Of a DNA stretch of 64,000 nucleotides, positions 1 to 64,000 are shown piece by piece. The notes below the pieces were generated by a model. The model did not search any database. It was not told the origin of the DNA and saw only the letters and a program-made list of their open reading frames with translations. Position numbers and translations under genes: made by a program. Source of the DNA: Streptomyces sp. CGMCC 4.7035 (GTDB lineage Bacteria > Actinomycetota > Actinomycetes > Streptomycetales > Streptomycetaceae). The number at the start of each line of letters is the position of its first letter. Within the stretch, counting starts at the first letter, position 1. The DNA lies in assembly GCF_031583065.1 (NCBI RefSeq), contig NZ_CP134053.1:62001-126000 (forward strand), read 5' to 3'.

Positions 1-759
1 GTACAGGATCGCAAGCGGCGAGTCCGCGTCGAACGGCAGCCGCCCGGTGACCAGTTGGAACAGCATGGTGCCGACCGAGTAGAGGTCGCTTCGTGCGTCC
101 ACGCCTCTGCCGAGGGCCTGTTCCGGGGAGAGGTACTGCGGTGTGCCGACCACCATGCCCGTCTGCGTCATGGAGGTGACGCCGGACTGCATGGCGCGGG
201 CGATGCCGAAGTCCATCACCTTGACGACGTTCCGCTTCGTCACCATCACGTTGCCCGGCTTGATGTCCCGGTGGACCAGGCCTATCTCGTGGCTGATCTC
301 CAGGGCCGCCAGCACGTCCGCGGTGACCTTCAGCGCCCTGTCGGCCGGCATCGCACCGTACTGCTGGATGTCCGAGTCGAGGACCGAGCCGAGCGGCCGG
401 CCCTCGACGTACTCCATGACGATGTACGGGGTCGTCGTCTCGCCGCCCGCGGCGGAGCCGCTGTCGAACACCGTGTCCTCGCCGGTGTCGAAGACCGAGA
501 CGATGTTCGTGTGCGTGAGCTTGGCCACGGCCTGCGCCTCGCGCCGGAACCGCTCACGGAAGGCCTGTTCGCGACCCAGCTCTGTGTGAAGCGTCTTGAT
601 CGCGACCTGGCGGTCGAGCACCGTGTCGTACGCGAGATGGACCGAGGCCATGCCGCCCTGGCCGAGCAAGTCGCGCAGCTGGTAACGGCCGTCGGCGATC
701 GATCGCCCCGCATACCGGCCCTGCGCGCCATACCGGCCCTGCGCGCCGTCCTGGCTCAT
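1..759 (-). CDS. Ser/Thr protein kinase (Hanks/Pkn type), C-terminus outside window
   Basis: Cytoplasmic kinase domain of a eukaryotic-like Ser/Thr kinase; the reading frame stays open to position 1, so the C-terminal part is missing from the window. Visible motifs in order: glycine loop GQGGMASVHL, catalytic Lys in QVAIKTL, catalytic loop HRDIKPGNV, DFG in VMDFGIA, and an activation segment with the GTPQYLSPEQ signature. ATG at 759-757 is followed by a duplicated Q-G-R-Y motif (GAQGRYGAQGRY). It is divergent from a second kinase (start 1138), with a 378-bp shared upstream region. Membrane anchor and sensor domain, usual in this family, would lie beyond the edge. Substrates cannot be inferred. 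Confidence 0.93.
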   Translation of the reverse strand, partial: MSQDGAQGRYGAQGRYAGRSIADGRYQLRDLLGQGGMASVHLAYDTVLDRQVAIKTLHTELGREQAFRERFRREAQAVAKLTHTNIVSVFDTGEDTVFDSGSAAGGETTTPYIVMEYVEGRPLGSVLDSDIQQYGAMPADRALKVTADVLAALEISHEIGLVHRDIKPGNVMVTKRNVVKVMDFGIARAMQSGVTSMTQTGMVVGTPQYLSPEQALGRGVDARSDLYSVGTMLFQLVTGRLPFDADSPLAILY

Positions 760-975
760 GTTCTGCGTCCCCCATCGGCGCGGCGGCAGCGGCTGGTTGT
801 GCTTCCGCGGTCCGTGATCGTTGTCCGTTCTCCGGCGTTCGAAGAGCGGTGCTCCGTGATCCACTGGCCTGTCCGCCAAGTCTGCCCCAGGGCAGAGACA
901 CGTCAAAGCTCGGTGCCCGTTCCGTGACCGTACGCGAAAGAAGCGTCGCGTAAGCGTTACAGCGGGCGTACAGCC

Positions 976-994
976 CGTGCACGGAATGTGCACG
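976..994. promoter_or_regulatory. Inverted repeat in divergent kinase intergenic region
   Basis: The 378 bp between the two divergent kinases (760-1137) contain no plausible gene. The clearest element is a perfect 7-bp inverted repeat, CGTGCAC-ggaat-GTGCACG, roughly midway. It could be an operator for coordinated control of both kinases or a chance hairpin; no regulator family is assigned. Confidence 0.3.
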
Positions 995-1137
995 TGGGGT
1001 CCTGCGGAGGGTTTGCCGGCGGGTCCGTCTCGATTCGATCTCGGACCGGCGCCTTGCGCGGAGCCTGTAGCGTGGCCCGTCGGAGACCGTAACAACCACC
1101 GCGCAGACACCGCGGGCAGAAACGACGGCGAGGACTG

Positions 1138-2700
1138 ATGGCACAGACGCAGCGCGCCCAGGGCCCGTCCGACCCCGAGGCGAGTGGCGGCGGGATGTCA
1201 GACGCGCCGGAGACCTGGGGCAACGGCGGGCTTGTCGGGGACGGCCGGTACCGGCTGACCCGCAGACTCGGCCGGGGCGGCATGGCCGAGGTGTTCGCCG
1301 CCGAGGACGTGCGCCTCGGCCGGACCGTCGCGGTCAAGCTGCTCCGCTCCGACCTCGCCGAGGACCCGGTCTCCAAGGCCCGCTTCACGCGCGAGGCCCA
1401 GTCGGTGGCCGGGCTCAACCACCACGCGATCGTCGCCGTGTACGACTCCGGCGAGGACCAGGTGGGCGGCCAGTCGGTGCCGTACATCGTGATGGAGATC
1501 GTCGAAGGCCGCACGATCCGCGACCTGCTGCTCAACGCCGAGGCACCCGGCCCCGAGCAGGCCCTGATCATCGTCTCGGGCGTCCTGGAGGCGCTCGCCT
1601 ACTCGCACCAGCACGGCATCGTGCACCGCGACATCAAGCCGGCGAACGTCATCATCACCAACAACGGCGCCGTGAAGGTGATGGACTTCGGCATCGCCCG
1701 CGCCCTGCACGGGGCGTCCACGACGATGACGCAGACTGGCATGGTCATGGGCACGCCGCAGTACCTCTCCCCGGAACAGGCGCTCGGCAAGGCGGTCGAC
1801 CACCGCTCCGACCTGTACGCGACCGGCTGCCTGCTCTACGAACTGCTCGCGCTGCGGCCCCCGTTCGTCGGCGAGACGCCGCTGTCCGTGGTGTACCAGC
1901 ACGTTCAGGATATTCCGGTGCCGCCGTCCCAGATTTCGGACGGGGCGTCACCGCCGGAGTTGGACGGCCTGGCGATGCGCGCGCTCGCGAAGGATCCGGA
2001 CGACCGGTTCCAGACCGCCGAGGAGATGCGCGGTCTTGTCCAGTACGCGCTGCAGATGCTGTACGACCAGGGGAGCCACACCGGCACCTGGAACACCGGT
2101 CCGGTGGAGATGCACGACGGCCGGCACACCCCGGCGGCGGGCTTCGCCGGCACGACGATGCTGCCGCACCCGGGCGAGGCCGGCACCACGCAGATTCCGC
2201 AGCCGATCCTGCCCGCGGGGTACGGCGGCGGGGACGACGGCGGCTTCGAGGGACACGGAAACAAGGGCAGTGGCCGCGGCAAGCTGTGGGTCCTCGCGGT
2301 CCTCGCGGTCATCGCCATTGCCGCGGGTGTCGCGCTGGCGTTGCAGAACACCGGCGGCAACGGCGGCGACACCAGTACGTCGCCGTCGCCGACCGTTACC
2401 AAGTCCAGCAAGGACAATCAGGTCAGCGAGACGCCGTCGGACGAGGAAACCCAGACGTCCACGGACGAGAGCTCGGACACGGGCACCGGCTCGGACTACA
2501 GCACGCCCTCGTACACGCCGTCGCGAAGCTACACCGAGCGGCCGTCGACCCCGCCGGCGACGACACCGGAGCCCTCCGACGACACGACTCAGTCGCCGCC
2601 CCCGGACGACTCGACGGCGACGCCCTCGAGCGGCGTGACCACGCCCCCACCGTCGGACGGGGGAGGGGGCACCGGAGGCGAGACGCCGCCGGCGCCCTGA
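1138..2700 (+). CDS. Membrane-anchored Ser/Thr protein kinase without PASTA domains
   Basis: 520-residue eukaryotic-like kinase. The N-terminal domain (about residues 38-300) has GRGGMAEVFA, AVKLL, HRDIKPANVI, DFGIA and GTPQYLSPEQ, so it should be catalytically active. One transmembrane helix follows at about residues 382-403 (LWVLAVLAVIAIAAGVALAL). The remaining ~115 residues are an extracellular Ser/Thr/Pro/Asp-rich tail with no PASTA repeats, so it probably senses something other than muropeptides or projects through the wall. The ATG at 1138 is preceded by GGCGAGG; an internal ATG at 1195 (MSDAPETW) is the alternative start. Divergent from the kinase at 1-759 and upstream of the dehydrogenase operon. 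Confidence 0.93.
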   Translation: MAQTQRAQGPSDPEASGGGMSDAPETWGNGGLVGDGRYRLTRRLGRGGMAEVFAAEDVRLGRTVAVKLLRSDLAEDPVSKARFTREAQSVAGLNHHAIVAVYDSGEDQVGGQSVPYIVMEIVEGRTIRDLLLNAEAPGPEQALIIVSGVLEALAYSHQHGIVHRDIKPANVIITNNGAVKVMDFGIARALHGASTTMTQTGMVMGTPQYLSPEQALGKAVDHRSDLYATGCLLYELLALRPPFVGETPLSVVYQHVQDIPVPPSQISDGASPPELDGLAMRALAKDPDDRFQTAEEMRGLVQYALQMLYDQGSHTGTWNTGPVEMHDGRHTPAAGFAGTTMLPHPGEAGTTQIPQPILPAGYGGGDDGGFEGHGNKGSGRGKLWVLAVLAVIAIAAGVALALQNTGGNGGDTSTSPSPTVTKSSKDNQVSETPSDEETQTSTDESSDTGTGSDYSTPSYTPSRSYTERPSTPPATTPEPSDDTTQSPPPDDSTATPSSGVTTPPPSDGGGGTGGETPPAP

Positions 2701-3684
2701 CGGGCGTCGAGCGACCGGCCCCCGCAGTGACGGGCCCGGCCGACCGCCGTACTACAAGAGCGGGCTGACCCCGTTCGCCAACAGCGACCCGGCCCCGTTC
2801 GCCAACAGCGGGCCGGCCGTCCGCGCGAAAAGAGCCTTTACGCGCGCGTGCGACCCGGAAACGGGCTCCACGCGCGCGTGGCGTTCTCAGGGCGTCTCGG
2901 GAGCTCCTGCGGTGCTGGGCGGAGGGCCTGCACGCCGTCACGGCCCGTGCCGGGCGCTCGGGAGTGCGCTGGGGCGCTCGGCGGAAGCGCGCGCCCCGTG
3001 CTCGGTCCGGTGCGCGTTCCCGGCGGCCGCGCGTCCGACGGCCGCCCCGCCGATACCCCGCCACCCTGCCGCGCGTACGCCCTCCGCCGGCATCGTCGCC
3101 ACTTCCGGCTCGCTTCTCCGCCCGCAAGAGCGCACGGCCGGCAAGAGCGCACCACCCGACGACCGGGACCGTGCGCCCCTCGCGGCCGAGCGGCGCAGCA
3201 CGCCCGGATGGCAGGACGCGAGCCGGGGCTGTGACCTGGGGGTGTCACAGATGGTCACACTTGATCACAGAATGTCCGCGGAAGTGGTCGCGGACCCGGA
3301 CCCGCGCCGACGTGTCGCGCGTCGCACGACACCTCCGGCGCCGCCGAAGATGATGTCTTCCCGTGCTCCAGGTGAGCGGGATAACGTGCCGTTGTTCCGG
3401 CCCCCTGCAAGGCTGTGACCAGCACCTGTTCCCGACTTACTCGATTTACTTGGAAATCCAAGCAAAATCCCAGGTCAGGAGGGGTTTCACAGAAATGTGG
3501 AGCACTGGGTAACGTGCCTACTGCAGGGCGCTCGCCGGGGCACCTGTCACGCCTGTCCGCGCGAGCCGCACCCACCCCGTGTGTCCGTGCGCCGCAGGCG
3601 AGCCTCTCTCCCAAGCCCTGAACGGGCACGGGGGACCCCCAGGCACCCGGCGAACCCGGGGGCCGGACCGACGGAGGAGCACAC
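2701..3684. other. 984-bp region without a convincing gene
   Basis: Several ORFs exist in this GC-rich stretch but none has recognisable domains or an SD-supported start. Visible structure: an 18-bp direct repeat at 2768-2785 and 2792-2809; a 14-bp palindrome CCACGCGCGCGTGG at 2868-2881; a cluster of GTGAC/GTCAC half-sites between 3230 and 3269; and the palindrome at 3449-3462. The last ~250 bp are probably the promoter and leader of the downstream dehydrogenase operon. This gap is unusually long for this gene-dense window and may mark a lost gene. Confidence 0.5.
3449..3462. promoter_or_regulatory. Palindromic operator candidate upstream of dehydrogenase operon
   Basis: Perfect palindrome CTTGGA-aa-TCCAAG within an AT-richer patch, 223 bp before the E1alpha start. 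It is the strongest dyad in the upstream region and a good candidate binding site for the operon's regulator. BkdR/Lrp-type regulators control bkd genes in some streptomycetes, but no such gene lies here, so the assignment is open. Confidence 0.4.
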
Positions 3685-4866
3685 GTGACCGTGGAGAGCA
3701 CTGCCGCGCGCAAGCCGCGACGCAGCGCCGGAAACAAGGCCGGCACCACCGGCACCAAGCGCACCACGCCCAGGAAGGGCACCGATCCCGACCTCGTTCA
3801 GCTGCTGACGCCCGAGGGCAAGCGGGTCAAGAACGCCGAGTACGACTCGTACGTCGACGGCATCACCGCCGAAGAGCTGCGTGGTCTGTACCGGGACATG
3901 GTGCTGACCCGCCGCTTCGATGCCGAGGCCACGTCTCTGCAGCGCCAGGGCGAGCTGGGCCTGTGGGCCTCGCTGCTCGGCCAGGAGGCCGCCCAGATCG
4001 GTTCGGGGCGGGCCACCCGGGAGGACGACTACGTCTTCCCGACCTATCGCGAGCACGGCGTCGCCTGGTGCCGCGGGGTCGACCCGACCAACCTGCTCGG
4101 CATGTTCCGCGGCGTGAACAACGGCGGCTGGGACCCGAACAGCAACAACTTCCACCTCTACACGATCGTCATCGGCTCCCAGACGCTGCACGCCACCGGC
4201 TACGCCATGGGCGTCGCCAAGGACGGCGCCGACTCGGCCGTGATCGCGTACTTCGGCGACGGCGCCTCCAGCCAGGGCGACGTCGCGGAGTCGTTCACCT
4301 TCGCCGCGGTCTACAACGCCCCGGTCGTGTTCTTCTGCCAGAACAACCAGTGGGCGATCTCCGAGCCCACCGAGAAGCAGACCCGTGTGCCGCTCTTCCA
4401 GCGCGCGCAGGGCTTCGGCTTCCCGGGCGTGCGCGTCGACGGCAACGACGTCCTGGCCTGCCTCGCCGTCACCAAGTGGGCGCTGGAGCGGGCGCGCAAC
4501 GGCGAGGGCCCGACCCTGGTCGAGGCGTTCACCTACCGCATGGGCGCCCACACCACCTCCGACGACCCGACCCGCTACCGCCACGACGACGAGCGGGCCG
4601 CCTGGGAGGTGAAGGACCCGATCGCCCGGCTGCGCGCGTATCTCGAGGCCTCAAACCACGCGGACGAGGGATTCTTCGCGGAACTCGAGGCGGAGAGCGA
4701 AGCGTTGGGAAGGCGAGTACGCGAAGCGGTCCGTGCCATGCCGGACCCGGACCATTTCGCGATCTTCGAGAACGTGTACGCGGACGGGCACGTGCTCGTC
4801 GACGAGGAGCGGGCCCAGTTCGCCGCCTACCAGGCGTCGTTCGCGGACGCTGAAGGGGGAAGGTGA
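3685..4866 (+). CDS. bkdA: 2-oxoacid dehydrogenase E1 component, alpha subunit (branched-chain type)
   Basis: 393-residue thiamine-diphosphate-dependent E1 alpha subunit. It decarboxylates a 2-oxoacid and, with the beta subunit, passes the acyl group to the E2 lipoyl arm. The ThDP/Mg2+ motif is visible as YFGDGASSQGDVAESF followed by NNQWAIS; the HATGYAMG segment is also typical. The first ~35 residues are Lys/Arg/Thr-rich and look disordered. GTG start at 3685 with GGAGG upstream. It is first of three same-strand genes; the E1beta ATG lies 1 bp after its stop. In Streptomyces such complexes supply branched acyl-CoA primers for fatty acids and polyketides. Pyruvate or acetoin dehydrogenase E1 is an alternative substrate class. 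Confidence 0.9.
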   Translation: MTVESTAARKPRRSAGNKAGTTGTKRTTPRKGTDPDLVQLLTPEGKRVKNAEYDSYVDGITAEELRGLYRDMVLTRRFDAEATSLQRQGELGLWASLLGQEAAQIGSGRATREDDYVFPTYREHGVAWCRGVDPTNLLGMFRGVNNGGWDPNSNNFHLYTIVIGSQTLHATGYAMGVAKDGADSAVIAYFGDGASSQGDVAESFTFAAVYNAPVVFFCQNNQWAISEPTEKQTRVPLFQRAQGFGFPGVRVDGNDVLACLAVTKWALERARNGEGPTLVEAFTYRMGAHTTSDDPTRYRHDDERAAWEVKDPIARLRAYLEASNHADEGFFAELEAESEALGRRVREAVRAMPDPDHFAIFENVYADGHVLVDEERAQFAAYQASFADAEGGR

Positions 4867-4867
4867 C

Positions 4868-5845
4868 ATGGCCGAGAAGATGGCACTCGCCAAGGCGATC
4901 AACGAGTCGCTGCGCAAGGCCCTGGAGTCGGACCCCAAGGTCCTGGTCATGGGCGAGGACGTCGGCAAGCTCGGCGGCGTCTTCCGTGTCACCGACGGTC
5001 TGCAGAAGGACTTCGGCGAGGAGCGGGTGATCGACACCCCGCTCGCCGAGTCGGGCATCGTCGGCACGGCGATCGGTCTCGCCCTGCGTGGATACCGGCC
5101 GGTGGTGGAGATCCAGTTCGACGGGTTCGTGTTCCCGGCCTACGACCAGATCGTCACGCAGCTGGCGAAGATGCACGCCCGCTCGCTCGGCAAGGTCAAG
5201 CTTCCGGTTGTCGTCCGTATCCCGTACGGCGGCGGCATCGGCGCGGTCGAGCACCACAGCGAGTCCCCCGAGGCGCTGTTCGCGCACGTGGCGGGCCTGA
5301 AGGTCATCTCTCCGTCGAACGCGTCGGACGCGTACTGGATGATGCAGCAGGCCATCCAGAGCGACGACCCGGTGATCTTCTTCGAGCCGAAGCGGCGCTA
5401 CTGGGACAAGGCCGAGGTCAACCCCGAGGCGATCCCCGGGCCCCTGCACAAGGCGCGCGTGGTGCGCGAGGGCACGGATCTGACGCTCGCCGCGTACGGG
5501 CCGATGGTGAAGGTGTGCCAGGAGGTCGCGGCCGCCGCCGAGGAGGAGGGCAAGTCCCTCGAGGTGCTGGACCTGCGCTCGGTCTCCCCGCTCGACTTCG
5601 ACTCCATCCAGGCGTCGGTGGAGAAGACCCGACGCCTGGTCGTGGTGCACGAGGCGCCGGTGTTCTTCGGTTCGGGCGGGGAGATCGCCGCCCGGATCAC
5701 GGAGCGGTGCTTCTACCACCTGGAGGCTCCGGTGCTGCGGGTCGGCGGCTATCACGCGCCGTATCCGCCGGCGCGACTGGAGGAGGAGTACCTGCCGGGC
5801 CTGGACCGGGTACTCGACGCCGTCGACCGCGCGCTGGCGTACTGA
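4868..5845 (+). CDS. bkdB: 2-oxoacid dehydrogenase E1 component, beta subunit
   Basis: 325-residue transketolase-like beta subunit that completes the E1 heterotetramer. It has the family sequence GEDVGKLGGVFRVT near the N-terminus, DTPLAESGIVGTAIGLA, and a C-terminal transketolase domain containing VLDLRSVSPLD. ATG at 4868 is chosen because it follows a strong GGGGGAAGG sequence and sits 1 bp after the alpha-subunit stop; a longer in-frame extension from 4733 would run inside the upstream gene. Translational coupling with the alpha subunit is likely. Confidence 0.92.
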   Translation: MAEKMALAKAINESLRKALESDPKVLVMGEDVGKLGGVFRVTDGLQKDFGEERVIDTPLAESGIVGTAIGLALRGYRPVVEIQFDGFVFPAYDQIVTQLAKMHARSLGKVKLPVVVRIPYGGGIGAVEHHSESPEALFAHVAGLKVISPSNASDAYWMMQQAIQSDDPVIFFEPKRRYWDKAEVNPEAIPGPLHKARVVREGTDLTLAAYGPMVKVCQEVAAAAEEEGKSLEVLDLRSVSPLDFDSIQASVEKTRRLVVVHEAPVFFGSGGEIAARITERCFYHLEAPVLRVGGYHAPYPPARLEEEYLPGLDRVLDAVDRALAY

Positions 5846-5855
5846 GGAGAGGGTC

Positions 5856-7283
5856 GTGACGACGATGACTGACGCGTCCGTACGTGAGTTCAAGATGCCC
5901 GACGTGGGCGAGGGACTCACCGAGGCCGAGATCCTCAAGTGGTATGTGCAGCCGGGTGACACGGTCTCCGACGGACAGGTCGTCTGCGAGGTGGAGACGG
6001 CGAAGGCGGCCGTCGAGCTGCCCATTCCGTACGACGGAGTGGTCCGCGCACTCCACTTCCCCGAGGGCACCACGGTGGACGTCGGCACTTCGATCATCGC
6101 GGTCGATGTGACCGGTGGCGCCCCCGCCGCTCAGGTGCCCGCGCCGGCCGAGGAGACCTCGGAGCCAAGGCCCGCGTCCGCCGAGCCGGCGGCCGCCGAG
6201 CCGGCGGCCGAGGAGCCCAAGCCGGAGGGCCGCAAGCCGGTCCTCGTCGGCTACGGGGTGGCCGAGTCCTCCACCAGGCGCCGCCCCCGCAAGGGAGTTC
6301 CGGCGGCCACCGGGGAGGCCGTCTACGCGGCCGCGGCACTCCAGGGCGAGCTGAACGGGCACGGCAAGCAGACGCGTCCGCTCGCGAAGCCGCCGGTGCG
6401 CAAGCTCGCCAAGGACCTGGGCGTCGACCTGGCGACGGTGACTCCGTCTGGTCCGGACGGGATCATCACCCGCGAGGACGTCCACGCGGCGGTGACGTCC
6501 GCACCCGCGCCCGAGGCGCCCGCGGCACCCGTGGCCCCGGCCGCCGTCGAGGCGCCTGCGCCGGTGGTGACGTACGACAGCGGACGGGAGACCCGTATCC
6601 CCGTCAAGGGCGTCCGCAAGGCCACCGCCCAGGCGATGGTCGGCTCGGCGTTCACCGCGCCGCACGTCACGGAGTTCGTGACGGTCGATGTGACGCGCAC
6701 GATGAAGCTGGTCGAGGAGCTCAAGCAGGACAAGGACCTGCACGGCCTGCGCGTGAACCCGCTTCTCCTCATCGCCAAGGCCCTGCTGGTGGCGATCAAG
6801 CGGAACCCGGAAGTCAACGCGTCCTGGGACGAGGCGAACCAGGAGATCGTCCGCAAGCACTATGTGAACCTGGGCATCGCGGCGGCCACCCCGCGCGGTC
6901 TGATCGTGCCGAACATCAAGGACGCGCACGACAAGACGCTCCCGCAGCTCGCCGAGGCGCTGGGCGAGTTGGTGGCCACGGCCCGCGAGGGCAAGACGTC
7001 CCCGGGGGCGATGCAGGGCGGCACGATCACGATCACGAACGTGGGCGTGTTCGGCGTCGACACGGGCACGCCGATCCTCAACCCGGGCGAGTCGGCGATC
7101 CTCGCGATCGGCGCCATCAAGCTCCAGCCGTGGGTCCACAAGGGCAAGGTCAAGCCCCGCCAGGTCACCACCCTGGCGCTCAGCTTCGACCACCGCCTGG
7201 TCGACGGCGAACTGGGCTCGAAGGTCCTCGCCGACGTGGCGGCCATCCTGGAGCAGCCGAAACGGCTGATCACCTGGGCGTAG
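5856..7283 (+). CDS. bkdC: Dihydrolipoamide acyltransferase, E2 of 2-oxoacid dehydrogenase complex
   Basis: 475-residue E2 core enzyme that accepts the acyl group on its lipoyl arm and transfers it to CoA. One N-terminal lipoyl domain (residues ~10-85) carries the lipoylated Lys in VETAKAAVEL. A flexible Ala/Pro/Glu linker follows, then a peripheral-subunit-binding domain (about 170-210, PPVRKLAKDLGVDL) and the C-terminal catalytic domain with the active-site motif DHRLVDG. GTG start at 5856 with GAGGAGAGGG upstream. Last gene of the operon. No E3 (lipoamide dehydrogenase) gene is adjacent, as is common when E3 is shared between complexes. Confidence 0.93.
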   Translation: MTTMTDASVREFKMPDVGEGLTEAEILKWYVQPGDTVSDGQVVCEVETAKAAVELPIPYDGVVRALHFPEGTTVDVGTSIIAVDVTGGAPAAQVPAPAEETSEPRPASAEPAAAEPAAEEPKPEGRKPVLVGYGVAESSTRRRPRKGVPAATGEAVYAAAALQGELNGHGKQTRPLAKPPVRKLAKDLGVDLATVTPSGPDGIITREDVHAAVTSAPAPEAPAAPVAPAAVEAPAPVVTYDSGRETRIPVKGVRKATAQAMVGSAFTAPHVTEFVTVDVTRTMKLVEELKQDKDLHGLRVNPLLLIAKALLVAIKRNPEVNASWDEANQEIVRKHYVNLGIAAATPRGLIVPNIKDAHDKTLPQLAEALGELVATAREGKTSPGAMQGGTITITNVGVFGVDTGTPILNPGESAILAIGAIKLQPWVHKGKVKPRQVTTLALSFDHRLVDGELGSKVLADVAAILEQPKRLITWA

Positions 7284-7303
7284 CCGCCGGGAGCGTACGC
7301 ATG

Positions 7304-7342
7304 ACGAAGGGGCCGACCGCGACGAGCGGCCGGCCCCTTCGT
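7304..7342. terminator. Bidirectional terminator between E2 gene and carboxypeptidase gene
   Basis: Perfect 12-bp inverted repeat, ACGAAGGGGCCG at 7304-7315 and CGGCCCCTTCGT at 7331-7342, with a 15-nt loop. It lies between two convergent genes (stops at 7283 and 7360). Confidence 0.8.
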
Positions 7343-7359
7343 GCCGTGGGTGATGCGGA

Positions 7360-8253
7360 TCAGACGGCGAAGCCGTAGTTCAGCAGCTTCTTCGCGTCCG
7401 CCAGGCGGTTGTCGATCGACGTGGACGCCAGGACCGTACCGATGACCGTCTTGCCGTTGCGGGTCGCGGCGAAGACCAGGCAGTACTTGGCCTCCGGGCC
7501 GGAGCCCGTCTTCACACCGATCGCGCCGCTGTAGGTGCCGAGTAGCGGGTTGGTGTTGGTCCAGTTGTAGTAGCGGTAGCCACCGCTCTTGGTGGTCGCC
7601 TTCTGCGTCGTGGACTTCGTCTTCACGACCGTGCGGAAGGTGGAGTTCTTCATGGCGCTGCTCGCGATTTTCGTCAGGTCGCGCGGCGTCGAGTAGTTGC
7701 TGCCGTTGCCGATGCCGTCGAACGAGTCGAAGTGCGTGTTCGTCAGACCGAGGCTCGTGGCCGCCTTGTTCATCTTGCCGATGAAGGACTTCACGCGCGC
7801 GGCACGCGTCGTGCCGGAGCCGAACTTGTCCGCGAGCGCGTAGGCGGCGTCGCAGCCGGAGGGCAGCATCAGCCCGTACAGCAGCTGACGGACGGTGACC
7901 TTGTCGCCGACGATCAGGTGAGCCTGGGAAGCGTTGTTCGCGACGACGTAGTCGCTGTAGGCCTTCTGGATCGTGACCTTCGCGTCCAGGTTCAGGTTCG
8001 ACTGAGACAGCACCACCTTGGCCGTCATGATCTTGGTGGTGGAGCCGGTGGAAAGGCGCGTGTCCGCGGCCTTGGTGAACAGGGTCCTGCCGGTGCCGTT
8101 GTTCATCACGAAGCCGCCCTTGGCGGTGATCGTGGGCTTCGTCACGGCCTGCGCGGGCGCCGCGGTGAGCGCGCCGGTGGTGAGCACGGCGCCGGTGGTG
8201 ACCACTGCCGCGACGGCCCTGCGAACTCGTGCGCCCTTAATGCCGGTAATCAA
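7360..8253 (-). CDS. D-alanyl-D-alanine carboxypeptidase (serine-type, S11 family)
   Basis: Exported penicillin-binding-type enzyme that trims the terminal D-Ala of peptidoglycan stem peptides. About 297 residues if the TTG at 8253 is used. That start follows GGAG by 8 nt and gives a clean signal peptide (Arg-rich N-terminus, AVVTTGAVLTTGAL, then APAQA). The open frame extends upstream to 8385 but that part is unlike a coding N-terminus. Catalytic motifs: S-x-x-K as STTK, an S-G-C in place of S-x-N, and K-T-G in GVKTGSG. Secreted, with no evident C-terminal anchor. Convergent with the dehydrogenase operon and divergent from the GntR gene. Confidence 0.9.
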   Translation of the reverse strand: MITGIKGARVRRAVAAVVTTGAVLTTGALTAAPAQAVTKPTITAKGGFVMNNGTGRTLFTKAADTRLSTGSTTKIMTAKVVLSQSNLNLDAKVTIQKAYSDYVVANNASQAHLIVGDKVTVRQLLYGLMLPSGCDAAYALADKFGSGTTRAARVKSFIGKMNKAATSLGLTNTHFDSFDGIGNGSNYSTPRDLTKIASSAMKNSTFRTVVKTKSTTQKATTKSGGYRYYNWTNTNPLLGTYSGAIGVKTGSGPEAKYCLVFAATRNGKTVIGTVLASTSIDNRLADAKKLLNYGFAV

Positions 8254-8279
8254 GTTGAACGCTCCGATTGCGTCTCTGA

Positions 8280-8293
8280 TGCATATAAATGCA
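8280..8293. promoter_or_regulatory. AT-rich inverted repeat upstream of carboxypeptidase gene
   Basis: TGCAT-ataa-ATGCA lies just upstream of the carboxypeptidase start in the region shared with the divergent GntR gene. It could be an operator or overlap the carboxypeptidase promoter. Confidence 0.3.
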
Positions 8294-8448
8294 GCCAAAT
8301 GCCCCTGGAGTGCGGCCAGATGAAGAGACCGCCTCGTGGTGAGACTCGTAAGTAGCACAAATGGATGTGCGGTTGCTGGGACCAAATTCGGCTGAGGGCG
8401 CGCCGGTCCGCATCGTGGACGCTCATCGGCATGCGTACGTGTTGTATC

Positions 8449-8454
8449 TATGAT
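8449..8454 (+). promoter_or_regulatory. Candidate -10 box for leaderless GntR transcript
   Basis: TATGAT lies 6 bp before the GntR ATG at 8461, and no SD sequence is present. The spacing fits transcription starting at the initiation codon. Confidence 0.4.
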
Positions 8455-8460
8455 GTGCCC

Positions 8461-9144
8461 ATGCCTTCAGCTCCGTCCGCCGCCCCTGCTCCCGAGAAGC
8501 CGTCCATCAAACAACCGCCCGCCGCGGACCGCGTGTACAGGCACGTCAAGCAGGGCGTCCTGGAGCGCCGCTACGAGGGCGGAACGCTGCTGACCGAGGG
8601 CGAGCTGGCCGAAGAGGTCGGCGTCTCACGGACGCCCGTGCGCGAGGCGCTGCTCCGGCTGGAGGTCGAAGGGCTGATCAGGCTCTACCCGAAGAAGGGG
8701 GCGCTCGTCCTGCCCGTCTCCGCCCAGGAGATCGCGGACGTGGTCGAGACGCGTCAGCTCGTCGAGGAACACGCGGCCCGCAAGGCCGTGCCCGCGCCGC
8801 CCGGTCTGATCGCCCGCCTCGAAGAACTGCTGGCGCGTCAGAAGGAACAGGCCGCCGCCGGCGATCTGACCGGTGCCGCGCTCACCGACCGCACGTTCCA
8901 CGCCGAGATCGTGCGCAGCGGCGGCAACGAGATCCTCTCCCGGCTGTACGACCAACTCCGCGACCGCCAGCTGCGGATGGGGGTCGCGGTCATGCACTCT
9001 CACCCCGACCGGATCGCCAAGACGCTCACCGAGCACGAGGAGATCCTTGAGGCGCTGCGGGCCGGCGACACCGAGGCGGCCGTCACCATCGTCCACCGGC
9101 ACGTCAGCTGGTTCTCCAACCTGGCCCGGGGTGAGGTGCGATGA
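8461..9144 (+). CDS. GntR-family transcriptional regulator, FadR/FCD subfamily
   Basis: 227-residue regulator with an N-terminal winged helix (about residues 20-85; LAEEVGVSRTPVREALLRLE is the recognition region) and a C-terminal FCD ligand-binding domain with Asp/His residues in the usual metal-binding spacing (DRTFHAEIV, HPDR, HRHVSWF). No Shine-Dalgarno precedes ATG 8461. Instead a -10-like TATGAT ends at 8454, exactly where a leaderless transcript starting at the A of ATG would need it. The gene overlaps the downstream MFS gene by 4 bp (ATGA), so the transporter is likely its target and its ligand probably the transported acid or a derivative. Confidence 0.92.
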   Translation: MPSAPSAAPAPEKPSIKQPPAADRVYRHVKQGVLERRYEGGTLLTEGELAEEVGVSRTPVREALLRLEVEGLIRLYPKKGALVLPVSAQEIADVVETRQLVEEHAARKAVPAPPGLIARLEELLARQKEQAAAGDLTGAALTDRTFHAEIVRSGGNEILSRLYDQLRDRQLRMGVAVMHSHPDRIAKTLTEHEEILEALRAGDTEAAVTIVHRHVSWFSNLARGEVR

Positions 9145-10457
9145 GTGCGCGCTCCGAAAGGTCCCGCTCCGTGTCCCTGCCCGGCGACCCGCCGGGCGGC
9201 CGACGTGCCATCGCCGTGTGGGCCATCGGCGTCTCGGTCTACTTCGTCGCCGTCATCTTCCGCACGTCGCTGGGCGTGGCCGGTCTCGACGCCGCGGACC
9301 GCTTCCACGTGGGCGCGTCCGCCCTGTCCACCTTCTCGATCCTCCAGCTCCTCGTGTACGCGGGCATGCAGATACCTGTCGGCCTGCTGGTGGACCGCCT
9401 CGGCACCAAGAAGGTGCTGACGATGGGGGTCGTCCTGTTCACGGCCGGTCAGCTCGGCTTCGCCCTCTCCCCCTCGTACGGTACGGCGCTCGCCTCGCGC
9501 GCGCTGCTCGGCTGCGGTGACGCGATGACGTTCATCAGCGTGCTGCGGCTCGGCACCCGCTGGTTCCCGGCCCGTCGCGGTCCGCTGGTCGCGCAGCTCG
9601 CCGGTCTGGTCGGCATGGCGGGCAACCTGGTCTCCACGCTCGTCCTGGCCCGGCTGCTGCACGGTGTGGGCTGGACGGCCGCGTTCGGCGGCAGCGCGCT
9701 CGCCGGAGTCGTCGTGCTTGTTCTGCTCCTCCTTTTCCTCAAGGACCACCCCGAGGGGTACGAGCCGGAGCCGTTCCCGCACCTCGGTTCGGCGTACGTG
9801 CGGCGGCAGATCGCGGCGTCCTGGAGGGAACCGGGCACCCGCCTCGGCATGTGGGTGCACTTCACGACGCAGTTCCCGGCGATGGTGTTCCTGCTGCTGT
9901 GGGGCCTGCCGTTCCTGGTCCAGGCGCAGGGGCTGTCACGGGCGACGGCCGGTGAACTCCTCACGCTCGTCGTGCTGTCGAACATGCTCATCGGCCTGGT
10001 GTACGGGCAGATCGTCGCCCGGCACCACGCGGCGCGGCTGCCGTTGGCGCTCGGGACGGTCGGGGCGACGGCGGTGCTGTGGGCGGCCACGCTCGTCCAC
10101 CCCGGGGCGCACGCGCCGATGTGGCTGCTGGTCGGGCTGTGCACCGTGCTCGGCGCCTGTGGTCCGGCGTCGATGATCGGCTTCGACTTCGCGCGCCCGG
10201 CGAACCCGCCGCAGCGTCAGGGTACGGCCTCCGGTATCACCAACATGGGCGGTTTCATCGCCTCCATGACGACGCTGCTGGCGATCGGTGTGCTGCTGGA
10301 CGCCACGGGTGACAACTACGCCGTGGCGTTCTCGGTGGTGTTCGTGCTCCAGGCGCTTGGGCTGAGTCAGATCCTGCGGTTGCGGAAGCAGGCGGCGCGT
10401 CGGGAGCGGGAGCGGTTGGTGGCGAGCCGGGTGGAGACGGTGCATGTGCCTGCGTAG
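9141..10457 (+). CDS. MFS transporter
   Basis: 438-residue permease with about 12 hydrophobic helices. The MFS signature between helices 2 and 3 is present (GLLVDRLGTKKVL), along with typical glycine-rich helices (GLVGMAGNLVSTLVLA). It overlaps the GntR gene by the ATGA quartet, so the two form an operon. The family suggests uptake or efflux of a small organic anion; the substrate cannot be read from sequence. The 16 bp around its stop codon (10448-10463) are tandemly duplicated immediately downstream. Confidence 0.9.
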   Translation: MSARSERSRSVSLPGDPPGGRRAIAVWAIGVSVYFVAVIFRTSLGVAGLDAADRFHVGASALSTFSILQLLVYAGMQIPVGLLVDRLGTKKVLTMGVVLFTAGQLGFALSPSYGTALASRALLGCGDAMTFISVLRLGTRWFPARRGPLVAQLAGLVGMAGNLVSTLVLARLLHGVGWTAAFGGSALAGVVVLVLLLLFLKDHPEGYEPEPFPHLGSAYVRRQIAASWREPGTRLGMWVHFTTQFPAMVFLLLWGLPFLVQAQGLSRATAGELLTLVVLSNMLIGLVYGQIVARHHAARLPLALGTVGATAVLWAATLVHPGAHAPMWLLVGLCTVLGACGPASMIGFDFARPANPPQRQGTASGITNMGGFIASMTTLLAIGVLLDATGDNYAVAFSVVFVLQALGLSQILRLRKQAARRERERLVASRVETVHVPA

Positions 10458-10479
10458 GGCGGCGCCTGCGTAGGGCGGC
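10448..10479 (+). repeat. Tandem duplication spanning the MFS stop codon
   Basis: GCCTGCGTAGGGCGGC occurs twice without a gap (10448-10463 and 10464-10479). The first copy contains the MFS stop codon. The copies are identical. Confidence 0.85.
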
Positions 10480-10566
10480 GGCGGGGTTGCCGTTGGGCGC
10501 TTCGGCACCGGCGTTGGCGCTGGACGGGGGTGGGTCCGCAGCTCGGCGGTACGAGGTGCCGCGGCG

Positions 10567-10615
10567 CCCACCCTCCCCCAAGCTCTCGGCTTCGCTCGAG
10601 CAGGGGGGACCCCAT
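10567..10615. repeat. Streptomyces REP-like intergenic hairpin
   Basis: A CCCTCCCCCAAGCTCTCGG half followed by a G-rich half around 10599-10611 forms an imperfect GC-rich hairpin between two convergent genes. I recognise near-identical sequences as very common between Streptomyces genes; that is recollection, not a search. It may act as a transcription terminator for the MFS and amidase genes. Confidence 0.6.
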
Positions 10616-10633
10616 CGCCCCAGCGGCACGAAT

Positions 10634-10676
10634 GCCCGTAGCTACGGACAGCGCTACCGCCCGCAGCTACGGACGG
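10634..10676. repeat. Direct repeat including amidase stop codon
   Basis: GCCCGTAGCTACGGACAG at 10634-10651 and GCCCGCAGCTACGGACGG at 10659-10676 match in 16 of 18 positions with a 25-bp period. The second copy contains the stop codon of the minus-strand amidase gene (10667-10669) and the first copy repeats it. Confidence 0.75.
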
Positions 10677-11491
10677 CGGCGCGGGCGCTCCAGGCCCAGT
10701 ACCCGGTCCTTCAGCGCCGGGAACTGTTCCCTCGTCGTCGTGACCTTCCCCGGGTCGAACTCCACCGTGAGGATTTCCTCGTCGGCTCCCGCCTCCGCGA
10801 GGACCTCGCCCCACGGATCCACCACGATCGAGTGACCCGCCTGCGGAACTCCCGCGTGCGTCCCGGCCGTTCCACAGGCAAGGACGTACGCCTGGTTCTC
10901 GACCGCCCGCGCCTGGGCCAGCAGCGTCCAGTGGGACCGGCGGCGCTCCGGCCAGCCCGCCGGGATCACGAGCGTTTCGGCCCCCGCGTCCACGAGCGAG
11001 CGGAACAGCTCGGGGAAGCGGAGGTCGTAGCAGGTGGCCACGCCGATGGTCGTCTCCGGCAGACGTACCGTCACCAGCTCGGTTCCCGCACCCATCAGCA
11101 CGGCCTCGCCCTTGTCGAAGCCGAAGCGGTGGATCTTGCGGTAGGCAGCGGCCAGTTCACCGGAGGGGGAGAAGATGAGAGACGTGTTGTAGAGGGGGCC
11201 TTCACCCGCGGCGGAGCCGCTGTCGGACGGGGTGCGTTCGGGGATCGAGCCGGCGTGCAGCCACACGCCCGCATCGCTCGCCGCCTTCGCCATCGCCTCG
11301 TACGTCGGCCCTTCGAGCGGCTCGGCCTCGGTTCCGAACGCCTCGTAGGCGAACGCCCCGGTCGTCCACAGCTCGGGCAGCACCACGAGATCGACTCCGG
11401 CTTGTTCTCGTACGAGCGAGGCGGCTCGCTGCCGACGCGAATCGACCGATTCGTCCTCGTCTACCCGCATCTGGATGAGGGAGGCGCGCAC
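10667..11491 (-). CDS. Carbon-nitrogen hydrolase (nitrilase superfamily)
   Basis: 274-residue cytoplasmic amidase-fold enzyme. The Glu-Lys-Cys triad is visible in order: Glu in LPELWTTGAF, Lys in YRKIHRFGF, Cys in VATCYDLRFPELFR. The GTG at 11491 is preferred because the protein then begins directly with the family's first beta strand (RASLIQMRVDED) and GGTGG lies upstream; the frame stays open to 11635. It resembles the omega-amidase/YafV branch, but substrate is not certain. Convergent with the MFS gene and divergent from the DinB-like gene. Confidence 0.9.
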   Translation of the reverse strand: MRASLIQMRVDEDESVDSRRQRAASLVREQAGVDLVVLPELWTTGAFAYEAFGTEAEPLEGPTYEAMAKAASDAGVWLHAGSIPERTPSDSGSAAGEGPLYNTSLIFSPSGELAAAYRKIHRFGFDKGEAVLMGAGTELVTVRLPETTIGVATCYDLRFPELFRSLVDAGAETLVIPAGWPERRRSHWTLLAQARAVENQAYVLACGTAGTHAGVPQAGHSIVVDPWGEVLAEAGADEEILTVEFDPGKVTTTREQFPALKDRVLGLERPRRRP

Positions 11492-11670
11492 ACTACCACC
11501 GTCCTGGCATTCGAGCCGTCTAGACAGGCCTACGATCGTCACACGAAAGCACTGCCGGGGTGCCTCACAGCAGCGTAACTTAACGTTCCGAGACACCCGC
11601 CGACAGTCGCCGCCCGTCGACACTGCCGTCACCATCGCCCGTGCACCGACCGCCCGAGGGGTCCCGTTCC

Positions 11671-12495
11671 GTGAGTCTGCATCCCACTCTTCAGCCCTAT
11701 GCCGATGCCTGGACCCACTCCATCGAAGCGATATCCGAGTTGGTGCTGCCGCTCGTGGAGGGCGAGTGGAACCGGCGTACTCCCTGCCCGGGCTGGTCGG
11801 TGCGCGATGTGGTCTCCCACGTCATCGGCATGGACTGCGAAATGCTCGGCGACCCGCGCCCGATCCACACACTCCCGCGCGACCTGTTCCACGTCACGAA
11901 CGAGTACCAGCGCTACACGGAGATGCAGGTCGACGTCCGCCGCCACCACACGGCGCCGGAGATGACGTCCGAGCTCGAGTACACGATCATCCGCCGCAAC
12001 CGCCAGCTGCGGAACGAGTCGCGGGATCCGGGCACCAAGGTGCGCGGTCCGTTCGGGAGCGAGCAGACCCTCGAAGAGGCCATGCGGTATCGCGCGTTCG
12101 ATCTGTGGGTGCACGAGCAGGACCTGCGTACGGCGCTCGGCCGGCCGGGGAACCTGGACTCGCCGGGTGCGCACATCGCGCGCGACGAGCTGCTGGCCGC
12201 GCTGCCGGACGTCGTCGCCAAGGACGCGGGGGCGCCCCCCGGTTCGGCGGTCGTCTTCGATGTGCACGGCCCCATCGAGTTCCTGCGCACGGTTCGGGTC
12301 GACGCGGAGGGGCGTGGCTCGATAGACGGCGCGCCCTCGCTGGGCCCTGCCGTGTCGCTCACCCTCGACTGGGAGACGTACGTCCGCCTCGCCTGCGGCC
12401 GTGTCACCGCGGACGTGGTGGCGGACCGCATCAAGGCGGAGGGCGACCCGGAACTGACGGCGGCGATCCTGCTGTCGTTCGCGGTGACGCGGTAG
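11671..12495 (+). CDS. Maleylpyruvate isomerase N-terminal (DinB-like) family protein
   Basis: 274-residue member of the mycothiol-dependent maleylpyruvate-isomerase-type family of actinobacteria. The N-terminal four-helix DinB-like bundle carries metal-ligand-type histidines (WSVRDVVSHVIGMDCE and DLWVHEQDLRTALG); a C-terminal domain follows. These enzymes use mycothiol in isomerisation or detoxification, but many members have unknown substrates. GTG 11671 follows GAGGGG by 9 nt and is preferred to the in-frame GTG at 11641. Monocistronic as far as can be seen. Confidence 0.8.
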   Translation: MSLHPTLQPYADAWTHSIEAISELVLPLVEGEWNRRTPCPGWSVRDVVSHVIGMDCEMLGDPRPIHTLPRDLFHVTNEYQRYTEMQVDVRRHHTAPEMTSELEYTIIRRNRQLRNESRDPGTKVRGPFGSEQTLEEAMRYRAFDLWVHEQDLRTALGRPGNLDSPGAHIARDELLAALPDVVAKDAGAPPGSAVVFDVHGPIEFLRTVRVDAEGRGSIDGAPSLGPAVSLTLDWETYVRLACGRVTADVVADRIKAEGDPELTAAILLSFAVTR

Positions 12496-12597
12496 CGGCA
12501 CCGACGGGTACGGAGGGCACCTGGTTCGCGAGGCGCTGCCGGAAGGCGGCCGGGGACTCGCGACGGGCGCCCGGGCAGGCCGCGCGGGCCCGGACAG

Positions 12598-12697
12598 GCG
12601 ACAGGCCGGACAGGCCGGATAGGCGACAGGCCGGGCAGGCCGGATAGGCGACAGGCCGGGCAGGCCGGATAGGCGACAGGCCGGACAGGTCGGACGG
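12598..12697. repeat. Four 25-bp tandem repeats
   Basis: The unit starting GCGACAGGCCGG occurs at 12598, 12623, 12648 and 12673; the first three are nearly identical and the fourth has diverged at its end. The 303-bp interval 12496-12798 holds this array and no credible gene; it lies between convergent genes. There are no unique spacers, so it is not a CRISPR array. Confidence 0.85.
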
Positions 12698-12798
12698 TGC
12701 TGCCGCAGGCACGCCGTGGCCTGGCCTCGCGGGTGTTTTGCTCGGGGCGGCCGTGGGCGCGAGCCGGCGTCGAACGCGGACGGTTCACCGTGCCGTGC

Positions 12799-13293
12799 TC
12801 AGTCCTCCTCCCGCTCCTTCTCCGCCAGGTGGATCACGCACACGGCCACCGCGATCAGCAGCGCCGGGTCCGCGTCGTCGCGCACGATGTCGACGCCGTA
12901 CGTCTCACGGACGTGCAGCCAGCGGCGGGAGATCTGCGCGAGCAGTTCCCCGTCGTACTCGACGGCGAACTCGCGGTCGAGGATCTTGCCGCTGACGTCG
13001 AGTTCCGTGCCGTCCACCAGTGAGACGCGGTAGTGGTTACGGAGCAGCGACAGGCGTTTGCGCCTGATCGTTGCCAGTGGGCCTCCGTCGCGCTCGATGA
13101 TCATCGTGTCGCGCAGGGCCAACATCTTCTGGTGGATGTCGATCAGGACCCGCCCCTGCGGGTCCTTGAGTTCGAACGTGTCCCGCAGCCGCAGCGCCTT
13201 GCCGTCGACCAGGAACGCCTTGTTGCCGTGCTGGTCCTCGATCCAGTAGTCGTCGCCGATGCCGAGGAGCCGGTCGCGTACGAGGAATCTCAT
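12799..13293 (-). CDS. LURP-one-related (Tubby-like) protein
   Basis: 164-residue protein of the LURP-one-related/Tubby C-terminal-like family, a small beta-barrel. The family pattern is visible: MRFLVRDRLLGIGDDYWIED, then repeated D-x-x-G-x-x strands and a closing hydrophobic helix (LLIAVAVCVIHLAEKE). Members may act as phospholipid-scramblase-like or membrane-binding proteins; bacterial function is unknown. Its ATG overlaps the stop of the upstream AraC/GlxA regulator by 4 bp, so the two are translationally coupled and probably functionally linked. Confidence 0.85.
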   Translation of the reverse strand: MRFLVRDRLLGIGDDYWIEDQHGNKAFLVDGKALRLRDTFELKDPQGRVLIDIHQKMLALRDTMIIERDGGPLATIRRKRLSLLRNHYRVSLVDGTELDVSGKILDREFAVEYDGELLAQISRRWLHVRETYGVDIVRDDADPALLIAVAVCVIHLAEKEREED

Positions 13294-14288
13294 ACGGTGA
13301 GGGCTTCCCCCGTGCCAGTTCCGAAACGCCGTCGGTAGGCCGACGGGCTGAGTCCGGTCTCGCGCCGCAGCCGCGCCCGCAGGTTGGCGGCCGTACCGAG
13401 GCCGCTGCGCGCGGCGACCACGTCCAGCCGCTCCTCCCCGCGCTCGATCAGCCGGCAGGCGAGGGCGACCCGCTCCCCGGTCAGCCAGGCCAAGGGGGTG
13501 GTGCCGAGCTGGGCGCGGAAGCGGCGGTGCAGCGTCGCGGGGCTTACCGCGGCACGCGCCGCGAGGTCGGCGACGGTGAGCGGTTCGTCCAGACGCTCCT
13601 GGGCCCAGGCCAGCAGCGGTGCGAGCGATTCGTCAGGGACGTCGGGCACGGGCCGTTCCACGAACTGCCGCTGTCCGCCGTCGCGGTGCGCTGCGAAGAC
13701 CAGCCGACGGGAGACGGCGTTGGCCATCTCCGCGCCATGGTCGCGGCGTACGACATGCAGCCCGAGATCGAGCGCGGAGGCGCTGCCGGAGGCGGTGAGG
13801 ATGTCGCCGTCATCCACGAACAGCACCTCCGGCTCCAGTCTGACCTGCGGAAACCGTGCCCGGAACGACTCCGCCCACATCCAGTGGCAGGCGGCCCGCC
13901 GCCCGTCGAGCAGCCCGGCCTCCGCGATGGTGAACGCGCCGGAGCAGAAGCCGATCAGCCGCGTGCCCCGTGCATGCGCCCGGCGCACGGCGTCCAGGAC
14001 CTCCGAGGAGCGCGGGGTGTCGGTGTCGGGCCGGTTCGGCACGATCAGCGTGTCCGCGTCGTCGACGGCGTCGAGTCCCGCGACATCCGTCAGCGTGAAG
14101 AAGCCGTCCCGCATCCGGGTCCTGGGCGCGGCCGAGCACAGCCGGAAGTCGTACAGCTCCCGGCCGAGTTCGGGCCGCCGCAGTCCGAAGACCTCGATGG
14201 CGCAGCTCATCTCGAACGGATTGGAGTTCTCGTCGACGACGAGCACGACGCGATGGGCGGGCGACGCCTGAGAGGATCCTTGCGGCAT
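13290..14288 (-). CDS. GlxA-family transcriptional regulator (DJ-1/PfpI + AraC HTH)
   Basis: 332 residues. The N-terminal DJ-1/PfpI-like amidotransferase fold (about residues 10-185) retains a Cys in the nucleophile elbow (IGFCSGAFTIAEAG). The C-terminal AraC-type double helix-turn-helix (about 230-325) includes LAARAAVSPATLHRRFRAQ and the second-helix signature GLSPSAYRRRF. Such regulators usually sense a metabolite through the DJ-1-like domain. It forms an operon with the LURP gene and is divergent from a cupin gene across only 52 bp, so control of both directions is plausible. Confidence 0.92.
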   Translation of the reverse strand: MPQGSSQASPAHRVVLVVDENSNPFEMSCAIEVFGLRRPELGRELYDFRLCSAAPRTRMRDGFFTLTDVAGLDAVDDADTLIVPNRPDTDTPRSSEVLDAVRRAHARGTRLIGFCSGAFTIAEAGLLDGRRAACHWMWAESFRARFPQVRLEPEVLFVDDGDILTASGSASALDLGLHVVRRDHGAEMANAVSRRLVFAAHRDGGQRQFVERPVPDVPDESLAPLLAWAQERLDEPLTVADLAARAAVSPATLHRRFRAQLGTTPLAWLTGERVALACRLIERGEERLDVVAARSGLGTAANLRARLRRETGLSPSAYRRRFGTGTGEALTV

Positions 14289-14313
14289 ATGCGATTTCTA
14301 GCACTCGTGCGAC

Positions 14314-14325
14314 GGCCCCGGGGCC
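14314..14325. promoter_or_regulatory. GC palindrome in AraC-cupin divergent promoter
   Basis: Perfect 12-bp palindrome GGCCCCGGGGCC in the 52-bp interval between the divergent AraC/GlxA and cupin genes. An operator is possible, but GC palindromes arise easily in this base composition. Confidence 0.25.
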
Positions 14326-14340
14326 CCGCACGATGACCGC

Positions 14341-14733
14341 ATGAAACCGGAAGCCGTCTCTCTCGCCGCAGCCCTCGCCTCCTTCACCGAGCTGTGGAGC
14401 CCGCGCATCGTCACCGCCGTCAACGACTACGACGTACGCGTCGCGAAGGTGCAGGGCGAGCACCTGTGGCACACCCACGACCACACCGATGAGTTCTTCC
14501 TCGTCCTGGACGGCGAGCTGCACATCGCGCTGCGCGAGGCGGCCGGCGAGCGCACGGTCGTGCTGCCCAAAGGCTCGGTCCTCACGGTCCCGCGTGGCAT
14601 GGAGCACAAGCCGTCCGCCCCGGCCGGAGCGTCGATCCTGCTGTTCGAGCCCACCGGCACGGTGACGGTCGGTGACCGCCACGAGGGGATCCCCGACCAC
14701 GTGGACGTGACGACGGGGCACGCCCTGGCCTGA
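14341..14733 (+). CDS. Cupin-domain protein
   Basis: 130-residue single-domain cupin. Cupin motif 1 is visible as HTHDHTDEFFLVLDGEL, with His/His/Glu metal ligands, and motif 2 as PRGMEHKPSA with the final His. It probably binds a divalent metal; whether it is an isomerase, dioxygenase or storage-type cupin cannot be told. Divergent from the GlxA-type regulator, which may control it. A strong terminator hairpin follows 27 bp after the stop. Confidence 0.88.
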   Translation: MKPEAVSLAAALASFTELWSPRIVTAVNDYDVRVAKVQGEHLWHTHDHTDEFFLVLDGELHIALREAAGERTVVLPKGSVLTVPRGMEHKPSAPAGASILLFEPTGTVTVGDRHEGIPDHVDVTTGHALA

Positions 14734-14760
14734 GTGCGCACCTCGTGACGTGAGCACCGA

Positions 14761-14792
14761 ACGAGCCCCCCGCGACGTTGCGGGGGACTCGT
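14761..14792. terminator. Terminator hairpin after cupin gene
   Basis: Left arm 14761-14773 (ACGAGCCCCCCGC) and right arm 14780-14792 (GCGGGGGACTCGT), with one mismatch and a 6-nt loop. It lies between the convergent cupin and small charged-protein genes and can serve both. Confidence 0.8.
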
Positions 14793-14842
14793 ACACGGAC
14801 CGCGCAGGGGCCGCGGGCGGACCGCGCGGGGACCGGACCGGC

Positions 14843-15052
14843 TCAGCGGTAGCCCTCCTGCATGTCCTCATCGTCGTCGTCCCACGACGAGCGCCGCTCG
14901 GGGTGCTCCCGGCGGGTGGCGGGGTCCGAAATCTCGGACCCGTTTTTGTCGGGGTCGCGCCTGTCCCGGTCGCGGATCTCGTCGCTCGTGATCTCGCCGC
15001 GGTCGCGGTCGCGGTCCCGGCGGCGGACCTGGTCGTCGATGTCTCGTGGCAT
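14843..15052 (-). CDS. Small highly charged hypothetical protein
   Basis: 69-residue protein made almost entirely of Asp, Arg and Glu with few hydrophobic residues (RRRDRDRDRGE near the N-terminus, DDDDEDMQEGYR at the C-terminus), so probably disordered. ATG 15052 has a good GGGAG 8 nt upstream, which supports translation. No family function is known to me; similar small charged ORFs are common in Streptomyces. Convergent with the cupin gene. Confidence 0.65.
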   Translation of the reverse strand: MPRDIDDQVRRRDRDRDRGEITSDEIRDRDRRDPDKNGSEISDPATRREHPERRSSWDDDDEDMQEGYR

Positions 15053-15369
15053 GGAACTGCTCCCTTGCGGTGGCCCCCCTGTATGCGTCGAGCATCTCTC
15101 CGTTACGGCTTGTGCGCATCCTGTAACGGGGTGTCCGCCGATCCATCAGCCCTTGTTGCGTAAGACCCTCTTGGTGTGACCGATTCGAGTGCCGAGGTTC
15201 TTGGACTCGGAGCGGGCCGGCTCCGCGAGCATTGCGACGACGCCTCTCCCACTCCGCGCCGTGCTCTCCGGCCCGAGGGCGGAGGCAGAGAGTGGGGCGT
15301 CCCGCCAAGGGAGGTCACCCGCGTACGGCCGTGATCGGGCCCTTCGCGACCGGATGGCACCCTTGAACC
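15053..15369. other. Divergent promoter region, no gene
   Basis: 317 bp between the small charged-protein gene and the thioredoxin-NHL gene. A 7-bp inverted repeat CCGTTAC/GTAACGG (15100-15106 and 15123-15129) is the only clear dyad. Nothing else recognisable. Confidence 0.4.
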
Positions 15370-17217
15370 ATGAACGATGCCGCCCCGGCACCCACCCCTG
15401 CTGCCGTGCCCCGCCGCCGTGCCCGTGTCCGTGCCCCCGAGCTGATCGGCAAAGGGGGGTGGATCAACACCGGTGGCAAGGATCTGAAGCTGGCCGACTT
15501 CCGAGGCCGCACATTGATTCTCGATTTTTGGACCTTCTGCTGCATCAACTGTCTGCATGTCCTGGACGAGCTGCGCGAGCTGGAGGAGAAGCACCGCGAC
15601 ACCGTGGTGATCGTCGGCGTCCACTCGCCGAAGTTCGTGTACGAGGCGGATCACCAGGCGGTGCTGGACGCGGTGGAGCGGTACGGGGTGGAGCACCCGG
15701 TCCTCGACGACCCCGAGCTGGCCACCTGGAAGCAGTACGCCGTGCGCGCGTGGCCGACGCTCGTCGTCATCGACCCCGAGGGGTACGTGGTCGCGCAGCA
15801 CGCCGGTGAGGGGCATGTGCACGCCATCGAACGGCTCGTCGAGGAGCTGGAGGAGGAGCACGAGGCGAAGGGCACGCTGCACCGCGGCGAGGGTCCGTAT
15901 GTGGCACCGGAGCCCGAGCCGACGGCCCTGCGCTTCCCGGGCAAGGCGCTCCTGCTTCCGAAGGGGAACTTCCTGGTCAGCGACACCACCCGGCACCAGC
16001 TGGTGGAGCTGGCCGAGGACGGGGAGAGCGTTGTGCGGCGGATCGGGTCCGGTGCGCGCGGCTTCGCCGACGGCACGGCGGAGACGGCCTCCTTCAGCGA
16101 GCCCCAGGGGCTCGCTCTCCTCGATGACTCCTCCGTGGTCGTCGCCGACACGGTTAACCACGCGCTGCGGCGACTGGACCTCGTCACCGGCGAGGTGACC
16201 ACCCTCGCGGGTACCGGAAAGCAGTGGTGGCAGGGCTCCCCCACCTCCGGACCGGCCCGGGAGGTCGACCTGTCCTCGCCGTGGGACGTGGCCGTCTTCG
16301 GCGGCAAGGTGTGGATCGCCATGGCCGGTGTGCACCAACTGTGGGCGTACGACCCCGCCGACGGCACCGTCGCCGTCGCGGCCGGCACGACCAACGAGGG
16401 GCTCGTGGACGGGCCCGGCGCCGAGGCCTGGTTCGCCCAGCCGTCCGGGCTCGCGGCCACCGCCGACCGCCTCTGGCTCGCCGACTCCGAGACGTCGGCC
16501 CTGCGCTGGGTGGAACTCGACGGGACCGTCCACACCGCCGTCGGCACCGGTCTGTTCGACTTCGGGCACCGTGACGGCGCCGCGGAACAGGCGTTGTTCC
16601 AGCACCCGTTGGGCGTCACGGTCCTGCCCGACGGATCCGTCGCCGTCAGCGACACCTACAACCACGCGCTGCGCCGCTACGACCCCGCGACCGGTGAGGT
16701 GACCACGCTGGCCACGGACCTGCGTGAGCCGAGCGACGCCGTGCTGACCGGCGACGACATAGTGGTGGTGGAATCGGCCCGGCACCGGCTGACCCGGCTG
16801 CGTCTGCCGGAGGAGGCGATACGGGTCGAGGCCGTCGCCCACCGCACCCAGCGCGAGGCCACCGAAGTGGCCCCGGGCAAGCTCGAACTCGACGTCGTCT
16901 TCCAGGCCCCGGCCGGCCAGAAGCTGGACGTGCGCTACGGCCCGTCCACCCGGCTGCTGGTCTCCTCGACCCCGCCCGAGCTGCTGCTGTCCGGTGAGGG
17001 CGCGGACACGGACCTGTCCCGCACCCTGGAGCTCAACCCGGCGGTCACGGAGGGCGTACTGCACGTCTCCGCGATGGCGGCCTCGTGCGACGACGACCCC
17101 GCCAACGAATACCCCGCCTGTCATGTCCACCAGCAGGACTGGGGCGTCCCGGTCCGCCTCACGCAGGGCGGGGCGACCCGGCTTCCGCTGGTGCTGGCGG
17201 GCATGGACGCGGAGTAG
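15370..17217 (+). CDS. Thioredoxin-like / NHL-repeat protein (NHLRC2-like)
   Basis: 615-residue two-domain protein. The N-terminal thioredoxin fold (about residues 25-160) has the unusual Cys cluster FWTFCCINCLH at about residue 53 in place of a plain CxxC. An NHL-type six-bladed beta-propeller follows (about 180-500, with repeated SDTTRHQLVEL, ADTVNHALRRLD and SDTYNHALRRYD blades), then a C-terminal beta domain. The same architecture occurs in animal NHLRC2. No signal peptide is apparent, so it is likely cytoplasmic. Role unknown; redox sensing or protein interaction is plausible. Confidence 0.88.
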   Translation: MNDAAPAPTPAAVPRRRARVRAPELIGKGGWINTGGKDLKLADFRGRTLILDFWTFCCINCLHVLDELRELEEKHRDTVVIVGVHSPKFVYEADHQAVLDAVERYGVEHPVLDDPELATWKQYAVRAWPTLVVIDPEGYVVAQHAGEGHVHAIERLVEELEEEHEAKGTLHRGEGPYVAPEPEPTALRFPGKALLLPKGNFLVSDTTRHQLVELAEDGESVVRRIGSGARGFADGTAETASFSEPQGLALLDDSSVVVADTVNHALRRLDLVTGEVTTLAGTGKQWWQGSPTSGPAREVDLSSPWDVAVFGGKVWIAMAGVHQLWAYDPADGTVAVAAGTTNEGLVDGPGAEAWFAQPSGLAATADRLWLADSETSALRWVELDGTVHTAVGTGLFDFGHRDGAAEQALFQHPLGVTVLPDGSVAVSDTYNHALRRYDPATGEVTTLATDLREPSDAVLTGDDIVVVESARHRLTRLRLPEEAIRVEAVAHRTQREATEVAPGKLELDVVFQAPAGQKLDVRYGPSTRLLVSSTPPELLLSGEGADTDLSRTLELNPAVTEGVLHVSAMAASCDDDPANEYPACHVHQQDWGVPVRLTQGGATRLPLVLAGMDAE

Positions 17218-17247
17218 TGGTCCGGGCGGGTCCGGCCGGGGCCGGGG

Positions 17248-17493
17248 CTAGACCCCGTACCCGTCGCCGTACCCGTCCCGGTGATGGTGCCGTTCCTCGT
17301 CGATCACCGGGGTGGGCGGCACCACGACCCGCCTGCGGCGGGCGATGCTGCTGAAGGTGGCGACTCCGATCAGCCCGACGATCATGAAGATGAAGCCGAC
17401 CAGCTGCACGTTGACGCCGTTCATGTGCCAGTCGGTCGCGAACGCGAGGATGGCCCCCACAGCGATCAGGATGATGCATCCACCCAGGCCCAT
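17248..17493 (-). CDS. DUF6458-type small membrane protein
   Basis: 81 residues with two hydrophobic helices (IILIAVGAILAFAT and LVGFIFMIVGLIGVATFSS), a basic cluster (RRRR) after the second, and a His/Asp/Gly/Tyr-rich tail. This pattern matches the actinobacterial DUF6458 family of unknown function. ATG 17493 follows GGGAGG. Convergent with the NHL protein gene across 30 bp. Confidence 0.8.
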   Translation of the reverse strand: MGLGGCIILIAVGAILAFATDWHMNGVNVQLVGFIFMIVGLIGVATFSSIARRRRVVVPPTPVIDEERHHHRDGYGDGYGV

Positions 17494-17610
17494 GAGTCCT
17501 GCCCTCCCTGTGGGGCCGGTCCTTCCGGCCCCGGGCCCGGGTACCCGGGAGGGCGGCGGGCATGCCGCCTGATCGCTCGCCCGTGCGAGCTGCGCGCGAG
17601 CCGCGCGTCG

Positions 17611-17718
17611 GCCACGCGCCGACTACGCGCCGGCCAAGGGCAAGCCGCGCGCCGACTACGCGCCAGCCACGAGCATGCCGCGCCCCAGCCACGCGCCGAC
17701 TACGCGCCGGCCAAGGGC
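17611..17718. repeat. 31-bp direct repeat with degenerate copies between
   Basis: A 31-bp sequence starting GCCACGCGCCGACTACGCGC occurs at 17611-17641 and 17688-17718, with a diverged partial copy between. It lies in the 274-bp gap between the DUF6458 and M18 genes, which otherwise shows nothing. Confidence 0.75.
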
Positions 17719-17767
17719 GAGCAGCGGTGCGGTGCCACCCGGGGGACGGTGACGGCGGCCGGGTGGT

Positions 17768-19117
17768 TCAGCCCTCCAGGAACGCCACCAGCGCGTTCGC
17801 CAGCAGGAACGGGTCGTCCGCGCCGCACAGTTCGCGGACGCTGTGCATCGACAGGATCGCGGCGCCGATGTCGACCGTCTTGATGCCGTGGCGGGCCGCC
17901 GTGATGGGGCCGATGGTGGTGCCGCAGGGCATCGCGTTGTTCGAGACGAAGGACTGGAAGGGAACGTCCGCCTTCTCGCAGGCCGCCGCGAAGATCGCGC
18001 GGCCTGAACCGTCCGTGGCGTAGCGGTTGTTGACGTTCACCTTGAGAATGGGGCCGCCGTTGGCACGGGGGTGGTGCGTCGGGTCGTGCCGTTCCGCGTA
18101 GTTGGGGTGGACGGCGTGGCCGGTGTCGGAGGACAGACAGACCGTGCCCGCGAAGGCGCGGGCCCGGTCCTCGTACGAGCCGCCCCGCGCGAAGACCGAG
18201 CGTTCGAGCACCGAGCCGAGCAGCGGGCCGTCGGCGCCGGTGTCCGACTGGGAGCCGTTCTCCTCGTGGTCGAAGGCCGCGAGCACCGGGATGTACGAGA
18301 GGGCGGCGCCGGAGGTGGCCACGGCCGCCAGCGCCGCGGTGGCCGAGTGCACCGACAGCAGGTTGTCCATGCGCGGGCCCGCCACCAGATCCTTGTCCCT
18401 GCCCAGATAGGCCGGCGGCTCGACGGAGTGGGTCATCAGGTCCCAGCCCGTCACGTCACCCGAGGCCAGGCCCAGCTCCTGCTCCAGGAACGCGATGAGG
18501 TCGCCGTCTCGCACGTCGTCGCCCAGGCCCCATACCGGCTGCAGATGGCGCTGCTTGTCGAGCTTCAGCCCCTCGGCCGAGACCGAACGGTCCAGATGGA
18601 TGGCCAGTTGCGGTACGCGCAGCAGCGGTCTGTCGACGTTCACCAGGCGGGTGGAGCCGTCGCGCAGGGACAGCCGGCCGGACAGGCCCAGGTCGCGGTC
18701 CAGCCAGGAGTTGAGCAGCGGGCCGCCGTAGATCTCCACCGCGATCTGCCGCCAGCCGTGCGCGCCGGTGTCCGGCCGCGGCTTCACCCGCAGGTTCGGG
18801 GAGTCGGTGTGCGCGCCCACGATCCGGAACGGGGTGTGCGGGTCGGCGCCCTCGGGGACGTACCACGCTACGATCGCGCCCCCGCGCAGCACGTACTTGC
18901 CGCCGCTCGTCCCGTCCCACGCGTCGGTCTCCGCGACCTGGCGGAAGCCGGCCTTCTCCAGCCGCTCGGCGGCGTTCGCCACGGCGTGGTACGGCGACGG
19001 GCTGGCCGCCAGGAAGGACATGAGGTCGTCGGTGTGGCTGCGGCCGAAGGCGCGAGGTGCGCGCGAGGCGTTCCCCGGAGGGGCGGCGGCGGCAGGCGCG
19101 TGGGGGCTTGTGCTCAT
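17768..19117 (-). CDS. M18 family aminopeptidase
   Basis: 449-residue cytoplasmic zinc aminopeptidase of the aspartyl aminopeptidase family, which removes N-terminal, often acidic, residues from peptides. Metal and catalytic motifs: GAHTDSPNLRVK, DHEENGSQSDTGADGPLL, SSDTGHAVHPNYAERHDP and a C-terminal His in LSMHSVREL. Length is normal for the family. ATG 19117 follows AAGGTG. The first ~25 residues are a low-complexity Ala/Pro extension, so the ATG near PYHAV is too far in to be the start. Downstream of the acyl-CoA dehydrogenase gene but separated by terminators. Confidence 0.93.
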   Translation of the reverse strand: MSTSPHAPAAAAPPGNASRAPRAFGRSHTDDLMSFLAASPSPYHAVANAAERLEKAGFRQVAETDAWDGTSGGKYVLRGGAIVAWYVPEGADPHTPFRIVGAHTDSPNLRVKPRPDTGAHGWRQIAVEIYGGPLLNSWLDRDLGLSGRLSLRDGSTRLVNVDRPLLRVPQLAIHLDRSVSAEGLKLDKQRHLQPVWGLGDDVRDGDLIAFLEQELGLASGDVTGWDLMTHSVEPPAYLGRDKDLVAGPRMDNLLSVHSATAALAAVATSGAALSYIPVLAAFDHEENGSQSDTGADGPLLGSVLERSVFARGGSYEDRARAFAGTVCLSSDTGHAVHPNYAERHDPTHHPRANGGPILKVNVNNRYATDGSGRAIFAAACEKADVPFQSFVSNNAMPCGTTIGPITAARHGIKTVDIGAAILSMHSVRELCGADDPFLLANALVAFLEG

Positions 19118-19136
19118 GGGTTCACCTTAACGACGT

Positions 19137-19175
19137 ACGAGGGCCCGCTCCCGGTGATGGGGAGCGGGCCCTCGT
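19137..19175. terminator. Long perfect terminator hairpin
   Basis: Perfect 16-bp inverted repeat (ACGAGGGCCCGCTCCC at 19137-19152, its complement at 19160-19175) with a 7-nt loop. It is the distal of two hairpins downstream of the minus-strand acyl-CoA dehydrogenase gene. Confidence 0.85.
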
Positions 19176-19196
19176 AAGGGGGATGTGGAGGGTTGT

Positions 19197-19227
19197 GGCT
19201 GACCGGACGGACAGGGTCCGGTCAGCC
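19197..19227. terminator. Second terminator hairpin
   Basis: Perfect 12-bp inverted repeat (GGCTGACCGGAC / GTCCGGTCAGCC) with a 7-nt loop, 45 bp beyond the acyl-CoA dehydrogenase stop. Together with the hairpin at 19137 it insulates the M18 gene. Confidence 0.8.
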
Positions 19228-19271
19228 GACTACGGACGTCTGTGACGACGGCATCCCACGGCCGGGCGGAC

Positions 19272-21098
19272 CTAGAACGCGGCCTCGTCCAGCTCCATGA
19301 GGTCCAGGTCCACGCCCCCGGCCACCTTGCGGGCCAGGGTCACGCCCGGCAGGACGTTGGCCGCGAAGAACTTCGCCGCCGCGATCTTGCCGGTGTAGAA
19401 CGCCTTGTCCTTCGCGGAGGCCGTCTCCAGCTTCTCGGCGGCGATCGCGGCACCCTTCAGCAGCAGGTAGCCGACGACCACGTCACCGGAGGCCAGCAGC
19501 AGGCGGGTGGTGTTCAGGCCCACCTTGTAGATGTTCTTGACGTCCTGCTCGGTGGCGGCGAGGTCGGTGAGCATCAGGCCGACGATGGCCTCCAGCTCGA
19601 CGGCCGCCTTGGCCAGGTGCTCGCGGGCGCCGGCCAGCTCCTCGCCGCCGGTGCCGAGCGCCAGGAACTTCTTGATGTCCTCGGCGAGGGAGTTCAGCGC
19701 GGCGCCCTGGTTGCGGACGATCTTCCGGAAGAAGAAGTCCTGGCCCTGGATCGCGGTGGTGCCCTCGTACAGGGTGTCGATCTTCGCGTCGCGGATGTAC
19801 TGCTCGATCGGGTACTCCTGCAGGAAGCCGGAGCCGCCGAAGGTCTGCAGCGACTGGGCGAGCTGCTCGTAGCCCTTCTCGGAGCCGTAACCCTTGACGA
19901 TGGGGAGAAGCAGGTCGTTGAGCGCGTGCTCGGTCGAGGTGTCCTCGCCGTTCGCCTCCTTGACCGCGATCGCGTCCTGGACGGAGGCGGTGTAGAGGAC
20001 GAGGGCGCGCATGCCCTCCGCGTACGCCTTCTGCGTCATCAGCGAGCGGCGCACGTCCGGGTGGTGCGTGATGGTGACCTTGGGCGCGGTCTTGTCCATG
20101 AAGTTGGCCAGATCCGGACCCTGGACGCGCTCCTTGGCGTACTCCAGCGCGTTCAGGTAGCCGGTGGACAGCGTGGAGATCGCCTTCGTGCCGACCATCA
20201 TGCGGGCGAACTCGATGATGCGGAACATCTGGCGGATGCCGTCGTGCTTGTCGCCGATCAGCCAGCCCTTGGCGGGGTGGCGGTCGCCGAAGGTCATCTC
20301 GCAGGTGTTGGAGGCCTTCAGGCCCATCTTGTGCTCGACGTTGGTGGCGTAGACGCCGTTGCGCTCGCCCAGCTCGCCGGTCTCGAAGTCGAAGAGGTAC
20401 TTCGGGACGAGGAAGAGGGACAGGCCCTTGGTGCCGGGGCCGGCGCCCTCGGGGCGGGCGAGGACGTAGTGGAGGATGTTCTCCTCCATGTCGTGCTCAC
20501 CGGACGTGATGAACCGCTTGACGCCCTCGATGTGCCAGGAGCCGTCCTCCTGCTGGATGGCCTTGGTGCGCCCGGCGCCGACGTCCGAGCCGGCGTCCGG
20601 CTCGGTGAGCACCATGGTGGAGCCCCAGGTCCTCTCGACCGCGATCTGGGCGATCTTCTTCTGGACCTCGTTGCCCTCGTCGAAGAGGATCCCGGCGAAG
20701 GCCGGGCCGGAGGAGTACATCCACACGGCCGGGTTCGAGCCGAGGATCAGCTCCGCGTAGGCCCAGATCAGGGACGGGGGAGCCGTCGTGCCGCCGATCT
20801 CCTCGGGCAGACCGAGGCGCCAGTACTCGGAGTCCATGAAGGCCTTGTAGCTCTTCTTGAAGGCCGCCGGGACAGGGGCGGTGTTCGTCTCGGGGTCGAA
20901 GACCGGCGGGTTGCGGTCGGCGTCCGCGAAGGACTCCGCCAGCTCGTTCTCCGACAGGCGGGTGAGCTCTTCGAGGATGCTCTTCGCGGTGTCGGTGTCC
21001 ATCTCCGCGAACGGGCCGGTGCCGTACAGCTTGTCGCGGCCGAGCACCTCGAAGAGGTTGAACTCGATGTCGCGGAGATTCGACTTGTAGTGCCCCAT
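19272..21098 (-). CDS. Acyl-CoA dehydrogenase (FadE type)
   Basis: 608-residue FAD-dependent enzyme for the first step of fatty-acid beta-oxidation. Family sequences: [18 protein letters not shown] (FAD/substrate binding), [11 protein letters not shown], the catalytic-base region [20 protein letters not shown], and [20 protein letters not shown]. The ~600-residue length with a C-terminal extension is typical of the long-chain FadE class. ATG 21098 starts [17 protein letters not shown], which is the conserved N-terminus. Two TetR-like operator candidates lie 57-94 bp upstream, suggesting acyl-CoA-responsive repression. Two terminators follow. Confidence 0.94.
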
Positions 21099-21154
21099 GG
21101 CGACGGCTCCCTAGAGGGATCGGCGAGGCACTGACTCCTCGCATCTCGTTCACA

Positions 21155-21191
21155 TACCAACCAGTAGCTCCGATGATGCTACCCGTCGGTA
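21155..21191. promoter_or_regulatory. Paired TetR-like operators upstream of acyl-CoA dehydrogenase
   Basis: TACCAACCAGTA (21155-21166) and TACCCGTCGGTA (21180-21191) share TACC at one end and GTA at the other; the second is an almost perfect dyad. They are spaced 25 bp start to start, about 2.4 helical turns. Sites of this TACC-N4-GGTA form are typical of TetR-family lipid-metabolism repressors in actinobacteria. They also lie upstream of the divergent SseB-like gene. Confidence 0.5.
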
Positions 21192-21241
21192 ATAAGAATC
21201 AACCCCTGATGGCCCATATGTGGCCCACTACTCTTTGGGGC

Positions 21242-21736
21242 ATGTACGGCTACCAGAACGCGGGCGGGCAGCAGCAGCAGTACGCCTCGGCCCAGCAGCA
21301 GATGCCCGGGCAGCAGATGCCGGGCGCGCAGATGCCCGGCGGGTACGGGCAGCAGCCGCCGCTCTACCCCGAGCCGTCGCCGCCGTCGCTCGCGGACGCC
21401 GTCCGCGCGTTCACCACGGGGTCGATGGCGGCCGAGGACTTCCAGCAGGTCTTCGCCACGTCCAAGGTGTACTGCCCGCGCGGCGACAACCCCGGCTTCC
21501 TCGCGCTGCACAACACCCAGCAGCCCGTGATCCCGATGTTCACCTCGCTCAAGGAGCTGCGCCGGTACGCGGGCAAGGAGTCCAAGTACTTCGTGATCAC
21601 CGGCGCCGAGGTGATCGACCTGCTGCCGACCGGGTACGGGTTCGTCCTCGACATGGAGGGGGAGCACCGGATGGTGTTCGACGCGAAGGCGGTCGAGCAG
21701 ATGGTGGAGTTCGCCATGCGCCGCATGTACGGCTGA
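21242..21736 (+). CDS. SseB-family protein
   Basis: 164-residue protein. The first ~45 residues are a Gln/Pro/Gly/Met-rich tract with an imperfect QQMPGQQMPGAQMPGG repeat, likely disordered. Residues ~50-164 match the SseB N-terminal-like domain (VYCPRGDNPGFLAL, FTSLKELRRYAG, LLPTGYGFVLDMEG). Function of the domain in Streptomyces is unknown. ATG 21242 gives the natural MYGYQN start; the frame is open further upstream to 21173. Divergent from the acyl-CoA dehydrogenase gene. Confidence 0.78.
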   Translation: MYGYQNAGGQQQQYASAQQQMPGQQMPGAQMPGGYGQQPPLYPEPSPPSLADAVRAFTTGSMAAEDFQQVFATSKVYCPRGDNPGFLALHNTQQPVIPMFTSLKELRRYAGKESKYFVITGAEVIDLLPTGYGFVLDMEGEHRMVFDAKAVEQMVEFAMRRMYG

Positions 21737-21958
21737 CCGCCGGTGCGGCGCCGGCCGCTGACCGCCCGTCCGGCGTTGGATGCGCCCCGCCCATCCGGCG
21801 CTGCGGAAATCCGCTCCGTGTTTGTCACAGCCATGCCATAGGGTGCCCTCAGGCAGCCGCGCCCCGTGCGCCACCGCTCTTCCGCGGTCGCGCCCGGGTG
21901 CCGCGCGGCGCTCTCATCTCCCGGCGATCCCGGGTTCTTTCGTGGGGGTTTCATCACT

Positions 21959-23908
21959 GTGCGCATGCGCACCACTTCGGCCGCGACGGCGTTCGCGGTC
22001 CTCTTCAGCTCGGCGGCGCTGAGCGTCGTCGCGGCCGGTACCGCGTCGGCCCAGCCGGCGACGCTCACCCAGCCCGTCGGTCTCGTCGCGGACGGCGCGG
22101 TGCAGCGGGTCTTCGTCGCCGACCGGGCCAACGGCCGGGTCATGGCCACCGACTACAGCGGCACTCTGGTCGACATGAACGTCGGCTTCGGCGACGTCAG
22201 CGACCTCGCGCTCTCGGCCGACGGCGCCACGCTCTACGCGGCTCTGCCGGGCAGCCACGAGATCGTGGCCTTCGACGCGGCCACCCTCGAGGTCAGGACG
22301 CGCTACGCCCTCGGCGCGGGCGTCACTCCGCGCGCCGTGGCCTTCGCGGGCGGACGGCTGTGGTTCTCGTACCGGATCACGGGCGAGGACGGTGCCTTCC
22401 ACGGCAACCTGGGCTCCGTCGACCCCACCGCCACCGACGTGGCGGCCGCGGTGGCCCTGGGGCAGCTTCCGGGGGAAGTCGCCCCGTACTACAACGCGGC
22501 CCTCCTGGACGCGGACCCGACCATGCCGGGCCTGCTGTCCTTCACCGACAGCGGCGACAGCCCCGGCGCGACGAACGTGCTCGACGTCTCCGGCGCCACC
22601 CCGCAGGTGGTCGCCAAGAGCGAGGGCGGCGCCTACTTCGGGGCGGACGTGGACCTCGTACCCGGCACCTCCGAAGTACTCGTGGGAGGTTCGCGGCGGC
22701 TGTCCTACGCGAACGGGACCTTCACCCCGGCGGGCGAGCTCGCGGACACGGGGTGGAAGGCCGATGTCTCTCCGGGCGGTCTGATCGCCCAGTCCTCGCT
22801 CCAGCGCGTCTCCGTCTACAAGCCGGGCGCCACCGAGCCGGTGCGCCGCTTCGACACGGGCGACGACAACGTGGGCCAGGTGGCCTGGGCCCCGGACTCC
22901 TCGCGGCTGTTCGCCGTGGTCGGCACTGACAACGGCTACACGCTCAAAGCGTTCACCGGCCCGGCTCTCAATGTGCCGACTCTGACCGTGAACGCCCCGG
23001 CCTCCGCGACCCGGGCGAAGACACTCACGGTCACCGGCAAGCTCTCGGCCACCGTTCCGTTCGCGACGGGCGCGAAGCTCGCCGTCACCCGCACCGACCT
23101 CGACAGCCCGAGCGGCAAGGCGCTCGCGGCCGTCACGGTCAAGGCGGACGGCACGTACTCCTTCACGGACACCCCGCCGGCCGGCGGCAAGGTCACGTAC
23201 AAGGTGACGTACGCGGGCGACGCCGAGCACACCTCGGCCACCGCCTCCGCCAAGGTCGAGGTCTCCCGCGCCGCGACCTCGCTGACCCTGAACAACAACG
23301 GCAAGCTGTACAACTACGGCGCCGACGTCACGTTCACGGCGCACCTCGGGACGACGTACAAGAACCGCAAGGTCGCGATCTATGCGGACCCCTTCGGCGC
23401 GGACAAGCCGAAGAAGCTGGTGAAGTCCGGCACCGTCAACTCCAGCGGCAACCTGTCCGTGACCCTGGACATGACCCGCGACACGGCGGTCAGCGCGGTC
23501 TTCGCGGGTGACTCCCGGTACAAGCCGAAGACGGTCAAGGTCACGGCGTACGCCCGCGTCAAGGTCTCCACCGCCGTCTCCAGGCACTACAAGACGGCCA
23601 AGATCGGCTCGACGTCGTACTACTGGTTCCACAAGAACACCGACCCGCTGCTGACCACGACGATGACCTACTACCCGGGCCGTCAGCAGCGCTTCGACCT
23701 CCAGGTGTACTACGGCGGCTCGTGGTACTCGGCGGGCTCGGAGTACTTCCCGGTCGGTTCGAACGGGAAGTCGGCCGTGAGTCTCGAGGCACCCGGTGAG
23801 TCGGGTATCCGGGCGCGGATGCGGTCGGTGTACGTCAACGGCTCGTCCGGCGACAGCGTGAACTCGACGACGTACGGGGCGTGGAAGTACCTGTACTTCT
23901 CCAACTAG
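21959..23908 (+). CDS. Secreted beta-propeller / Ig-like repeat protein (paralogue 1)
   Basis: 649-residue exported protein. The signal peptide follows the GTG at 21959 (VRMRTTSAATAFAVLFSSAALSVVAAG then A-x-A). A WD40/YVTN-like propeller covers about residues 35-330. An Ig-like domain (about 345-430), a second one (TSLTLNNNGKLYNYGADVTF), and a C-terminal ~100-residue beta domain ending WKYLYFSN follow. GTG 21959 is chosen because GGGGG lies upstream and the paralogue at 58640-60604 has the same start context. No sortase motif or anchor is seen, so it is probably free or wall-associated. Function unknown. Confidence 0.87.
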   Translation: MRMRTTSAATAFAVLFSSAALSVVAAGTASAQPATLTQPVGLVADGAVQRVFVADRANGRVMATDYSGTLVDMNVGFGDVSDLALSADGATLYAALPGSHEIVAFDAATLEVRTRYALGAGVTPRAVAFAGGRLWFSYRITGEDGAFHGNLGSVDPTATDVAAAVALGQLPGEVAPYYNAALLDADPTMPGLLSFTDSGDSPGATNVLDVSGATPQVVAKSEGGAYFGADVDLVPGTSEVLVGGSRRLSYANGTFTPAGELADTGWKADVSPGGLIAQSSLQRVSVYKPGATEPVRRFDTGDDNVGQVAWAPDSSRLFAVVGTDNGYTLKAFTGPALNVPTLTVNAPASATRAKTLTVTGKLSATVPFATGAKLAVTRTDLDSPSGKALAAVTVKADGTYSFTDTPPAGGKVTYKVTYAGDAEHTSATASAKVEVSRAATSLTLNNNGKLYNYGADVTFTAHLGTTYKNRKVAIYADPFGADKPKKLVKSGTVNSSGNLSVTLDMTRDTAVSAVFAGDSRYKPKTVKVTAYARVKVSTAVSRHYKTAKIGSTSYYWFHKNTDPLLTTTMTYYPGRQQRFDLQVYYGGSWYSAGSEYFPVGSNGKSAVSLEAPGESGIRARMRSVYVNGSSGDSVNSTTYGAWKYLYFSN

Positions 23909-23942
23909 TCCAGCCCGACTGGTCCAGCCCGACTGGTCCAGC
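23907..23942. repeat. 14-bp tandem repeat after the propeller gene
   Basis: GTCCAGCCCGACTG is repeated twice, with a third partial copy, starting at the stop codon of the upstream gene and running up to its terminator. Confidence 0.7.
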
Positions 23943-23950
23943 TTCTCCAA

Positions 23951-23984
23951 CGGAAGCCCGGAGGGAATCTCCTCCGGGCTTCCG
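23951..23984 (+). terminator. Terminator after secreted propeller gene
   Basis: Perfect 14-bp inverted repeat CGGAAGCCCGGAGG / CCTCCGGGCTTCCG with a 6-nt loop, 43 bp after the stop. Confidence 0.85.
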
Positions 23985-24004
23985 GCGTTGTGGGGTGGCA
24001 GAAA

Positions 24005-24020
24005 GTTCAATCGTCAACTA
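24005..24020. promoter_or_regulatory. AT-rich dyad upstream of pirin gene
   Basis: AGTTCAATCGTCAACT has matching ends (AGTT/AACT) and lies about 27 bp before the pirin start, just upstream of a strong AAGGAGGT. It may be a regulator site or overlap the promoter. Confidence 0.3.
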
Positions 24021-24046
24021 AAGTGAGAGCACAAGGAGGTACCGAC

Positions 24047-25027
24047 ATGCCTGCAGTGACCGTCGAGAACCCGCTGACCCTGCCTCGTGTGGCCGCGCCG
24101 GCCGATGCGGTGGCCCGTCCCGTGCTCGGTGTCACGACCGCGCCCAGCGGTTTCGAGGGAGAGGGCTTCCCGGTTCGCCGTGCGTTCGCCGGGATCCACT
24201 ACCGCCACCTCGACCCGTTCATCATGATGGACCAGATGGGCGAGGTGGAGTACGCGCCCGGCGAGCCCAAGGGCACCCCGTGGCACCCCCACCGCGGCTT
24301 CGAGACCGTGACGTACATCATCGACGGCGTCTTCGACCACCAGGACTCCCACGGCGGTGGCGGCACCATCACCAACGGCGACACCCAGTGGATGACCGCG
24401 GGCTCGGGCCTCCTGCACATCGAGGCCCCGCCGGAGTCGCTCGTCGTGTCCGGCGGCCTGTTCCACGGCATCCAGCTCTGGGTCAACCTGCCCGCCAAGG
24501 ACAAGATGATGGCCCCGCGCTACCAGGACATCCGCGGCGGTCAGGTCCAGCTGCTGACCACCCCCGACGGCGGCGCGCTGATCCGTGTCATCGCCGGTGA
24601 GCTCGACGGCCACCAGGGCCCCGGTGTCACGCACACCCCGATCACCCTGATCCACGCCACCGTGGCGCCCGGCGCGGAGGTCACCCTCCCGTGGCGCGAG
24701 GACTTCAACGGCCTCGCGTACGTCCTGGCCGGCCGCGGCAGCGTCGGTGCGGAGCGGCGGCCGATCCACCTCGGCCAGACCGCGGTGTTCGGCGCGGGCT
24801 CCTCGATCACCGTCCGCGCGGACGAGAAGCAGGACTCCCACACGCCGGACCTGGAGGTCGTCCTGCTGGGCGGCCAGCCGATCCGTGAGCCGATGCAGCA
24901 CTACGGCCCGTTCGTGATGAACACCCGCGAGGAGCTCCAGCAGGCCTTCGAGGACTTCCAGAAGGGACGTCTCGGCTCGATCCCGGCCGTGCACGGGATG
25001 AACGAGAGCGGCCCTCAGGGCGCCTGA
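24047..25027 (+). CDS. Pirin family protein
   Basis: 326-residue bicupin of the pirin family. N-terminal cupin metal ligands are visible as HPHRGFETVTYIIDG and, further on, H-x-D/E residues near LLHIEAPPE; the C-terminal cupin domain begins near ALIRVIAGELDG. ATG 24047 has an ideal AAGGAGGT at 24033-24040. In Streptomyces ambofaciens a pirin (PirA) was reported to be redox-sensitive and to interact with an acyl-CoA dehydrogenase; here an acyl-CoA dehydrogenase gene lies 3 kb away, which fits a role in fatty-acid flux but does not prove it. Quercetinase-type activity is an alternative. Confidence 0.93.
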   Translation: MPAVTVENPLTLPRVAAPADAVARPVLGVTTAPSGFEGEGFPVRRAFAGIHYRHLDPFIMMDQMGEVEYAPGEPKGTPWHPHRGFETVTYIIDGVFDHQDSHGGGGTITNGDTQWMTAGSGLLHIEAPPESLVVSGGLFHGIQLWVNLPAKDKMMAPRYQDIRGGQVQLLTTPDGGALIRVIAGELDGHQGPGVTHTPITLIHATVAPGAEVTLPWREDFNGLAYVLAGRGSVGAERRPIHLGQTAVFGAGSSITVRADEKQDSHTPDLEVVLLGGQPIREPMQHYGPFVMNTREELQQAFEDFQKGRLGSIPAVHGMNESGPQGA

Positions 25028-25122
25028 ACCAAGGGCCGCGCGCCCTCCACGGTCTGACGCCGTCTCACCCGGGCGGGCCGTCCGCACAGGACAGCCCGCC
25101 CTCGGCATGATCGGCTGGGGGC

Positions 25123-26205
25123 GTGCAGCTCCTCCCCGACCCCGTACGCCGGCTCGCCGCCTGGTGCGCCGTCGTCCTGCTGGTCGCCGGGGTCGGCTGG
25201 GTCGGGATCCGGCTGTGCGGGGAGTTCCGTACGGCCGTCGTCCCCGTGCTGCTGGCGCTGCTCGGGACCGCGCTCCTCGGGCCGCTGCACCGGCAGCTCG
25301 TACGGGTCGGCGTCCACCGGTCGCTCGCCGCCGGGATCACCTGTGTCGCCGTCGTGGCCGTGGTCGGCGGGGCCGTGTACATCGTCGTCGCCGCGCTCAT
25401 CGACACCGGCGACCAGATCGTCTCCTCGCTCAAACGGGCCGCGAAGACGCTCGCGGCACACTTCGGGGCGGCCGGCACCTCACTGGACGACCTCGCCTCC
25501 AACTCCAAGGAGCTGCTGACCAAGTTCGGCGGGACCGCCGCCTCCAACGTCATCAGCGGGGTCAGTGTCGTCGGCGAGTCCATCGCCATGGCCGTACTGG
25601 CCCTGTTCCTCGTCTTCTTCTTCCTGCGCGACTCGCACCGGGCCGTGGATTTGCTGCGCTCGCTCGCCCCGCGCGGCTCCGCCGACACCGTCGAGGCCAT
25701 GGCGCGGCGGGCCTTCGAGGCCGTCGAGGGATTCATGCGCGGGACCACGTTCATCGCGCTCATCGACGCCCTCTGTATTACCGCGGGGCTGCTGATCCTC
25801 CGCGTCCCGGGGGCGGTCGGGCTCGGCGCGCTCGTCTTCGTGGGCGCGTACGTCCCCTACCTCGGGGCGTTCATCTCCGGCGCGGTCGCGATCCTGGTGG
25901 CGCTCGCCGACCGCGGGTTCGTCATCGCGCTGTGGGCGCTCGGCGTGGTTCTCGCCGTGCAGGTCCTGGAGGGGCATGTGCTCCAGCCGCTGATCCAGAG
26001 CCGGACGGTGCGGATGCACCCGGCGGCGGTGCTGCTGGCGATCACCGCGGGGGCGTCGGTCGCCGGGATCCTGGGGATGCTGCTGGCCGTACCGCTGACG
26101 GCGGCGGCGTTCGGCGTCGCACACGAGCTGCGGGCGCGGTACGGGCACGGCGGGTACGGGGATGGGGACGGAGACGGCGACGGGGAGGCGGCGCCGCGGG
26201 CGTAG
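25123..26205 (+). CDS. AI-2E family transporter (PerM/UPF0118)
   Basis: 360-residue membrane protein with about 7-8 helices in the pattern of the AI-2 exporter family: two N-terminal helices (LAAWCAVVLLVAGVGWVGI, SLAAGITCVAVVAVVGGAVYIV), a soluble middle segment, then a C-terminal helix cluster containing the conserved GALVFVGAYVPYLGAFISG. Transport of autoinducers is proven for few members; others handle Na+/H+ or other solutes. GTG start at 25123. The tail is Gly/Asp-rich. Its stop directly abuts the stop of the convergent phosphatase gene (26205/26206) with no intergenic DNA. Confidence 0.88.
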   Translation: MQLLPDPVRRLAAWCAVVLLVAGVGWVGIRLCGEFRTAVVPVLLALLGTALLGPLHRQLVRVGVHRSLAAGITCVAVVAVVGGAVYIVVAALIDTGDQIVSSLKRAAKTLAAHFGAAGTSLDDLASNSKELLTKFGGTAASNVISGVSVVGESIAMAVLALFLVFFFLRDSHRAVDLLRSLAPRGSADTVEAMARRAFEAVEGFMRGTTFIALIDALCITAGLLILRVPGAVGLGALVFVGAYVPYLGAFISGAVAILVALADRGFVIALWALGVVLAVQVLEGHVLQPLIQSRTVRMHPAAVLLAITAGASVAGILGMLLAVPLTAAAFGVAHELRARYGHGGYGDGDGDGDGEAAPRA

Positions 26206-28380
26206 TCACTGCCCGTCGGCCCACTCCCCGTTGCTCCCGTCGTCCTTCGAGGGCTCCTCGTACAGCTCGAACCAGATGCTCTTGCCCTCGCCGCGCGGAT
26301 CCACCCCCCAGGCGTCCGCGAGCAGTTCCATGAGGATCAGGCCGCGTCCGGACGAGGCCAGTTCACCCGGGTGCCGCATGTGTGGCAGGTCGTCGCTGGC
26401 GTCCGTGACCTCCACGCGCAGCCGGCGTCCGCCCGAGCCGTCCCGTCCGCCCGAGCCGTCCCGTCCGCCCGAGACCTCGGCGACGAGAAGCGCGTTCGTG
26501 TCGGTGTGGACGAGAACGTTCGTCAGCATTTCCGAGATCAGGAGCACGGCCGAGTCGAGCTGTTCCTCGGAGGACCAGTCGTGCAGCAGCTCGCGCAGTT
26601 GCTGCCGGGCCCCCGCGACCCGATGGGGCTCGGTCTGCGCGACCGTCAGCGCCATGCGGCGCACCCGGGGCCGCAGACCGACCGTGTCGCCGCAGCCGCA
26701 CCCCTCGCCCACCCGGCACAGCAGCAGGACGGCGATGTCGTCCTCGCGGCGGTCGGTCAGCGGCCCGGTGGCGTGGTGGGAGGAGGGCCCGTGCACGGCC
26801 TGGACCAGCGCGTCCGCCAGCTCCTCCAGGTCGCCGTCGTGCTCCTCCAGGATCCGCCGGATCCGCCGCCAGCCGGTGTCCAGGTCGTGCCCGCCGGTCT
26901 CGATCAGCCCGTCCGTGCAGATCAGCATGGTCTCGCCGGACTCCAGGACGAGCCGCGTGGTCGGGTAGTCCGCGTCCGGGTCGATGCCGAGCGGCAGCCC
27001 GCCCGCGGTCGGCCGTGTCAGCACCGTCCGGTCGGCCATACGGATGGCGGGGTCGGGATGGCCGGCGCGGGCGATCTCCAGCGTCCCGGTCGCCGGGTCC
27101 ACCTCGACGTAGAGGCAGGTCGCGAAGCGCAGGTCGGCGCCGTCCTCGCCGTACGTCATCCCGTGCAGGAACCGCGAGGCGCGCGCCAGGACCGCGTCCG
27201 GGCGGTGGCCCTCGGAGGCGTACGCGCGCAGGGCTATGCGCAGCTGGCCCATGAGCCCCGCCGCGCGCACGTCGTGGCCCTGGACGTCGCCGATGGTGAG
27301 CGCGAAGCGGCCGCCCGGCAGCTGGATCATGTCGTACCAGTCGCCGCCGACCTGGAGCCCGCCGCCGGTCGGTATGTAGCGCGCCGCCACGTTCATACCG
27401 GGGATCTGCGGACCCAGCGTGGGCAGCATCGAGCGCTGCAACCCGTCCGTCAGCTCCCGCTCCGACTCGGCGGCGCCCGCGCGGGACAGCGCCTGGGCCA
27501 GCATGCGGGCGACCGTGGTGAGCACCGAGCGCTCGTCGGGTGTGAAGGTGACGGGGTACTTGAACGCCGCCATCCACGCGCCCATCGTGCGCCCGGCGAC
27601 GGTGAGCGGCAGGAAGGCCCACGACTGGCGGTCGAAGTGCGCGGCGAGCGGCCAGGAGACCGGGTAGCGGGTCTTGTACTCCTCGGGTGAGGACAGATAG
27701 ACGGCCCGGCCGGTGCGGACGACCTCGGCGGCCGGGTAGTCCGTGTCCAGCGACATATGGGTGAAGGGGTCCTCGTCCCCCGGTTTGTGTCCGTGGTGAC
27801 CGATGACGGTCAGCCGGTCGCCCTCGGCCCCGAAGACCGCGAGCCCGTCCGGCGAGAACCCGGGCATCGACAGCCCGGCCGCGACCCGCAGCACCTCCTC
27901 CGTCGAGCGCGCCTCGGCCAGCGCGCGCCCCGCGTCCAGCAGGAAGGCCTCGCGCGAGCGGCGCCAGTCGCCGACGACGGGGGAGCGCACGGCGGCGCTC
28001 GGGGAGGGGTCGGTGACCTCCTGGAGGGTGCCGAACAGCTCGTAATCCCCGGTCCGCGGGTCGATCGAGGGCTTGGAGCGGCTGCGGACGACGCGGAGCA
28101 CCCGCCCGTGCTCGTCCATGATCCGCATGCGGACCTCGGCGATGGTGCCCTCGGCCAGGGCGAGCTGGACGACTCCGTCGACCTCGTTCCAGTCGACCGG
28201 GTGGAACCGCGCCCGGATTCCCGCCTCCGTGAGCGTCGTCGGTTCCGCGGGCAGCCCGACCAGCCGCGCGGCCTCGGCGTCCAGAGTGACGAGCCCCGCG
28301 GCGGCGTCGTAGCGCCACAGGCCGGTCGCGAGGCCGGCCAGGACGTCCCCCACGGCGGGCAGGGGCTCACCAGTGCGCAT
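26206..28380 (-). CDS. PAS-GAF-PP2C (SpoIIE) phosphatase with C-terminal HATPase domain
   Basis: 724-residue signalling protein that combines a sensor, an RsbU-like phosphatase and an RsbW-like kinase. Domains: N-terminal PAS (about 15-120), GAF (about 150-310), SpoIIE-type PP2C (about 335-545; GGDWYDMIQLPGGRFALTIG and VQGHDVRAAGLMGQLR supply metal-binding Asp residues), then a histidine-kinase-like ATPase (about 585-710; ISEMLTNVLVH). Such fusions act on anti-sigma-factor antagonist pathways. Between the ATPase strands are 18-bp tandem repeats (26432-26467) encoding Ser-Gly-Gly-Arg-Asp-Gly units. GTG or ATG at 28380. Confidence 0.92.
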   Translation of the reverse strand: MRTGEPLPAVGDVLAGLATGLWRYDAAAGLVTLDAEAARLVGLPAEPTTLTEAGIRARFHPVDWNEVDGVVQLALAEGTIAEVRMRIMDEHGRVLRVVRSRSKPSIDPRTGDYELFGTLQEVTDPSPSAAVRSPVVGDWRRSREAFLLDAGRALAEARSTEEVLRVAAGLSMPGFSPDGLAVFGAEGDRLTVIGHHGHKPGDEDPFTHMSLDTDYPAAEVVRTGRAVYLSSPEEYKTRYPVSWPLAAHFDRQSWAFLPLTVAGRTMGAWMAAFKYPVTFTPDERSVLTTVARMLAQALSRAGAAESERELTDGLQRSMLPTLGPQIPGMNVAARYIPTGGGLQVGGDWYDMIQLPGGRFALTIGDVQGHDVRAAGLMGQLRIALRAYASEGHRPDAVLARASRFLHGMTYGEDGADLRFATCLYVEVDPATGTLEIARAGHPDPAIRMADRTVLTRPTAGGLPLGIDPDADYPTTRLVLESGETMLICTDGLIETGGHDLDTGWRRIRRILEEHDGDLEELADALVQAVHGPSSHHATGPLTDRREDDIAVLLLCRVGEGCGCGDTVGLRPRVRRMALTVAQTEPHRVAGARQQLRELLHDWSSEEQLDSAVLLISEMLTNVLVHTDTNALLVAEVSGGRDGSGGRDGSGGRRLRVEVTDASDDLPHMRHPGELASSGRGLILMELLADAWGVDPRGEGKSIWFELYEEPSKDDGSNGEWADGQ

Positions 28381-28468
28381 TGCCCCACTCTAAGAAGAGG
28401 TGATCGAACGGTGCCACCGAAGGTAAGAAATAGGGGATCTTCAGGAAGCGCCCGCGGTTGATGACGGA

Positions 28469-28535
28469 GAGGCGTCGGCGAGGGGGAGGCGTCGGCGAGG
28501 GGGAGGCGTCGGTGAGGGCGAGGCGCGTGTGAGGG
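28469..28535. repeat. 17-bp tandem repeat upstream of aspS
   Basis: GAGGCGTCGGCGAGGGG occurs at 28469 and 28486, with near-copies at 28503 and a degenerate one at 28520. It lies in the 303-bp divergent interval 28381-28683 between the phosphatase gene and aspS; no gene is seen there. Confidence 0.8.
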
Positions 28536-28683
28536 AAGGCGATCAATGAGGCGAGGCGAACAATGAGGGAGAGGGGATCTTGAGGCGGCCGGTACCCTTG
28601 GTAGGTCCGGGCCGTGCCAGCCCGGAGGCGCCGGGGCGAGACCCCCGGAAAGACCCCGATCCGCGAAGACTGGATGAACGACG

Positions 28684-30447
28684 ATGCATCGGTACAGGTC
28701 CCACACCTGCGGCGAGCTCCGCGCCTCTGACGTCGGCAGCGACGTCCGGCTGAGCGGCTGGCTGCACAATCGGCGCGACCTGGGCGGCATCCTCTTCATC
28801 GATCTGCGCGACCACTACGGCATCACGCAGCTCGTGGCCCGCCCCGGCACGCCCGCGTACGAGGCGCTGGACAAGCTCTCCAAGGAGACGGTCGTCCGGA
28901 TCGACGGCAAGGTCGTCTCCCGTGGCGCCGAGAACATCAACCCCGAGCTGCCCACCGGCGAGATCGAGATCGAGGTCGGCGAGGTCGAGGTGCTGGGCGC
29001 GGCCGCCCCGCTCCCCTTCACGATCAACACCGAGGACGGTGTCAACGAGGAGCGGCGCCTGGAGTACCGCTTCCTGGACCTGCGCCGCGAGCGCATGCAC
29101 CGCAACATTCTGCTGCGTACGTCCGTGATCTCGACGATCCGCCACAAGATGGCGGCGATGGGCTTCAACGAGATGGCGACGCCGATCCTCAGCGCCACCT
29201 CCCCGGAGGGCGCCCGTGACTTCGTCGTCCCCTCCCGACTGCACCCGGGCAAGTTCTACGCTCTGCCGCAGGCCCCGCAGCAGTTCAAGCAGCTGCTGAT
29301 GATCTCGGGCTTCGACCGCTACTTCCAGATCGCGCCCTGCTTCCGTGACGAGGACGCGCGCGCGGACCGTTCGCCGGGCGAGTTCTACCAGCTCGACGTG
29401 GAGATGAGCTTCGTCGAGCAGGAGGACGTCTTCCAGCCGATCGAGAAGCTGATGACGGAGATCTTCGAGGAGTTCGGAGGCGGCCGTCACGTCACGTCCC
29501 CGTTCCCGCGGATCCCCTTCCGCGAGGCGATGCTGAAGTACGGCTCGGACAAGCCGGACCTGCGCGCCAAGCTGGAGCTGGTGGACATCACCGACGTCTT
29601 CGAGGGCTCGGAGTTCAAGGCGTTCGCCGGCAAGCACGTGCGCGCGCTGCCGGTCCCGGCCGTGCAGGACCAGCCGCGCAAGTTCTTCGACCAGCTCGGC
29701 GAGTACGCGATCTCGCAGGGCGCCAAGGGCCTGGCCTGGGTCCGCGTCGCCGAGGACGGCTCGCTGACCGGCCCGATCGCCAAGTTCCTCACCGAGGAGA
29801 ACGTCAAGGTCCTCACCGAGCGTCTCGGCCTGGAGGCCGGCCACGCCGTCTTCTTCGGCGCGGGCGAGTTCGACGAGGTCTCGAAGATCATGGGCGCGGT
29901 GCGGGTGGAGGCCGCCAAGCGGGCCGGCCACTTCGAGGAGGGCGTCTTCCGCTTCTGCTGGATCGTCGACTTCCCGATGTACGAGAAGGACGAGGAGACC
30001 GGCGCGATCGACTTCTCGCACAACCCCTTCTCCATGCCGCAGGGCGGCCTGGAGGCCCTTGAGACCCAGGACCCGCTGGACATCCTGGGCTGGCAGTACG
30101 ACATCGTGTGCAACGGAGTCGAGCTGTCCTCCGGCGCGATCCGGAACCACGAGCCGGAGATCATGCTCAAGGCCTTCGAGATCGCGGGCTACGACCGTGA
30201 GACCGTCGAGGAGAAGTTCGCCGGCATGCTGCGCGCCTTCCGCTTCGGCGCCCCGCCGCACGGCGGCATCGCGCCGGGCGTCGACCGCATCGTCATGCTG
30301 CTGGCCGACGAGCCCAACATCCGCGAGACCATCGCCTTCCCGCTCAACGGCAACGCCCAGGACCTGATGATGGGCGCGCCGACGGAGCTGGAGGAGGCGC
30401 GGCTGAAGGAACTGCACCTGTCGGTGCGGAAGCCGCAGCCGAAGTAG
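28684..30447 (+). CDS. aspS: Aspartyl-tRNA synthetase
   Basis: 587-residue class II synthetase that charges tRNA-Asp. N-terminal OB-fold anticodon-binding domain ([18 protein letters not shown] start, [18 protein letters not shown]), then the catalytic domain with motif 2 ([19 protein letters not shown]) and motif 3 ([20 protein letters not shown]). The ~110-residue GAD insertion domain of bacterial enzymes is present in the middle. ATG 28684 matches the conserved N-terminus; the upstream SD is weak. Expected to be essential. A MITE-like element lies 12 bp after the stop. Confidence 0.97.
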
Positions 30448-30459
30448 TCCCGACGGGGT

Positions 30460-30642
30460 CCTAGGCCCTGTCGTCAAACTCCCGCCTGCCCCGCGACGCC
30501 ATGCACGCACTCTCGCCGCACCGAGCGCAGACCCAAGTACATCCAGTACGAGGGTCAGCGCCCGGCACGCCGAGAGCACGCACCTGACGCCGCAGGGCCC
30601 GCCCTTCGGGCGGACGACGGGAGTTTGACGACAGGACCTAGG
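30460..30642. mobile_element. MITE-like 183-bp hairpin element
   Basis: Terminal inverted repeats of 25 bp at 30460-30484 and 30618-30642 match in 24 positions; each outer end is CCTAGG and the core is CCTGTCGTCAAACTCCCG. The interior is itself an imperfect palindrome (for example GACCC..GTAC and GTAC..GGGTC around 30530-30556), so the whole element can fold into one long hairpin. There is no transposase. I recall similar sequences scattered through streptomycete genomes; not searched. A shorter relic of its right end is at 63717-63737. Confidence 0.7.
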
Positions 30643-30653
30643 GGCCCTGCCCA

Positions 30654-30696
30654 AAGGGGGCTCGAAATCGACACGATGCCGATTTAGAGCCCCCTT
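30654..30696. terminator. Terminator between aspS region and FG-GAP gene 1
   Basis: 17-bp arms (30654-30670 and 30680-30696) pair with one mismatch, giving AAGGGGGCTC/GAGCCCCCTT plus AAATCG/CGATTT, with a 9-nt loop. It lies between convergent transcripts. Confidence 0.85.
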
Positions 30697-30704
30697 CGCG
30701 TTCG

Positions 30705-33700
30705 TCAGGACAGGGACGTGTAACCGCCCCAGCCGGTGCCGATCTGCGTCCGCCCGCCGAAGGAACCCTTGCCGTCGCCGTTGTTGCGGTAGAGGTTGCC
30801 GGAGGTGTCCCGCGAGACGATGTCCGGCTTGCCGTCGTCCGTGATGTCGCCGACGCCGACGATGGCGTTGTAGCTGCCGCCCCAGTTGGTGAACACCTGC
30901 GCGCGGGCCTTGAAGGTGCCGGTGCTGGTGCCGTTGTAGCGGTAGAGGTTGTTGGACTTGTCCTGGGCGATGAGGTCGCCGATGCCGTCGCCGGTGATGT
31001 CGCCGACGCCGACGATCTTCTTGTAGGTCTTCCAGTTGGCGAAGATCTTGACCCGTGCGGACAGCTTGCCGGTGCTGGTGCCCTTGTACAGGTAGATGTC
31101 CCCGGTGGAGGCGTTGCGCGCGACGAGGTCCGGCCGGCCGTCGCCGCTGATGTCGCCGGGCGAGGTGAGCATGTCGTACTGGTTCCAGCCGCTGGTGCCG
31201 AGCGTCGTGTACGCCGTCGTCGGCTTGAGCGCGGCGCCGCAGTCAGGCTTGTAGAGCCGCAGGGCCCCACTGCTCAGCCGCACCAGGACGTCGTTGCAGC
31301 GGTCCCCGCTGAGGTCCCCGAAGGGGACGGCCTTGATGGAGGTGGGCCAGCCGCTGCCACTGACCTTGCCGGAGAAGGTGCCTTTGCCCGTGCCCTGCTG
31401 GAAGGTCAGACCGCCCGAGGAGTTGAGGGTCAGGAGGTCACCGGTGCCGTCCGGCTCCCCCCGTTTGCCCACGTAAGGGCCCACGTAGTCGTGGTGCACC
31501 GCCCTGCCCTGCATCAGCTGGACCGTGCCCCGCACCTCCACCGGAGCGCCGACGCCGTCCGCGGGCGCGACGGACAGCGTCCAGTCGTACCAGCCGTTCG
31601 GCAGGAACGCGTCCCCGGGGAGCGTGCTGTCGATCCCGTGCCAGCCCACCCTCAGCTCACCGCGCGCGGCGCCGCCGTCCCGGGTGTCGACCACCTTGCC
31701 GGTCGCCTTGCTGCGCACGGTCAGCCGCCAGCTCGCGGAGGGCTTCGACAACAGCACGGTGGTGAGGGTGTCCGGGGTCGTGTCGATCGTGCGCGGTCTG
31801 ACCTGCGACGCGCTTCGCACCGGCGCCAGCAGGCGCAGTGGCTGCTGCTGCACACCGGACGGTACGAGGTGCACCCGCTCCTGGTCGTCGACGTAGGCGG
31901 CGTTCGCGCCGGACTCGTCCACCGTCCAGCGCACGTCCCGCTGCGAGACGCCCGTGTCGGGCAGATCACCGATCACCTGGCTCGCCGCCGTCCCGTCCGC
32001 GAACGTCGTCAGCGTCAGCTTCCCGGCCTGCTTGTCGTGCGTGACGACGAATCCGTCGCCGAGTTTGGCCTCGCCGGCCGGAGTGGCCACGGACTTCTTC
32101 GACGTGCGGTCGTAGACGCCGGCCTTACCGTCGCACGCCCAGTAGAGCCAGCGGCCGTTCGCCTGGAGTTCGGTGGGGGCACAGCCCGCGTCGGTCGTGA
32201 GGGTCTCGATGGTCTTCCCCGCCGCCAGGTCGTAGGCGGCGACGCTGCCCGGAGTGGCGCCGGCGGTCCACAGAATGGTGCCGGAGAGGGCCGCCGCGCC
32301 CGGGGTGCGGGTGACAACGGGGTCATGGATGCCGATCCGGTAGACGTACTGCCGGGTGGCGGTCGTGTAGATCACATATCGGCCCGACACATCGGTGATC
32401 CGGCCGCCCTTGGGCACGGACCACTCCCAGAGGGCGGCGGGACCGTGGGCCCTGAGCTGGTCGTAGTCCCCCGAGCCGTGATGCAGCCAGGCGATCCGCC
32501 CGTCGGGTGTGCCGAAGATCTGCGAGCAGGCCACGTCGGTGGCGGCGCAGTCGCCGGTCAGCACGTCGTTGTCGGGCGTGAACGAGGTGCGCTCACCGAA
32601 CTGCGGGGTGCCGGTGACGGCGACGGTCCGCACATAGTCGTCGCGCATACCACCGTCGGTGACAAGCAGCCGGCCGTTGTCCAGGGCGAGGCCCTGGATT
32701 TTGACGGGCGGCTTGGGCAGGGCCTTGACCTGAGTGACGACCGGTCGGCCGTCGGGGCCCGGCTGGATGCGCTGGATGCCCCAGTCGTCGGCCGAGGTGC
32801 GGCCGAGGGCGACGGCGGTGCCGTCGGAGACGGCGGAGATGCCGCGGTCCGACGAGGTCAGTACGGTCACCGAGGCGCCACCCGCGATGGGCTTGGCCTT
32901 CACCGTCGTACCGGCGCTGGGCCGGTGGACCAGCCAGTCGCCGACCACGGCGAGGTCCTGCGCGGGGTACAGACTGCCGGCACCGTCCAGCGTGACCGCG
33001 ACCGGGGCGGCCGACAGATCGGAGCGGGGGTACACCTGGACGGTTGCCTCATGGCTATTGAACAGGACCACGTGATCGGCGGTGACCTGTGCGTCGGGGT
33101 AGAACTTGGAGCTCGGCGGCGTCCAGCTCTGCACCTGTCCGGTCCTCCGGTCGACCATGACCGACAGATACTGCTCGCCGCTCGAGCCCACGAACAGCAG
33201 CCCGGTGGCGTCCCCGCCCACGGGGCGAAACAGCTCCACCCCTTCGGGCAGCCCGCTGACCCGCACGTCACGTGTGGTGCCGTCGGCCTCCGGGGTCAGC
33301 AGGTGCATCTCCTCCATGAGCGTCCCATCGTCCCGAGCGACGACGTGGTAGCCGACCGCCAGGTCGGCGTATGCGGTGACCAGCTGCAGACTCGAGGGCA
33401 CATGGATGGTGCGGGTGGTCCCGTCGACCGCGTTCCACAGATCCACCCGGCGGCCTTCGGGGTAGCGGTACGCGATGACGTCACCGCCTGTGCCCAAGGT
33501 TTCGGTGATCTCCGTCGGCCGTGTGACAGGCACGGACGTTCCGTCCGCGTACCGTGTCCAGACCATCCCGGAGTGTCCCTCAAGGGTGTGGAAGACGCCC
33601 TGCGTCCCGGCGCCGTCGTGACCGTCGTAGGTCGGCGCGCTGTAGAGCTTGGCCGAGGTGTAGGTGCTGCGCAACGTCGCCGGCACCACCGTCTCCTGCG

Positions 33701-33803
33701 GTACGTCCGCGGCTGCGGTCGACGGCAGCAACGGGCCGAACCCGGCCACGAGGGCTGCGGACGCGGCGACGAGACGCAGTCTTATCGAGGCATGACGAGC
33801 CAA
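30705..33803 (-). CDS. Secreted FG-GAP/VCBS repeat protein 1
   Basis: About 1032 residues from the TTG at 33803, which follows GGGAGG by 8 nt and yields a signal peptide (ASIRLRLVAASAALVAGFG, cleavage near STAAA). The middle ~700 residues are beta-propeller-like repeats; a FlgD-like Ig domain follows (about 745-805, FLPNGWYDWTLSV). Four C-terminal FG-GAP repeats carry Ca2+-binding loops (DLSGDRCND, DISGDGRPD, DITGDGIGD, DITDDGKPD). Extracellular; function unknown, perhaps carbohydrate or surface binding. Paralogue of the next upstream gene, with which it shares a nearly identical 392-bp tract. Confidence 0.9.
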   Translation of the reverse strand: MARHASIRLRLVAASAALVAGFGPLLPSTAAADVPQETVVPATLRSTYTSAKLYSAPTYDGHDGAGTQGVFHTLEGHSGMVWTRYADGTSVPVTRPTEITETLGTGGDVIAYRYPEGRRVDLWNAVDGTTRTIHVPSSLQLVTAYADLAVGYHVVARDDGTLMEEMHLLTPEADGTTRDVRVSGLPEGVELFRPVGGDATGLLFVGSSGEQYLSVMVDRRTGQVQSWTPPSSKFYPDAQVTADHVVLFNSHEATVQVYPRSDLSAAPVAVTLDGAGSLYPAQDLAVVGDWLVHRPSAGTTVKAKPIAGGASVTVLTSSDRGISAVSDGTAVALGRTSADDWGIQRIQPGPDGRPVVTQVKALPKPPVKIQGLALDNGRLLVTDGGMRDDYVRTVAVTGTPQFGERTSFTPDNDVLTGDCAATDVACSQIFGTPDGRIAWLHHGSGDYDQLRAHGPAALWEWSVPKGGRITDVSGRYVIYTTATRQYVYRIGIHDPVVTRTPGAAALSGTILWTAGATPGSVAAYDLAAGKTIETLTTDAGCAPTELQANGRWLYWACDGKAGVYDRTSKKSVATPAGEAKLGDGFVVTHDKQAGKLTLTTFADGTAASQVIGDLPDTGVSQRDVRWTVDESGANAAYVDDQERVHLVPSGVQQQPLRLLAPVRSASQVRPRTIDTTPDTLTTVLLSKPSASWRLTVRSKATGKVVDTRDGGAARGELRVGWHGIDSTLPGDAFLPNGWYDWTLSVAPADGVGAPVEVRGTVQLMQGRAVHHDYVGPYVGKRGEPDGTGDLLTLNSSGGLTFQQGTGKGTFSGKVSGSGWPTSIKAVPFGDLSGDRCNDVLVRLSSGALRLYKPDCGAALKPTTAYTTLGTSGWNQYDMLTSPGDISGDGRPDLVARNASTGDIYLYKGTSTGKLSARVKIFANWKTYKKIVGVGDITGDGIGDLIAQDKSNNLYRYNGTSTGTFKARAQVFTNWGGSYNAIVGVGDITDDGKPDIVSRDTSGNLYRNNGDGKGSFGGRTQIGTGWGGYTSLS
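30826..31217. repeat. 392-bp near-identical tract, copy 1
   Basis: Matches 34235-34626 base for base except position 31145 (C here, T at 34554). Flanking paralogous sequence drops abruptly to roughly three-quarters identity on the 31218 side. It encodes residues ~863-992 of FG-GAP protein 1. Confidence 0.92.
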
Positions 33804-34113
33804 GGAAAAACCCTCCCGGAAAGCACGAGAGGGAATGCGTATGCGTGCGACGCACGCCCCAGATGTCCCGCGGCCCCCAGCCGCCACACCCCCCTCAAGT
33901 CGCATGATCGTATAGGAACTTCAAAGTTTCACGGAATGCGATTAGCGGCCCCAGGAACTTTTGGCCGAAAACACTGTGGCCCCACCGGGGAATCGGACGC
34001 TGTCGGTAAATCCGAGGCCTACGTGGCGGCGGCCTGCACGACCCCTTGGGGTTGTGCAGGCCGCCGTCGTGTGGCACACCAGCGTTCAGTGGCAGGAAGT
34101 CCAGCGCCACGGA
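33804..34113. other. 310-bp interval with promoter of FG-GAP gene 1
   Basis: Contains an AT-rich patch at 33901-33960 with a 5-bp dyad AACTT-CA-AAGTT (33917-33928), likely part of the promoter or operator for FG-GAP gene 1, and the terminator of FG-GAP gene 2. No gene is seen. Confidence 0.45.
34027..34066 (-). terminator. Terminator of FG-GAP gene 2
   Basis: 19-bp arms at 34027-34045 and 34048-34066 pair with a single G-T, about 48 bp beyond the stop codon. Confidence 0.85.
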
Positions 34114-37100
34114 CTAGGACAGGGACTTGTACCCGCCCCACCCGGTCGCGATCTGCGTCCGCGAACCGAACGACCCCTTGCCGTCACCGTTGTTGCGCCA
34201 CACGTTCCCGCTGCTGTCGCGGGAGACGATGTCAGGCTTGCCGTCGTCCGTGATGTCGCCGACGCCGACGATGGCGTTGTAGCTGCCGCCCCAGTTGGTG
34301 AACACCTGCGCGCGGGCCTTGAAGGTGCCGGTGCTGGTGCCGTTGTAGCGGTAGAGGTTGTTGGACTTGTCCTGGGCGATGAGGTCGCCGATGCCGTCGC
34401 CGGTGATGTCGCCGACGCCGACGATCTTCTTGTAGGTCTTCCAGTTGGCGAAGATCTTGACCCGTGCGGACAGCTTGCCGGTGCTGGTGCCCTTGTACAG
34501 GTAGATGTCCCCGGTGGAGGCGTTGCGCGCGACGAGGTCCGGCCGGCCGTCGCTGCTGATGTCGCCGGGCGAGGTGAGCATGTCGTACTGGTTCCAGCCG
34601 CTGGTGCCGAGCGTCGTGTACGCCGTGGACGGCGTGGCCGCCTTGTTGCAGCCCGGCTTGTACAGGCGCAGGGATCCGTTGCTGTAGCGCACGAGGAGGT
34701 CGTTGCAGCGGTCGCCGCTCAGATCGCCGAAGGGGATCGCCGTGATGGTGGTGGGCCAGCCGGTGGCGGAGTACTTCGAGCTGAACTTGCCTGTGCCGGT
34801 GCCGCTGTGGAAGGTCAGGCCGCCGGAGGAGTTCAGGGTGAGCAGGTCGCCGCGGCCGTCCGGGCCGTCGGGGCTGGTGAAGTCGTGGCGTACGGCGGCT
34901 CCCCGGAGCAGGAAGCCCTTGCCGGTGGTCACGTTCGCCGCGGTGGACGTGCCCAGGCCGGTCGCCTTCAGGGTCCAGGTGAACTGGCCGTTCGGGAAGT
35001 AACCCCCGCTCGCCGTCCTGCCGTTCCAGGTCGCCGACACCCACCCCGAGGTCGCGCCGCCGGTGATCGTGCGGGTGGCCTTGCCGGTCGCGCCGCTCTG
35101 GACCGAGGTGAAGGTCAGGGACCAGGAGGTGGCCGGGCGGGAGAGGAACCAATTGCCGTGCCAGGGGTCCGACGAGGGCGGCTCCGCGATGTCCTCGGCC
35201 TCTGCGTGGAATGCCGTCGGTACGGACGGGGTGACGCCGGTCGTGGCGACGTGCGTCTGCTCGTACGCGTCGAACCAGGCGACCAGGCCCGTGTACTCGT
35301 CGACCGTCCAGCGGTAGCGGCGGTCCACGGCCAGGCCCGTGTCGGGCAGCTTGGAGGCGATCACGCGGGTGGTGCCGGTGGCGGCCTCGGTCAGGATCAG
35401 CTGGTCGGCCTCGTGGTCGTGGCGGACGGTGAAGCCGTCGCCGAGGAGTACGTCACCGGGGGTCACCGGCCTTGCCGTACCGGCCCTGGTGTCGTAGACC
35501 CCGGCCGAGGAGGTTCCGCAGGCCCAGTACACCCAGCGGCCCGCCGCCTGCAGCTCGCTCGGCACGCAGGAGAGGTCCGGGACCGTCACCGTGGCGAGGG
35601 TCTTGTTCTCGGTGAGGCTGTACGAGGTGAGCCGGCCGGCCGTGGTGGTGGCGCTCCAGAGGGTGGGTCCGTTCAGGGCGGCGGCGCGGACGGAGCGCTT
35701 CAGCTTCTGTCCCTGGCCGAACTCGCCGACGTACTGCATCGGGGTGGTGCCGCCGGAGTTGTAGACGGCGTAGTCGTCGGAGACATCGACGATGGTGCCG
35801 CCCTCGGTGTGGAACTCCAAGGTGCCGTAGCCGATGTTGACCAACCGGTCCGCGTTCTCCAGACCGCTGCCGCCCTCGTCGTTGTCGTAGTACGTGTCGA
35901 GGTAGACGTCCCTGGCGTCGACGCCGTCGTAGTTGCCCCACATGGCCGAACACGTGGTGTTCGGGTACGGGCACTTCGGGCTGATGGAAGAGCTCTCCGT
36001 GGCGGCGGACGCGGTCAGCTCGGTGCTGCCGTTGGTGGTGAGGGTGCGCACGGACGTGCTGTCGGAGGTGCTGCTGGTGCTGTCCTCCGCCACGCGCAGG
36101 CTGCCGCGGCTGAGGGCGAGGCCCGTCTTGGCGTTCTCGTACGGGGCGACCTTGTACAGCTTCTCCAGGACCGGGGAGCCGTCCGCGCCCTGGGTGATCC
36201 GGTGGACCCACCAGTCGGCGGCGTTCGTGCCGCCGGTGACGAGGGCGCCGCCGCTGGGGGTGGCCACCGGGTCGCCGTAGGACCGGGTGAGCAGGGTCTT
36301 CGTGGAGCCGTCGGTCAGGGAGACGGCCGTGACGGTGCTCTTGTCCGCGACCAGGACGAGCCAGTTCCCGACGAGCACGGGGGAGCCCACGGCGCCGGTG
36401 GCCGCCACCGGGACCGTCTCCTCGGCGGTGAGGTCGGCGCGGGACTTGAGGTGCAGGCCGCCGGTCGCGCTGTACCAGCCGATCCGGTCGTCGGTGAGCA
36501 CCAGCGAGAGCCCGGTGTCGGCACCGGTGAAGACCTTGGTGAACTCGGCGGTCGCGAAGTCGAGGTAGCCGACGTCGTAGGAGGTGGGGGAGCCGGTCGT
36601 GGCGTCGTAGGCGGTCGGGTAGGTGAGCAGTGCGCCCGCGGCGTCGCCGGTGCGCTGGTGGGCGCCCGTCACATAGCCCTTGTCGGTCGGGAACCCGGTC
36701 ACCCAGCGGTTGCGCTGCTTGCCGTCGACGTAGTCGAGCAGCTTCAGCCAGGTGCCGTCCATGCCCACGCCGTCGATGACGGGGTCGTGTTCGGCCGCGA
36801 CGACGGTGGTGCCGTACGTGCCGATGTAGGTGTCCCTCGGCATGTCCAGCGTGCGCAGCACGCTTCCGTCCGGGTTCGCCAGCGACACGGGTTCGGTGTA
36901 CGTCCGGTGCGGCAGCGCCACGGTGTCGGCACTCTGCCCGAACATGCCCGAGGGGCAGGAGACGCTGATGTCCCAGCAGCTGGTGGTGGTCGGCTGGTAC
37001 GGCTGGCCGGCGCCGGCGTTGCCGGGCGGGGTGTTGACGGTGACGGTGCTGCCGTTTTCGTAGCTCGTCCAGAGCAGCCCGGCGACATTGGCCTGCCGGT

Positions 37101-37317
37101 GCAGGAAGCCGGTCGCGCCGGCCGCGAGCAGCCGGTCCGAGCGAGGTGTCTCCATGCGCGGGTCGTCCAGGACGATCTCCGTGGTCCCGGCGGTCTGTGC
37201 GGTGACAGCTTCGGCGGACTCGCCGCCCTCGGAGACCACGACCACGGCCGCGACGGCGACCGCGAGTGAGGAGACGGCGGCGGTCAGGCCGCCCCGTCTC
37301 AGGGCGTGTCGGCCCAC
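34114..37317 (-). CDS. Secreted FG-GAP/VCBS repeat protein 2
   Basis: 1067 residues; GTG 37317 follows GGGAGGG. Signal peptide: RRGGLTAAVSSLAVAVAAVVVV. The architecture is the same as protein 1: long beta-propeller region, an Ig-like FlgD-type segment near residue 740-800 (YFPNGQFTWTLKATG), then four FG-GAP repeats ending in GWGGYKSLS. Cys residues in the propeller (CPYPNTTCSAM) suggest disulfides, consistent with export. The N-terminal two thirds have diverged strongly from protein 1 whereas residues ~898-1027 are virtually identical to it. Function unknown. Confidence 0.9.
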   Translation of the reverse strand: MGRHALRRGGLTAAVSSLAVAVAAVVVVSEGGESAEAVTAQTAGTTEIVLDDPRMETPRSDRLLAAGATGFLHRQANVAGLLWTSYENGSTVTVNTPPGNAGAGQPYQPTTTSCWDISVSCPSGMFGQSADTVALPHRTYTEPVSLANPDGSVLRTLDMPRDTYIGTYGTTVVAAEHDPVIDGVGMDGTWLKLLDYVDGKQRNRWVTGFPTDKGYVTGAHQRTGDAAGALLTYPTAYDATTGSPTSYDVGYLDFATAEFTKVFTGADTGLSLVLTDDRIGWYSATGGLHLKSRADLTAEETVPVAATGAVGSPVLVGNWLVLVADKSTVTAVSLTDGSTKTLLTRSYGDPVATPSGGALVTGGTNAADWWVHRITQGADGSPVLEKLYKVAPYENAKTGLALSRGSLRVAEDSTSSTSDSTSVRTLTTNGSTELTASAATESSSISPKCPYPNTTCSAMWGNYDGVDARDVYLDTYYDNDEGGSGLENADRLVNIGYGTLEFHTEGGTIVDVSDDYAVYNSGGTTPMQYVGEFGQGQKLKRSVRAAALNGPTLWSATTTAGRLTSYSLTENKTLATVTVPDLSCVPSELQAAGRWVYWACGTSSAGVYDTRAGTARPVTPGDVLLGDGFTVRHDHEADQLILTEAATGTTRVIASKLPDTGLAVDRRYRWTVDEYTGLVAWFDAYEQTHVATTGVTPSVPTAFHAEAEDIAEPPSSDPWHGNWFLSRPATSWSLTFTSVQSGATGKATRTITGGATSGWVSATWNGRTASGGYFPNGQFTWTLKATGLGTSTAANVTTGKGFLLRGAAVRHDFTSPDGPDGRGDLLTLNSSGGLTFHSGTGTGKFSSKYSATGWPTTITAIPFGDLSGDRCNDLLVRYSNGSLRLYKPGCNKAATPSTAYTTLGTSGWNQYDMLTSPGDISSDGRPDLVARNASTGDIYLYKGTSTGKLSARVKIFANWKTYKKIVGVGDITGDGIGDLIAQDKSNNLYRYNGTSTGTFKARAQVFTNWGGSYNAIVGVGDITDDGKPDIVSRDSSGNVWRNNGDGKGSFGSRTQIATGWGGYKSLS
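34235..34626. repeat. 392-bp near-identical tract, copy 2
   Basis: Partner of 30826-31217, same orientation, offset 3409 bp, one mismatch. Recombination between the copies would delete or duplicate one gene equivalent. Confidence 0.92.
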
Positions 37318-37597
37318 GTGAGGTTCCCTCCCCGCGAGGGCCCCCGCCCTCGCACAAGTGGCCGAACTTTACCAGCCTCTTTCCTGCTCTTTACCTCGGG
37401 GGTGATTTCCGGCCCCTCTTGACCGCGCGCGGAAGACTGCGCCCTTTTCTCAGCTCGCTGACAGGTTTCGCGCCTGCCTTCCATGTGCATGACGGATACC
37501 GACGGGAGGCCCCAAGTGCCCCAGGAGCCACATGAGGTGACGCCCCGTAAGGCCGTCGCGGTAGGCGCTGTGGCCGTGCGCCCGTACGCCGCTCCTC

Positions 37598-39043
37598 TCA
37601 GGGCCGCCAGGCCGAAACGACGTCCCGCGGCCCCCACACCAGCTCGACCTGGCCCTCGGGCAGGGTCGTACCGGACAGGGACACGACGGCCAGACCGGCG
37701 ACGCCGGGGTTGAATCCCGGCACCTGTGCGGCGCCCTGCGCGAGAGCGGCCAGGTCGTGTCGGTCGAAGGGCGTGCCCAGCCACTTCACCGATCCGGCGA
37801 AGTGGATCGTCCCGGCCACGGGAGCGCGGTCGGCCCCGATGAGATCGATCTCGGGCGAGAACTGGCGGTTCCACCAACCGCCCACCACTTCCGTGTCGGG
37901 CCATGGAAAGTCCCCTGAAACCGCAGCCAGTTCCAGGGCTTCACGGATCAGCGGCTCGGCGGCCCGCCCGCGCCACGCCGCCCATCGCCGTTCGACGATC
38001 CGGTACGCGGCTTCGGGGCGGCCACGTCGGGACAGTTCCTCAGCCGACCGCGTGGCGGCCAGGTAAAGCCTCAGGTTGCTGTCGGCCACGCGATAGAGGG
38101 CGGGCTTTCCCGGGCTGGCGGAGAGCGGGGACTCCGAGGCGAGTACGCGCTTCTCCTCGGTGAGGCGCCGCAGCAGTGGGGACAGTATCCCGGAGGGCAA
38201 CGCACCGCTCTGGCTGCCGGCGGCCGCGGCGATGTTTGCGTGCGTGCGGTCTCCGCTGCCCACCGCCTCCAGAACCCGGCGGGCCTGGTCGGGTGCGGGG
38301 AATTCGGCGAGGAGGGCCGCCGCCGGGACGCCGAAGAGAGGAGAGGCCGGGTCGGCGCACTCCGCCTTGATGAAGTCGAGTGCAGGGGTGCCGTGCGGCC
38401 AGGCGCGCAGCACGCCGGGCAGCCCGCCGGAGACGAGGTGGGCGTCGATGGCGTCGGCGCCGTCGAGCCCGAGCGCGTTCCCGACCTCGGCCGGATTGAG
38501 CGGCCCGAGCACGAGCGAGTCGGCCCGACCGTAGAAGGGCCGGTCGTAGGCGGTGAACCGCTCCATCATGTGCAGGTCGCTGCCGAGCAGCAGCAGCAGC
38601 ACGGGTCGCCGGGCGAGCAGCCTGTCCCAGGCGGTCTGGAGCGCTCCGTCGAACACGAGGTCCTGCTCGGAGAGCCAGGGGAGTTCGTCGAGGACGACGA
38701 TGCTGGGCGAGTCGGGGAGCACGGCGGCGAGGGTACGGAAGGCGTCGGGCCAGTTGGTCGGAGCGCTTTTCGGCAGGAGCTCGGGATCGGCAGGTAGAGA
38801 GGACTCCCTGAGCTCCGCGATGAAATCGGCGATCCCTTCGACGGGGGACGCGCCCTTGGTCGCGGTGAAGAACACGTACGGCCGCTGGGATCGGTCGCAG
38901 AACTCCTGCACGAGTCGCGACTTGCCGACCTGCCGTCGTCCCCTTATGGCGAGGGCGGCCCCGGTGCCTTCGCCGGTGACCCGGTCGAGGCGCTTGTGGA
39001 GGAGGGACAGCTCGGTGTCTCGGCCTACGAACGGGGTGGGCAT
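37598..39043 (-). CDS. AAA+ ATPase with C-terminal DUF234-like domain
   Basis: 481-residue P-loop ATPase of the archaeal-ATPase type. Walker A is RGRRQVGKSRL (about residues 33-43) and Walker B is IVVLDELPWL; sensor region LLLLLGSDLHMMERF. A winged-helix segment follows, then a C-terminal domain resembling DUF234, related to PD-(D/E)xK nucleases (FSPEIDLIGAD and GSVKW provide candidate acidic and Lys residues). The partner and role are unknown; related ATPases are found near mobile and defence loci. ATG 39043 follows GGAGG. A 36-bp near-palindrome lies 46 bp upstream. Confidence 0.87.
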   Translation of the reverse strand: MPTPFVGRDTELSLLHKRLDRVTGEGTGAALAIRGRRQVGKSRLVQEFCDRSQRPYVFFTATKGASPVEGIADFIAELRESSLPADPELLPKSAPTNWPDAFRTLAAVLPDSPSIVVLDELPWLSEQDLVFDGALQTAWDRLLARRPVLLLLLGSDLHMMERFTAYDRPFYGRADSLVLGPLNPAEVGNALGLDGADAIDAHLVSGGLPGVLRAWPHGTPALDFIKAECADPASPLFGVPAAALLAEFPAPDQARRVLEAVGSGDRTHANIAAAAGSQSGALPSGILSPLLRRLTEEKRVLASESPLSASPGKPALYRVADSNLRLYLAATRSAEELSRRGRPEAAYRIVERRWAAWRGRAAEPLIREALELAAVSGDFPWPDTEVVGGWWNRQFSPEIDLIGADRAPVAGTIHFAGSVKWLGTPFDRHDLAALAQGAAQVPGFNPGVAGLAVVSLSGTTLPEGQVELVWGPRDVVSAWRP

Positions 39044-39088
39044 GGGACCGACCTCCAGGGAGGGGCGGGCGGACGGCAGGTTACAGGT

Positions 39089-39124
39089 TATGTAGATTCA
39101 TTCTACGTAGATTGAATCTACATA
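39089..39124. promoter_or_regulatory. 36-bp near-perfect palindrome upstream of AAA ATPase
   Basis: Outer 12-bp arms TATGTAGATTCA / TGAATCTACATA are perfect and enclose an inner perfect palindrome TCTACGTAGA; only the two single spacer bases break symmetry. The unit GTAGAWT recurs four times. It is AT-rich against a GC-rich background and sits in the ATPase promoter region, so a dimer-of-dimers operator is the best guess. It also contains the stop of the minus-strand remnant at 39118. Confidence 0.6.
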
Positions 39125-39237
39125 CACTCGGGCTCGACGAAGAGCTGCTCCGTGGAAGTGACGGTTGATGCCAGGTCCAGCCAACGGGTGACAGTGTCGA
39201 GGTCGGAGCAGGTACCGATGCGATCGCGGACGGAGAA
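39118..39237 (-). pseudogene. C-terminal remnant resembling Rpn-family nuclease/transposase-like proteins
   Basis: In the minus frame ending at the TAG 39118-39120, the stretch VRDRIGTCSDLDTVTRWLD followed by a TSTEQLF segment matches, as I recall, the C-terminal helix pattern of Streptomyces Rpn-type proteins (R-E-R-I-x-x-C-T-D-L-D-x-L-x-x-W ... A-E-D-L-F). The frame upstream of ~39237 does not continue the family; from there the opposite strand encodes a DUF5753 fragment. I interpret it as a truncated relic, probably not expressed. Moderate to low certainty. Confidence 0.4.
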
Positions 39238-39484
39238 CCTCACGGTCCGGGTCATCCCGTTCGACGTGGACGGGTTCGCCGGGGCCAATGCCTCCATGCT
39301 GTACGCGGGTGGCTTCGTGCCCCCGTTGGACACCGCCAAGCGGGACGCGCCTCATGGTGGCCCGATCCTGGACGCCGAGTCCCAACTGGCCCGGTTTCGA
39401 ACGCTCTTCCGTAAGGTGGAGTCGGCGGCGCTCGACCCCGGGCGGTCGCGGGACTTCATCCACCGCTTGGCGAAGGGGATGTGA
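39233..39484 (+). pseudogene. Truncated DUF5753 (Scr1-type) regulator remnant
   Basis: The frame encodes the C-terminal ~80 residues of a DUF5753 domain (NLTVRVIPFDVDGFAGANA, LDTAKRDAPHG, and a final SRDFIHRLAKGM). In intact genes this follows an N-terminal XRE helix-turn-helix and ~150 more residues; those are absent because the sequence upstream of ~39233 belongs to another gene relic on the other strand. A GTG at 39152 could start a short ORF but would produce no HTH. It still precedes its normal partner, a DUF397 gene, by 3 bp. Confidence 0.65.
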
Positions 39485-39487
39485 AAC

Positions 39488-39667
39488 ATGACCCAGTGGC
39501 AGAAGTCGTCCTTCTCCGGCGGCGGCGATGGGGATGAGTGCGTGGAACTCGCCTACGGAGAGCACTCGTTGCTGATCCGCGAGAGCGATGACCCCGCCCG
39601 AATACTCCAGGCTGGCCGAGTCGAACTGGCGGCCCTTCTGCGCCAGTTGAAGCGCAATCCCTCATGA
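39488..39667 (+). CDS. DUF397 domain protein
   Basis: 59-residue DUF397 protein (start MTQWQKSSFSGGGDGDECVE, with the conserved W-x-K-S-S-x-S and E-C-V-E-x-A). In Streptomyces these small proteins are paired with XRE-DUF5753 regulators and act in antitoxin-like or developmental control circuits. Here the pair is broken, since the regulator is truncated. ATG at 39488 is the only sensible start. It overlaps the next gene by ATGA. Confidence 0.85.
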   Translation: MTQWQKSSFSGGGDGDECVELAYGEHSLLIRESDDPARILQAGRVELAALLRQLKRNPS

Positions 39668-40038
39668 ACGACGACGAGCTCACCAAGGCCCTGTCCGTCG
39701 TCCTGCGCGACCTCGCCGCGCAGTGCCCGGTGCAACCGGTCGTACGTGACGCCGAAGACGGAGGCATCACCCTGTACGCCCCTGACGCCTCGGGCTGGGG
39801 CGTATACGTGTGGCCGGACTCCCGTCCGGGCGCGCGCCTCGCCGAGATCGCGGACAGGGTCCAGGACTGGGCGGTCGAGGCACTGTGGGCGGAGGGTGCG
39901 TCCGCGGTCTGGCCGCCCTGTCCCGCTCATCCGGATACGCATCCGCTGACGGCGACCGTCGTGGAGGGCAAGGCCGTGTGGGCATGTCCGAGGAGTGGGG
40001 TCGCCGTCGCGTTCATCGGTGAGCTCGGAGAGCTGTAA
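39664..40038 (+). CDS. Hypothetical protein coupled to DUF397
   Basis: 124-residue soluble protein with no motif I can assign. Features: N-terminal helix (DELTKALSVVLRDLAAQ), a beta strand run (ITLYAPDASGWGVYVWPD), a single C-P-x-H segment (WPPCPAHPDTHPL) and a late Cys (AVWACPRSG), a pattern that could bind metal. It overlaps the DUF397 stop by 4 bp, so the two are co-translated. Its stop codon lies exactly at the junction with the pectate lyase pseudogene, suggesting the cassette end coincides with a recombination point. Confidence 0.7.
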   Translation: MNDDELTKALSVVLRDLAAQCPVQPVVRDAEDGGITLYAPDASGWGVYVWPDSRPGARLAEIADRVQDWAVEALWAEGASAVWPPCPAHPDTHPLTATVVEGKAVWACPRSGVAVAFIGELGEL

Positions 40039-41083
40039 AAACCATCGATGCCAACACCGACGACGCGGGCAAGAAGCTGACCTGCGCCGACTACTCCGCC
40101 GGCACCGGCTACTCGCGCGACGCCTACCTCAAGGCGTACGACCCCGCCGGCTACGGCCGCTCGAAGCTGCCGTCGGGCACGCAGGAGAAGGCCCGCGCCG
40201 CCGCCCAGGCCAAGCAGGCGAAGAACATCGTCTTCAAGGTGCCCGCCAACACCACGATCGTGGGCGTGCCGGGCAGCAACGCCGGGATCACCGGCGGCAT
40301 GCTCCAGGTGCAGAACGTGGACAACGTCATCATCCGCAACCTCGCCTTCTCCGCCACCGAGGACTGCTTCCCGCAGTGGGACCCGACCGACGGCGACAAG
40401 GGCAACTGGAACTCGAACTACGACTCGGTCACCCTGCGCGGGGCCACCCACGTCTGGGCCGACCACAACAGCTTCACCGACGCGGCGCACTTCGACAGCG
40501 CCAACCCGAAGTACTTCGGCCGCGAGTACCAGATCCACGACGGCGCCCTCGACATCACCAAGGGCTCGGACCTGGTGACCGTCGAGCGTAACCAGTTCAC
40601 CAACCACGACAAGACGATGCTGATCGGCAGCAGCGACACCGACAGCGTCGGCAAGCTGCGCGTCTCCATCCACCACAACGTGTGGAAGGGCATCGTGCAG
40701 CGGGCTCCGCTGACCCGTATCGGCCAGGTCCACATCTGCAACAACTACTTCGACACGACACCCTGGACGGGTACGCGCCGCTCTACAGCATCAACTCCCG
40801 CGCCAAGGCCCAGGTCGTCGCCGAGAACAACTACTGGAAGGTGCCGTCCGGCGGGAAGGTCGCCAAGCTGCTCAGCGGCGACGGCACCGGCTCGGTCGCG
40901 GGCAGCGGCAACCTCGTCAACGGCACGGCGACCGACCTCGTCGCCGCTTACAACGCCACGTCGTCGAAGAAGATCAAGACGACGGTGAACTGGACGCCGA
41001 CGCTCACCGGGGGCCTTCAGACGTCCGCGAAGAACCTGCCGACGGAGCTGGCGACCACGACCGGCGCCGGCGTCCTCTCCTAG
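40036..41083 (+). pseudogene. Pectate lyase (PL1) pseudogene: 5' truncated and frameshifted
   Basis: The sequence encodes a PL1 right-handed beta-helix lyase without start codon, signal peptide or the first strands: homology begins at KTIDANTDD right at the stop of the preceding gene. Family landmarks are present: GVPGSNAGITGGMLQVQNV, HVWADHNSF, DGALDITKGSD, NHDKTMLIG, RAPLTRIGQVHICNNYF. Near 40755-40765 one base is missing relative to the coding frame: the first frame goes to nonsense after NNYFDTT while LDGYAPLYSINSRAKAQV continues in another frame to the TAG at 41081. Both lesions argue for a dead gene. It would have been a secreted pectin-degrading enzyme. Confidence 0.85.
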
Positions 41084-41118
41084 GCGCGGGCCCAGGGCCA
41101 CGCCCAGGACACCAGTGG

Positions 41119-41143
41119 CCGTCGCGCGCCGGGGGCGCGACGG
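41119..41143. terminator. Short GC hairpin after pectate lyase pseudogene
   Basis: CCGTCGCGC / GCGCGACGG, 9-bp perfect stem with a 7-nt loop, 35 bp after the pseudogene stop. Confidence 0.55.
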
Positions 41144-41153
41144 TCATCGGTGA

Positions 41154-41198
41154 GACACAGGGGCCCGGGAAGCTGCACGCTTCCCGGGCCCCTGTGTC
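41154..41198. terminator. Strong bidirectional terminator
   Basis: Perfect 20-bp inverted repeat (41154-41173 and 41179-41198; begins GACACAGGGGCCCGGGAAGC) with a 5-nt loop, between the pseudogene and the convergent metG stop. Confidence 0.9.
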
Positions 41199-41217
41199 GG
41201 ATGACGTGGAACCGGTC

Positions 41218-42933
41218 CTACTGGGCCTCGCCGCCGAAACGCTCCTTGTACGCGGCCAGATCCTCTTCCGTCAGCTTCGCGAACAGGACCGGCGGGACCG
41301 TGAAGGGGGTGCCGGCGGGGACCGCGGTGAGGGACTTGGCCTCGTCGGCGGTCACCCACTTCGCCGTGTCGTCCTTCAGGTCGAACGCCGTGCGCATCGC
41401 CGCCGACGTCGTCGGGATGAACGGCTCCGAGACCACCGCGTACAGGTGGATCAGGTTCATCGCCGTGCGGAGGGTCAGGGCAGCGCCCTCCTTGTTGGTC
41501 TTGATCTCCAGCCAGGGGGCCTTCTCCTCCAGGTAGGAGTTGCCCGCCGACCACAGGGCGCGCAGGGACGCCGCCGCCTTGCGGAACTGGATGGCCTCCA
41601 TGTGCTCCTCGTACTCCGCGAGGAGGCGGGCGATCTCCGCGCCGAGCTTCGCCTCGGCCTCGCCCGGCTCGCCGCCCTCGGGGACCGCGTCGCCGAAGCG
41701 CTTGCGGGAGAAGGACAGCACCCGGTTGACGAAGTTGCCCAGCGTGTCCGCCAGGTCCTTGTTCACCGTGGCCGTGAAGTGCTCCCAGGTGAACGAGGAG
41801 TCGTCGGACTCCGGCGCGTTCGCCATCATGAAGTAACGCCAGTAGTCGGCCGGCAGGATCTCCAGCGCGTCGTGAGTGAAGACGCCCCGCTTCTGCGACG
41901 TGGAGAACTTGCCGCCGTAGTAGTTCAGCCAGTTGAAGGCCTTGATGACGTCGACCTTCTTCCACGGGGCGCGGGTGCCCAGCAGGGTCGCCGGGAACAT
42001 CACGCTGTGGAACGGGACGTTGTCCTTGCCCATGAACTGCGTGTAGTGGACGTCCGCGTCCGACTCCCACCACCACGAACGCCAGTCCCGGTTCTCCGGG
42101 TCCTGGTCCGCCCACTCCTTCGTCGCGCCGATGTACTCGATCGGGGCGTCGAACCAGACGTAGAAGACCTTGCCCTCGGCGGCCAGGTCCGGCCAGGTGT
42201 CGGCCGGGACCGGGACACCCCAGTCCAGGTCACGGGTGATGGCGCGGTCGTGCAGGCCCTCCGTCAGCCACTTGCGGGCGATGGAGGAGGCGAGGATCGG
42301 CCAGTTGTCCGCTCGCTCGTCGACCCACGCCTCTACCTCGCCGGCCAGGGCCGACTGGAGGAGGAAGAGGTGCTTGGTCTCGCGGACCTCCAGGTCGCTG
42401 CTGCCGCTGATCGCGGAGCGCGGGTCGATCAGGTCGGTCGGGTCCAGCACGCGGGTGCAGTTCTCGCACTGGTCGCCGCGCGCCTTGTCGTAGCCGCAGT
42501 GCGGGCAGGTGCCGATGATGTACCGGTCGGGCAGGAAGCGGCCGTCGGCGTTCGAGTACACCTGGCGGATGGCCCGCTCCTCGATGAAGCCGTTCGACTT
42601 CAGCTCGCGGGCGATCTCCTGCGTGATCTCGTGGTTCTGCGCGGAGGAGCTGCGGCCGAAGTAGTCGAAGGCCAGGTTGAAGCCGTCGTACACCGCCTTC
42701 TGCGCGTCGTGCGCCTGGGCGCAGAACTCGTCGACCGGCAGGCCGAGCTCCTTCGCCGCCAGCTCGGCGGGGGTTCCGTGCTCGTCCGTCGCGCAGATGT
42801 AGAGGACGTCGTGGCCGCGCTGGCGCAGATAGCGGGAGTGCACGTCCGCCGGGAGCATGGACCCCACCATGTTGCCCAGGTGCTTGATCCCGTTGATGTA
42901 CGGAAGGGCGCTGGTGATGAGGTGTCGAGCCAT
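41218..42933 (-). CDS. metG: Methionyl-tRNA synthetase
   Basis: 571-residue class I synthetase. HIGH-type motif [13 protein letters not shown] near the N-terminus; CP domain with a four-Cys zinc knuckle ([17 protein letters not shown], about residues 147-163); the KMSKS position reads [10 protein letters not shown], a divergent version; C-terminal alpha-helical anticodon-binding domain. Length and the lack of a C-terminal EMAP-like domain fit the compact actinobacterial form. ATG 42933 starts [16 protein letters not shown] strong terminator is shared with the pseudogene at its 3' end. Confidence 0.96.
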
Positions 42934-43027
42934 CGCGGGCTGCTCCCAAGTCGCTACGTGGGGTGACGGTCGCCGGTTTTCGGGTCATCTGCGATCGTCT
43001 ACGAACCTTGAAATCGTAGCCGACATG

Positions 43028-43076
43028 GGCAGGCCGCCCGCTTCCCGTTTTACGTGGCGGGAAGGGGCGGCCTGCC
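43028..43076 (-). terminator. Terminator of vWA gene
   Basis: GGCAGGCCGCCC plus CTTCCCG pairs with CGGGAAGGGG and CGGCCTGCC around a 10-nt loop, with one bulged base. It lies ~45 bp past the stop at 43121 and upstream of metG. Confidence 0.7.
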
Positions 43077-43092
43077 GTCGTCCTGTCGGGAC

Positions 43093-43130
43093 GGGGTGGC
43101 TACGGGCGCGACGGGGGTGGCTACGGGCGC
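43093..43130. repeat. Direct repeat spanning vWA stop codon
   Basis: GGGGTGGCTACGGGCGC occurs at 43093-43109 and 43114-43130 (21-bp period, identical). The second copy contains the stop codon (43121-43123) of the minus-strand vWA gene and the last residues. Confidence 0.85.
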
Positions 43131-44896
43131 CAGGACGCCAGTACGCCCTCGTAGACCTCGGTGTCCGTGAGCTCGCGCGGGGTCTCGCCGGCCATGAAGT
43201 GGGACGTGTTGTCCGTCTTGAGCTTGCGGAGGTAGTCGAACGCCTTGTTCTCCGGGTCGCCGAAGGCGACGAAGGAGAAGAAGAGCCCGGCGTGGTTCTT
43301 CGCCGCGTCCGTGAGGGACTGGGTGGCGGGGGTCTTCGCGTCCGGGGCGCCGTCCGTCTGGAAGATCACCAGGGCGGGGAGGGCGGGGTCCTGGGACTTC
43401 TCGTGGTGGGCGATGACGGCTTCCACCGCCGCGTGGTAGCTCGTACGGCCCATGCGGCCGAGGCCCGCGTGCAGGTCGTCGATCTTGTTCTCGTGGTCGG
43501 TGAGGGTGAGCTCGCCGGTGCCGTCCAGCTCGGTGGAGAAGAAGACGACGGGGACCGTGGCCTCCGGGTCCAGGTGGGCGGCGAGGGCGAGGGCCTGCTC
43601 GCCGAGGGCCTGGGCGGAGCCGTCCTTGTAGTACGGGCGCATGGAGGCGGAGCGGTCCAGGACGAGGTAGACCTTGGCTCGGGTGCCGGTGAGGTCGTGC
43701 TTCTCGAGGACGGTGGCCGCGGCGTTGTAGGCGGTGGCCAGGCCTGAGGGGAGTGTGCCGGGCTGCGTCGCCTCGGCTTCGCCTTCGGCGGGGTCGTTCC
43801 CACCCGCACCACCCGTGCGGATTTCGTCGTCGGGTGCGGGTGACTCCTGTGGGGCTTCCTCGCCGTCGGCGGCCGCCGGAGCGTCCGCCTGGGCGGCCAC
43901 GGGCTCCTCGGCGGTGAGCGGCTCCGGTTCCTGGGTCTCTTCGGCCACCGGTTCCTGGGGCTCTTCGGCCACCGGCTCCGGGGCGACCTCGGCCTCCGGT
44001 TCCTGGGCCTCTTCGGCCTCCGGCTCGGGGGTGACCTCGGTCACCGGTTCCTGGATTTCTTCGGCCACCGGCTTCTGGGCCTCTTCGGCCACCGGCTCCG
44101 GTGCTTCCTCGGTCACCGGCTCGGGGGTGACCTCGGCCGCCGGCTCGGGTTCCGGCTCGGGCTCCACCTCGGCCTCCGGCTGGGGCTCGGCCTCCGGCTG
44201 GGCTTCCGGTTCGGGCTTCACCGTGGCCTCCGGCGCCACCTCGACCGTGGCCTCCGGCGCCACCTCGACCGTGGCCTCCGGCGTCACCTCGACCGTGGCC
44301 TCCGGCGCAACCTCCACGGCGGCCTCCGGCTCCGGAGTCACCTCAGCTTCAGCCTCCGGCTCCGGCTCCGGCGCAATCTCCACCACGGCCTCCGGTTCCG
44401 GAGTCACCTCAGCCTCAGCCTCCGGCGCAACCTCCGCCACGGCCTCCGGCTCCGGCGTCACCTCAGCCTCCGGCTCCGGGGTCTCTGCCACCGTCGGCTC
44501 CGGCTCGGTGGCCTCCGGCTCCGGCTCGGTGCCCACCGGCTCCGGGGTCACCGTCGGCTCGGCCTCCGTGGCCACCGCCTCCGGCTCCGGCGTCACCGTC
44601 GGCTCCGGAGCGGGAGCCGTTGCCTCCGTCTCCGGTGTCACCTGCCTCGGTACCGTCACGTGGTCGAACGCCGCCGCCACCAGTTCGTGCTCGTCCGGCG
44701 CGGACGACTGGGCCGGGATCTCCGCCGACGTGGTCGGCTCGGCGGGCTCCGCTGCCGTCGCCTGCGGCGTCTGCGTGGGCTGCGCCTCCGTGGGTGTCGG
44801 CTCAGTCGTGGCCGTCTCCCGCGATGGCTCCCCCTCGGCGGTGCGACCCTTGCGTGAGCGGCCGAACGCGCTCCGCAGGAGAGTGAGAATGCCCAT
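43121..44896 (-). CDS. vWA-domain protein with long Pro-Glu-rich repeat region (TerF-like)
   Basis: 591 residues. The N-terminus is short and basic (MGILTLLRSAFGRSRKGR). A very long acidic Pro/Glu/Ala/Val/Thr region follows (about residues 25-390) made of repeats such as VEVAPEAT and EVTPEPEA. A C-terminal von Willebrand A domain (about 410-591) has the MIDAS motif DRSAS, a Thr in MGRTSYHAAV and an Asp in FQTDGAPD, similar to tellurite-resistance-associated vWA proteins. No signal peptide, so cytoplasmic. ATG 44896 is chosen over upstream in-frame starts because it begins the conserved segment. Four perfect-to-near 24-bp units lie at 44221-44316. Confidence 0.85.
   Translation of the reverse strand: MGILTLLRSAFGRSRKGRTAEGEPSRETATTEPTPTEAQPTQTPQATAAEPAEPTTSAEIPAQSSAPDEHELVAAAFDHVTVPRQVTPETEATAPAPEPTVTPEPEAVATEAEPTVTPEPVGTEPEPEATEPEPTVAETPEPEAEVTPEPEAVAEVAPEAEAEVTPEPEAVVEIAPEPEPEAEAEVTPEPEAAVEVAPEATVEVTPEATVEVAPEATVEVAPEATVKPEPEAQPEAEPQPEAEVEPEPEPEPAAEVTPEPVTEEAPEPVAEEAQKPVAEEIQEPVTEVTPEPEAEEAQEPEAEVAPEPVAEEPQEPVAEETQEPEPLTAEEPVAAQADAPAAADGEEAPQESPAPDDEIRTGGAGGNDPAEGEAEATQPGTLPSGLATAYNAAATVLEKHDLTGTRAKVYLVLDRSASMRPYYKDGSAQALGEQALALAAHLDPEATVPVVFFSTELDGTGELTLTDHENKIDDLHAGLGRMGRTSYHAAVEAVIAHHEKSQDPALPALVIFQTDGAPDAKTPATQSLTDAAKNHAGLFFSFVAFGDPENKAFDYLRKLKTDNTSHFMAGETPRELTDTEVYEGVLASWRP
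44221..44316. repeat. 24-bp tandem repeat, four units, inside vWA gene
   Basis: Units start CCGTGGCCTCCGGCG at 44221, 44245, 44269 and 44293, encoding eight-residue VEVAPEAT-type blocks. Further degenerate copies continue on both sides. Slippage would change the protein by multiples of eight residues without frameshift. Confidence 0.9.
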
Positions 44897-45105
44897 GTGC
44901 GCAACCCTTCGCGTGAGTTGAAGCCCGTCAATCGCTGGCCAGGACGGACACGTAAGGTTAGCCGCCGCAGGCCGTGATCTTGGGCAGGGTCCAATCATCG
45001 GAAGCGCTCGATGTCAATACCGCTATCTCGCCGTTACCGGCCGCGCGGTCGTCACCACCCTGACCCCACCCTCCCCGCGTTCCAAATCCCGTACGGATCC
45101 CGCCA

Positions 45106-45127
45106 GTTCACCGACCATTCATCCACC
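45106..45127 (+). promoter_or_regulatory. PHO box (PhoP-binding direct repeats)
   Basis: Two adjacent 11-nt units, GTTCACCGACC and ATTCATCCACC, fit the established Streptomyces PHO-box pattern of direct GTTCA-type repeats bound by phosphorylated PhoP. They lie 70 bp before the PhoX-type phosphatase start, in the 300-bp interval 44897-45196 that holds no gene. This strongly suggests phosphate-starvation control. Confidence 0.75.
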
Positions 45128-45196
45128 CGCCCCGCTCCCGCACATCCACCCCCATAGCGTCACGCCCACACCAAGGGTTCGTATGGGGAGAGTAAA

Positions 45197-47260
45197 GTGC
45201 GCAAGCTGCTGCCGTTGATCGGAACGCCGTCCGGCTCGCATCCCGGTGGGCGGTCCGCCATGACCTGCCGCTTCCGGTGCGGCGACGCCTGTTTCCACGA
45301 GGTGCCCAACACCAGCGCCAACGAATACGTCGGTGACGTCATCGCCGGCGCCCTCAGCCGCCGCTCCGCCCTCCGCGCCGCCGCCGTCGTCACCGTCGCC
45401 ACCGCCACCGGTGCGGCAGCCGTCACGGCCGCCGCGCCCCAGGCCCGGGCAGCCACCGCCACCGCCACCGCCCGCACGGACGCCGCCCGCGGCCTCCGCT
45501 TCAGCCCCGTCGCCCCCAACACCACCGACGCCGTGGTCGTCCCCGAGGGCTACGACCAGAACGTCGTCATTCGCTGGGGCGAGCCCATTCTCCGCGGCGC
45601 GCCCGCCTTCGACCCGGAGCGCCAGACGGCCGAGGCGCAGGCCGGCCAGTTCGGCTACAACAACGACTTCCTCGCGCTGCTCCCGCTCCCGGGCGAGTGC
45701 GACCGACAGCTCCTCGTCGCCAACCACGAGTACACCGACGAGGTCCTGATGTTCCGCGGCTACGACGCCGCCAACCCGACCCGGCAGCAGGTCGAGGTGG
45801 CCTGGGCCGCGCACGGCCTGACCGCCGTCGTCGTCGAGGAGGACCGGAAGACGGGCAGCCTGACCGCCGTTCCCCGCCACCACCTCAACCGGCGCGTCAC
45901 CGCCACCACCGAGTTCCGCCTCACCGGGCCCGCCGCGGGCTCCGACCTCCTGAAGACCTCCGCCGACCCGACCGGCCGCAAGGTCCTCGGCACGCTCAAC
46001 AACTGCTCCGGCGGCACCACCCCCTGGGGCACGACCCTGCACGGCGAGGAGAACTTCAACCAGTACTTCGCCAACGCCACCCGCGCCACCGACAAGCGGT
46101 ACGGCATCGGCACCGGCGCCACCGAGCGCAAGTGGGAGCGTTTCGACAAGCGGTTCGACGTCGCCCAGGAGCCCAACGAGGTGCACCGCTTCGGGTACGT
46201 CGTCGAGTTCGACCCGTACGACCCGACCTCCACGCCCCGCAAGCACACGGCCCTCGGCCGCTTCAAGCACGAGGCCGCGACGGTCCGGCTCACCGACGAC
46301 GGGCGGCCCGTCGTCTACTCCGGCGACGACGAGCGCTTCGACTACTTCTACAAGTTCGTCGGCAGCAAGCGGATGCGGCACGGGACCTCCCGGGCGGTGC
46401 GCGAGCACAACCTCTCGCTCCTCGACGAGGGCACCCTCTACGTCGCCAGGCTGACCGGTGACTCCCCGGCCACCGACATCGACGGCAGCGGCAAGCTGCC
46501 CGCCGACGGCGAGTTCGACGGCAGCGGTACCTGGATCCCGCTGGCCACCGCCACCGCCGACGGGGCCGTGTCCCACGTGGAGGGGATGACGGCCGAGGAG
46601 GTCTTCGTCTTCACGCGGCTCGCCGGTGACAAGGTGAGCGCCACCAAGATGGACCGGCCCGAGGACATCCAGCCCTCGCCGGTGACCGGCAAGGTGTACG
46701 TCGTCCTCACCAACAACTCCAACCGCGGCAAGACCGGATACGCGCCCGCCGACGAGGCCAACCCGCGCAACGCCAACAAGCACGGCCACATCCTGGAGCT
46801 GACCGAGCGCCGTGGCCGCGCCGAGAGCACCACCTTCGCGTGGTCGCTCTTCCTCGTCGCCGGCGACCCGGGCGACCCGGCCACCTACTTCGCCGGCTTC
46901 CCCAAGGACAAGGTCAGCCCCATCTCCTGCCCGGACAACGTGGCCTTCGACCCGTACGGCAACCTGTGGATCTCCACCGACGGCAACCAGCTCGGATCGC
47001 ACGACGGTCTGTTCGGCGTCGCCACCCGCGGTGACCGGCGCGGTGAGCTCAAGCAGTTCCTGACCGTGCCCACCGGCGCCGAGACCTGCGGCCCGATCGT
47101 CCAGGACCGGCGCGTGATCGTGGCCGTGCAGCACCCGGGGGAAATCGACGGGGCGTCCGTCGAGAAGCCCGCCAGCACCTGGCCCGACGGTCCGGGGAAG
47201 ATCGTCCGCCCGGCCGTGGTCGCGGTGTGGCGCGCGGACGGCCGTGACATCGGGATCTGA
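45197..47260 (+). CDS. phoX: PhoX-family alkaline phosphatase (Tat-exported)
   Basis: 687-residue PhoX/DUF839 protein; PhoX enzymes are Ca2+/Fe-dependent extracellular phosphatases that release phosphate from organic esters. The start is unusual for the family but typical of actinobacterial PhoX: a Cys-containing leader (MTCRFRCGDACFHE) before a twin-arginine signal (LSRRSALRAAAVV, cleavage near ARAA at about residue 85). Propeller landmarks: NNDFLALLPL, NHEYTDE, NNCSGGTTPWGT, LHGEENFNQYF, and CPDNVAFDPYGNLWISTDG. GTG 45197 follows GGGGAGAG. The upstream PHO box indicates PhoRP control. Confidence 0.92.
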   Translation: MRKLLPLIGTPSGSHPGGRSAMTCRFRCGDACFHEVPNTSANEYVGDVIAGALSRRSALRAAAVVTVATATGAAAVTAAAPQARAATATATARTDAARGLRFSPVAPNTTDAVVVPEGYDQNVVIRWGEPILRGAPAFDPERQTAEAQAGQFGYNNDFLALLPLPGECDRQLLVANHEYTDEVLMFRGYDAANPTRQQVEVAWAAHGLTAVVVEEDRKTGSLTAVPRHHLNRRVTATTEFRLTGPAAGSDLLKTSADPTGRKVLGTLNNCSGGTTPWGTTLHGEENFNQYFANATRATDKRYGIGTGATERKWERFDKRFDVAQEPNEVHRFGYVVEFDPYDPTSTPRKHTALGRFKHEAATVRLTDDGRPVVYSGDDERFDYFYKFVGSKRMRHGTSRAVREHNLSLLDEGTLYVARLTGDSPATDIDGSGKLPADGEFDGSGTWIPLATATADGAVSHVEGMTAEEVFVFTRLAGDKVSATKMDRPEDIQPSPVTGKVYVVLTNNSNRGKTGYAPADEANPRNANKHGHILELTERRGRAESTTFAWSLFLVAGDPGDPATYFAGFPKDKVSPISCPDNVAFDPYGNLWISTDGNQLGSHDGLFGVATRGDRRGELKQFLTVPTGAETCGPIVQDRRVIVAVQHPGEIDGASVEKPASTWPDGPGKIVRPAVVAVWRADGRDIGI

Positions 47261-47281
47261 TGCAGGCGGAGTAGGGAAATA

Positions 47282-47326
47282 GGAGGAACAGGAGGAACAG
47301 GTGAAACAGGAGGAACGGGAGGAACG
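47282..47326. repeat. 9-bp tandem repeat after phoX
   Basis: GGAGGAACA-type units repeat five times between the convergent phoX and FUSC genes. Purine-rich on the + strand. Confidence 0.75.
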
Positions 47327-47367
47327 GGGCGGCGCTCGATCCGGCGGCGCCCCGGTCCCGTGCCCGG

Positions 47368-49320
47368 TCAGTCGTCGTCGTCCGAGTACGGTGACGTGAT
47401 CGCCCTCGCCGCCGCCACCTCCTGCCGCAGCGGCTCCAGGACGCTGTCCGCCGGACCGGTGAGGTCCGTGCGGACCGCGAACAGGACCTCCGTCTCCCGC
47501 AGGCCCTCCGACAGCTCCCGCAACTGGAGGGCGACCTGCGCGGTCTCCGCGGAGGAGGGCGCCGGCGCCCCCTGTCGCACCCGCACCCGTGCGGCCGTCG
47601 TCGCGTCCACGATCCGTTCGACCGCGACGACCAGGGGCAACCAGGCGGCGGCCCGGCGTCCGGTGGGCGGCGGTTCGGTCAGCGCCCGCTGGAACTCCGT
47701 ACGGATCGCGGACAGGTCGCGGTACAGGCGGCGCCGCATACGGGCGTGTGCCGCGTGGTCGGTGGTGTCGCCGAACCCGGCCTCCACGTACGCCGCCGTG
47801 TCGGCGACCGCGTCCGCGAGCTTGTCGCCGACCCGCGCGTGCCAGCTCTCCGGCCACAGCAGATAGCCGACGACGAGCGCGATCGCGCAGCCCATGAGGG
47901 AGTCGACCAGGCGGGGGACCAGCAGCGCCGTGCCCAGGTGGTTCAGGATGTCCGACAGGAGCAGGATCACCGGTGTGATCGCGGCCGTCTGGTAGCCGTA
48001 CCCGCGGGGCGTGAGCGCGGGAATGAGGGGCGCGAGGAGCAGCATCGCGGCCACGTCCCACCAGCCCGCCGGCACCGCGGCGAGCACCACGGCCGCCACC
48101 ACCAGGCCCGCCACCGTGCCGAGTGCGCGCAGCAGCGCCCGGGAGAAGACCGAGCCGAAGTCGGGCTTCAGTACGAAGGTGATGGTGAGGGCGACCCAGT
48201 ACGAGCGCGGGACCGGGACCAGGGACACCAGGGCCTGGGCGATGCCGATGCACAGGGCGAGGCGCAGTCCGTAGCGCCAGGAGGCGCCGGAGAGGGCGAC
48301 GTTGCGGGCCGCGCGGTAGGCGCGGACATGGAGGGAGGCCGGGCGGCCGAGGCGGTCGACGATGGCGCGCGGATCGACGTTCTGGGCGGTGACGACCTCG
48401 GCGGCGTGGCGCAGCGCCTGGTCGACGGCACGTCCCGTCTCGCCGACGGGAGCGGGGAAATCGAGGGCCAGGAGACCCCGGTGTCCGATTTCGATGGCGT
48501 CGGCGAGACGGCGTACGGCGGCGGGGACCTCGTCCGGCAGCGGCCTGCCGTGCTGGTGGGCGGCCGGGGCGGCCTCCACGACCGGGGTGATCGCGTTCAA
48601 CTGGGCGAGCAGGCGGACCAGTTCCGGGCTGCGGCCGTGGTGGCGGGCGCGCCGGGCGAGGACGAGGTCGTAGGACTGGTTGAGGGACTGGGTGACGGCG
48701 TGCCGGGCCTTGTCGTACGCGTCCGCTCCGCAGGCGGTGAGCAGGTCGGCGACCGTGCGGTACGTGTCCGCGACGGCCGACCGCTCCGGTACGCCCGAGC
48801 GCAGGGGCCAGGCGAGCAGGGCGAGGGTGAGGACGAGCAGTCCGCCGCCGGTCATGAGCAGCGGTGTCAGCCACCAGGGCCCGGGCAGCGGAAGTCCGGC
48901 TCCGATGACGGCGTTGAGGAGCAGCAGCAGCCCGGAGACGGAGGCGACCGCGCCGATCGAGGAGATCATCCCGGAGATCAGGGCGATCCCGGTGACGGCG
49001 GCGACGGCGACCCAGCCGTGCCCGAACACCAGCGCGCCGACGGTGACACCGGCGGCGCCGAAGAGCTGCGGGACGGCGATGTTGAGGATCCGCATGCGGT
49101 AGGCGTCCGCGGTGTCGCCGATGACGCCGGACAGGGCGCCCATGGAGGCGAGTGCGCCGTAGGCCGGTTGTCCGACGGCCAGCCCGACCGCGAGCGGCAG
49201 CGACATGGCGATCGCGGCGCGGGCGACGGCGGGGCGGTTGACGGGTGGTGCCTGCTGGGGTTGGAGGTTCCTGACCAGCCAGTCGGGAGGGGTGAGGCCG
49301 ACGGGGAACGCGCGGGACAT
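47368..49320 (-). CDS. FUSC-family membrane protein (aromatic acid exporter-like)
   Basis: 650 residues with two clusters of about five to six hydrophobic helices (residues ~25-175 and ~350-490), separated and followed by soluble domains, which is the fusaric acid resistance/YccS-type layout. Conserved FUSC motif region: YRAARNVALSGASWRYGLRLALC with later YWVALTITFVLKPDFGSV. Likely an exporter of aromatic acids or a related amphiphile. The C-terminus ends in SDDDD. ATG 49320 follows GAGG. It starts 18 bp after the upstream endonuclease/phosphatase gene, so the two are probably co-transcribed. Confidence 0.9.
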   Translation of the reverse strand: MSRAFPVGLTPPDWLVRNLQPQQAPPVNRPAVARAAIAMSLPLAVGLAVGQPAYGALASMGALSGVIGDTADAYRMRILNIAVPQLFGAAGVTVGALVFGHGWVAVAAVTGIALISGMISSIGAVASVSGLLLLLNAVIGAGLPLPGPWWLTPLLMTGGGLLVLTLALLAWPLRSGVPERSAVADTYRTVADLLTACGADAYDKARHAVTQSLNQSYDLVLARRARHHGRSPELVRLLAQLNAITPVVEAAPAAHQHGRPLPDEVPAAVRRLADAIEIGHRGLLALDFPAPVGETGRAVDQALRHAAEVVTAQNVDPRAIVDRLGRPASLHVRAYRAARNVALSGASWRYGLRLALCIGIAQALVSLVPVPRSYWVALTITFVLKPDFGSVFSRALLRALGTVAGLVVAAVVLAAVPAGWWDVAAMLLLAPLIPALTPRGYGYQTAAITPVILLLSDILNHLGTALLVPRLVDSLMGCAIALVVGYLLWPESWHARVGDKLADAVADTAAYVEAGFGDTTDHAAHARMRRRLYRDLSAIRTEFQRALTEPPPTGRRAAAWLPLVVAVERIVDATTAARVRVRQGAPAPSSAETAQVALQLRELSEGLRETEVLFAVRTDLTGPADSVLEPLRQEVAAARAITSPYSDDDD

Positions 49321-49338
49321 GCCCTCATTATGGCTAAT

Positions 49339-50376
49339 TCACGAGGGTGACCTTTGGGATGTTTGTTCCTGTGCGGGCTGATGGAGGGTGATGTCGACGA
49401 TCAGGGCGCGGTGGTCGCTGTCGGCGATGTGCAGGAAGTGGGCCGAGTTCGCGGAGAAGTCCCGGGAGACGAGGACGTGGTCGATCTGGGTGCCGAACGG
49501 CGGTGCTGTCCTGGCCGGCCAGGAGGGTGTACGGGCGTCGTCGGCGAGACCGGCGCTGTCGCGCAGGCCGGTGTCGAGGATGCGGCGGAAGGCGGCGTGG
49601 TCCTGGGAGGCGTTGAAGTCGCCGGCGAGGATCGTGGGGGCGCCGCCGCCGGACGCCGCGTAGGCGCGCAGCGCGCCCAGTTCGCGCCGCCAGAGGGACA
49701 GCTGGCCGGGCAGCGGGGGCATGGGGTGGGCGAGCTGGAGGCGTACCGCGTGACCGTGGACGTCGGCGACGGCGCCGGGCATGCCCATGGTGCCGGGCAC
49801 GCCGGGCGCGGCCGTCAGGGGGAACCGGCTGAGGATGACCGACCCGTCCGAGCTCGCCCCCTCGACGGCCTGCCGGTAGGGGTACGTGCCGCCCGTGCCG
49901 CCGAAGGTCTGCTCCAGGGTGGCGGAGCAGTGGTGCTCGCACTCCTCGACGAATACGACGTCGGGTCGCTCGCGGTGGATCGCGGGCACGAGGGAGGCGG
50001 TGCCGCGGCCGAACTCGACGTTGGAGGTCAGCACGCGGAACTCGGCGAGCGGGGCGCCGGTGGGCTCGTCGCTCCTGCCGTACGGCTCGGCGAACCAGGC
50101 GAGCGCGGCGAGCGCGAGCACGCTCCAGACCATGCCGGTGCGCCAGCGGGCGAGCAGGGCGAGGAGGAGGGCGAAGGCGGCCGGGGCGATGAGCCAGGGC
50201 AGGAAGGCGAGCAGCTGGGGGACGGGCGTGATGCCGTCGGCGTCGGCGGCACGGCAGCCGGCGACGACGCTCACCCCCGCGAGCAGCAGCCCGGCGAACC
50301 AGGCCCCCGCGGTCCGCCCCGGGGATCGGCGCCGGGTCTCGGCCGGCCAGGTCCGCTCCGCGGTCGCAGTCTCCAC
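49339..50376 (-). CDS. Membrane-anchored endonuclease/exonuclease/phosphatase-family protein
   Basis: 345 residues from GTG 50376 (GGAAGG upstream). Three N-terminal helices (about 22-40, 50-70, 75-92) anchor a C-terminal EEP domain facing, by the usual topology, the outside. EEP motifs in order: LTSNVEFG, VVFVEEC (metal Glu), DGSVILSRFP, ILAGDFNAS, TQIDHVLVS, and SDHRALIVDI with the catalytic His. Substrate could be a phosphodiester, nucleic acid or phospholipid. Sits between the DUF7144-like and FUSC genes in one operon-like array. Confidence 0.9.
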   Translation of the reverse strand: METATAERTWPAETRRRSPGRTAGAWFAGLLLAGVSVVAGCRAADADGITPVPQLLAFLPWLIAPAAFALLLALLARWRTGMVWSVLALAALAWFAEPYGRSDEPTGAPLAEFRVLTSNVEFGRGTASLVPAIHRERPDVVFVEECEHHCSATLEQTFGGTGGTYPYRQAVEGASSDGSVILSRFPLTAAPGVPGTMGMPGAVADVHGHAVRLQLAHPMPPLPGQLSLWRRELGALRAYAASGGGAPTILAGDFNASQDHAAFRRILDTGLRDSAGLADDARTPSWPARTAPPFGTQIDHVLVSRDFSANSAHFLHIADSDHRALIVDITLHQPAQEQTSQRSPS

Positions 50377-50515
50377 GTACCGGCCTTCCCCTCGGTGGAC
50401 TGGATGCCCGAATCCTCCCTCAAAGACGGGGATGGAGGGGAGATGGTTGCCGATGCGGCGATGGGGCGGCGGCCCGGCCCCGGCGGGTGCCGTCGCCGCC
50501 CGCCTCGTGGAAGCC

Positions 50516-50936
50516 CTACCGCGGCGCCTCCGTGCGGCCCACTGTGACCCAGGGACCAGATCACGAAGGCTCCGATCGCGATGGAGACCACCGACCAGAC
50601 CGGGGCGTACGGCAGGAACATGAAGTACTCGATCATGTACAGCGCCGCCAGGCCCACGCCCACCCCGCGGGCCCAGTCGCTGCCTTGCAGGACGGCCCAG
50701 CCCGTGATCGCGACCAGCACGCCGATGACCAGGTGGATCCAGCCCCAGGTGGTGAGGTTGAACGAGTACACGTAGTTGCCGACAGCGGCGTAGACGTCGT
50801 TCGTGGCGATGCTCGCGATGCCGTTCAGCACGCCCAGGACGCCGCTGACGATCATCAGGACGCCGGCGAACATCGTGCCGCCGGTGGACCACGCCGTGCG
50901 CTTCGGATGCGTGGTGCGTGCGGTGTGCTGGACCAT
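50516..50936 (-). pseudogene. DUF7144-like four-helix membrane protein with apparent 1-bp frameshift
   Basis: ATG 50936 follows a strong AAGGAGG. The protein has about four helices (GTMFAGVLMIVSGVLGVLNG, WIHLVIGVLVAITGWAVL, GVGLAALYMIEYFMFLPY, SVVSIAIGAFVIWSL). After VIWSL the frame runs on as an Arg/Pro-rich nonsense tail to 50271, across the start of the next gene. Removing one G from the GGG at 50550-50548 restores VIWSLVTVGRTEAPR and a TAG at 50518-50516, giving 139 residues, the usual size. Either a recent mutation or a sequencing error. If not corrected, a 221-residue product (50271-50936) is predicted. Confidence 0.7.
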
Positions 50937-51040
50937 GAGGGTCGCCTCCTTCGGGCCGTTCGGCCGCTTCAACCGCAGGTTCACCCGGGCGGCGCAAGGC
51001 CGCATGGCGGGAGGGGCCGATCGGGTGATCCGGCGGTCCG

Positions 51041-51126
51041 TGCCCGTACGGTCGGGCGTCCACCCGTGCCCGTACGGTCAGGCGTCCACCCGTGCCCGTA
51101 CCGTCTGTCAGGCGTCCACCCGTGCC
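51041..51126. repeat. ~26-bp tandem repeat duplicating the 3' end of the hydrolase gene
   Basis: GGCGTCCACCCGTGCCCGTA-type units occur three times (starting near 51056, 51081 and 51111). The last copy is the final codons and stop (51108-51110) of the minus-strand alpha/beta hydrolase gene; the other two repeat it downstream. Confidence 0.8.
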
Positions 51127-51893
51127 AGGAACTCCCCCAGCGCCTTGTTGAACTCCTCGGGTCGTTCCAGGTTCGGCAGGTGCGCCGCGCCCGCGACGAC
51201 GTTGAGCACGGCGTCGGGGAGTGCGGCGTGCAGGGCCTCCGCGTCCGCGACCGGCGTGTATGTGTCGTCCTCGCCGACCACCACCAGGGCGGGGACCGTG
51301 ACGCGCGTGAGCAGATCGCGGTAGTCGGGACGCTCCGCCCGGCCGCGCAGGGCCGCCGCCGCGCCCTCGGGGAACGTCGCCGTCATCATGCGGTGGACGT
51401 GCGCCGCCACCTCCGCGTCCGCGTACGGGGCGACCATCCGGTGCAGCACCTCGTCGGCGTACCCGCGCATGCCCTCGCGCAGCAGCCGGTCCGCCATCGC
51501 GTACCTGGCCCGCCTGCCTTCCTCGGTCTCCGCCGCCGCGAAGGTGTCCGCGAGCACCAGCCCGGCGATCCGCCCGGGGAACCCGGCCCAGCACTCCATG
51601 GCGATCTGGCCGCCCATGGAGAGCCCGGCGAGGACGAAGCGGTCCACGCCCAGGTCGTCGAGGAGCGCCGCGATGTCGTCGGCGAACGCCGACAGGGGCG
51701 TGACGCCGGGCACGACCGGGGAGGCGCCGTAGCCGCGCAGGTCGGGGGCGATCACCCGGCGCGTGCGCGCGAACTCCGCGAGCTGCGGGGTCCACATCGT
51801 ACGGTCGAAGGGGTGGCCGTGCACCAGGACGAGCGGAAGCCGGTCCGTACCGGTTCCGGGGGCTGTGTCCTCGTATGCGAGGAAAGAGGTCAT
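51108..51893 (-). CDS. Alpha/beta hydrolase
   Basis: 261-residue alpha/beta-fold hydrolase. Oxyanion/HG motif in VLVHGHPFDRTMW, nucleophile elbow GLSMGGQ (Ser), acid in VVGEDDTYTP, and catalytic His in AGAAHLPNLE. Closest in style to 3-oxoadipate enol-lactonase-like esterases; the substrate is unknown. ATG 51893 (MTSFLAYED) with AGGG upstream is preferred over the 12-residue longer in-frame start. Divergent from the MocR regulator with shared direct repeats between them, so it may be a target of that regulator. Confidence 0.88.
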   Translation of the reverse strand: MTSFLAYEDTAPGTGTDRLPLVLVHGHPFDRTMWTPQLAEFARTRRVIAPDLRGYGASPVVPGVTPLSAFADDIAALLDDLGVDRFVLAGLSMGGQIAMECWAGFPGRIAGLVLADTFAAAETEEGRRARYAMADRLLREGMRGYADEVLHRMVAPYADAEVAAHVHRMMTATFPEGAAAALRGRAERPDYRDLLTRVTVPALVVVGEDDTYTPVADAEALHAALPDAVLNVVAGAAHLPNLERPEEFNKALGEFLARVDA

Positions 51894-51918
51894 GGACACG
51901 ACCCTAGGGTCGCCAACT

Positions 51919-51953
51919 CCTCGGTGCAATAAGATCTTTGCCCTCGGTGCAAT
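51919..51953. promoter_or_regulatory. MocR-type direct-repeat operator
   Basis: CCTCGGTGCAAT occurs twice as an exact direct repeat (51919-51930 and 51942-51953) with a 23-bp period, between the divergent hydrolase and MocR genes. MocR/PdxR-type regulators bind direct repeats with about two-turn spacing, so autoregulation is likely. Confidence 0.6.
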
Positions 51954-51967
51954 CCAAGGGGGATGGT

Positions 51968-53308
51968 GTGGAGGACTACCGACGGATCGCCGACCGCTTG
52001 GCGGCGGACATCGCCTCGGGCCGGCTGGGGCCCGGCCAACGGCTCGCGCCGCAACGGGTGTTCGCCCGCCGGCACGGGATCGCGGCCTCGACGGCGGGGC
52101 GGGTGTACGCCGAACTCGTGCGGCGCGGCCTCGTCGTCGGTGAGGTGGGGCGGGGCACCTTCGTACGGGCCTCCCCGGTGCCGTCGGGACGCGCGCTCGC
52201 CGAACCGGCGACGACCGCGCCCGTCAACCTGGAGCTCAACTACCCCTCCGCCCCCGGGCAGTCGGCACTGCTGGCGGACGGGCTCGCGGCGCTGCTGCGC
52301 CCCGACGTCCTCGCCGAGGCGACCCGCACGGCGCCCGCCGTGGGGACACCGGCCGCCCGCGAGGCCGCGGCCTCGCTTCTCGCCACCGGCGGCTGGCGTC
52401 CGGCCCCGGACCACCTGCTGTTCGCCGGCAACGCGCGGCAGGCCATCGCGGGTGCCCTTGCCGCCCTCGCCCGGCCCGGGAGCCGCGTCGGCGTCGAGTG
52501 GCTGACGTATCCGCTGGTCAAGGAGATCGCGACGCGGCTGGGTCTCGTCCTGGTCCCGCTCGCCACGGACGAGCGGGGCCTGCGCCCGGACGCGCTCGCC
52601 GCCGCGCACCGTTCCACGCCGCTGTCCGCGGTGTACGTACAGCCGACACTGCACAATCCGACGTCGGTGACGACGGGAGCGGAGCGCAGGCGGGAACTGG
52701 CCGACGTCCTGCGGGATCTCGACCTTCCCGTCGTCGAGGACCGCATCTGGTCGTTCCTGTGCGGGGCGGAGGGCGGCGCGCCCCTGGCCGCCTACGCGCC
52801 CGAACGCACGTACGTCGTCGACGGGCTGTCCAAACGCGTCGCGCCCGGGCTCACCGTCGGGTTCCTCGTGGTGCCCGAGGGGCGTGGCGGGGCGGCGGCC
52901 GGGGCACTGCGGTCGGGCGGGTGGACGGCGGGCCGGTTCGCGCTGGAGGCGGCGGTGCGGTGGATCGGGGACGGGACCGTGGCACGGCTGGTGGAGGCGA
53001 AACGGGCGGATGCCGGGGCGCGTCAGCGGCTGGTCGCGGAGCACCTCGACGGTTTCGACGTATGCGCCGATCCGCGGGCGTACTTCGCGTGGTGGCGGCT
53101 GCCGCGGCCGTGGCGCGCGGACGTGTTCGCGGCGGCCGCGGCTCGGCGGGGGATCGCGGTGACGCCGGGGCCGGCCTTCGCGGTCGACGGACGCGGCGCG
53201 GAGGGCGCCGCCTCGAACAGCGTCAGACTCGGGCTCGCGTCGGCTCCTCCACCGGAACTGGCGGGCGCCCTGCGGACGCTCGCCGGCGTCGCACGTACAG
53301 GCCCGTGA
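51968..53308 (+). CDS. MocR-family regulator (GntR wHTH + aminotransferase-like domain)
   Basis: 446 residues from GTG 51968 (GGGGG upstream). The N-terminal GntR winged helix (about 5-70, LAPQRVFARRHGIAASTAGR) is followed by a fold-type I aminotransferase domain (about 100-440) that keeps the PLP-binding Lys (VDGLSKRVAPGLTVGF) and the Asp/Tyr pocket (LPVVEDRIWSF, QPTLHNPTS). Such proteins are PLP- or amino-compound-responsive regulators. Its 3' end overlaps the convergent membrane-protein gene by 86 bp. Confidence 0.92.
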   Translation: MEDYRRIADRLAADIASGRLGPGQRLAPQRVFARRHGIAASTAGRVYAELVRRGLVVGEVGRGTFVRASPVPSGRALAEPATTAPVNLELNYPSAPGQSALLADGLAALLRPDVLAEATRTAPAVGTPAAREAAASLLATGGWRPAPDHLLFAGNARQAIAGALAALARPGSRVGVEWLTYPLVKEIATRLGLVLVPLATDERGLRPDALAAAHRSTPLSAVYVQPTLHNPTSVTTGAERRRELADVLRDLDLPVVEDRIWSFLCGAEGGAPLAAYAPERTYVVDGLSKRVAPGLTVGFLVVPEGRGGAAAGALRSGGWTAGRFALEAAVRWIGDGTVARLVEAKRADAGARQRLVAEHLDGFDVCADPRAYFAWWRLPRPWRADVFAAAAARRGIAVTPGPAFAVDGRGAEGAASNSVRLGLASAPPPELAGALRTLAGVARTGP

Positions 53309-54122
53309 GCCAGGCGGCCAGGGCCACCGTGAGGCCGAGTGCCAGCAGCAGCCAGGACACCGTGCGCAGCGTCTCGGTGAGCGCGTCGTAGACCGCGCCC
53401 GCGGCGGGGTGCGAGACGTCCGCCGGGAGATCCCTCAGTGTCAGGTGGCGGCCCACGGAGATCGCGACGCCCAGCAGTGCCGCACCCAGCGCCGTGCCGA
53501 GCCCGGTGGCCAGTACGGCCCGGCGGCGGTACACCGCCAGGAGGATGCCGGCCAGGGCGAAGCCGACCGCGGCGACGGGAAGCCAGAAACCGGCGACTTC
53601 CAGCACGTGGAACCCCTTCCTGAGCTTCGACAGGTCCTCCGGCCGGAGCAGCGTGATCTCCGTGTGCGCGACCGGGATTCGGCGCGCGAACGGCACGTGG
53701 TCGTCGGTGAGTTGCCGCTTCATCCGCTCGGCGGCGGGGGCGAGGTCGATGGTGACCGGGCTGTCGTCTTCGCCGCGCAGGGCGCGCAGCACGGCGTCGT
53801 GGGCGGTGAGGTTCGCGGTGGCCCAGGCGCTGCGGAAGGCCTCGGTGCCGGTGAACGAGCGGACCGCGTCGTGCACGAAGGCGTGCACGGAGGCCTGTAG
53901 CGGCGGCCCGACGTGCACCTCGCGCATGATGTCGTCGGTGACGGCGGCGGCGACGGCGTCCCGGACCTGGGCGTCGGAGGCGAGCTGGGCGGTGGTGGCG
54001 GCGTAGCGGGAGCCGTCCTCGATGCCGTACTTCGCCCACGCGGCCAGCGCGCTCAGCGGCGCGAGCAGGCACGCGAGGCCGACCAGCACGGTGGAGAGGA
54101 CGCTCCGGACACGTCGAGACAC
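53223..54122 (-). CDS. Membrane protein with large extracytoplasmic loop
   Basis: 299 residues from GTG 54122. One N-terminal helix (VRSVLSTVLVGLACLLAPLSA), a soluble ~150-residue helical domain, then three C-terminal helices (FWLPVAAVGFALAGILLAVY, ATGLGTALGAALLGVAISVG, TVSWLLLALGLTVALAAWL) and a basic tail. The pattern resembles conserved actinobacterial integral membrane proteins without assigned function. The 3' end overlaps the MocR gene in antisense. No clear SD. Confidence 0.75.
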   Translation of the reverse strand: MSRRVRSVLSTVLVGLACLLAPLSALAAWAKYGIEDGSRYAATTAQLASDAQVRDAVAAAVTDDIMREVHVGPPLQASVHAFVHDAVRSFTGTEAFRSAWATANLTAHDAVLRALRGEDDSPVTIDLAPAAERMKRQLTDDHVPFARRIPVAHTEITLLRPEDLSKLRKGFHVLEVAGFWLPVAAVGFALAGILLAVYRRRAVLATGLGTALGAALLGVAISVGRHLTLRDLPADVSHPAAGAVYDALTETLRTVSWLLLALGLTVALAAWLTGLYVRRRRASAGRPPVPVEEPTRARV

Positions 54123-54484
54123 GCCACCAGCGAACCGTGCCCGCGCACGAGGGGCGAGTCGATCGCCTGCAAATGGGTGGATATGACAATCCGAAGGAGG
54201 GCTGGCAACGGAACGGGATGGAACGGGACGGAGCGGGGCGGAAGGGTTCTCCGGTGGAGGGTTCACCCGAACGGGTGTTATCTGGTGGTGGGGAGAAGGC
54301 CACGACGGGAACGGAGTACCGGAGTACCGCAAGGCTCCTCGACCGGTTCCCGGGAGTGGATGCCCCGGGGGACGGGTGAGTGAGGGAGACGCATGAGGCC
54401 CCGGCGTAGGCGTGGGCCATCGCGCCGGGGTCTCGTGCGCCGATCAGCGGCTGACTGTCGGTCGGCCGTCGGTCGGCCCGTCGG
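54123..54484. other. 362-bp interval: promoter and terminator, no gene
   Basis: Holds the upstream region of the membrane-protein gene (a CACCCG-aa-CGGGTG dyad at 54264-54277), short GGAACGGGA repeats near 54210-54240, the terminator at 54395-54434, and three GTCGGTCGGCC-type repeats at 54456-54490. Short ORFs on the + strand lack support. Confidence 0.4.
54395..54434 (-). terminator. Terminator of small membrane-protein gene
   Basis: GAGGCCCCGGCG / CGCCGGGGTCTC, 12-bp arms with one mismatch, 16-nt loop, ~50 bp after the stop at 54485. Confidence 0.65.
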
Positions 54485-54991
54485 TCAGCCGACCCGGTGT
54501 CCCTCCGCGTCCTCGTGCGTGTAGTAGCGGTAGAAGTTGAACGCGAACACGGCCACGGCCAGCGCGAGGCCCAAGCCGACCGAGCGCAGCACGCTCTCAC
54601 CGGTCTGGCTGTACAGGAAGCCGAACGCGATGCCTCCGAACGACGCCCACAGCACCGCGTGCGCCTCGCGCCGCAGATACGGCGCGACCATGAACAGCGC
54701 GATGCACACCGCCGCGAACGCGATCGCGCACACGAAGCCGAACAGGATGTTCCAGCCGGTGATGGGGCCGGCGTCGCGCCGGATGCCCGCGGCCCAGAAG
54801 CCGTAGACGAGCCCCAGGGCGACGGGCCACGCGATCCGCGCGACGGTGTGCACCTGCTCGTCGAAGACGTCGGGTGGGCGGTAGGCCGTGACGGTCGTAC
54901 CGGTCGTACCGGTCGTACCCGTCATACCCCTCGCGCCGGGTCTCCTGGCGGGTGTGCGTCGTCTCCCCGGCCTGGGTGCCGCGTGAGCCAT
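54485..54991 (-). CDS. Four-helix hypothetical membrane protein
   Basis: 168 residues from ATG 54991 (AAAGGAG upstream). The first ~40 residues are Arg/Thr/Gly-rich with a Thr-Gly-Thr repeat from a 9-bp tandem repeat at 54896-54922. Four hydrophobic helices follow (IAWPVALGLVYGFWAAG, ILFGFVCAIAFAAVCIALFMVAP, AVLWASFGGIAFGFLYS, VGLGLALAVAVFAFNFYR). No function assigned. Divergent from the NAD(P)-binding oxidoreductase. Confidence 0.78.
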   Translation of the reverse strand: MAHAAPRPGRRRTPARRPGARGMTGTTGTTGTTVTAYRPPDVFDEQVHTVARIAWPVALGLVYGFWAAGIRRDAGPITGWNILFGFVCAIAFAAVCIALFMVAPYLRREAHAVLWASFGGIAFGFLYSQTGESVLRSVGLGLALAVAVFAFNFYRYYTHEDAEGHRVG

Positions 54992-55151
54992 GAGAGCACG
55001 CTCCTTTCTTCGGCGCGTTCGCCTCCGGGGCGCCTCGGCCCCTTCGGCTCACCCGCGAGGGCTCCTCGCCCCTGCACTCCAGGGCACACCTGGCCAGGGC
55101 GGCTGGCAAGTCGGGATGCAAAGCCGCCGGGGCCGTGTTTCGCTGGGGCTC

Positions 55152-55787
55152 ATGAGGATCGTGCTGTTCGGAGCGACGGGAATGGTGGGCAGCCGGATCG
55201 CCGCGGAGGCGGCGCGGCGCGGCCACCAGGTCACCGCCGTGAGCCGCTCCGGCCGGTCGCCCGTGCCCGCAGTGACGGCCGCGGCGGCGGACGCCTCGGA
55301 CCCGGCGGAGGTCGCCTCGCTGGTGGCGGGGGCGGACGCGGTGGCGAGCGCGTTGGCGCCGCCGCGGGACGGTTCGGACCCGAAGGAACCGTTCCTCGCC
55401 CTCAACCGTGCTCTCGTGCAGGGCACGCGCGAGGCCAGGGTGCGGCGGCTCGTGGTGGTCGGTGGGGCGGGCAGTCTGGAGGTCGCCCCCGGGCAGGCGC
55501 TGGTCGACCAGCCGGACTTCCCCGAGGCGGTCCGGCCCGAGGCGCTCGCCCACAGCGAGGTCCTGGAGTACTACCGCACCCTCGACGACCTGGACTGGAC
55601 GTACGTCTCGCCCGCCGCCTTGATCGGCCCCGGCGAGCGCACGGGCCGCTTCCGGGTGGGCGGCGACGAGCTGCTCACCGACCCGGACGGCAACAGCCGG
55701 ATCAGCGCCGAGGACTACGCGGTCGCGTTCGTCGACGAACTGGAGCAGGGCGCGCGGGTACGCGCCCGCATGTCGGTCGCGTACTGA
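55152..55787 (+). CDS. NAD(P)-binding oxidoreductase (atypical SDR / NmrA-like)
   Basis: 211-residue Rossmann-fold protein. The N-terminal dinucleotide motif is GATGMVGSRIA, with SRSGRS at the end of beta-2 suggesting NADP preference. VVVGGAGSLEVAP and a Tyr in TYVSPAALIGPGERTG are typical of the SDR a5/BLVRB-like group. ATG 55152 with GGGG upstream; the frame is open further but without coding character. The PP2C gene begins 15 bp after its stop, so they may share a transcript. Confidence 0.87.
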   Translation: MRIVLFGATGMVGSRIAAEAARRGHQVTAVSRSGRSPVPAVTAAAADASDPAEVASLVAGADAVASALAPPRDGSDPKEPFLALNRALVQGTREARVRRLVVVGGAGSLEVAPGQALVDQPDFPEAVRPEALAHSEVLEYYRTLDDLDWTYVSPAALIGPGERTGRFRVGGDELLTDPDGNSRISAEDYAVAFVDELEQGARVRARMSVAY

Positions 55788-55802
55788 CGGAGGGCAGCGC
55801 CG

Positions 55803-57323
55803 GTGCCCACGAGGCGACCACCGCAGGACCGACCGGAGGAGGGCGGGCCCGAACGCCGACGGCGTGGCCTCGGCTTCCCCCGGCTCGGCTTCCCTCGGCT
55901 CGGCTTCCCTCGGCTCGGCTTCCCCCGGCTCGGGTTTCCTCGGCTCGGGTTTCCGCGCCGTGGCGCCGGACCCGGACCCGCCGCGCTCGGCGCCTCGCTG
56001 TCCGATCCTCAGGCCGTCGACGACTCCCTGCCCACGGGCGTGTCCGCGCTCGACGGGCCGTTGCCCGCCGTCTCCGTCCCCGACGAATCCGTCCTGGACG
56101 GACCGGTCGGATCCCTGCGGGACGGTGCGCCCGCACCCGCGCGCGGCAGGCCTGCCGGACGTGCGCGCGCCCGGCTGCCCGGTCTGGAACCCGCCGACGC
56201 CCTGCGCGCGCGGCAGGAGATGCTGCGCGTGCGTGGGCGCAGCATCGCCTGGATACCGCCGCTCGTGCTGCTCGTGGCCATCGCCGCGATCGACTGGCAC
56301 ACGGGCGGCGAGTTCCGGACCATCTCGTGGGTGGTGCTGGTGCCCGGCATCGCGGCCGCGATCTGCGGGCTGTGGGGGACGGTCTTCATCGCCCTTCTGG
56401 CCGTCGCCACGTACGAGCTGGAGGACCACACCTGGCCGCACCAGTTCCAGGCCGGGCTGCCCGATTTCATCCTCGTCGTCGTGGGCAGTGCGCTCGCCGT
56501 GCTGGCCTGCGCGGTCCGGATGCGCGAGGAGCGGCGCATGCTGCACATGCAGGACGTCGTCGACACCACCCGGCGCACCGTGCTGCGCCCGCTGCCGGCC
56601 GGCTGGGGCGGCCTCGATCACGCGGCGGTCTACCTCGCCGCCGACAGTGTGGCCCGCGTCGGTGGCGACTTCTACGACATCCAGCCCGGCCCGCAGGGCA
56701 CCCGCGTGCTGCTCGGCGACGTCCAGGGCAAGGGCCTCGGCGCGGTCACGGCCGCGTCGGCGCTGCTCAGCACGTTCCGTGAGGCGGCGTACCACGAGCC
56801 TGCCCTCGGCGCGGTCGCCGACCGGCTGGAGATCCGGATGCGGCGGCACGTCCGTTACTGCGCGGAGATCGGCCGCGACGACGAGGAGCGCTACGCCACC
56901 GCGGTGCTGGTCGGCTTCCCGCCGGCCGACCCCTCGTACGTGGAGGCCATCAACTTCGGGCACGAGCCGCCGCTGGTGGTGGCCCCGGACGGGGTACGGC
57001 CCCTGCCGCCCGGCGACGGACTTCCGCTGGGCCTCGGTGAACTGGGCGACGGACCGCCGCCGGTGGTGCGCGTGCCGCTCGCGCCCGGCGAGACGTTGCT
57101 GCTGGTCACGGACGGGGTGAGCGAGGCGCGGGACGGCGCCGGGGAGTTCTTCCCACTGTATGACCTGGTGGCCCGCGCGCTCGCCGAGGACCCGTGCGCC
57201 GCCGAGCCCGGCCGCTTGGTGCGCCTCGTCCGCGACGGCACAGTGCGTCACTGCGGCGGTCATCTGGAGGACGACACGACGATCTTCGCGCTACGCCGCC
57301 GGCCCACGCCCGGCGGAGAGTGA
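55803..57323 (+). CDS. Membrane PP2C (SpoIIE/RsbU-type) phosphatase with LGFPR repeats
   Basis: 506 residues. After a short charged start there are six LGFPR pentapeptides (about 23-52) encoded by a 15-bp tandem repeat, then a Pro/Ala linker. Three or four helices follow (SIAWIPPLVLLVAIAAIDW, TISWVVLVPGIAAAICGLWG, ILVVVGSALAVLACAV) and a cytoplasmic SpoIIE-type PP2C domain (about 255-500; RVGGDFYDIQPGPQG, GDVQGKGLGAVTAAS, DGVSEARDGAGEFF). Likely dephosphorylates an anti-sigma-factor antagonist. GTG 55803. No ATPase domain, unlike the phosphatase at 26206. Confidence 0.9.
   Translation: MPTRRPPQDRPEEGGPERRRRGLGFPRLGFPRLGFPRLGFPRLGFPRLGFPRRGAGPGPAALGASLSDPQAVDDSLPTGVSALDGPLPAVSVPDESVLDGPVGSLRDGAPAPARGRPAGRARARLPGLEPADALRARQEMLRVRGRSIAWIPPLVLLVAIAAIDWHTGGEFRTISWVVLVPGIAAAICGLWGTVFIALLAVATYELEDHTWPHQFQAGLPDFILVVVGSALAVLACAVRMREERRMLHMQDVVDTTRRTVLRPLPAGWGGLDHAAVYLAADSVARVGGDFYDIQPGPQGTRVLLGDVQGKGLGAVTAASALLSTFREAAYHEPALGAVADRLEIRMRRHVRYCAEIGRDDEERYATAVLVGFPPADPSYVEAINFGHEPPLVVAPDGVRPLPPGDGLPLGLGELGDGPPPVVRVPLAPGETLLLVTDGVSEARDGAGEFFPLYDLVARALAEDPCAAEPGRLVRLVRDGTVRHCGGHLEDDTTIFALRRRPTPGGE
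55869..55958. repeat. 15-bp tandem repeat, six units, in PP2C gene
   Basis: CTCGGCTTCCCYCGG units start at 55869 and repeat every 15 bp; the last two have diverged (CTCGGGTTTCC..). Encodes LGFPR pentapeptides. Confidence 0.9.
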
Positions 57324-57474
57324 CTACGCGGTCGGGGGACTGCCGGCGGCTGAGCTCACCGCACTTCCGCCGTACAACACGGGCCATAGGCGGGCGTTTG
57401 CTCGGTCTTCGTCGCCCCTTTGCAGGCGCAGCGGTTACGGTGCTGACGTACCTGATCGATCGGGGGAGGGAACG

Positions 57475-58617
57475 ATGCCCGGAACCGTGCTGCTGCTCGC
57501 GGCCTCGCCGGCAGGCAAGGGGTGCCTGGTGGACGCGGCGTCCGTGCTCCCGGTGCTCGCGGCCGTCGCCCCGCCGGTGCTGTCCGGCACGGACACGGCG
57601 AACGTGGTGGAACTCGCCGACCCGCTGGAGCCGCAGGCCGTGCTCACCCGGTTGCGGGCCGCCGCGGGCGCACCCGGTCCGCTGACGGTGTTCCTCACCG
57701 GGCAGCTCCAGCTCGACCGTCGCCAGCACCTGCCGCATCTGGCGCTGGCCCGCACCACGCCGGCCACGGTCCGCTACACCGGCTTCCCCTGGCACTGGTT
57801 CCGTGAGGAACTGCGGCTGCGCCCGCCCGGTGCGACGACCGTGTTCGCGGATCTGCACGCGGACCCGGAGACCTGGCAGCACCTGCACACCCGGCCCCTC
57901 GACTGCGGCCCGACCGTCCTCCTCCACGGCCGTATCGCCCCGCCGCCACGGCGCCGCGCGCTGGCGATTCCGGCGTACATGAAGACGCTGGCGACGATCC
58001 TGCGCAGTGGTCACCGCCCGGACCCGGCGACCCTCCATCACCAGGTGCTGACGCGCGTGTACGCGGACGCCGGTCCCCAGGGTGACGTCATCCTGGCACC
58101 CAACCAGCCGATAATGAACCGCAGTTGGCTCACGCCCCCGTCCTACAGTCCCCCGCCGCCCCCGGCCGCCGCCCCGGCACCCCCGGACCCGCACGCCGCC
58201 CTCACGGCCGCCGTGCAGGACGGCCGGCACACGGAGGCCGCCGCGCTCGCCGCGCAGTGGGAGCAGGCCGCGCTGCGGGAACACGGCCCCGGTTCCCAGG
58301 AGGCGCTGCACTGGATGGAGGTCCGCGCCGACCTCGCGATGCTCGCGGGTGACGCGGGCCGCAGCTGCGAGGCCTGGCTGGCGGTCGCCGCCGCCCGTCT
58401 CTCGGCCGGCCAGAGCCCCGAGGACCCGGCGGTGGAGGCGGCCGTCGACCGCGCCCACCACCAGTGGGGCAGCATGCGCGACGCGGCCCGGGCCCGCGAA
58501 CTGGGCCCTGCCCTGGCCGACCTGCGCGCACGGGTACCGGGACGGCGCGAAGGCGCCCTGGACCATGTCCACAGGCGCCTTCGCAGGCTTCAGGGTCAGC
58601 TCCAGACCCAGCCGTGA
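57475..58617 (+). CDS. Hypothetical protein with N-terminal alpha/beta domain and TPR-like C-terminus
   Basis: 380 residues, ATG 57475 with an excellent GGGGGAGGG upstream. The N-terminal ~210 residues alternate strands and helices: VLLLAASPAGKGCLV, PLTVFLTGQLQLDRRQHLP and GATTVFADLHADPE resemble, loosely, the strand positions of caspase-like (C14) domains, but the catalytic His and Cys are replaced (TGQ and ADLHAD). A Pro-rich linker (about 222-242) leads to a TPR-like region (AAQWEQAALREHGPGSQEAL, LAMLAGDAGRSCEAWLAVAA). Cytoplasmic. An 11-bp hairpin at 58547-58584 lies in its last codons. I do not recognise a named family. Confidence 0.72.
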   Translation: MPGTVLLLAASPAGKGCLVDAASVLPVLAAVAPPVLSGTDTANVVELADPLEPQAVLTRLRAAAGAPGPLTVFLTGQLQLDRRQHLPHLALARTTPATVRYTGFPWHWFREELRLRPPGATTVFADLHADPETWQHLHTRPLDCGPTVLLHGRIAPPPRRRALAIPAYMKTLATILRSGHRPDPATLHHQVLTRVYADAGPQGDVILAPNQPIMNRSWLTPPSYSPPPPPAAAPAPPDPHAALTAAVQDGRHTEAAALAAQWEQAALREHGPGSQEALHWMEVRADLAMLAGDAGRSCEAWLAVAAARLSAGQSPEDPAVEAAVDRAHHQWGSMRDAARARELGPALADLRARVPGRREGALDHVHRRLRRLQGQLQTQP

Positions 58618-58639
58618 CGGTGCACGGTCGCACCGGGCC

Positions 58640-60604
58640 TCAGCTGGTGAAGATGAAGTACTTCCACGCCCCGTGCGTCGTCGAGTTCACGACGTCACCC
58701 GACGTGCTGTTGTAGTACGAGGAGCGGACGCGCATGCGGTAGCCCGTCTCGTGGGTGCCGCCGAGGCGGACCTTCGAGACACCCGTGGAGCTCAGCTTGA
58801 AGTACTCGGAGCCCGCGTCGTACCAGGTGCCCTGGTAGTAGACCTCCAGCTGGAGCTGCTGGCTGCGGTTCGGGTACGCCGTCATCGTCGTGGTGAACAG
58901 CGGGTCCTTGGACTTGTGGAAGTAGTAGTAGGTGTGGCCCCACGTGTACTTCGTCTTGTACTGGCCGCTGATCGACGTCGAGACCTTCACCTTGGCGCCC
59001 ACCGTGCTGGTGGCCGTCTTCGGCTTGTAGCGGGAGTCGCCCGCGAACTTCGCGACGACCTTGGTGTCACGGGTCAGGCGCAGGGTGACGGACAGGTTGC
59101 CGCTGCTGTTGACCGTGCCGGACTTCACGAGCTTGTTCGGCTTGTCCGTGCCGAACGGGTCGGCCCAGATCTCGACCTTGCGGTTCTTGTACGTCGTACC
59201 GAGGTGCGCCGTGAAGGTCACGTCCTTGCCGTAGGCGTACACCTTGCGGTTGTTGTTGAGCGTCAGGGTCGGCGTGGCGCGCGATACCGCCACCACGTCC
59301 GCGGCGCTTGCCGCGGTGTGGGTGGCGTCGCCCGCGTAGGTCACCTTGTACGTGACCTTGCCACCGGCCGGCGGGGTGTCCTTGAAGGAGAACTTCCCTC
59401 CGCTGCCGAGGTACTTGGTGCCCAGCGACTTGCCGTTCGGCGACTCCAGGTCCGTGCGGGTGACCGTCAGCGGGGTCCCGGCGGGCAGTGGCAGTGTCGC
59501 GGTGAGCGCGCCCGTGACCGTCAGGGACTTGGCGCGCGTGGCGGTGGCCGGGGCGTTGACCTTGAGGGCCGGCGCGTACTTGCGGGGCTCGTCGACGACG
59601 TGGAACAGGGTGGAGTCGTCGGACCCGCCCAGCACGAACAGCTTGCTGCCGTCGGCCGACCAGTTCGTGGAGTGACCGCCCCACGGCATCCAGCCGTCCG
59701 ACAGGTTACGGATGCTGGCGGGCCGGCTCGGGTCGGTGCTGAAGACGTATGTGTCGCCGACGTTGTCGGTGTCGAGGACGGTGGCCGCGACCGTGCCGTC
59801 CGGCGCGACGCTGACCGTCTCCGGTTCGGACACGACGGGGTAGGTGCGCACCTCCGCCAGGTCGGAGAGCCGGTACTCGGTGAGCGCCCGGTTTCCGGGC
59901 CCGGCCACGACGACGTTCTGGCCGTCCGGGGTGAGGGCCGCGTCGTGGTAGAAGCCGCCCTTGTCGGCGGACACGCGGATCACCGGGGTGCCGGAGGAGA
60001 TGTCGTAGACGACGATCGGACCGGAGCTGATGTGCGCGTCGAGAGCGAGCAGCGTGCCCGGGTTGTCGGGGTCGGCGTAGAGCTCGGGTGGGCTGGAGAA
60101 GTCGTGCCCGGCCGCCAGGTCGAGCGTCACCGTGGGCGTCTCGGCGGTCAGGTCGACCATGCCGAGCCCGGATTCCCACTGGTCGCCGTAACCGAACCAC
60201 AGCCTGCCGTCGGCGTAGGCGAGACGGGACGGGATGGTCCTGGCGCCGGTCGGGTATTCGGCGGTCTGCTTGAGCGTCGCCGTGTCGAAGGCGACGATCT
60301 TGTCCGCGCCCTCGACCGCGGCGTACAGCGTGCCGGAGTCCGGGCTCAGTTCGAGGTCCCGGACCTGGGGCAGGCCGGTAAGGGTGGCGGTGACCTTGCC
60401 GGTGTAGTCGGTGACGACGATCTCGTTCTGGTACCGGGCGCTGAAGAACAGCCGCTGGTGGACGCCGTCCACGACCGTGTCGTCCGCGTCCTTGACCGCG
60501 ATGGGCCTGACGGTGTCGGCGAACGCCGCCGGTGCGGCGGTCAGCACCGCCGAGCTGAAGAGGGCCGCCAGTGCTGCGGCGGCCGGAAGGGTGCGCATAC
60601 GCAC
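58640..60604 (-). CDS. Secreted beta-propeller / Ig-like repeat protein (paralogue 2)
   Basis: 654 residues from GTG 60604, preceded by GGGGGG. Signal peptide MRTLPAAAALAALFSSAVLT then an A-x-A site. The layout matches the protein at 21959-23908: propeller (about 40-330), two Ig-like domains (ALKVNAPATATRAKSLTVTG; ATPTLTLNNNRKVYAYGKDV), and a C-terminal beta domain ending WKYFIFTS. The Ig and C-terminal parts are plainly more alike than the propellers. The genes are in opposite orientation about 35 kb apart. Convergent with the TPR protein gene across 22 bp. Confidence 0.87.
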   Translation of the reverse strand: MRMRTLPAAAALAALFSSAVLTAAPAAFADTVRPIAVKDADDTVVDGVHQRLFFSARYQNEIVVTDYTGKVTATLTGLPQVRDLELSPDSGTLYAAVEGADKIVAFDTATLKQTAEYPTGARTIPSRLAYADGRLWFGYGDQWESGLGMVDLTAETPTVTLDLAAGHDFSSPPELYADPDNPGTLLALDAHISSGPIVVYDISSGTPVIRVSADKGGFYHDAALTPDGQNVVVAGPGNRALTEYRLSDLAEVRTYPVVSEPETVSVAPDGTVAATVLDTDNVGDTYVFSTDPSRPASIRNLSDGWMPWGGHSTNWSADGSKLFVLGGSDDSTLFHVVDEPRKYAPALKVNAPATATRAKSLTVTGALTATLPLPAGTPLTVTRTDLESPNGKSLGTKYLGSGGKFSFKDTPPAGGKVTYKVTYAGDATHTAASAADVVAVSRATPTLTLNNNRKVYAYGKDVTFTAHLGTTYKNRKVEIWADPFGTDKPNKLVKSGTVNSSGNLSVTLRLTRDTKVVAKFAGDSRYKPKTATSTVGAKVKVSTSISGQYKTKYTWGHTYYYFHKSKDPLFTTTMTAYPNRSQQLQLEVYYQGTWYDAGSEYFKLSSTGVSKVRLGGTHETGYRMRVRSSYYNSTSGDVVNSTTHGAWKYFIFTS

Positions 60605-60708
60605 GCTGATTCGAACCCCCCGGATCGAAAAAGTGGTCAAAGTCCGCCCTGCGCACGGCAGTTGTGTGGTTCCTGTGTGCCGGGTGTGGCGGATGAGCGA
60701 AGACTAAG

Positions 60709-61950
60709 TCATGCCACCGACAGATGGGCCAGCGCCCCCGACACCAGCGTCCGGATGCCGGGGACGAGTGTGGACAGGTCGGGCGCGAAGTGCGGGCTGT
60801 GGTTGCTCGGGACCGCCGCGAACTTCTGCATCAGGTCCGCGCCCGGTGCCGCCTGCCAGACATCGGCCGGGGTGCTCGTCACGAACCAGTACGCGTACGG
60901 GACCCCGTCCGGCGCCAGGTCCGCGAAGTCCTCGCTGCCCATCGCCGGCCCCGGGTCGAAGACCGTGCCCTCCCCGAACACCTCGCCGTGCACGGCGGCG
61001 ACGCGGCGGTCCGTGTCGGCGTCGTTGACCGTCACCGGGAAGTCCACGCCGACGGTCACCTCGGGCTCGCGCGGGCAGCCCGCCGCCAGGCACTCGCCCG
61101 CCGCGACGCGCCGCACCGCGGCGACCATCCGGTCGCGGACCTCGGCCGACTGCGTGCGCAGGTTCAGGGCGATGTGCGCCCGGGACGGGATGATGTTGTG
61201 CCGGGTGCCCGCCTCGATCCGGCCCACGGTCAGCACCGCGGAGTCGCGCGCCGCGATCTCCCGGCTGACGACGGTCTGAAGACGGGTGACGAGGTACGCG
61301 GCCGTCACCACGGGGTCCACCGTCGACTCCGGGCGCGAGCCGTGGCCGCCCCGGCCGTGCACGACGATGTCCACGTCCGTGGAGGCCGCGAGGATCGGGC
61401 CCGGTACGTGCGCGTACAGGCCGGCCGGGCCCGGCGCCGCGTGCTGGGCGAGCAGTACGTCGGGGCGCGGGAAGCGTTCGTACAGCCCGTCCGCGACCAT
61501 CGCCCGCGCGCCCTGACCGGTCTCCTCGGCGGGCTGGCCCACCACGAGCAGCGTGCCCGACCAGGCGTCGCGCCCGGCGGCGAGCGCCCCGGCCGCGCCC
61601 GCCAGCCAGGTGACGTGCAGATCGTGCCCGCAGGCGTGCATCACGTCCGCCACCTCGGAGGCGTACGGCAGCCCCGTCTCCTCGGTGACGGGCAGCGCGT
61701 CCATGTCGGCGCGCAGCAGGACGGTCGGCCCGTCGCCGTTGCGCAGCACGCCGACGACCCCGGTGCCGCCGACGCCCTCGGCCGTCTCGTACCCGGCCGT
61801 GCGCAGCCGCTCGGTGAGCTTCCCGGCGGTCCGGTGCTCGCGCAGGGACAGTTCGGGGTGGCGGTGCAGATCCCGGTAGCAGTCCTCCAGGTCCGGGACC
61901 GGGAGGTCGGCGGTGAGGTCCAACGCGGTGCGCGCGGCGGCGGAGGTCAC
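60709..61950 (-). CDS. M20 family amidohydrolase (metallopeptidase)
   Basis: 413-residue zinc amidohydrolase of the hippurate/IAA-amino-acid hydrolase group. Metal ligands: LLRADMDALPVTE, MHACGHDLHV, QPAEETGQGARAM, and a late His in AMGSEDFADL context; the dimerisation domain contains HGRGGHGSRPESTVDPV. It cleaves N-acyl amino acids or similar amides; the exact substrate is unknown. GTG 61950 lacks a clear SD. Its start lies 38 bp below the small peptide gene, on the same strand, so it may be cotranscribed with it and could process the peptide or its product. Confidence 0.92.
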   Translation of the reverse strand: MTSAAARTALDLTADLPVPDLEDCYRDLHRHPELSLREHRTAGKLTERLRTAGYETAEGVGGTGVVGVLRNGDGPTVLLRADMDALPVTEETGLPYASEVADVMHACGHDLHVTWLAGAAGALAAGRDAWSGTLLVVGQPAEETGQGARAMVADGLYERFPRPDVLLAQHAAPGPAGLYAHVPGPILAASTDVDIVVHGRGGHGSRPESTVDPVVTAAYLVTRLQTVVSREIAARDSAVLTVGRIEAGTRHNIIPSRAHIALNLRTQSAEVRDRMVAAVRRVAAGECLAAGCPREPEVTVGVDFPVTVNDADTDRRVAAVHGEVFGEGTVFDPGPAMGSEDFADLAPDGVPYAYWFVTSTPADVWQAAPGADLMQKFAAVPSNHSPHFAPDLSTLVPGIRTLVSGALAHLSVA

Positions 61951-61988
61951 GGGGGAAGCGTATGCCGAGTCGAGGCCGGGGACCGTCG

Positions 61989-62141
61989 CTATCTGGCGTT
62001 CTGGAGCTGCTCGACCTGGCGGGCAGGGCCCGGCTCCGCGGACCCGGCCGGCCCCGTGTGGGCGGCCATGGTCAGGGCGGCGACGGCGATCAGGGCCGCG
62101 GCGACGCTTCGGGAGTAGCGGGCGGCTGTTCGTCGGAGCAC
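61989..62141 (-). CDS. Small exported peptide precursor (candidate signalling peptide)
   Basis: 50 codons from GTG 62141 to TAG 61989-61991. A basic N-terminus (LRRTAARYSRS), a hydrophobic core (VAAALIAVAALTMAAHTG) and a likely cleavage site (PAGSAEPG) form a signal peptide; the mature tail (about 15 residues) ends ARQVEQLQNAR. Codon third positions are mostly G/C, and a purine-rich stretch (GAGGCGAGG) lies upstream. It is divergent from an XRE-TPR regulator, the arrangement of secreted peptide pheromones and their RRNPP-type receptors. Expression and signalling are inference. Confidence 0.6.
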   Translation of the reverse strand: MLRRTAARYSRSVAAALIAVAALTMAAHTGPAGSAEPGPARQVEQLQNAR

Positions 62142-62174
62142 GGCGGCCTCGCCTCGCTTCGCATCAGCGGTTGG

Positions 62175-62188
62175 TTAAGCACGCTTGA
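62175..62188. promoter_or_regulatory. Repeated site next to the peptide gene
   Basis: TTAAGCACGCTTGA contains the dyad AAGC-ac-GCTT and the half-site GCACGCTTGA, which recurs as GCATGCTTGA at 62348-62357. It lies ~38 bp upstream of the peptide start. A second GTTAAGC/GCTTAAC dyad spans 62173-62213 in the same AT-rich region. Confidence 0.5.
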
Positions 62189-62341
62189 TAAACAGGTTTA
62201 ATGCGCGGCTTAACGTAGGCCTTTCGGCGGGAGCGTGCAAGGGGGTCGGCAAGGCCCGCAGGACATACTTGCCCGTTTTTAACTGCGCTTTCACATATGG
62301 AGAGTTGGATAAAAGTCAGAGTCGGCCAGATGTAAGCCGAC

Positions 62342-62357
62342 TTAATGGCATGCTTGA
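62342..62357. promoter_or_regulatory. Repeated site abutting the XRE-TPR start
   Basis: TTAATGGCATGCTTGA shares TTAA and GCRYGCTTGA with 62175-62188, in the same orientation, and ends 3 bp before the regulator ATG. Binding here would block its own transcription or translation, consistent with autoregulation. No SD precedes the ATG, so the mRNA may be leaderless. Confidence 0.45.
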
Positions 62358-62360
62358 CTC

Positions 62361-63704
62361 ATGGAGGAGCGCGACGACCCGGAGACCATCGGCCGGAGGG
62401 TGCAGCAGCTGCGGACCGAGCGCGGGCTGACGCAGAAGCAGCTCGCGGAGCCGGTGTACACGCCCGCGTACATCTCCACCGTGGAGGCGGGCCGCGTCCG
62501 CGCCTCCGAACCGGCACTGCGGCACATCGCCGAGCGGCTCGGCATCGCGTACGAGGAGCTGGTGACCGGACGTCCGGCCCATCTCGCCACCGGTCTGCGG
62601 CTCCGGCTCACCGACGCCCAGCGCACCCTCGCCACCGGCGCGGCCGAGGTCGCGGCCGAGCAGTACGGGGCGCTGCTGACCGAGGCCGAGGCGCACGGGC
62701 TCGTCGCCGAACAGGCCGCCGCGCTGCTCGGACTCGGCGAGTGCGCGATGGAGCTGGGCGACCTGGCGACGGGGCGACAGCACTTCGAGCGGGCGGAGAA
62801 GTGCCTGGACGACGCACCGCTGCCCAGCCGGGTCCCGGCACTGCGCGGCCGTGCCGTCTCGCACTACCTCGCCGGTGAACTCCGGTACGCCTGTTACCTG
62901 CTGGAGTCCACCCTCGACGAGCTCAACCGGTCCGGGCTGCACGACCCGGACGCCCTGCTGCTGCTCTACGCGAGCGCCATCGGCCCGTACATGGACATGG
63001 GCGCGCACGCGCGGGCGGCACAGGCGGCCGAGATCGCGCTGGCGCTCGCCCCCCAGGTGGGCGACCCGGCGCTGGTCGCGCGCATGCACCGGTCGGTGGC
63101 CCGCACGCTCCTCGCGGAGGGCCGCGTCGCCGAGGCGGATGCCTCCCTCGCCAAGGCCGCCGAGCTGTACCGGCAGCTGCAGATCCGCACCGAGCTGGCC
63201 AACTGCCACTGGATGCGCGGCTACCTGTACGCGCAGAACGGCGAACTCGACCGTGCCGAGAGCGAGTTGCGCGAAGCCCTCGCCATGCTCTCCGAGAAAC
63301 GGGCCGCCCTCTACAGCAGCCAGGTCGCGGTGGAGCTGGCGGATGTGCTGCACCGGCGCGGGAAGTCCGAGGAGGCCGCCGGGCTGCTGCACGACGTCCT
63401 CGGCGACATCGGCCCCGAGCGCGGCGCCGTGCACTCGGCCGGCGCGCACCGCCTCCTGGGCATCATCGCGGAGGACGCGCGCGACACGGAGGCCGCGGAG
63501 GAGCACTACGTCCGTGCGCTGAGCCTGCTGGAGCGGGCGGGCGCCGCGGGCGACCTGGCGGACCTGTGCCGTCTGCTCGGCGATCTGCTGCGCCGTACGG
63601 GCCGGGTGGAGGCGGCCCTGGACGCGTACCGCACGGGCCTCGGCCACCGCACCGCCCCCGGCACGACGACCCTGGGCCCGGCACCGGCGCAGCCGCCGAT
63701 CTGA
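62361..63704 (+). CDS. XRE-family HTH regulator with TPR array (RRNPP-like)
   Basis: 447 residues. The N-terminal XRE helix-turn-helix (about 8-70; GLTQKQLAEPVYTPAYISTV is the HTH core) is followed by a long TPR superhelix (about 85-430) with repeated helical pairs (ALLGLGECAMELGDLATGRQ, HRSVARTLLAEGRVAEADAS, MRGYLYAQNGELDRAESELR, HRLLGIIAEDARDTEAAEEH). XRE+TPR is the architecture of peptide-responsive RRNPP regulators (PlcR/Rgg/PrgX types). ATG 62361 has no SD. Divergent from the small exported peptide gene, which may encode its ligand. Other XRE-TPR proteins in Streptomyces have unrelated ligands. Confidence 0.9.
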   Translation: MEERDDPETIGRRVQQLRTERGLTQKQLAEPVYTPAYISTVEAGRVRASEPALRHIAERLGIAYEELVTGRPAHLATGLRLRLTDAQRTLATGAAEVAAEQYGALLTEAEAHGLVAEQAAALLGLGECAMELGDLATGRQHFERAEKCLDDAPLPSRVPALRGRAVSHYLAGELRYACYLLESTLDELNRSGLHDPDALLLLYASAIGPYMDMGAHARAAQAAEIALALAPQVGDPALVARMHRSVARTLLAEGRVAEADASLAKAAELYRQLQIRTELANCHWMRGYLYAQNGELDRAESELREALAMLSEKRAALYSSQVAVELADVLHRRGKSEEAAGLLHDVLGDIGPERGAVHSAGAHRLLGIIAEDARDTEAAEEHYVRALSLLERAGAAGDLADLCRLLGDLLRRTGRVEAALDAYRTGLGHRTAPGTTTLGPAPAQPPI

Positions 63705-63716
63705 CAGCCGGCTCCT

Positions 63717-63737
63717 GGGCGGACGACAGGACCTAGG
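63717..63737. repeat. Relic of the MITE-like element's right end
   Basis: GGGCGGACGAC followed by AGGACCTAGG matches the right end of the element at 30460-30642 after loss of a 14-bp internal stretch between its two GACGAC repeats. It lies between the XRE-TPR gene and the convergent sulfatase gene. Confidence 0.6.
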
Positions 63738-63740
63738 CAC

Positions 63741-64000
63741 CTAGGGAGTGACGATCGGGAAGTCCCGGTCCGGCTGTGTCACATACGAGAACAGTCGCTT
63801 CAGCAGCCCCCGGTCGCCGTCGGTCTCGATGCCCGCGAGGCCCTTGCCCGACAGCAGGCCGAACAGTTCGGGACGGGTCAGGGTGAGCGTCAGGCCCGCG
63901 TGCGGCTTCGGGGTGCGGTGCAGCGGCAGGCTGCGGTGCGTCAGTGCGCCGTGCTCCAGATTGATCCGGTGCCGGCGCCCCTCGTCGATGACGACCAGGT
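63741..64000 (-). CDS. Alkyl sulfatase-like metallohydrolase, C-terminal part only
   Basis: The minus frame ending at TAG 63743-63741 encodes ~86 residues and is open to the window edge. The sequence (LEHGALTHRSLPLHR, GLTLTLTRPELFGLLSGKGL, then FSYVTQPDRDFPIVTP) matches the C-terminal SCP2-like domain of SdsA/BDS1-type alkyl sulfatases, whose N-terminal metallo-beta-lactamase domain would lie beyond position 64000. Such enzymes cleave sulfate from alkyl esters. Assignment rests on the small C-terminal domain only. Confidence 0.7.
   Translation of the reverse strand, partial: LVVIDEGRRHRINLEHGALTHRSLPLHRTPKPHAGLTLTLTRPELFGLLSGKGLAGIETDGDRGLLKRLFSYVTQPDRDFPIVTP

Follow-up and report, generated by a model that had tools for sequence, protein, structure and literature searches.

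Our comparative analysis revealed that a small ORF and a divergently transcribed HTH-TPR regulator of Streptomyces sp. CGMCC 4.7035 are, as judged from sequence conservation, a genuine two-gene unit, for which no name was found. The unit lies in a stretch of 64,000 nucleotides of contig NZ_CP134053.1 (positions 62,001 to 126,000), here called the window. We tentatively favor, with a confidence that stops somewhat short of even, the explanation that it is self-contained, combining a repressor with a hydrophobic peptide, and that a fragment of the signal peptide feeds back on the repressor. In addition to the pairing, the comparison supports selection on the core of the peptide and not on its tail, a predicted operator, a promoter layout common to the small ORF and the protease genes beside sibling regulators, and the absence of the protease from genomes that carry the small ORF. 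A preliminary description of this DNA had proposed a peptide-pheromone circuit here; the divergent pair that it pictured, a signal-peptide-like ORF and an HTH-TPR regulator, proved to be conserved in 80 of 80 loci and shares a predicted operator, and the part of the peptide that it proposed as the pheromone is probably the wrong one.

In the window, the small ORF (61989..62141, minus strand) encodes 50 amino acids from a GTG start, which is preceded by a Shine-Dalgarno sequence matching GAGG (62147..62150, minus strand). The product shows a basic N-terminus, a hydrophobic, signal-peptide-like core, an invariant proline at position 31 and a short tail; the signal peptide at its start was called by eye. 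The conserved segment from R8 to P31, RYSRSVAAALIAVAALTMAAHTGP (62049..62120, minus strand), has the common form RYxRGxxAAVVAVAALVTAANAGP in the family, and the variable tail of residues 32-50 (61992..62048, minus strand) holds VEQLQNAR. The regulator (62361..63704, plus strand) has 447 amino acids, with an N-terminal XRE/HTH_31 domain and TPR repeats. On the other side of the small ORF adjoins an M20 amidohydrolase gene (60709..61950, minus strand), which we judged to lie outside the unit. The small ORF and the regulator are separated by 219 bp with a GC content of 54.8%, compared with 70.8% for the window, in agreement with the AT-rich shared intergenic region described earlier. This gap contains a promoter-like sequence for the small ORF, TTGCAC-N17-TACGTTAA (62210..62240, minus strand; a consensus match only), and, downstream of its -10 element, a predicted operator O1, TTAAGCACGCTTGA (62175..62188, unstranded), of the consensus TTAAGYNNRCTTAA, with further TTAA half-sites nearby (62195-62204 and 62207-62214). 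A second predicted operator, O2, GTAAGCCGACTTAA (62332..62345, unstranded), lies 15 bp before the regulator start and is overlapped by TTAATGGCATGCTTGA (62342-62357). When up to two mismatches were allowed, TTAAGYNNRCTTAA matched the window only at 62175-62188 and 62332-62345, both in the gap, and one of 100 shuffles, which preserve base composition only, gave two matches. The half-site GCRYGCTTGA, noted earlier beside both genes, indeed occurs exactly twice in the window (62179-62188 and 62348-62357), both times in the gap; however, at least two matches somewhere in the window were also obtained in 12 of 100 shuffles, and the half-site alone is therefore weak evidence.

When named genomes were scanned with the regulator, 438 relatives were obtained, and the best 80 were kept (79 of them titled Streptomyces). 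A profile search detected the small ORF divergent from the regulator in all 80 of these orthologous loci; because the profile was built from the 65 clearest of them plus the window copy, the matches in those loci are partly circular. The check suggested in the preliminary description, whether a small ORF is conserved opposite the regulator's orthologs, thus had a positive outcome in 80 of 80 loci. The distance to the regulator was at most 220 bp in 74 loci and 0.6-1.9 kb in the other six (L027, L029, L032, L044, L060 and L064). Among these separated loci, the three inspected showed an intervening block with a 105-aa ORF, and the small ORF retained its palindrome; the regulator-side site was present in all six, with 3 mismatches. 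By eye, the block comprises an XRE gene together with the 105-aa ORF in L064 (1952-3451) and L044 (2204-3474), and in L064 also a DUF397-like gene.

To sample the genus, 246 Streptomyces genomes were drawn evenly, and the small-ORF profile scored at least 30 bits in 103 of them, with one match each. The linkage test covered 101 of the 157 genomes with a regulator, namely all 98 rows at or above 79% identity plus G355, G163 and G462; because these three, below 79%, were added for carrying the small ORF, the unbiased linkage is 97/98. In these 97 the small ORF was linked to and divergent from the regulator, and the sole exception, G518, has a protease in its place. None of the 18 matches below 30 bits was linked to a regulator of the linkage test. 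Among 150 genomes of the family from 17 genera, the small ORF was found in 18, all from one genus, and one of the genomes (G626) had a second, weaker match of 32.8 bits. Database searches yielded 494 homologs of the small ORF, and the 120 listed were unnamed, hypothetical or uncharacterized, with one "Secreted protein"; no Pfam or NCBIfam model matched the small ORF at E<=1.

The pN/pS of the small-ORF core was 0.54 in frame, compared with 1.15 and 1.87 in the other two frames, and that of the tail was 0.95 (81 sequences in each case; non-independent pairs were pooled and the proportions are uncorrected). Its presence in 80/80 loci and an in-frame pN/pS below that of the other frames indicate that the small ORF is beyond chance. 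One alanine, one leucine and one proline column were identical in all 81 small ORFs, and the asparagine of AAN was present in 68, the window copy having a histidine. The number of residues after the proline was bimodal, with 1-2 in 14 of the 81 sequences and 16-76 in the rest. In 66 of the 67 long forms, the pattern A-x-[AGS] matched within 7 residues after the proline, while 13 of the 14 short forms had 33-37 amino acids and ended directly after the hydrophobic part. On the regulator tree the short forms require two changes, of which strongly supported branches force only one. We also compared the core with the signal peptides of M64 peptidases encoded beside sibling regulators (see below) at matched regulator divergence, and conservation was 0.57/0.39, 0.60/0.49, 0.64/0.58 and 0.79/0.60, with 59, 45, 12 and 8 M64 pairs in the respective bins and hence few in the two closest. 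For this comparison L176 was excluded, and 33 of 35 stretches entered (L163 and L166 were not represented in the regulator alignment); the starts of small ORFs and M64 genes were picked by script. All copies but L018 (80 of 81) had a GAGG no more than 20 bases upstream of the chosen start, and the starts were partly picked for this motif. Because the pN/pS of the core is low, the tail is near-neutral or absent (14/81) and the core outconserves M64 signal peptides, we interpret the sequence data to mean that selection has acted on the signal-peptide segment and not on the tail. The tail with VEQLQNAR, formerly proposed as the mature pheromone, drifts nearly neutrally and is lost in 14 of 81 homologs, and on these grounds we rejected it in this role.

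In 66 of the 81 intergenic regions of small-ORF loci (group A), footprinting revealed, on the strand of the ORF, the sequence TTGNNN-N17/18-TANNTTAA, compared with 1 of 4050 shuffles. This promoter-like sequence runs into the palindrome TTAAGYNNRCTTAA. In all but one of the 81 loci, the palindrome, with up to 3 mismatches, lay no more than 110 bp from the start of the small ORF, and the best intergenic site had at most one mismatch in 64 of 81 (shuffles 0/1620). Because the operator sits just downstream of the -10 element, its position suggests that the regulator represses the small-ORF promoter. Of the 55 intergenic regions longer than 125 bp, 31 had a second site with up to 3 mismatches no more than 60 bp from the regulator start, and in 29 of these the distance was 15-16 bp. 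In 12 genomes searched throughout, all 8 perfect copies of the operator and 14 of the 19 copies with at most one mismatch were at this locus; the reversed control pattern occurred 2-7 times per genome at the same threshold, as frequently as the operator or more, and G446 had no operator match. A wide regulon therefore received no support at <=1 mismatch in these genomes, and they revealed no output gene beyond the locus, which is odd for a pheromone circuit.

The regulator matched HTH_31 (2.6e-10), TPR_2 (1.8e-15) and several TPR families in Pfam, and 1404 homologs were obtained at E<=1e-10 among 8000 candidates scored. No RRNPP-specific model of Pfam or NCBIfam was listed for it at E<=1. Among the PDB matches (the best 60 of 62 in the profile search), PlcR was the only RRNPP protein, and its match was confined to the DNA-binding domain, within residues 5-62 (E 1.9e-4 with the single sequence and 1.6e-11 with the profile); in the single-sequence search a designed DNA binder outscored it. 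One distant relative, L100, with a regulator of 40% identity, is identical in sequence to the Angustibacter luteus protein P0241; its regulator gene lies near a gene for a secreted protein that by eye is LPMO-like, and the fetched stretch yielded neither an M64 gene nor a small ORF. The M64, S33 and M20 queries gave no match in the distant relatives L100-L113.

Natural losses of the regulator were seen in three genomes. In G412 (L186, 2606-3783), the regulator is in two pieces with residues 123-315 unmatched between them; other sequence separates the pieces, and the small ORF and a near-perfect operator persist. In G316 only the last 22 codons of the regulator remain, and in G018 no piece of it was found at the locus. 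The small ORF and the promoter layout have been retained in G316 and G412 despite the deleted or broken regulator, and the operator is nearly intact in G412 and, by eye, seemingly split in G316; neither promoter nor operator was recognizable beside the diverged small ORF of G018. These cases, which at three are few, are compatible with an operator that needs its regulator. A gene for a membrane permease-like protein (YraQ/ArsP-like by eye) adjoins the 3' end of the regulator in L185 (1863-2870) and L186 (3857-4861).

More distant siblings of the regulator (group B; 40 rows selected, not at random, from the regulator listing, plus L097 and L098) are accompanied by a different gene. Three of the 39 fetched regulators at 62-77% identity had the small ORF (L155, L182 and L183), and the other 36, together with L097, L098 and the regulator of G518 (L173, 79%), all had an M64 peptidase gene nearby (39/39). 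The M64 gene was divergent and upstream in 37 of these 39, and an S33 proline iminopeptidase was present in 12. The M64 protein looks secreted beside the sibling regulators L144-L181 (except L155) and L097-L098. From this arrangement, the M64/S33 siblings are likely a peptidase-control system in other Streptomyces. All 5 M64-type genomes contained the M64 family PF09471, whereas it was missing from all 16 genomes with the small ORF, of which 14 have the regulator and the other two are G018 and G316. The promoter layout described above was seen ahead of 18 of the 24 M64 genes that are directly divergent (shuffles 1/1200) and ahead of no S33 gene among 12. Group B has a weaker version of the exact palindrome, which reaches <=1 mismatch in 9 of 44 rows and is perfect only in L155 and L173, and the intergenic regions contain related TTAA half-sites. 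The arrangement of M64 start, ribosome site and a perfect operator in L173 follows the order of the small-ORF loci. In a regulator tree of 86 rows (including 40 of the 81 group-A copies, with L183 dropped as too short), one change separates the small-ORF kind from the M64 kind. The M64-bearing L173 groups with small-ORF regulators in a 47-row group with a support of 99; the branch dividing the two kinds has a support of 29, and L173 forms a long branch.

The small ORF thus most likely replaces the M64 protease gene, and it probably descends from a truncated one. Truncation to the signal peptide is the likeliest origin because M64 is absent from small-ORF genomes, the promoter layout is common to both, the order in L173 is the same and a single change on the tree suffices. 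The small-ORF profile did not recognize the signal peptide of the L173 M64 protein, and descent from M64 therefore rests mainly on position and promoter. Pairwise z scores between the small ORF and M64 signal peptides were 4.3 for L173 and 1.9-6.7 for five others, whereas an unrelated signal peptide from the window scored 1.0; these values are suggestive but indecisive, and sequence homology between the two was not accepted. Because this direct protein similarity is weak, the replacement by an unrelated ORF placed behind the same promoter is an alternative, which we consider less likely than truncation.

The preliminary description had also suggested that the M20 amidohydrolase could belong to the unit. 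In the window, this gene starts 38 bp after the small ORF. An M20 relative, at any position in the fetched stretch, was found in 24 of 80 loci, four of them beyond the regulator (some loci end at contig ends), and only 17 of 80 had it in the same orientation with its start within 1.3 kb of the regulator start; in two of these 17, a strong hairpin intervenes between the small ORF and M20. The gene was accordingly rejected as a member. The 60 bases after the small-ORF stop had a mean z of -0.35, with 10 of 81 loci below -2 (including L082, L025, L007 and L005) and a value of +2.1 in the window; a general terminator behind the small ORF was not accepted, the fold being strong in few loci only. 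No Rfam model matched positions 60600-64000 at E<=0.1, and with downstream genes that vary, an attenuator or known RNA was likewise discarded. Beyond the M20 gene, positions 58640-60640 encode a large protein that matches the Ig-like repeat Big_3_5 weakly, below the cut-off; relatives of this protein occur near the regulator in L011, L045, L071, L073 and L081.

According to the favored explanation, the HTH-TPR protein would act as a repressor by binding TTAAGYNNRCTTAA immediately after the -10 element of the small ORF, and many species would have another binding site for it next to the regulator gene. The small ORF would be the leftover 5' end of an ancestral M64 gene, comprising promoter, ribosome site, start codon and signal peptide, and its useful product would be the hydrophobic signal-peptide segment ending in AAN-x-G-P. 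In the long forms, a signal peptidase cut just after the proline would free this segment, and in the short forms a stop codon at that point would end it. The TPR domain would then, most likely, bind the segment or a fragment of it, altering the repressor's hold on the operator. We infer that the peptide might be exported and re-imported and that the signal might pass from cell to cell. That a secreted protease gene was reduced to its signal peptide and made into a dedicated ligand of its own former regulator is a scenario that we regard as rather unlikely in its entirety.

A different reading, which we take as a serious possibility, is that the small ORF encodes a conserved single-span membrane microprotein acting as an effector, with a regulator that answers another ligand, for example the peptides that formerly signaled the need for M64 and proline iminopeptidase, and without any feedback by the peptide. 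The peptidase genes that adjoin group-B regulators (M64 in 39/39, S33 in 12), the survival of the small ORF after regulator loss in G316 and G412, and the resemblance of the core, by eye, to a membrane span all agree with it. However, a signal-peptidase-like site after the proline in 66 of 67 long forms would be superfluous for a stable membrane protein, and nothing else at the locus points to a target. It is improbable that the small ORF is a functionless, decaying M64 remnant that has been retained because its promoter region matters to the regulator. Drift of the tail, the common promoter layout and G018, in which regulator, operator and promoter are missing beside a diverged ORF, would fit such decay, but all 80 loci retain the open frame and its start, 79 of the 80 also GAGG, and decay would hardly leave in-frame selection, an invariant proline and a core that outconserves working M64 signal peptides.

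The favored feedback by the signal-peptide segment also differs from a canonical RRNPP pheromone, in which the mature signal would lie in the C-terminal tail. The layout does match an ORF of 10-100 aa with a signal sequence beside a TPR protein of 250-500 aa, as outlined in the accessible part of PMC10075063, but a tail with a pN/pS of 0.95 and anything from 1 to 76 residues after the proline, 1-2 of them in 14/81, makes this very improbable. We also consider it very improbable that the ORF is a leader peptide steering the downstream gene by attenuation or coupled translation: the 38-bp distance to M20 in the window speaks for such a leader, but the downstream genes differ among loci, a strong fold (z < -2) follows the stop in 10 of 81, and Rfam gave no match at E<=0.1. 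Even without signaling, the locus looks like a gene that lost all but its signal peptide and was subsequently maintained by selection.

Cytoplasmic peptide-pheromone circuits have been described for Firmicutes, and in Streptomyces the uptake of an oligopeptide signal through BldK is a long-standing proposal. In the portions of the literature available to us, signaling is described via small molecules for Actinobacteria (PMC10075063) and via gamma-butyrolactones for Streptomyces (PMC13220807). No description of an RRNPP-type circuit in Streptomyces was found in a search that included the accessible parts of PMC10075063, PMC13118837 and PMC13220807, with supplements and most subscription papers outside it. 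If the unit signals, it would provide concrete ligand and receptor candidates for streptomycete peptide signaling; if the scenario of a protease signal peptide turned into a ligand is true, it would represent a signal-peptide-derived intracellular signaling circuit native to Streptomyces and present in about 40% of the Streptomyces genomes sampled. The unique placement of the operator makes tests simple.

RRNPP systems are defined, in the sections of PMC10075063 at hand, by a TPR receptor of 250-500 aa, with an HTH domain if it is a transcription factor, and an adjacent secreted propeptide of 10-100 aa, whose mature signal is usually C-terminal, NprX being among the exceptions. Here, the candidate receptor has 447 aa with HTH_31 and several TPR families, and the adjacent candidate propeptide has 50 aa and is linked to it in 97 of 98 genomes. 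The basic N-terminus, the hydrophobic core (by eye) and the A-x-[AGS] pattern in 66 of 67 long forms are compatible with secretion. The conserved part of the long forms does not lie at the C-terminus, and in the 14 short forms the end adjoins conserved residues. With a layout that fits, a C-terminal signal that does not and no match to an RRNPP-specific model, we do not claim the unit as a member of this class. PlcR/PapR and NprR/NprX of Bacillus share the HTH and TPR architecture with it; however, the match is confined to the DNA-binding domain, and the tail here drifts freely. The group-B HTH-TPR/M64 siblings are alike in their regulator (62-77% identity), promoter layout (18/24) and related TTAA half-sites, but they face a full, secreted-looking protease, and their exact palindrome is weaker.

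In its presumed working, the unit would be most like Rgg/SHP or PrgX/cCF10. In Rgg/SHP of Streptococcus, a regulator with an HTH domain and helical repeats stands beside a very short hydrophobic pre-peptide, and the short forms here, of 33-37 aa in 13 of 14, similarly end after the hydrophobic part; however, no Rgg model of Pfam or NCBIfam matched, and the phylum is another one. This type of layout is partly covered in PMC10075063, as far as its accessible text goes. In PrgX/cCF10 of Enterococcus, a lipoprotein signal peptide supplies cCF10 as its seven C-terminal residues, and the target of cCF10 is a repressor (accessible portion of PMC7117660); the conserved part of the small ORF is likewise signal-peptide-like. 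In contrast to that system, the precursor here is a stand-alone gene beside the regulator, with a type I-like and not a lipoprotein site, and plasmid conjugation is not involved.
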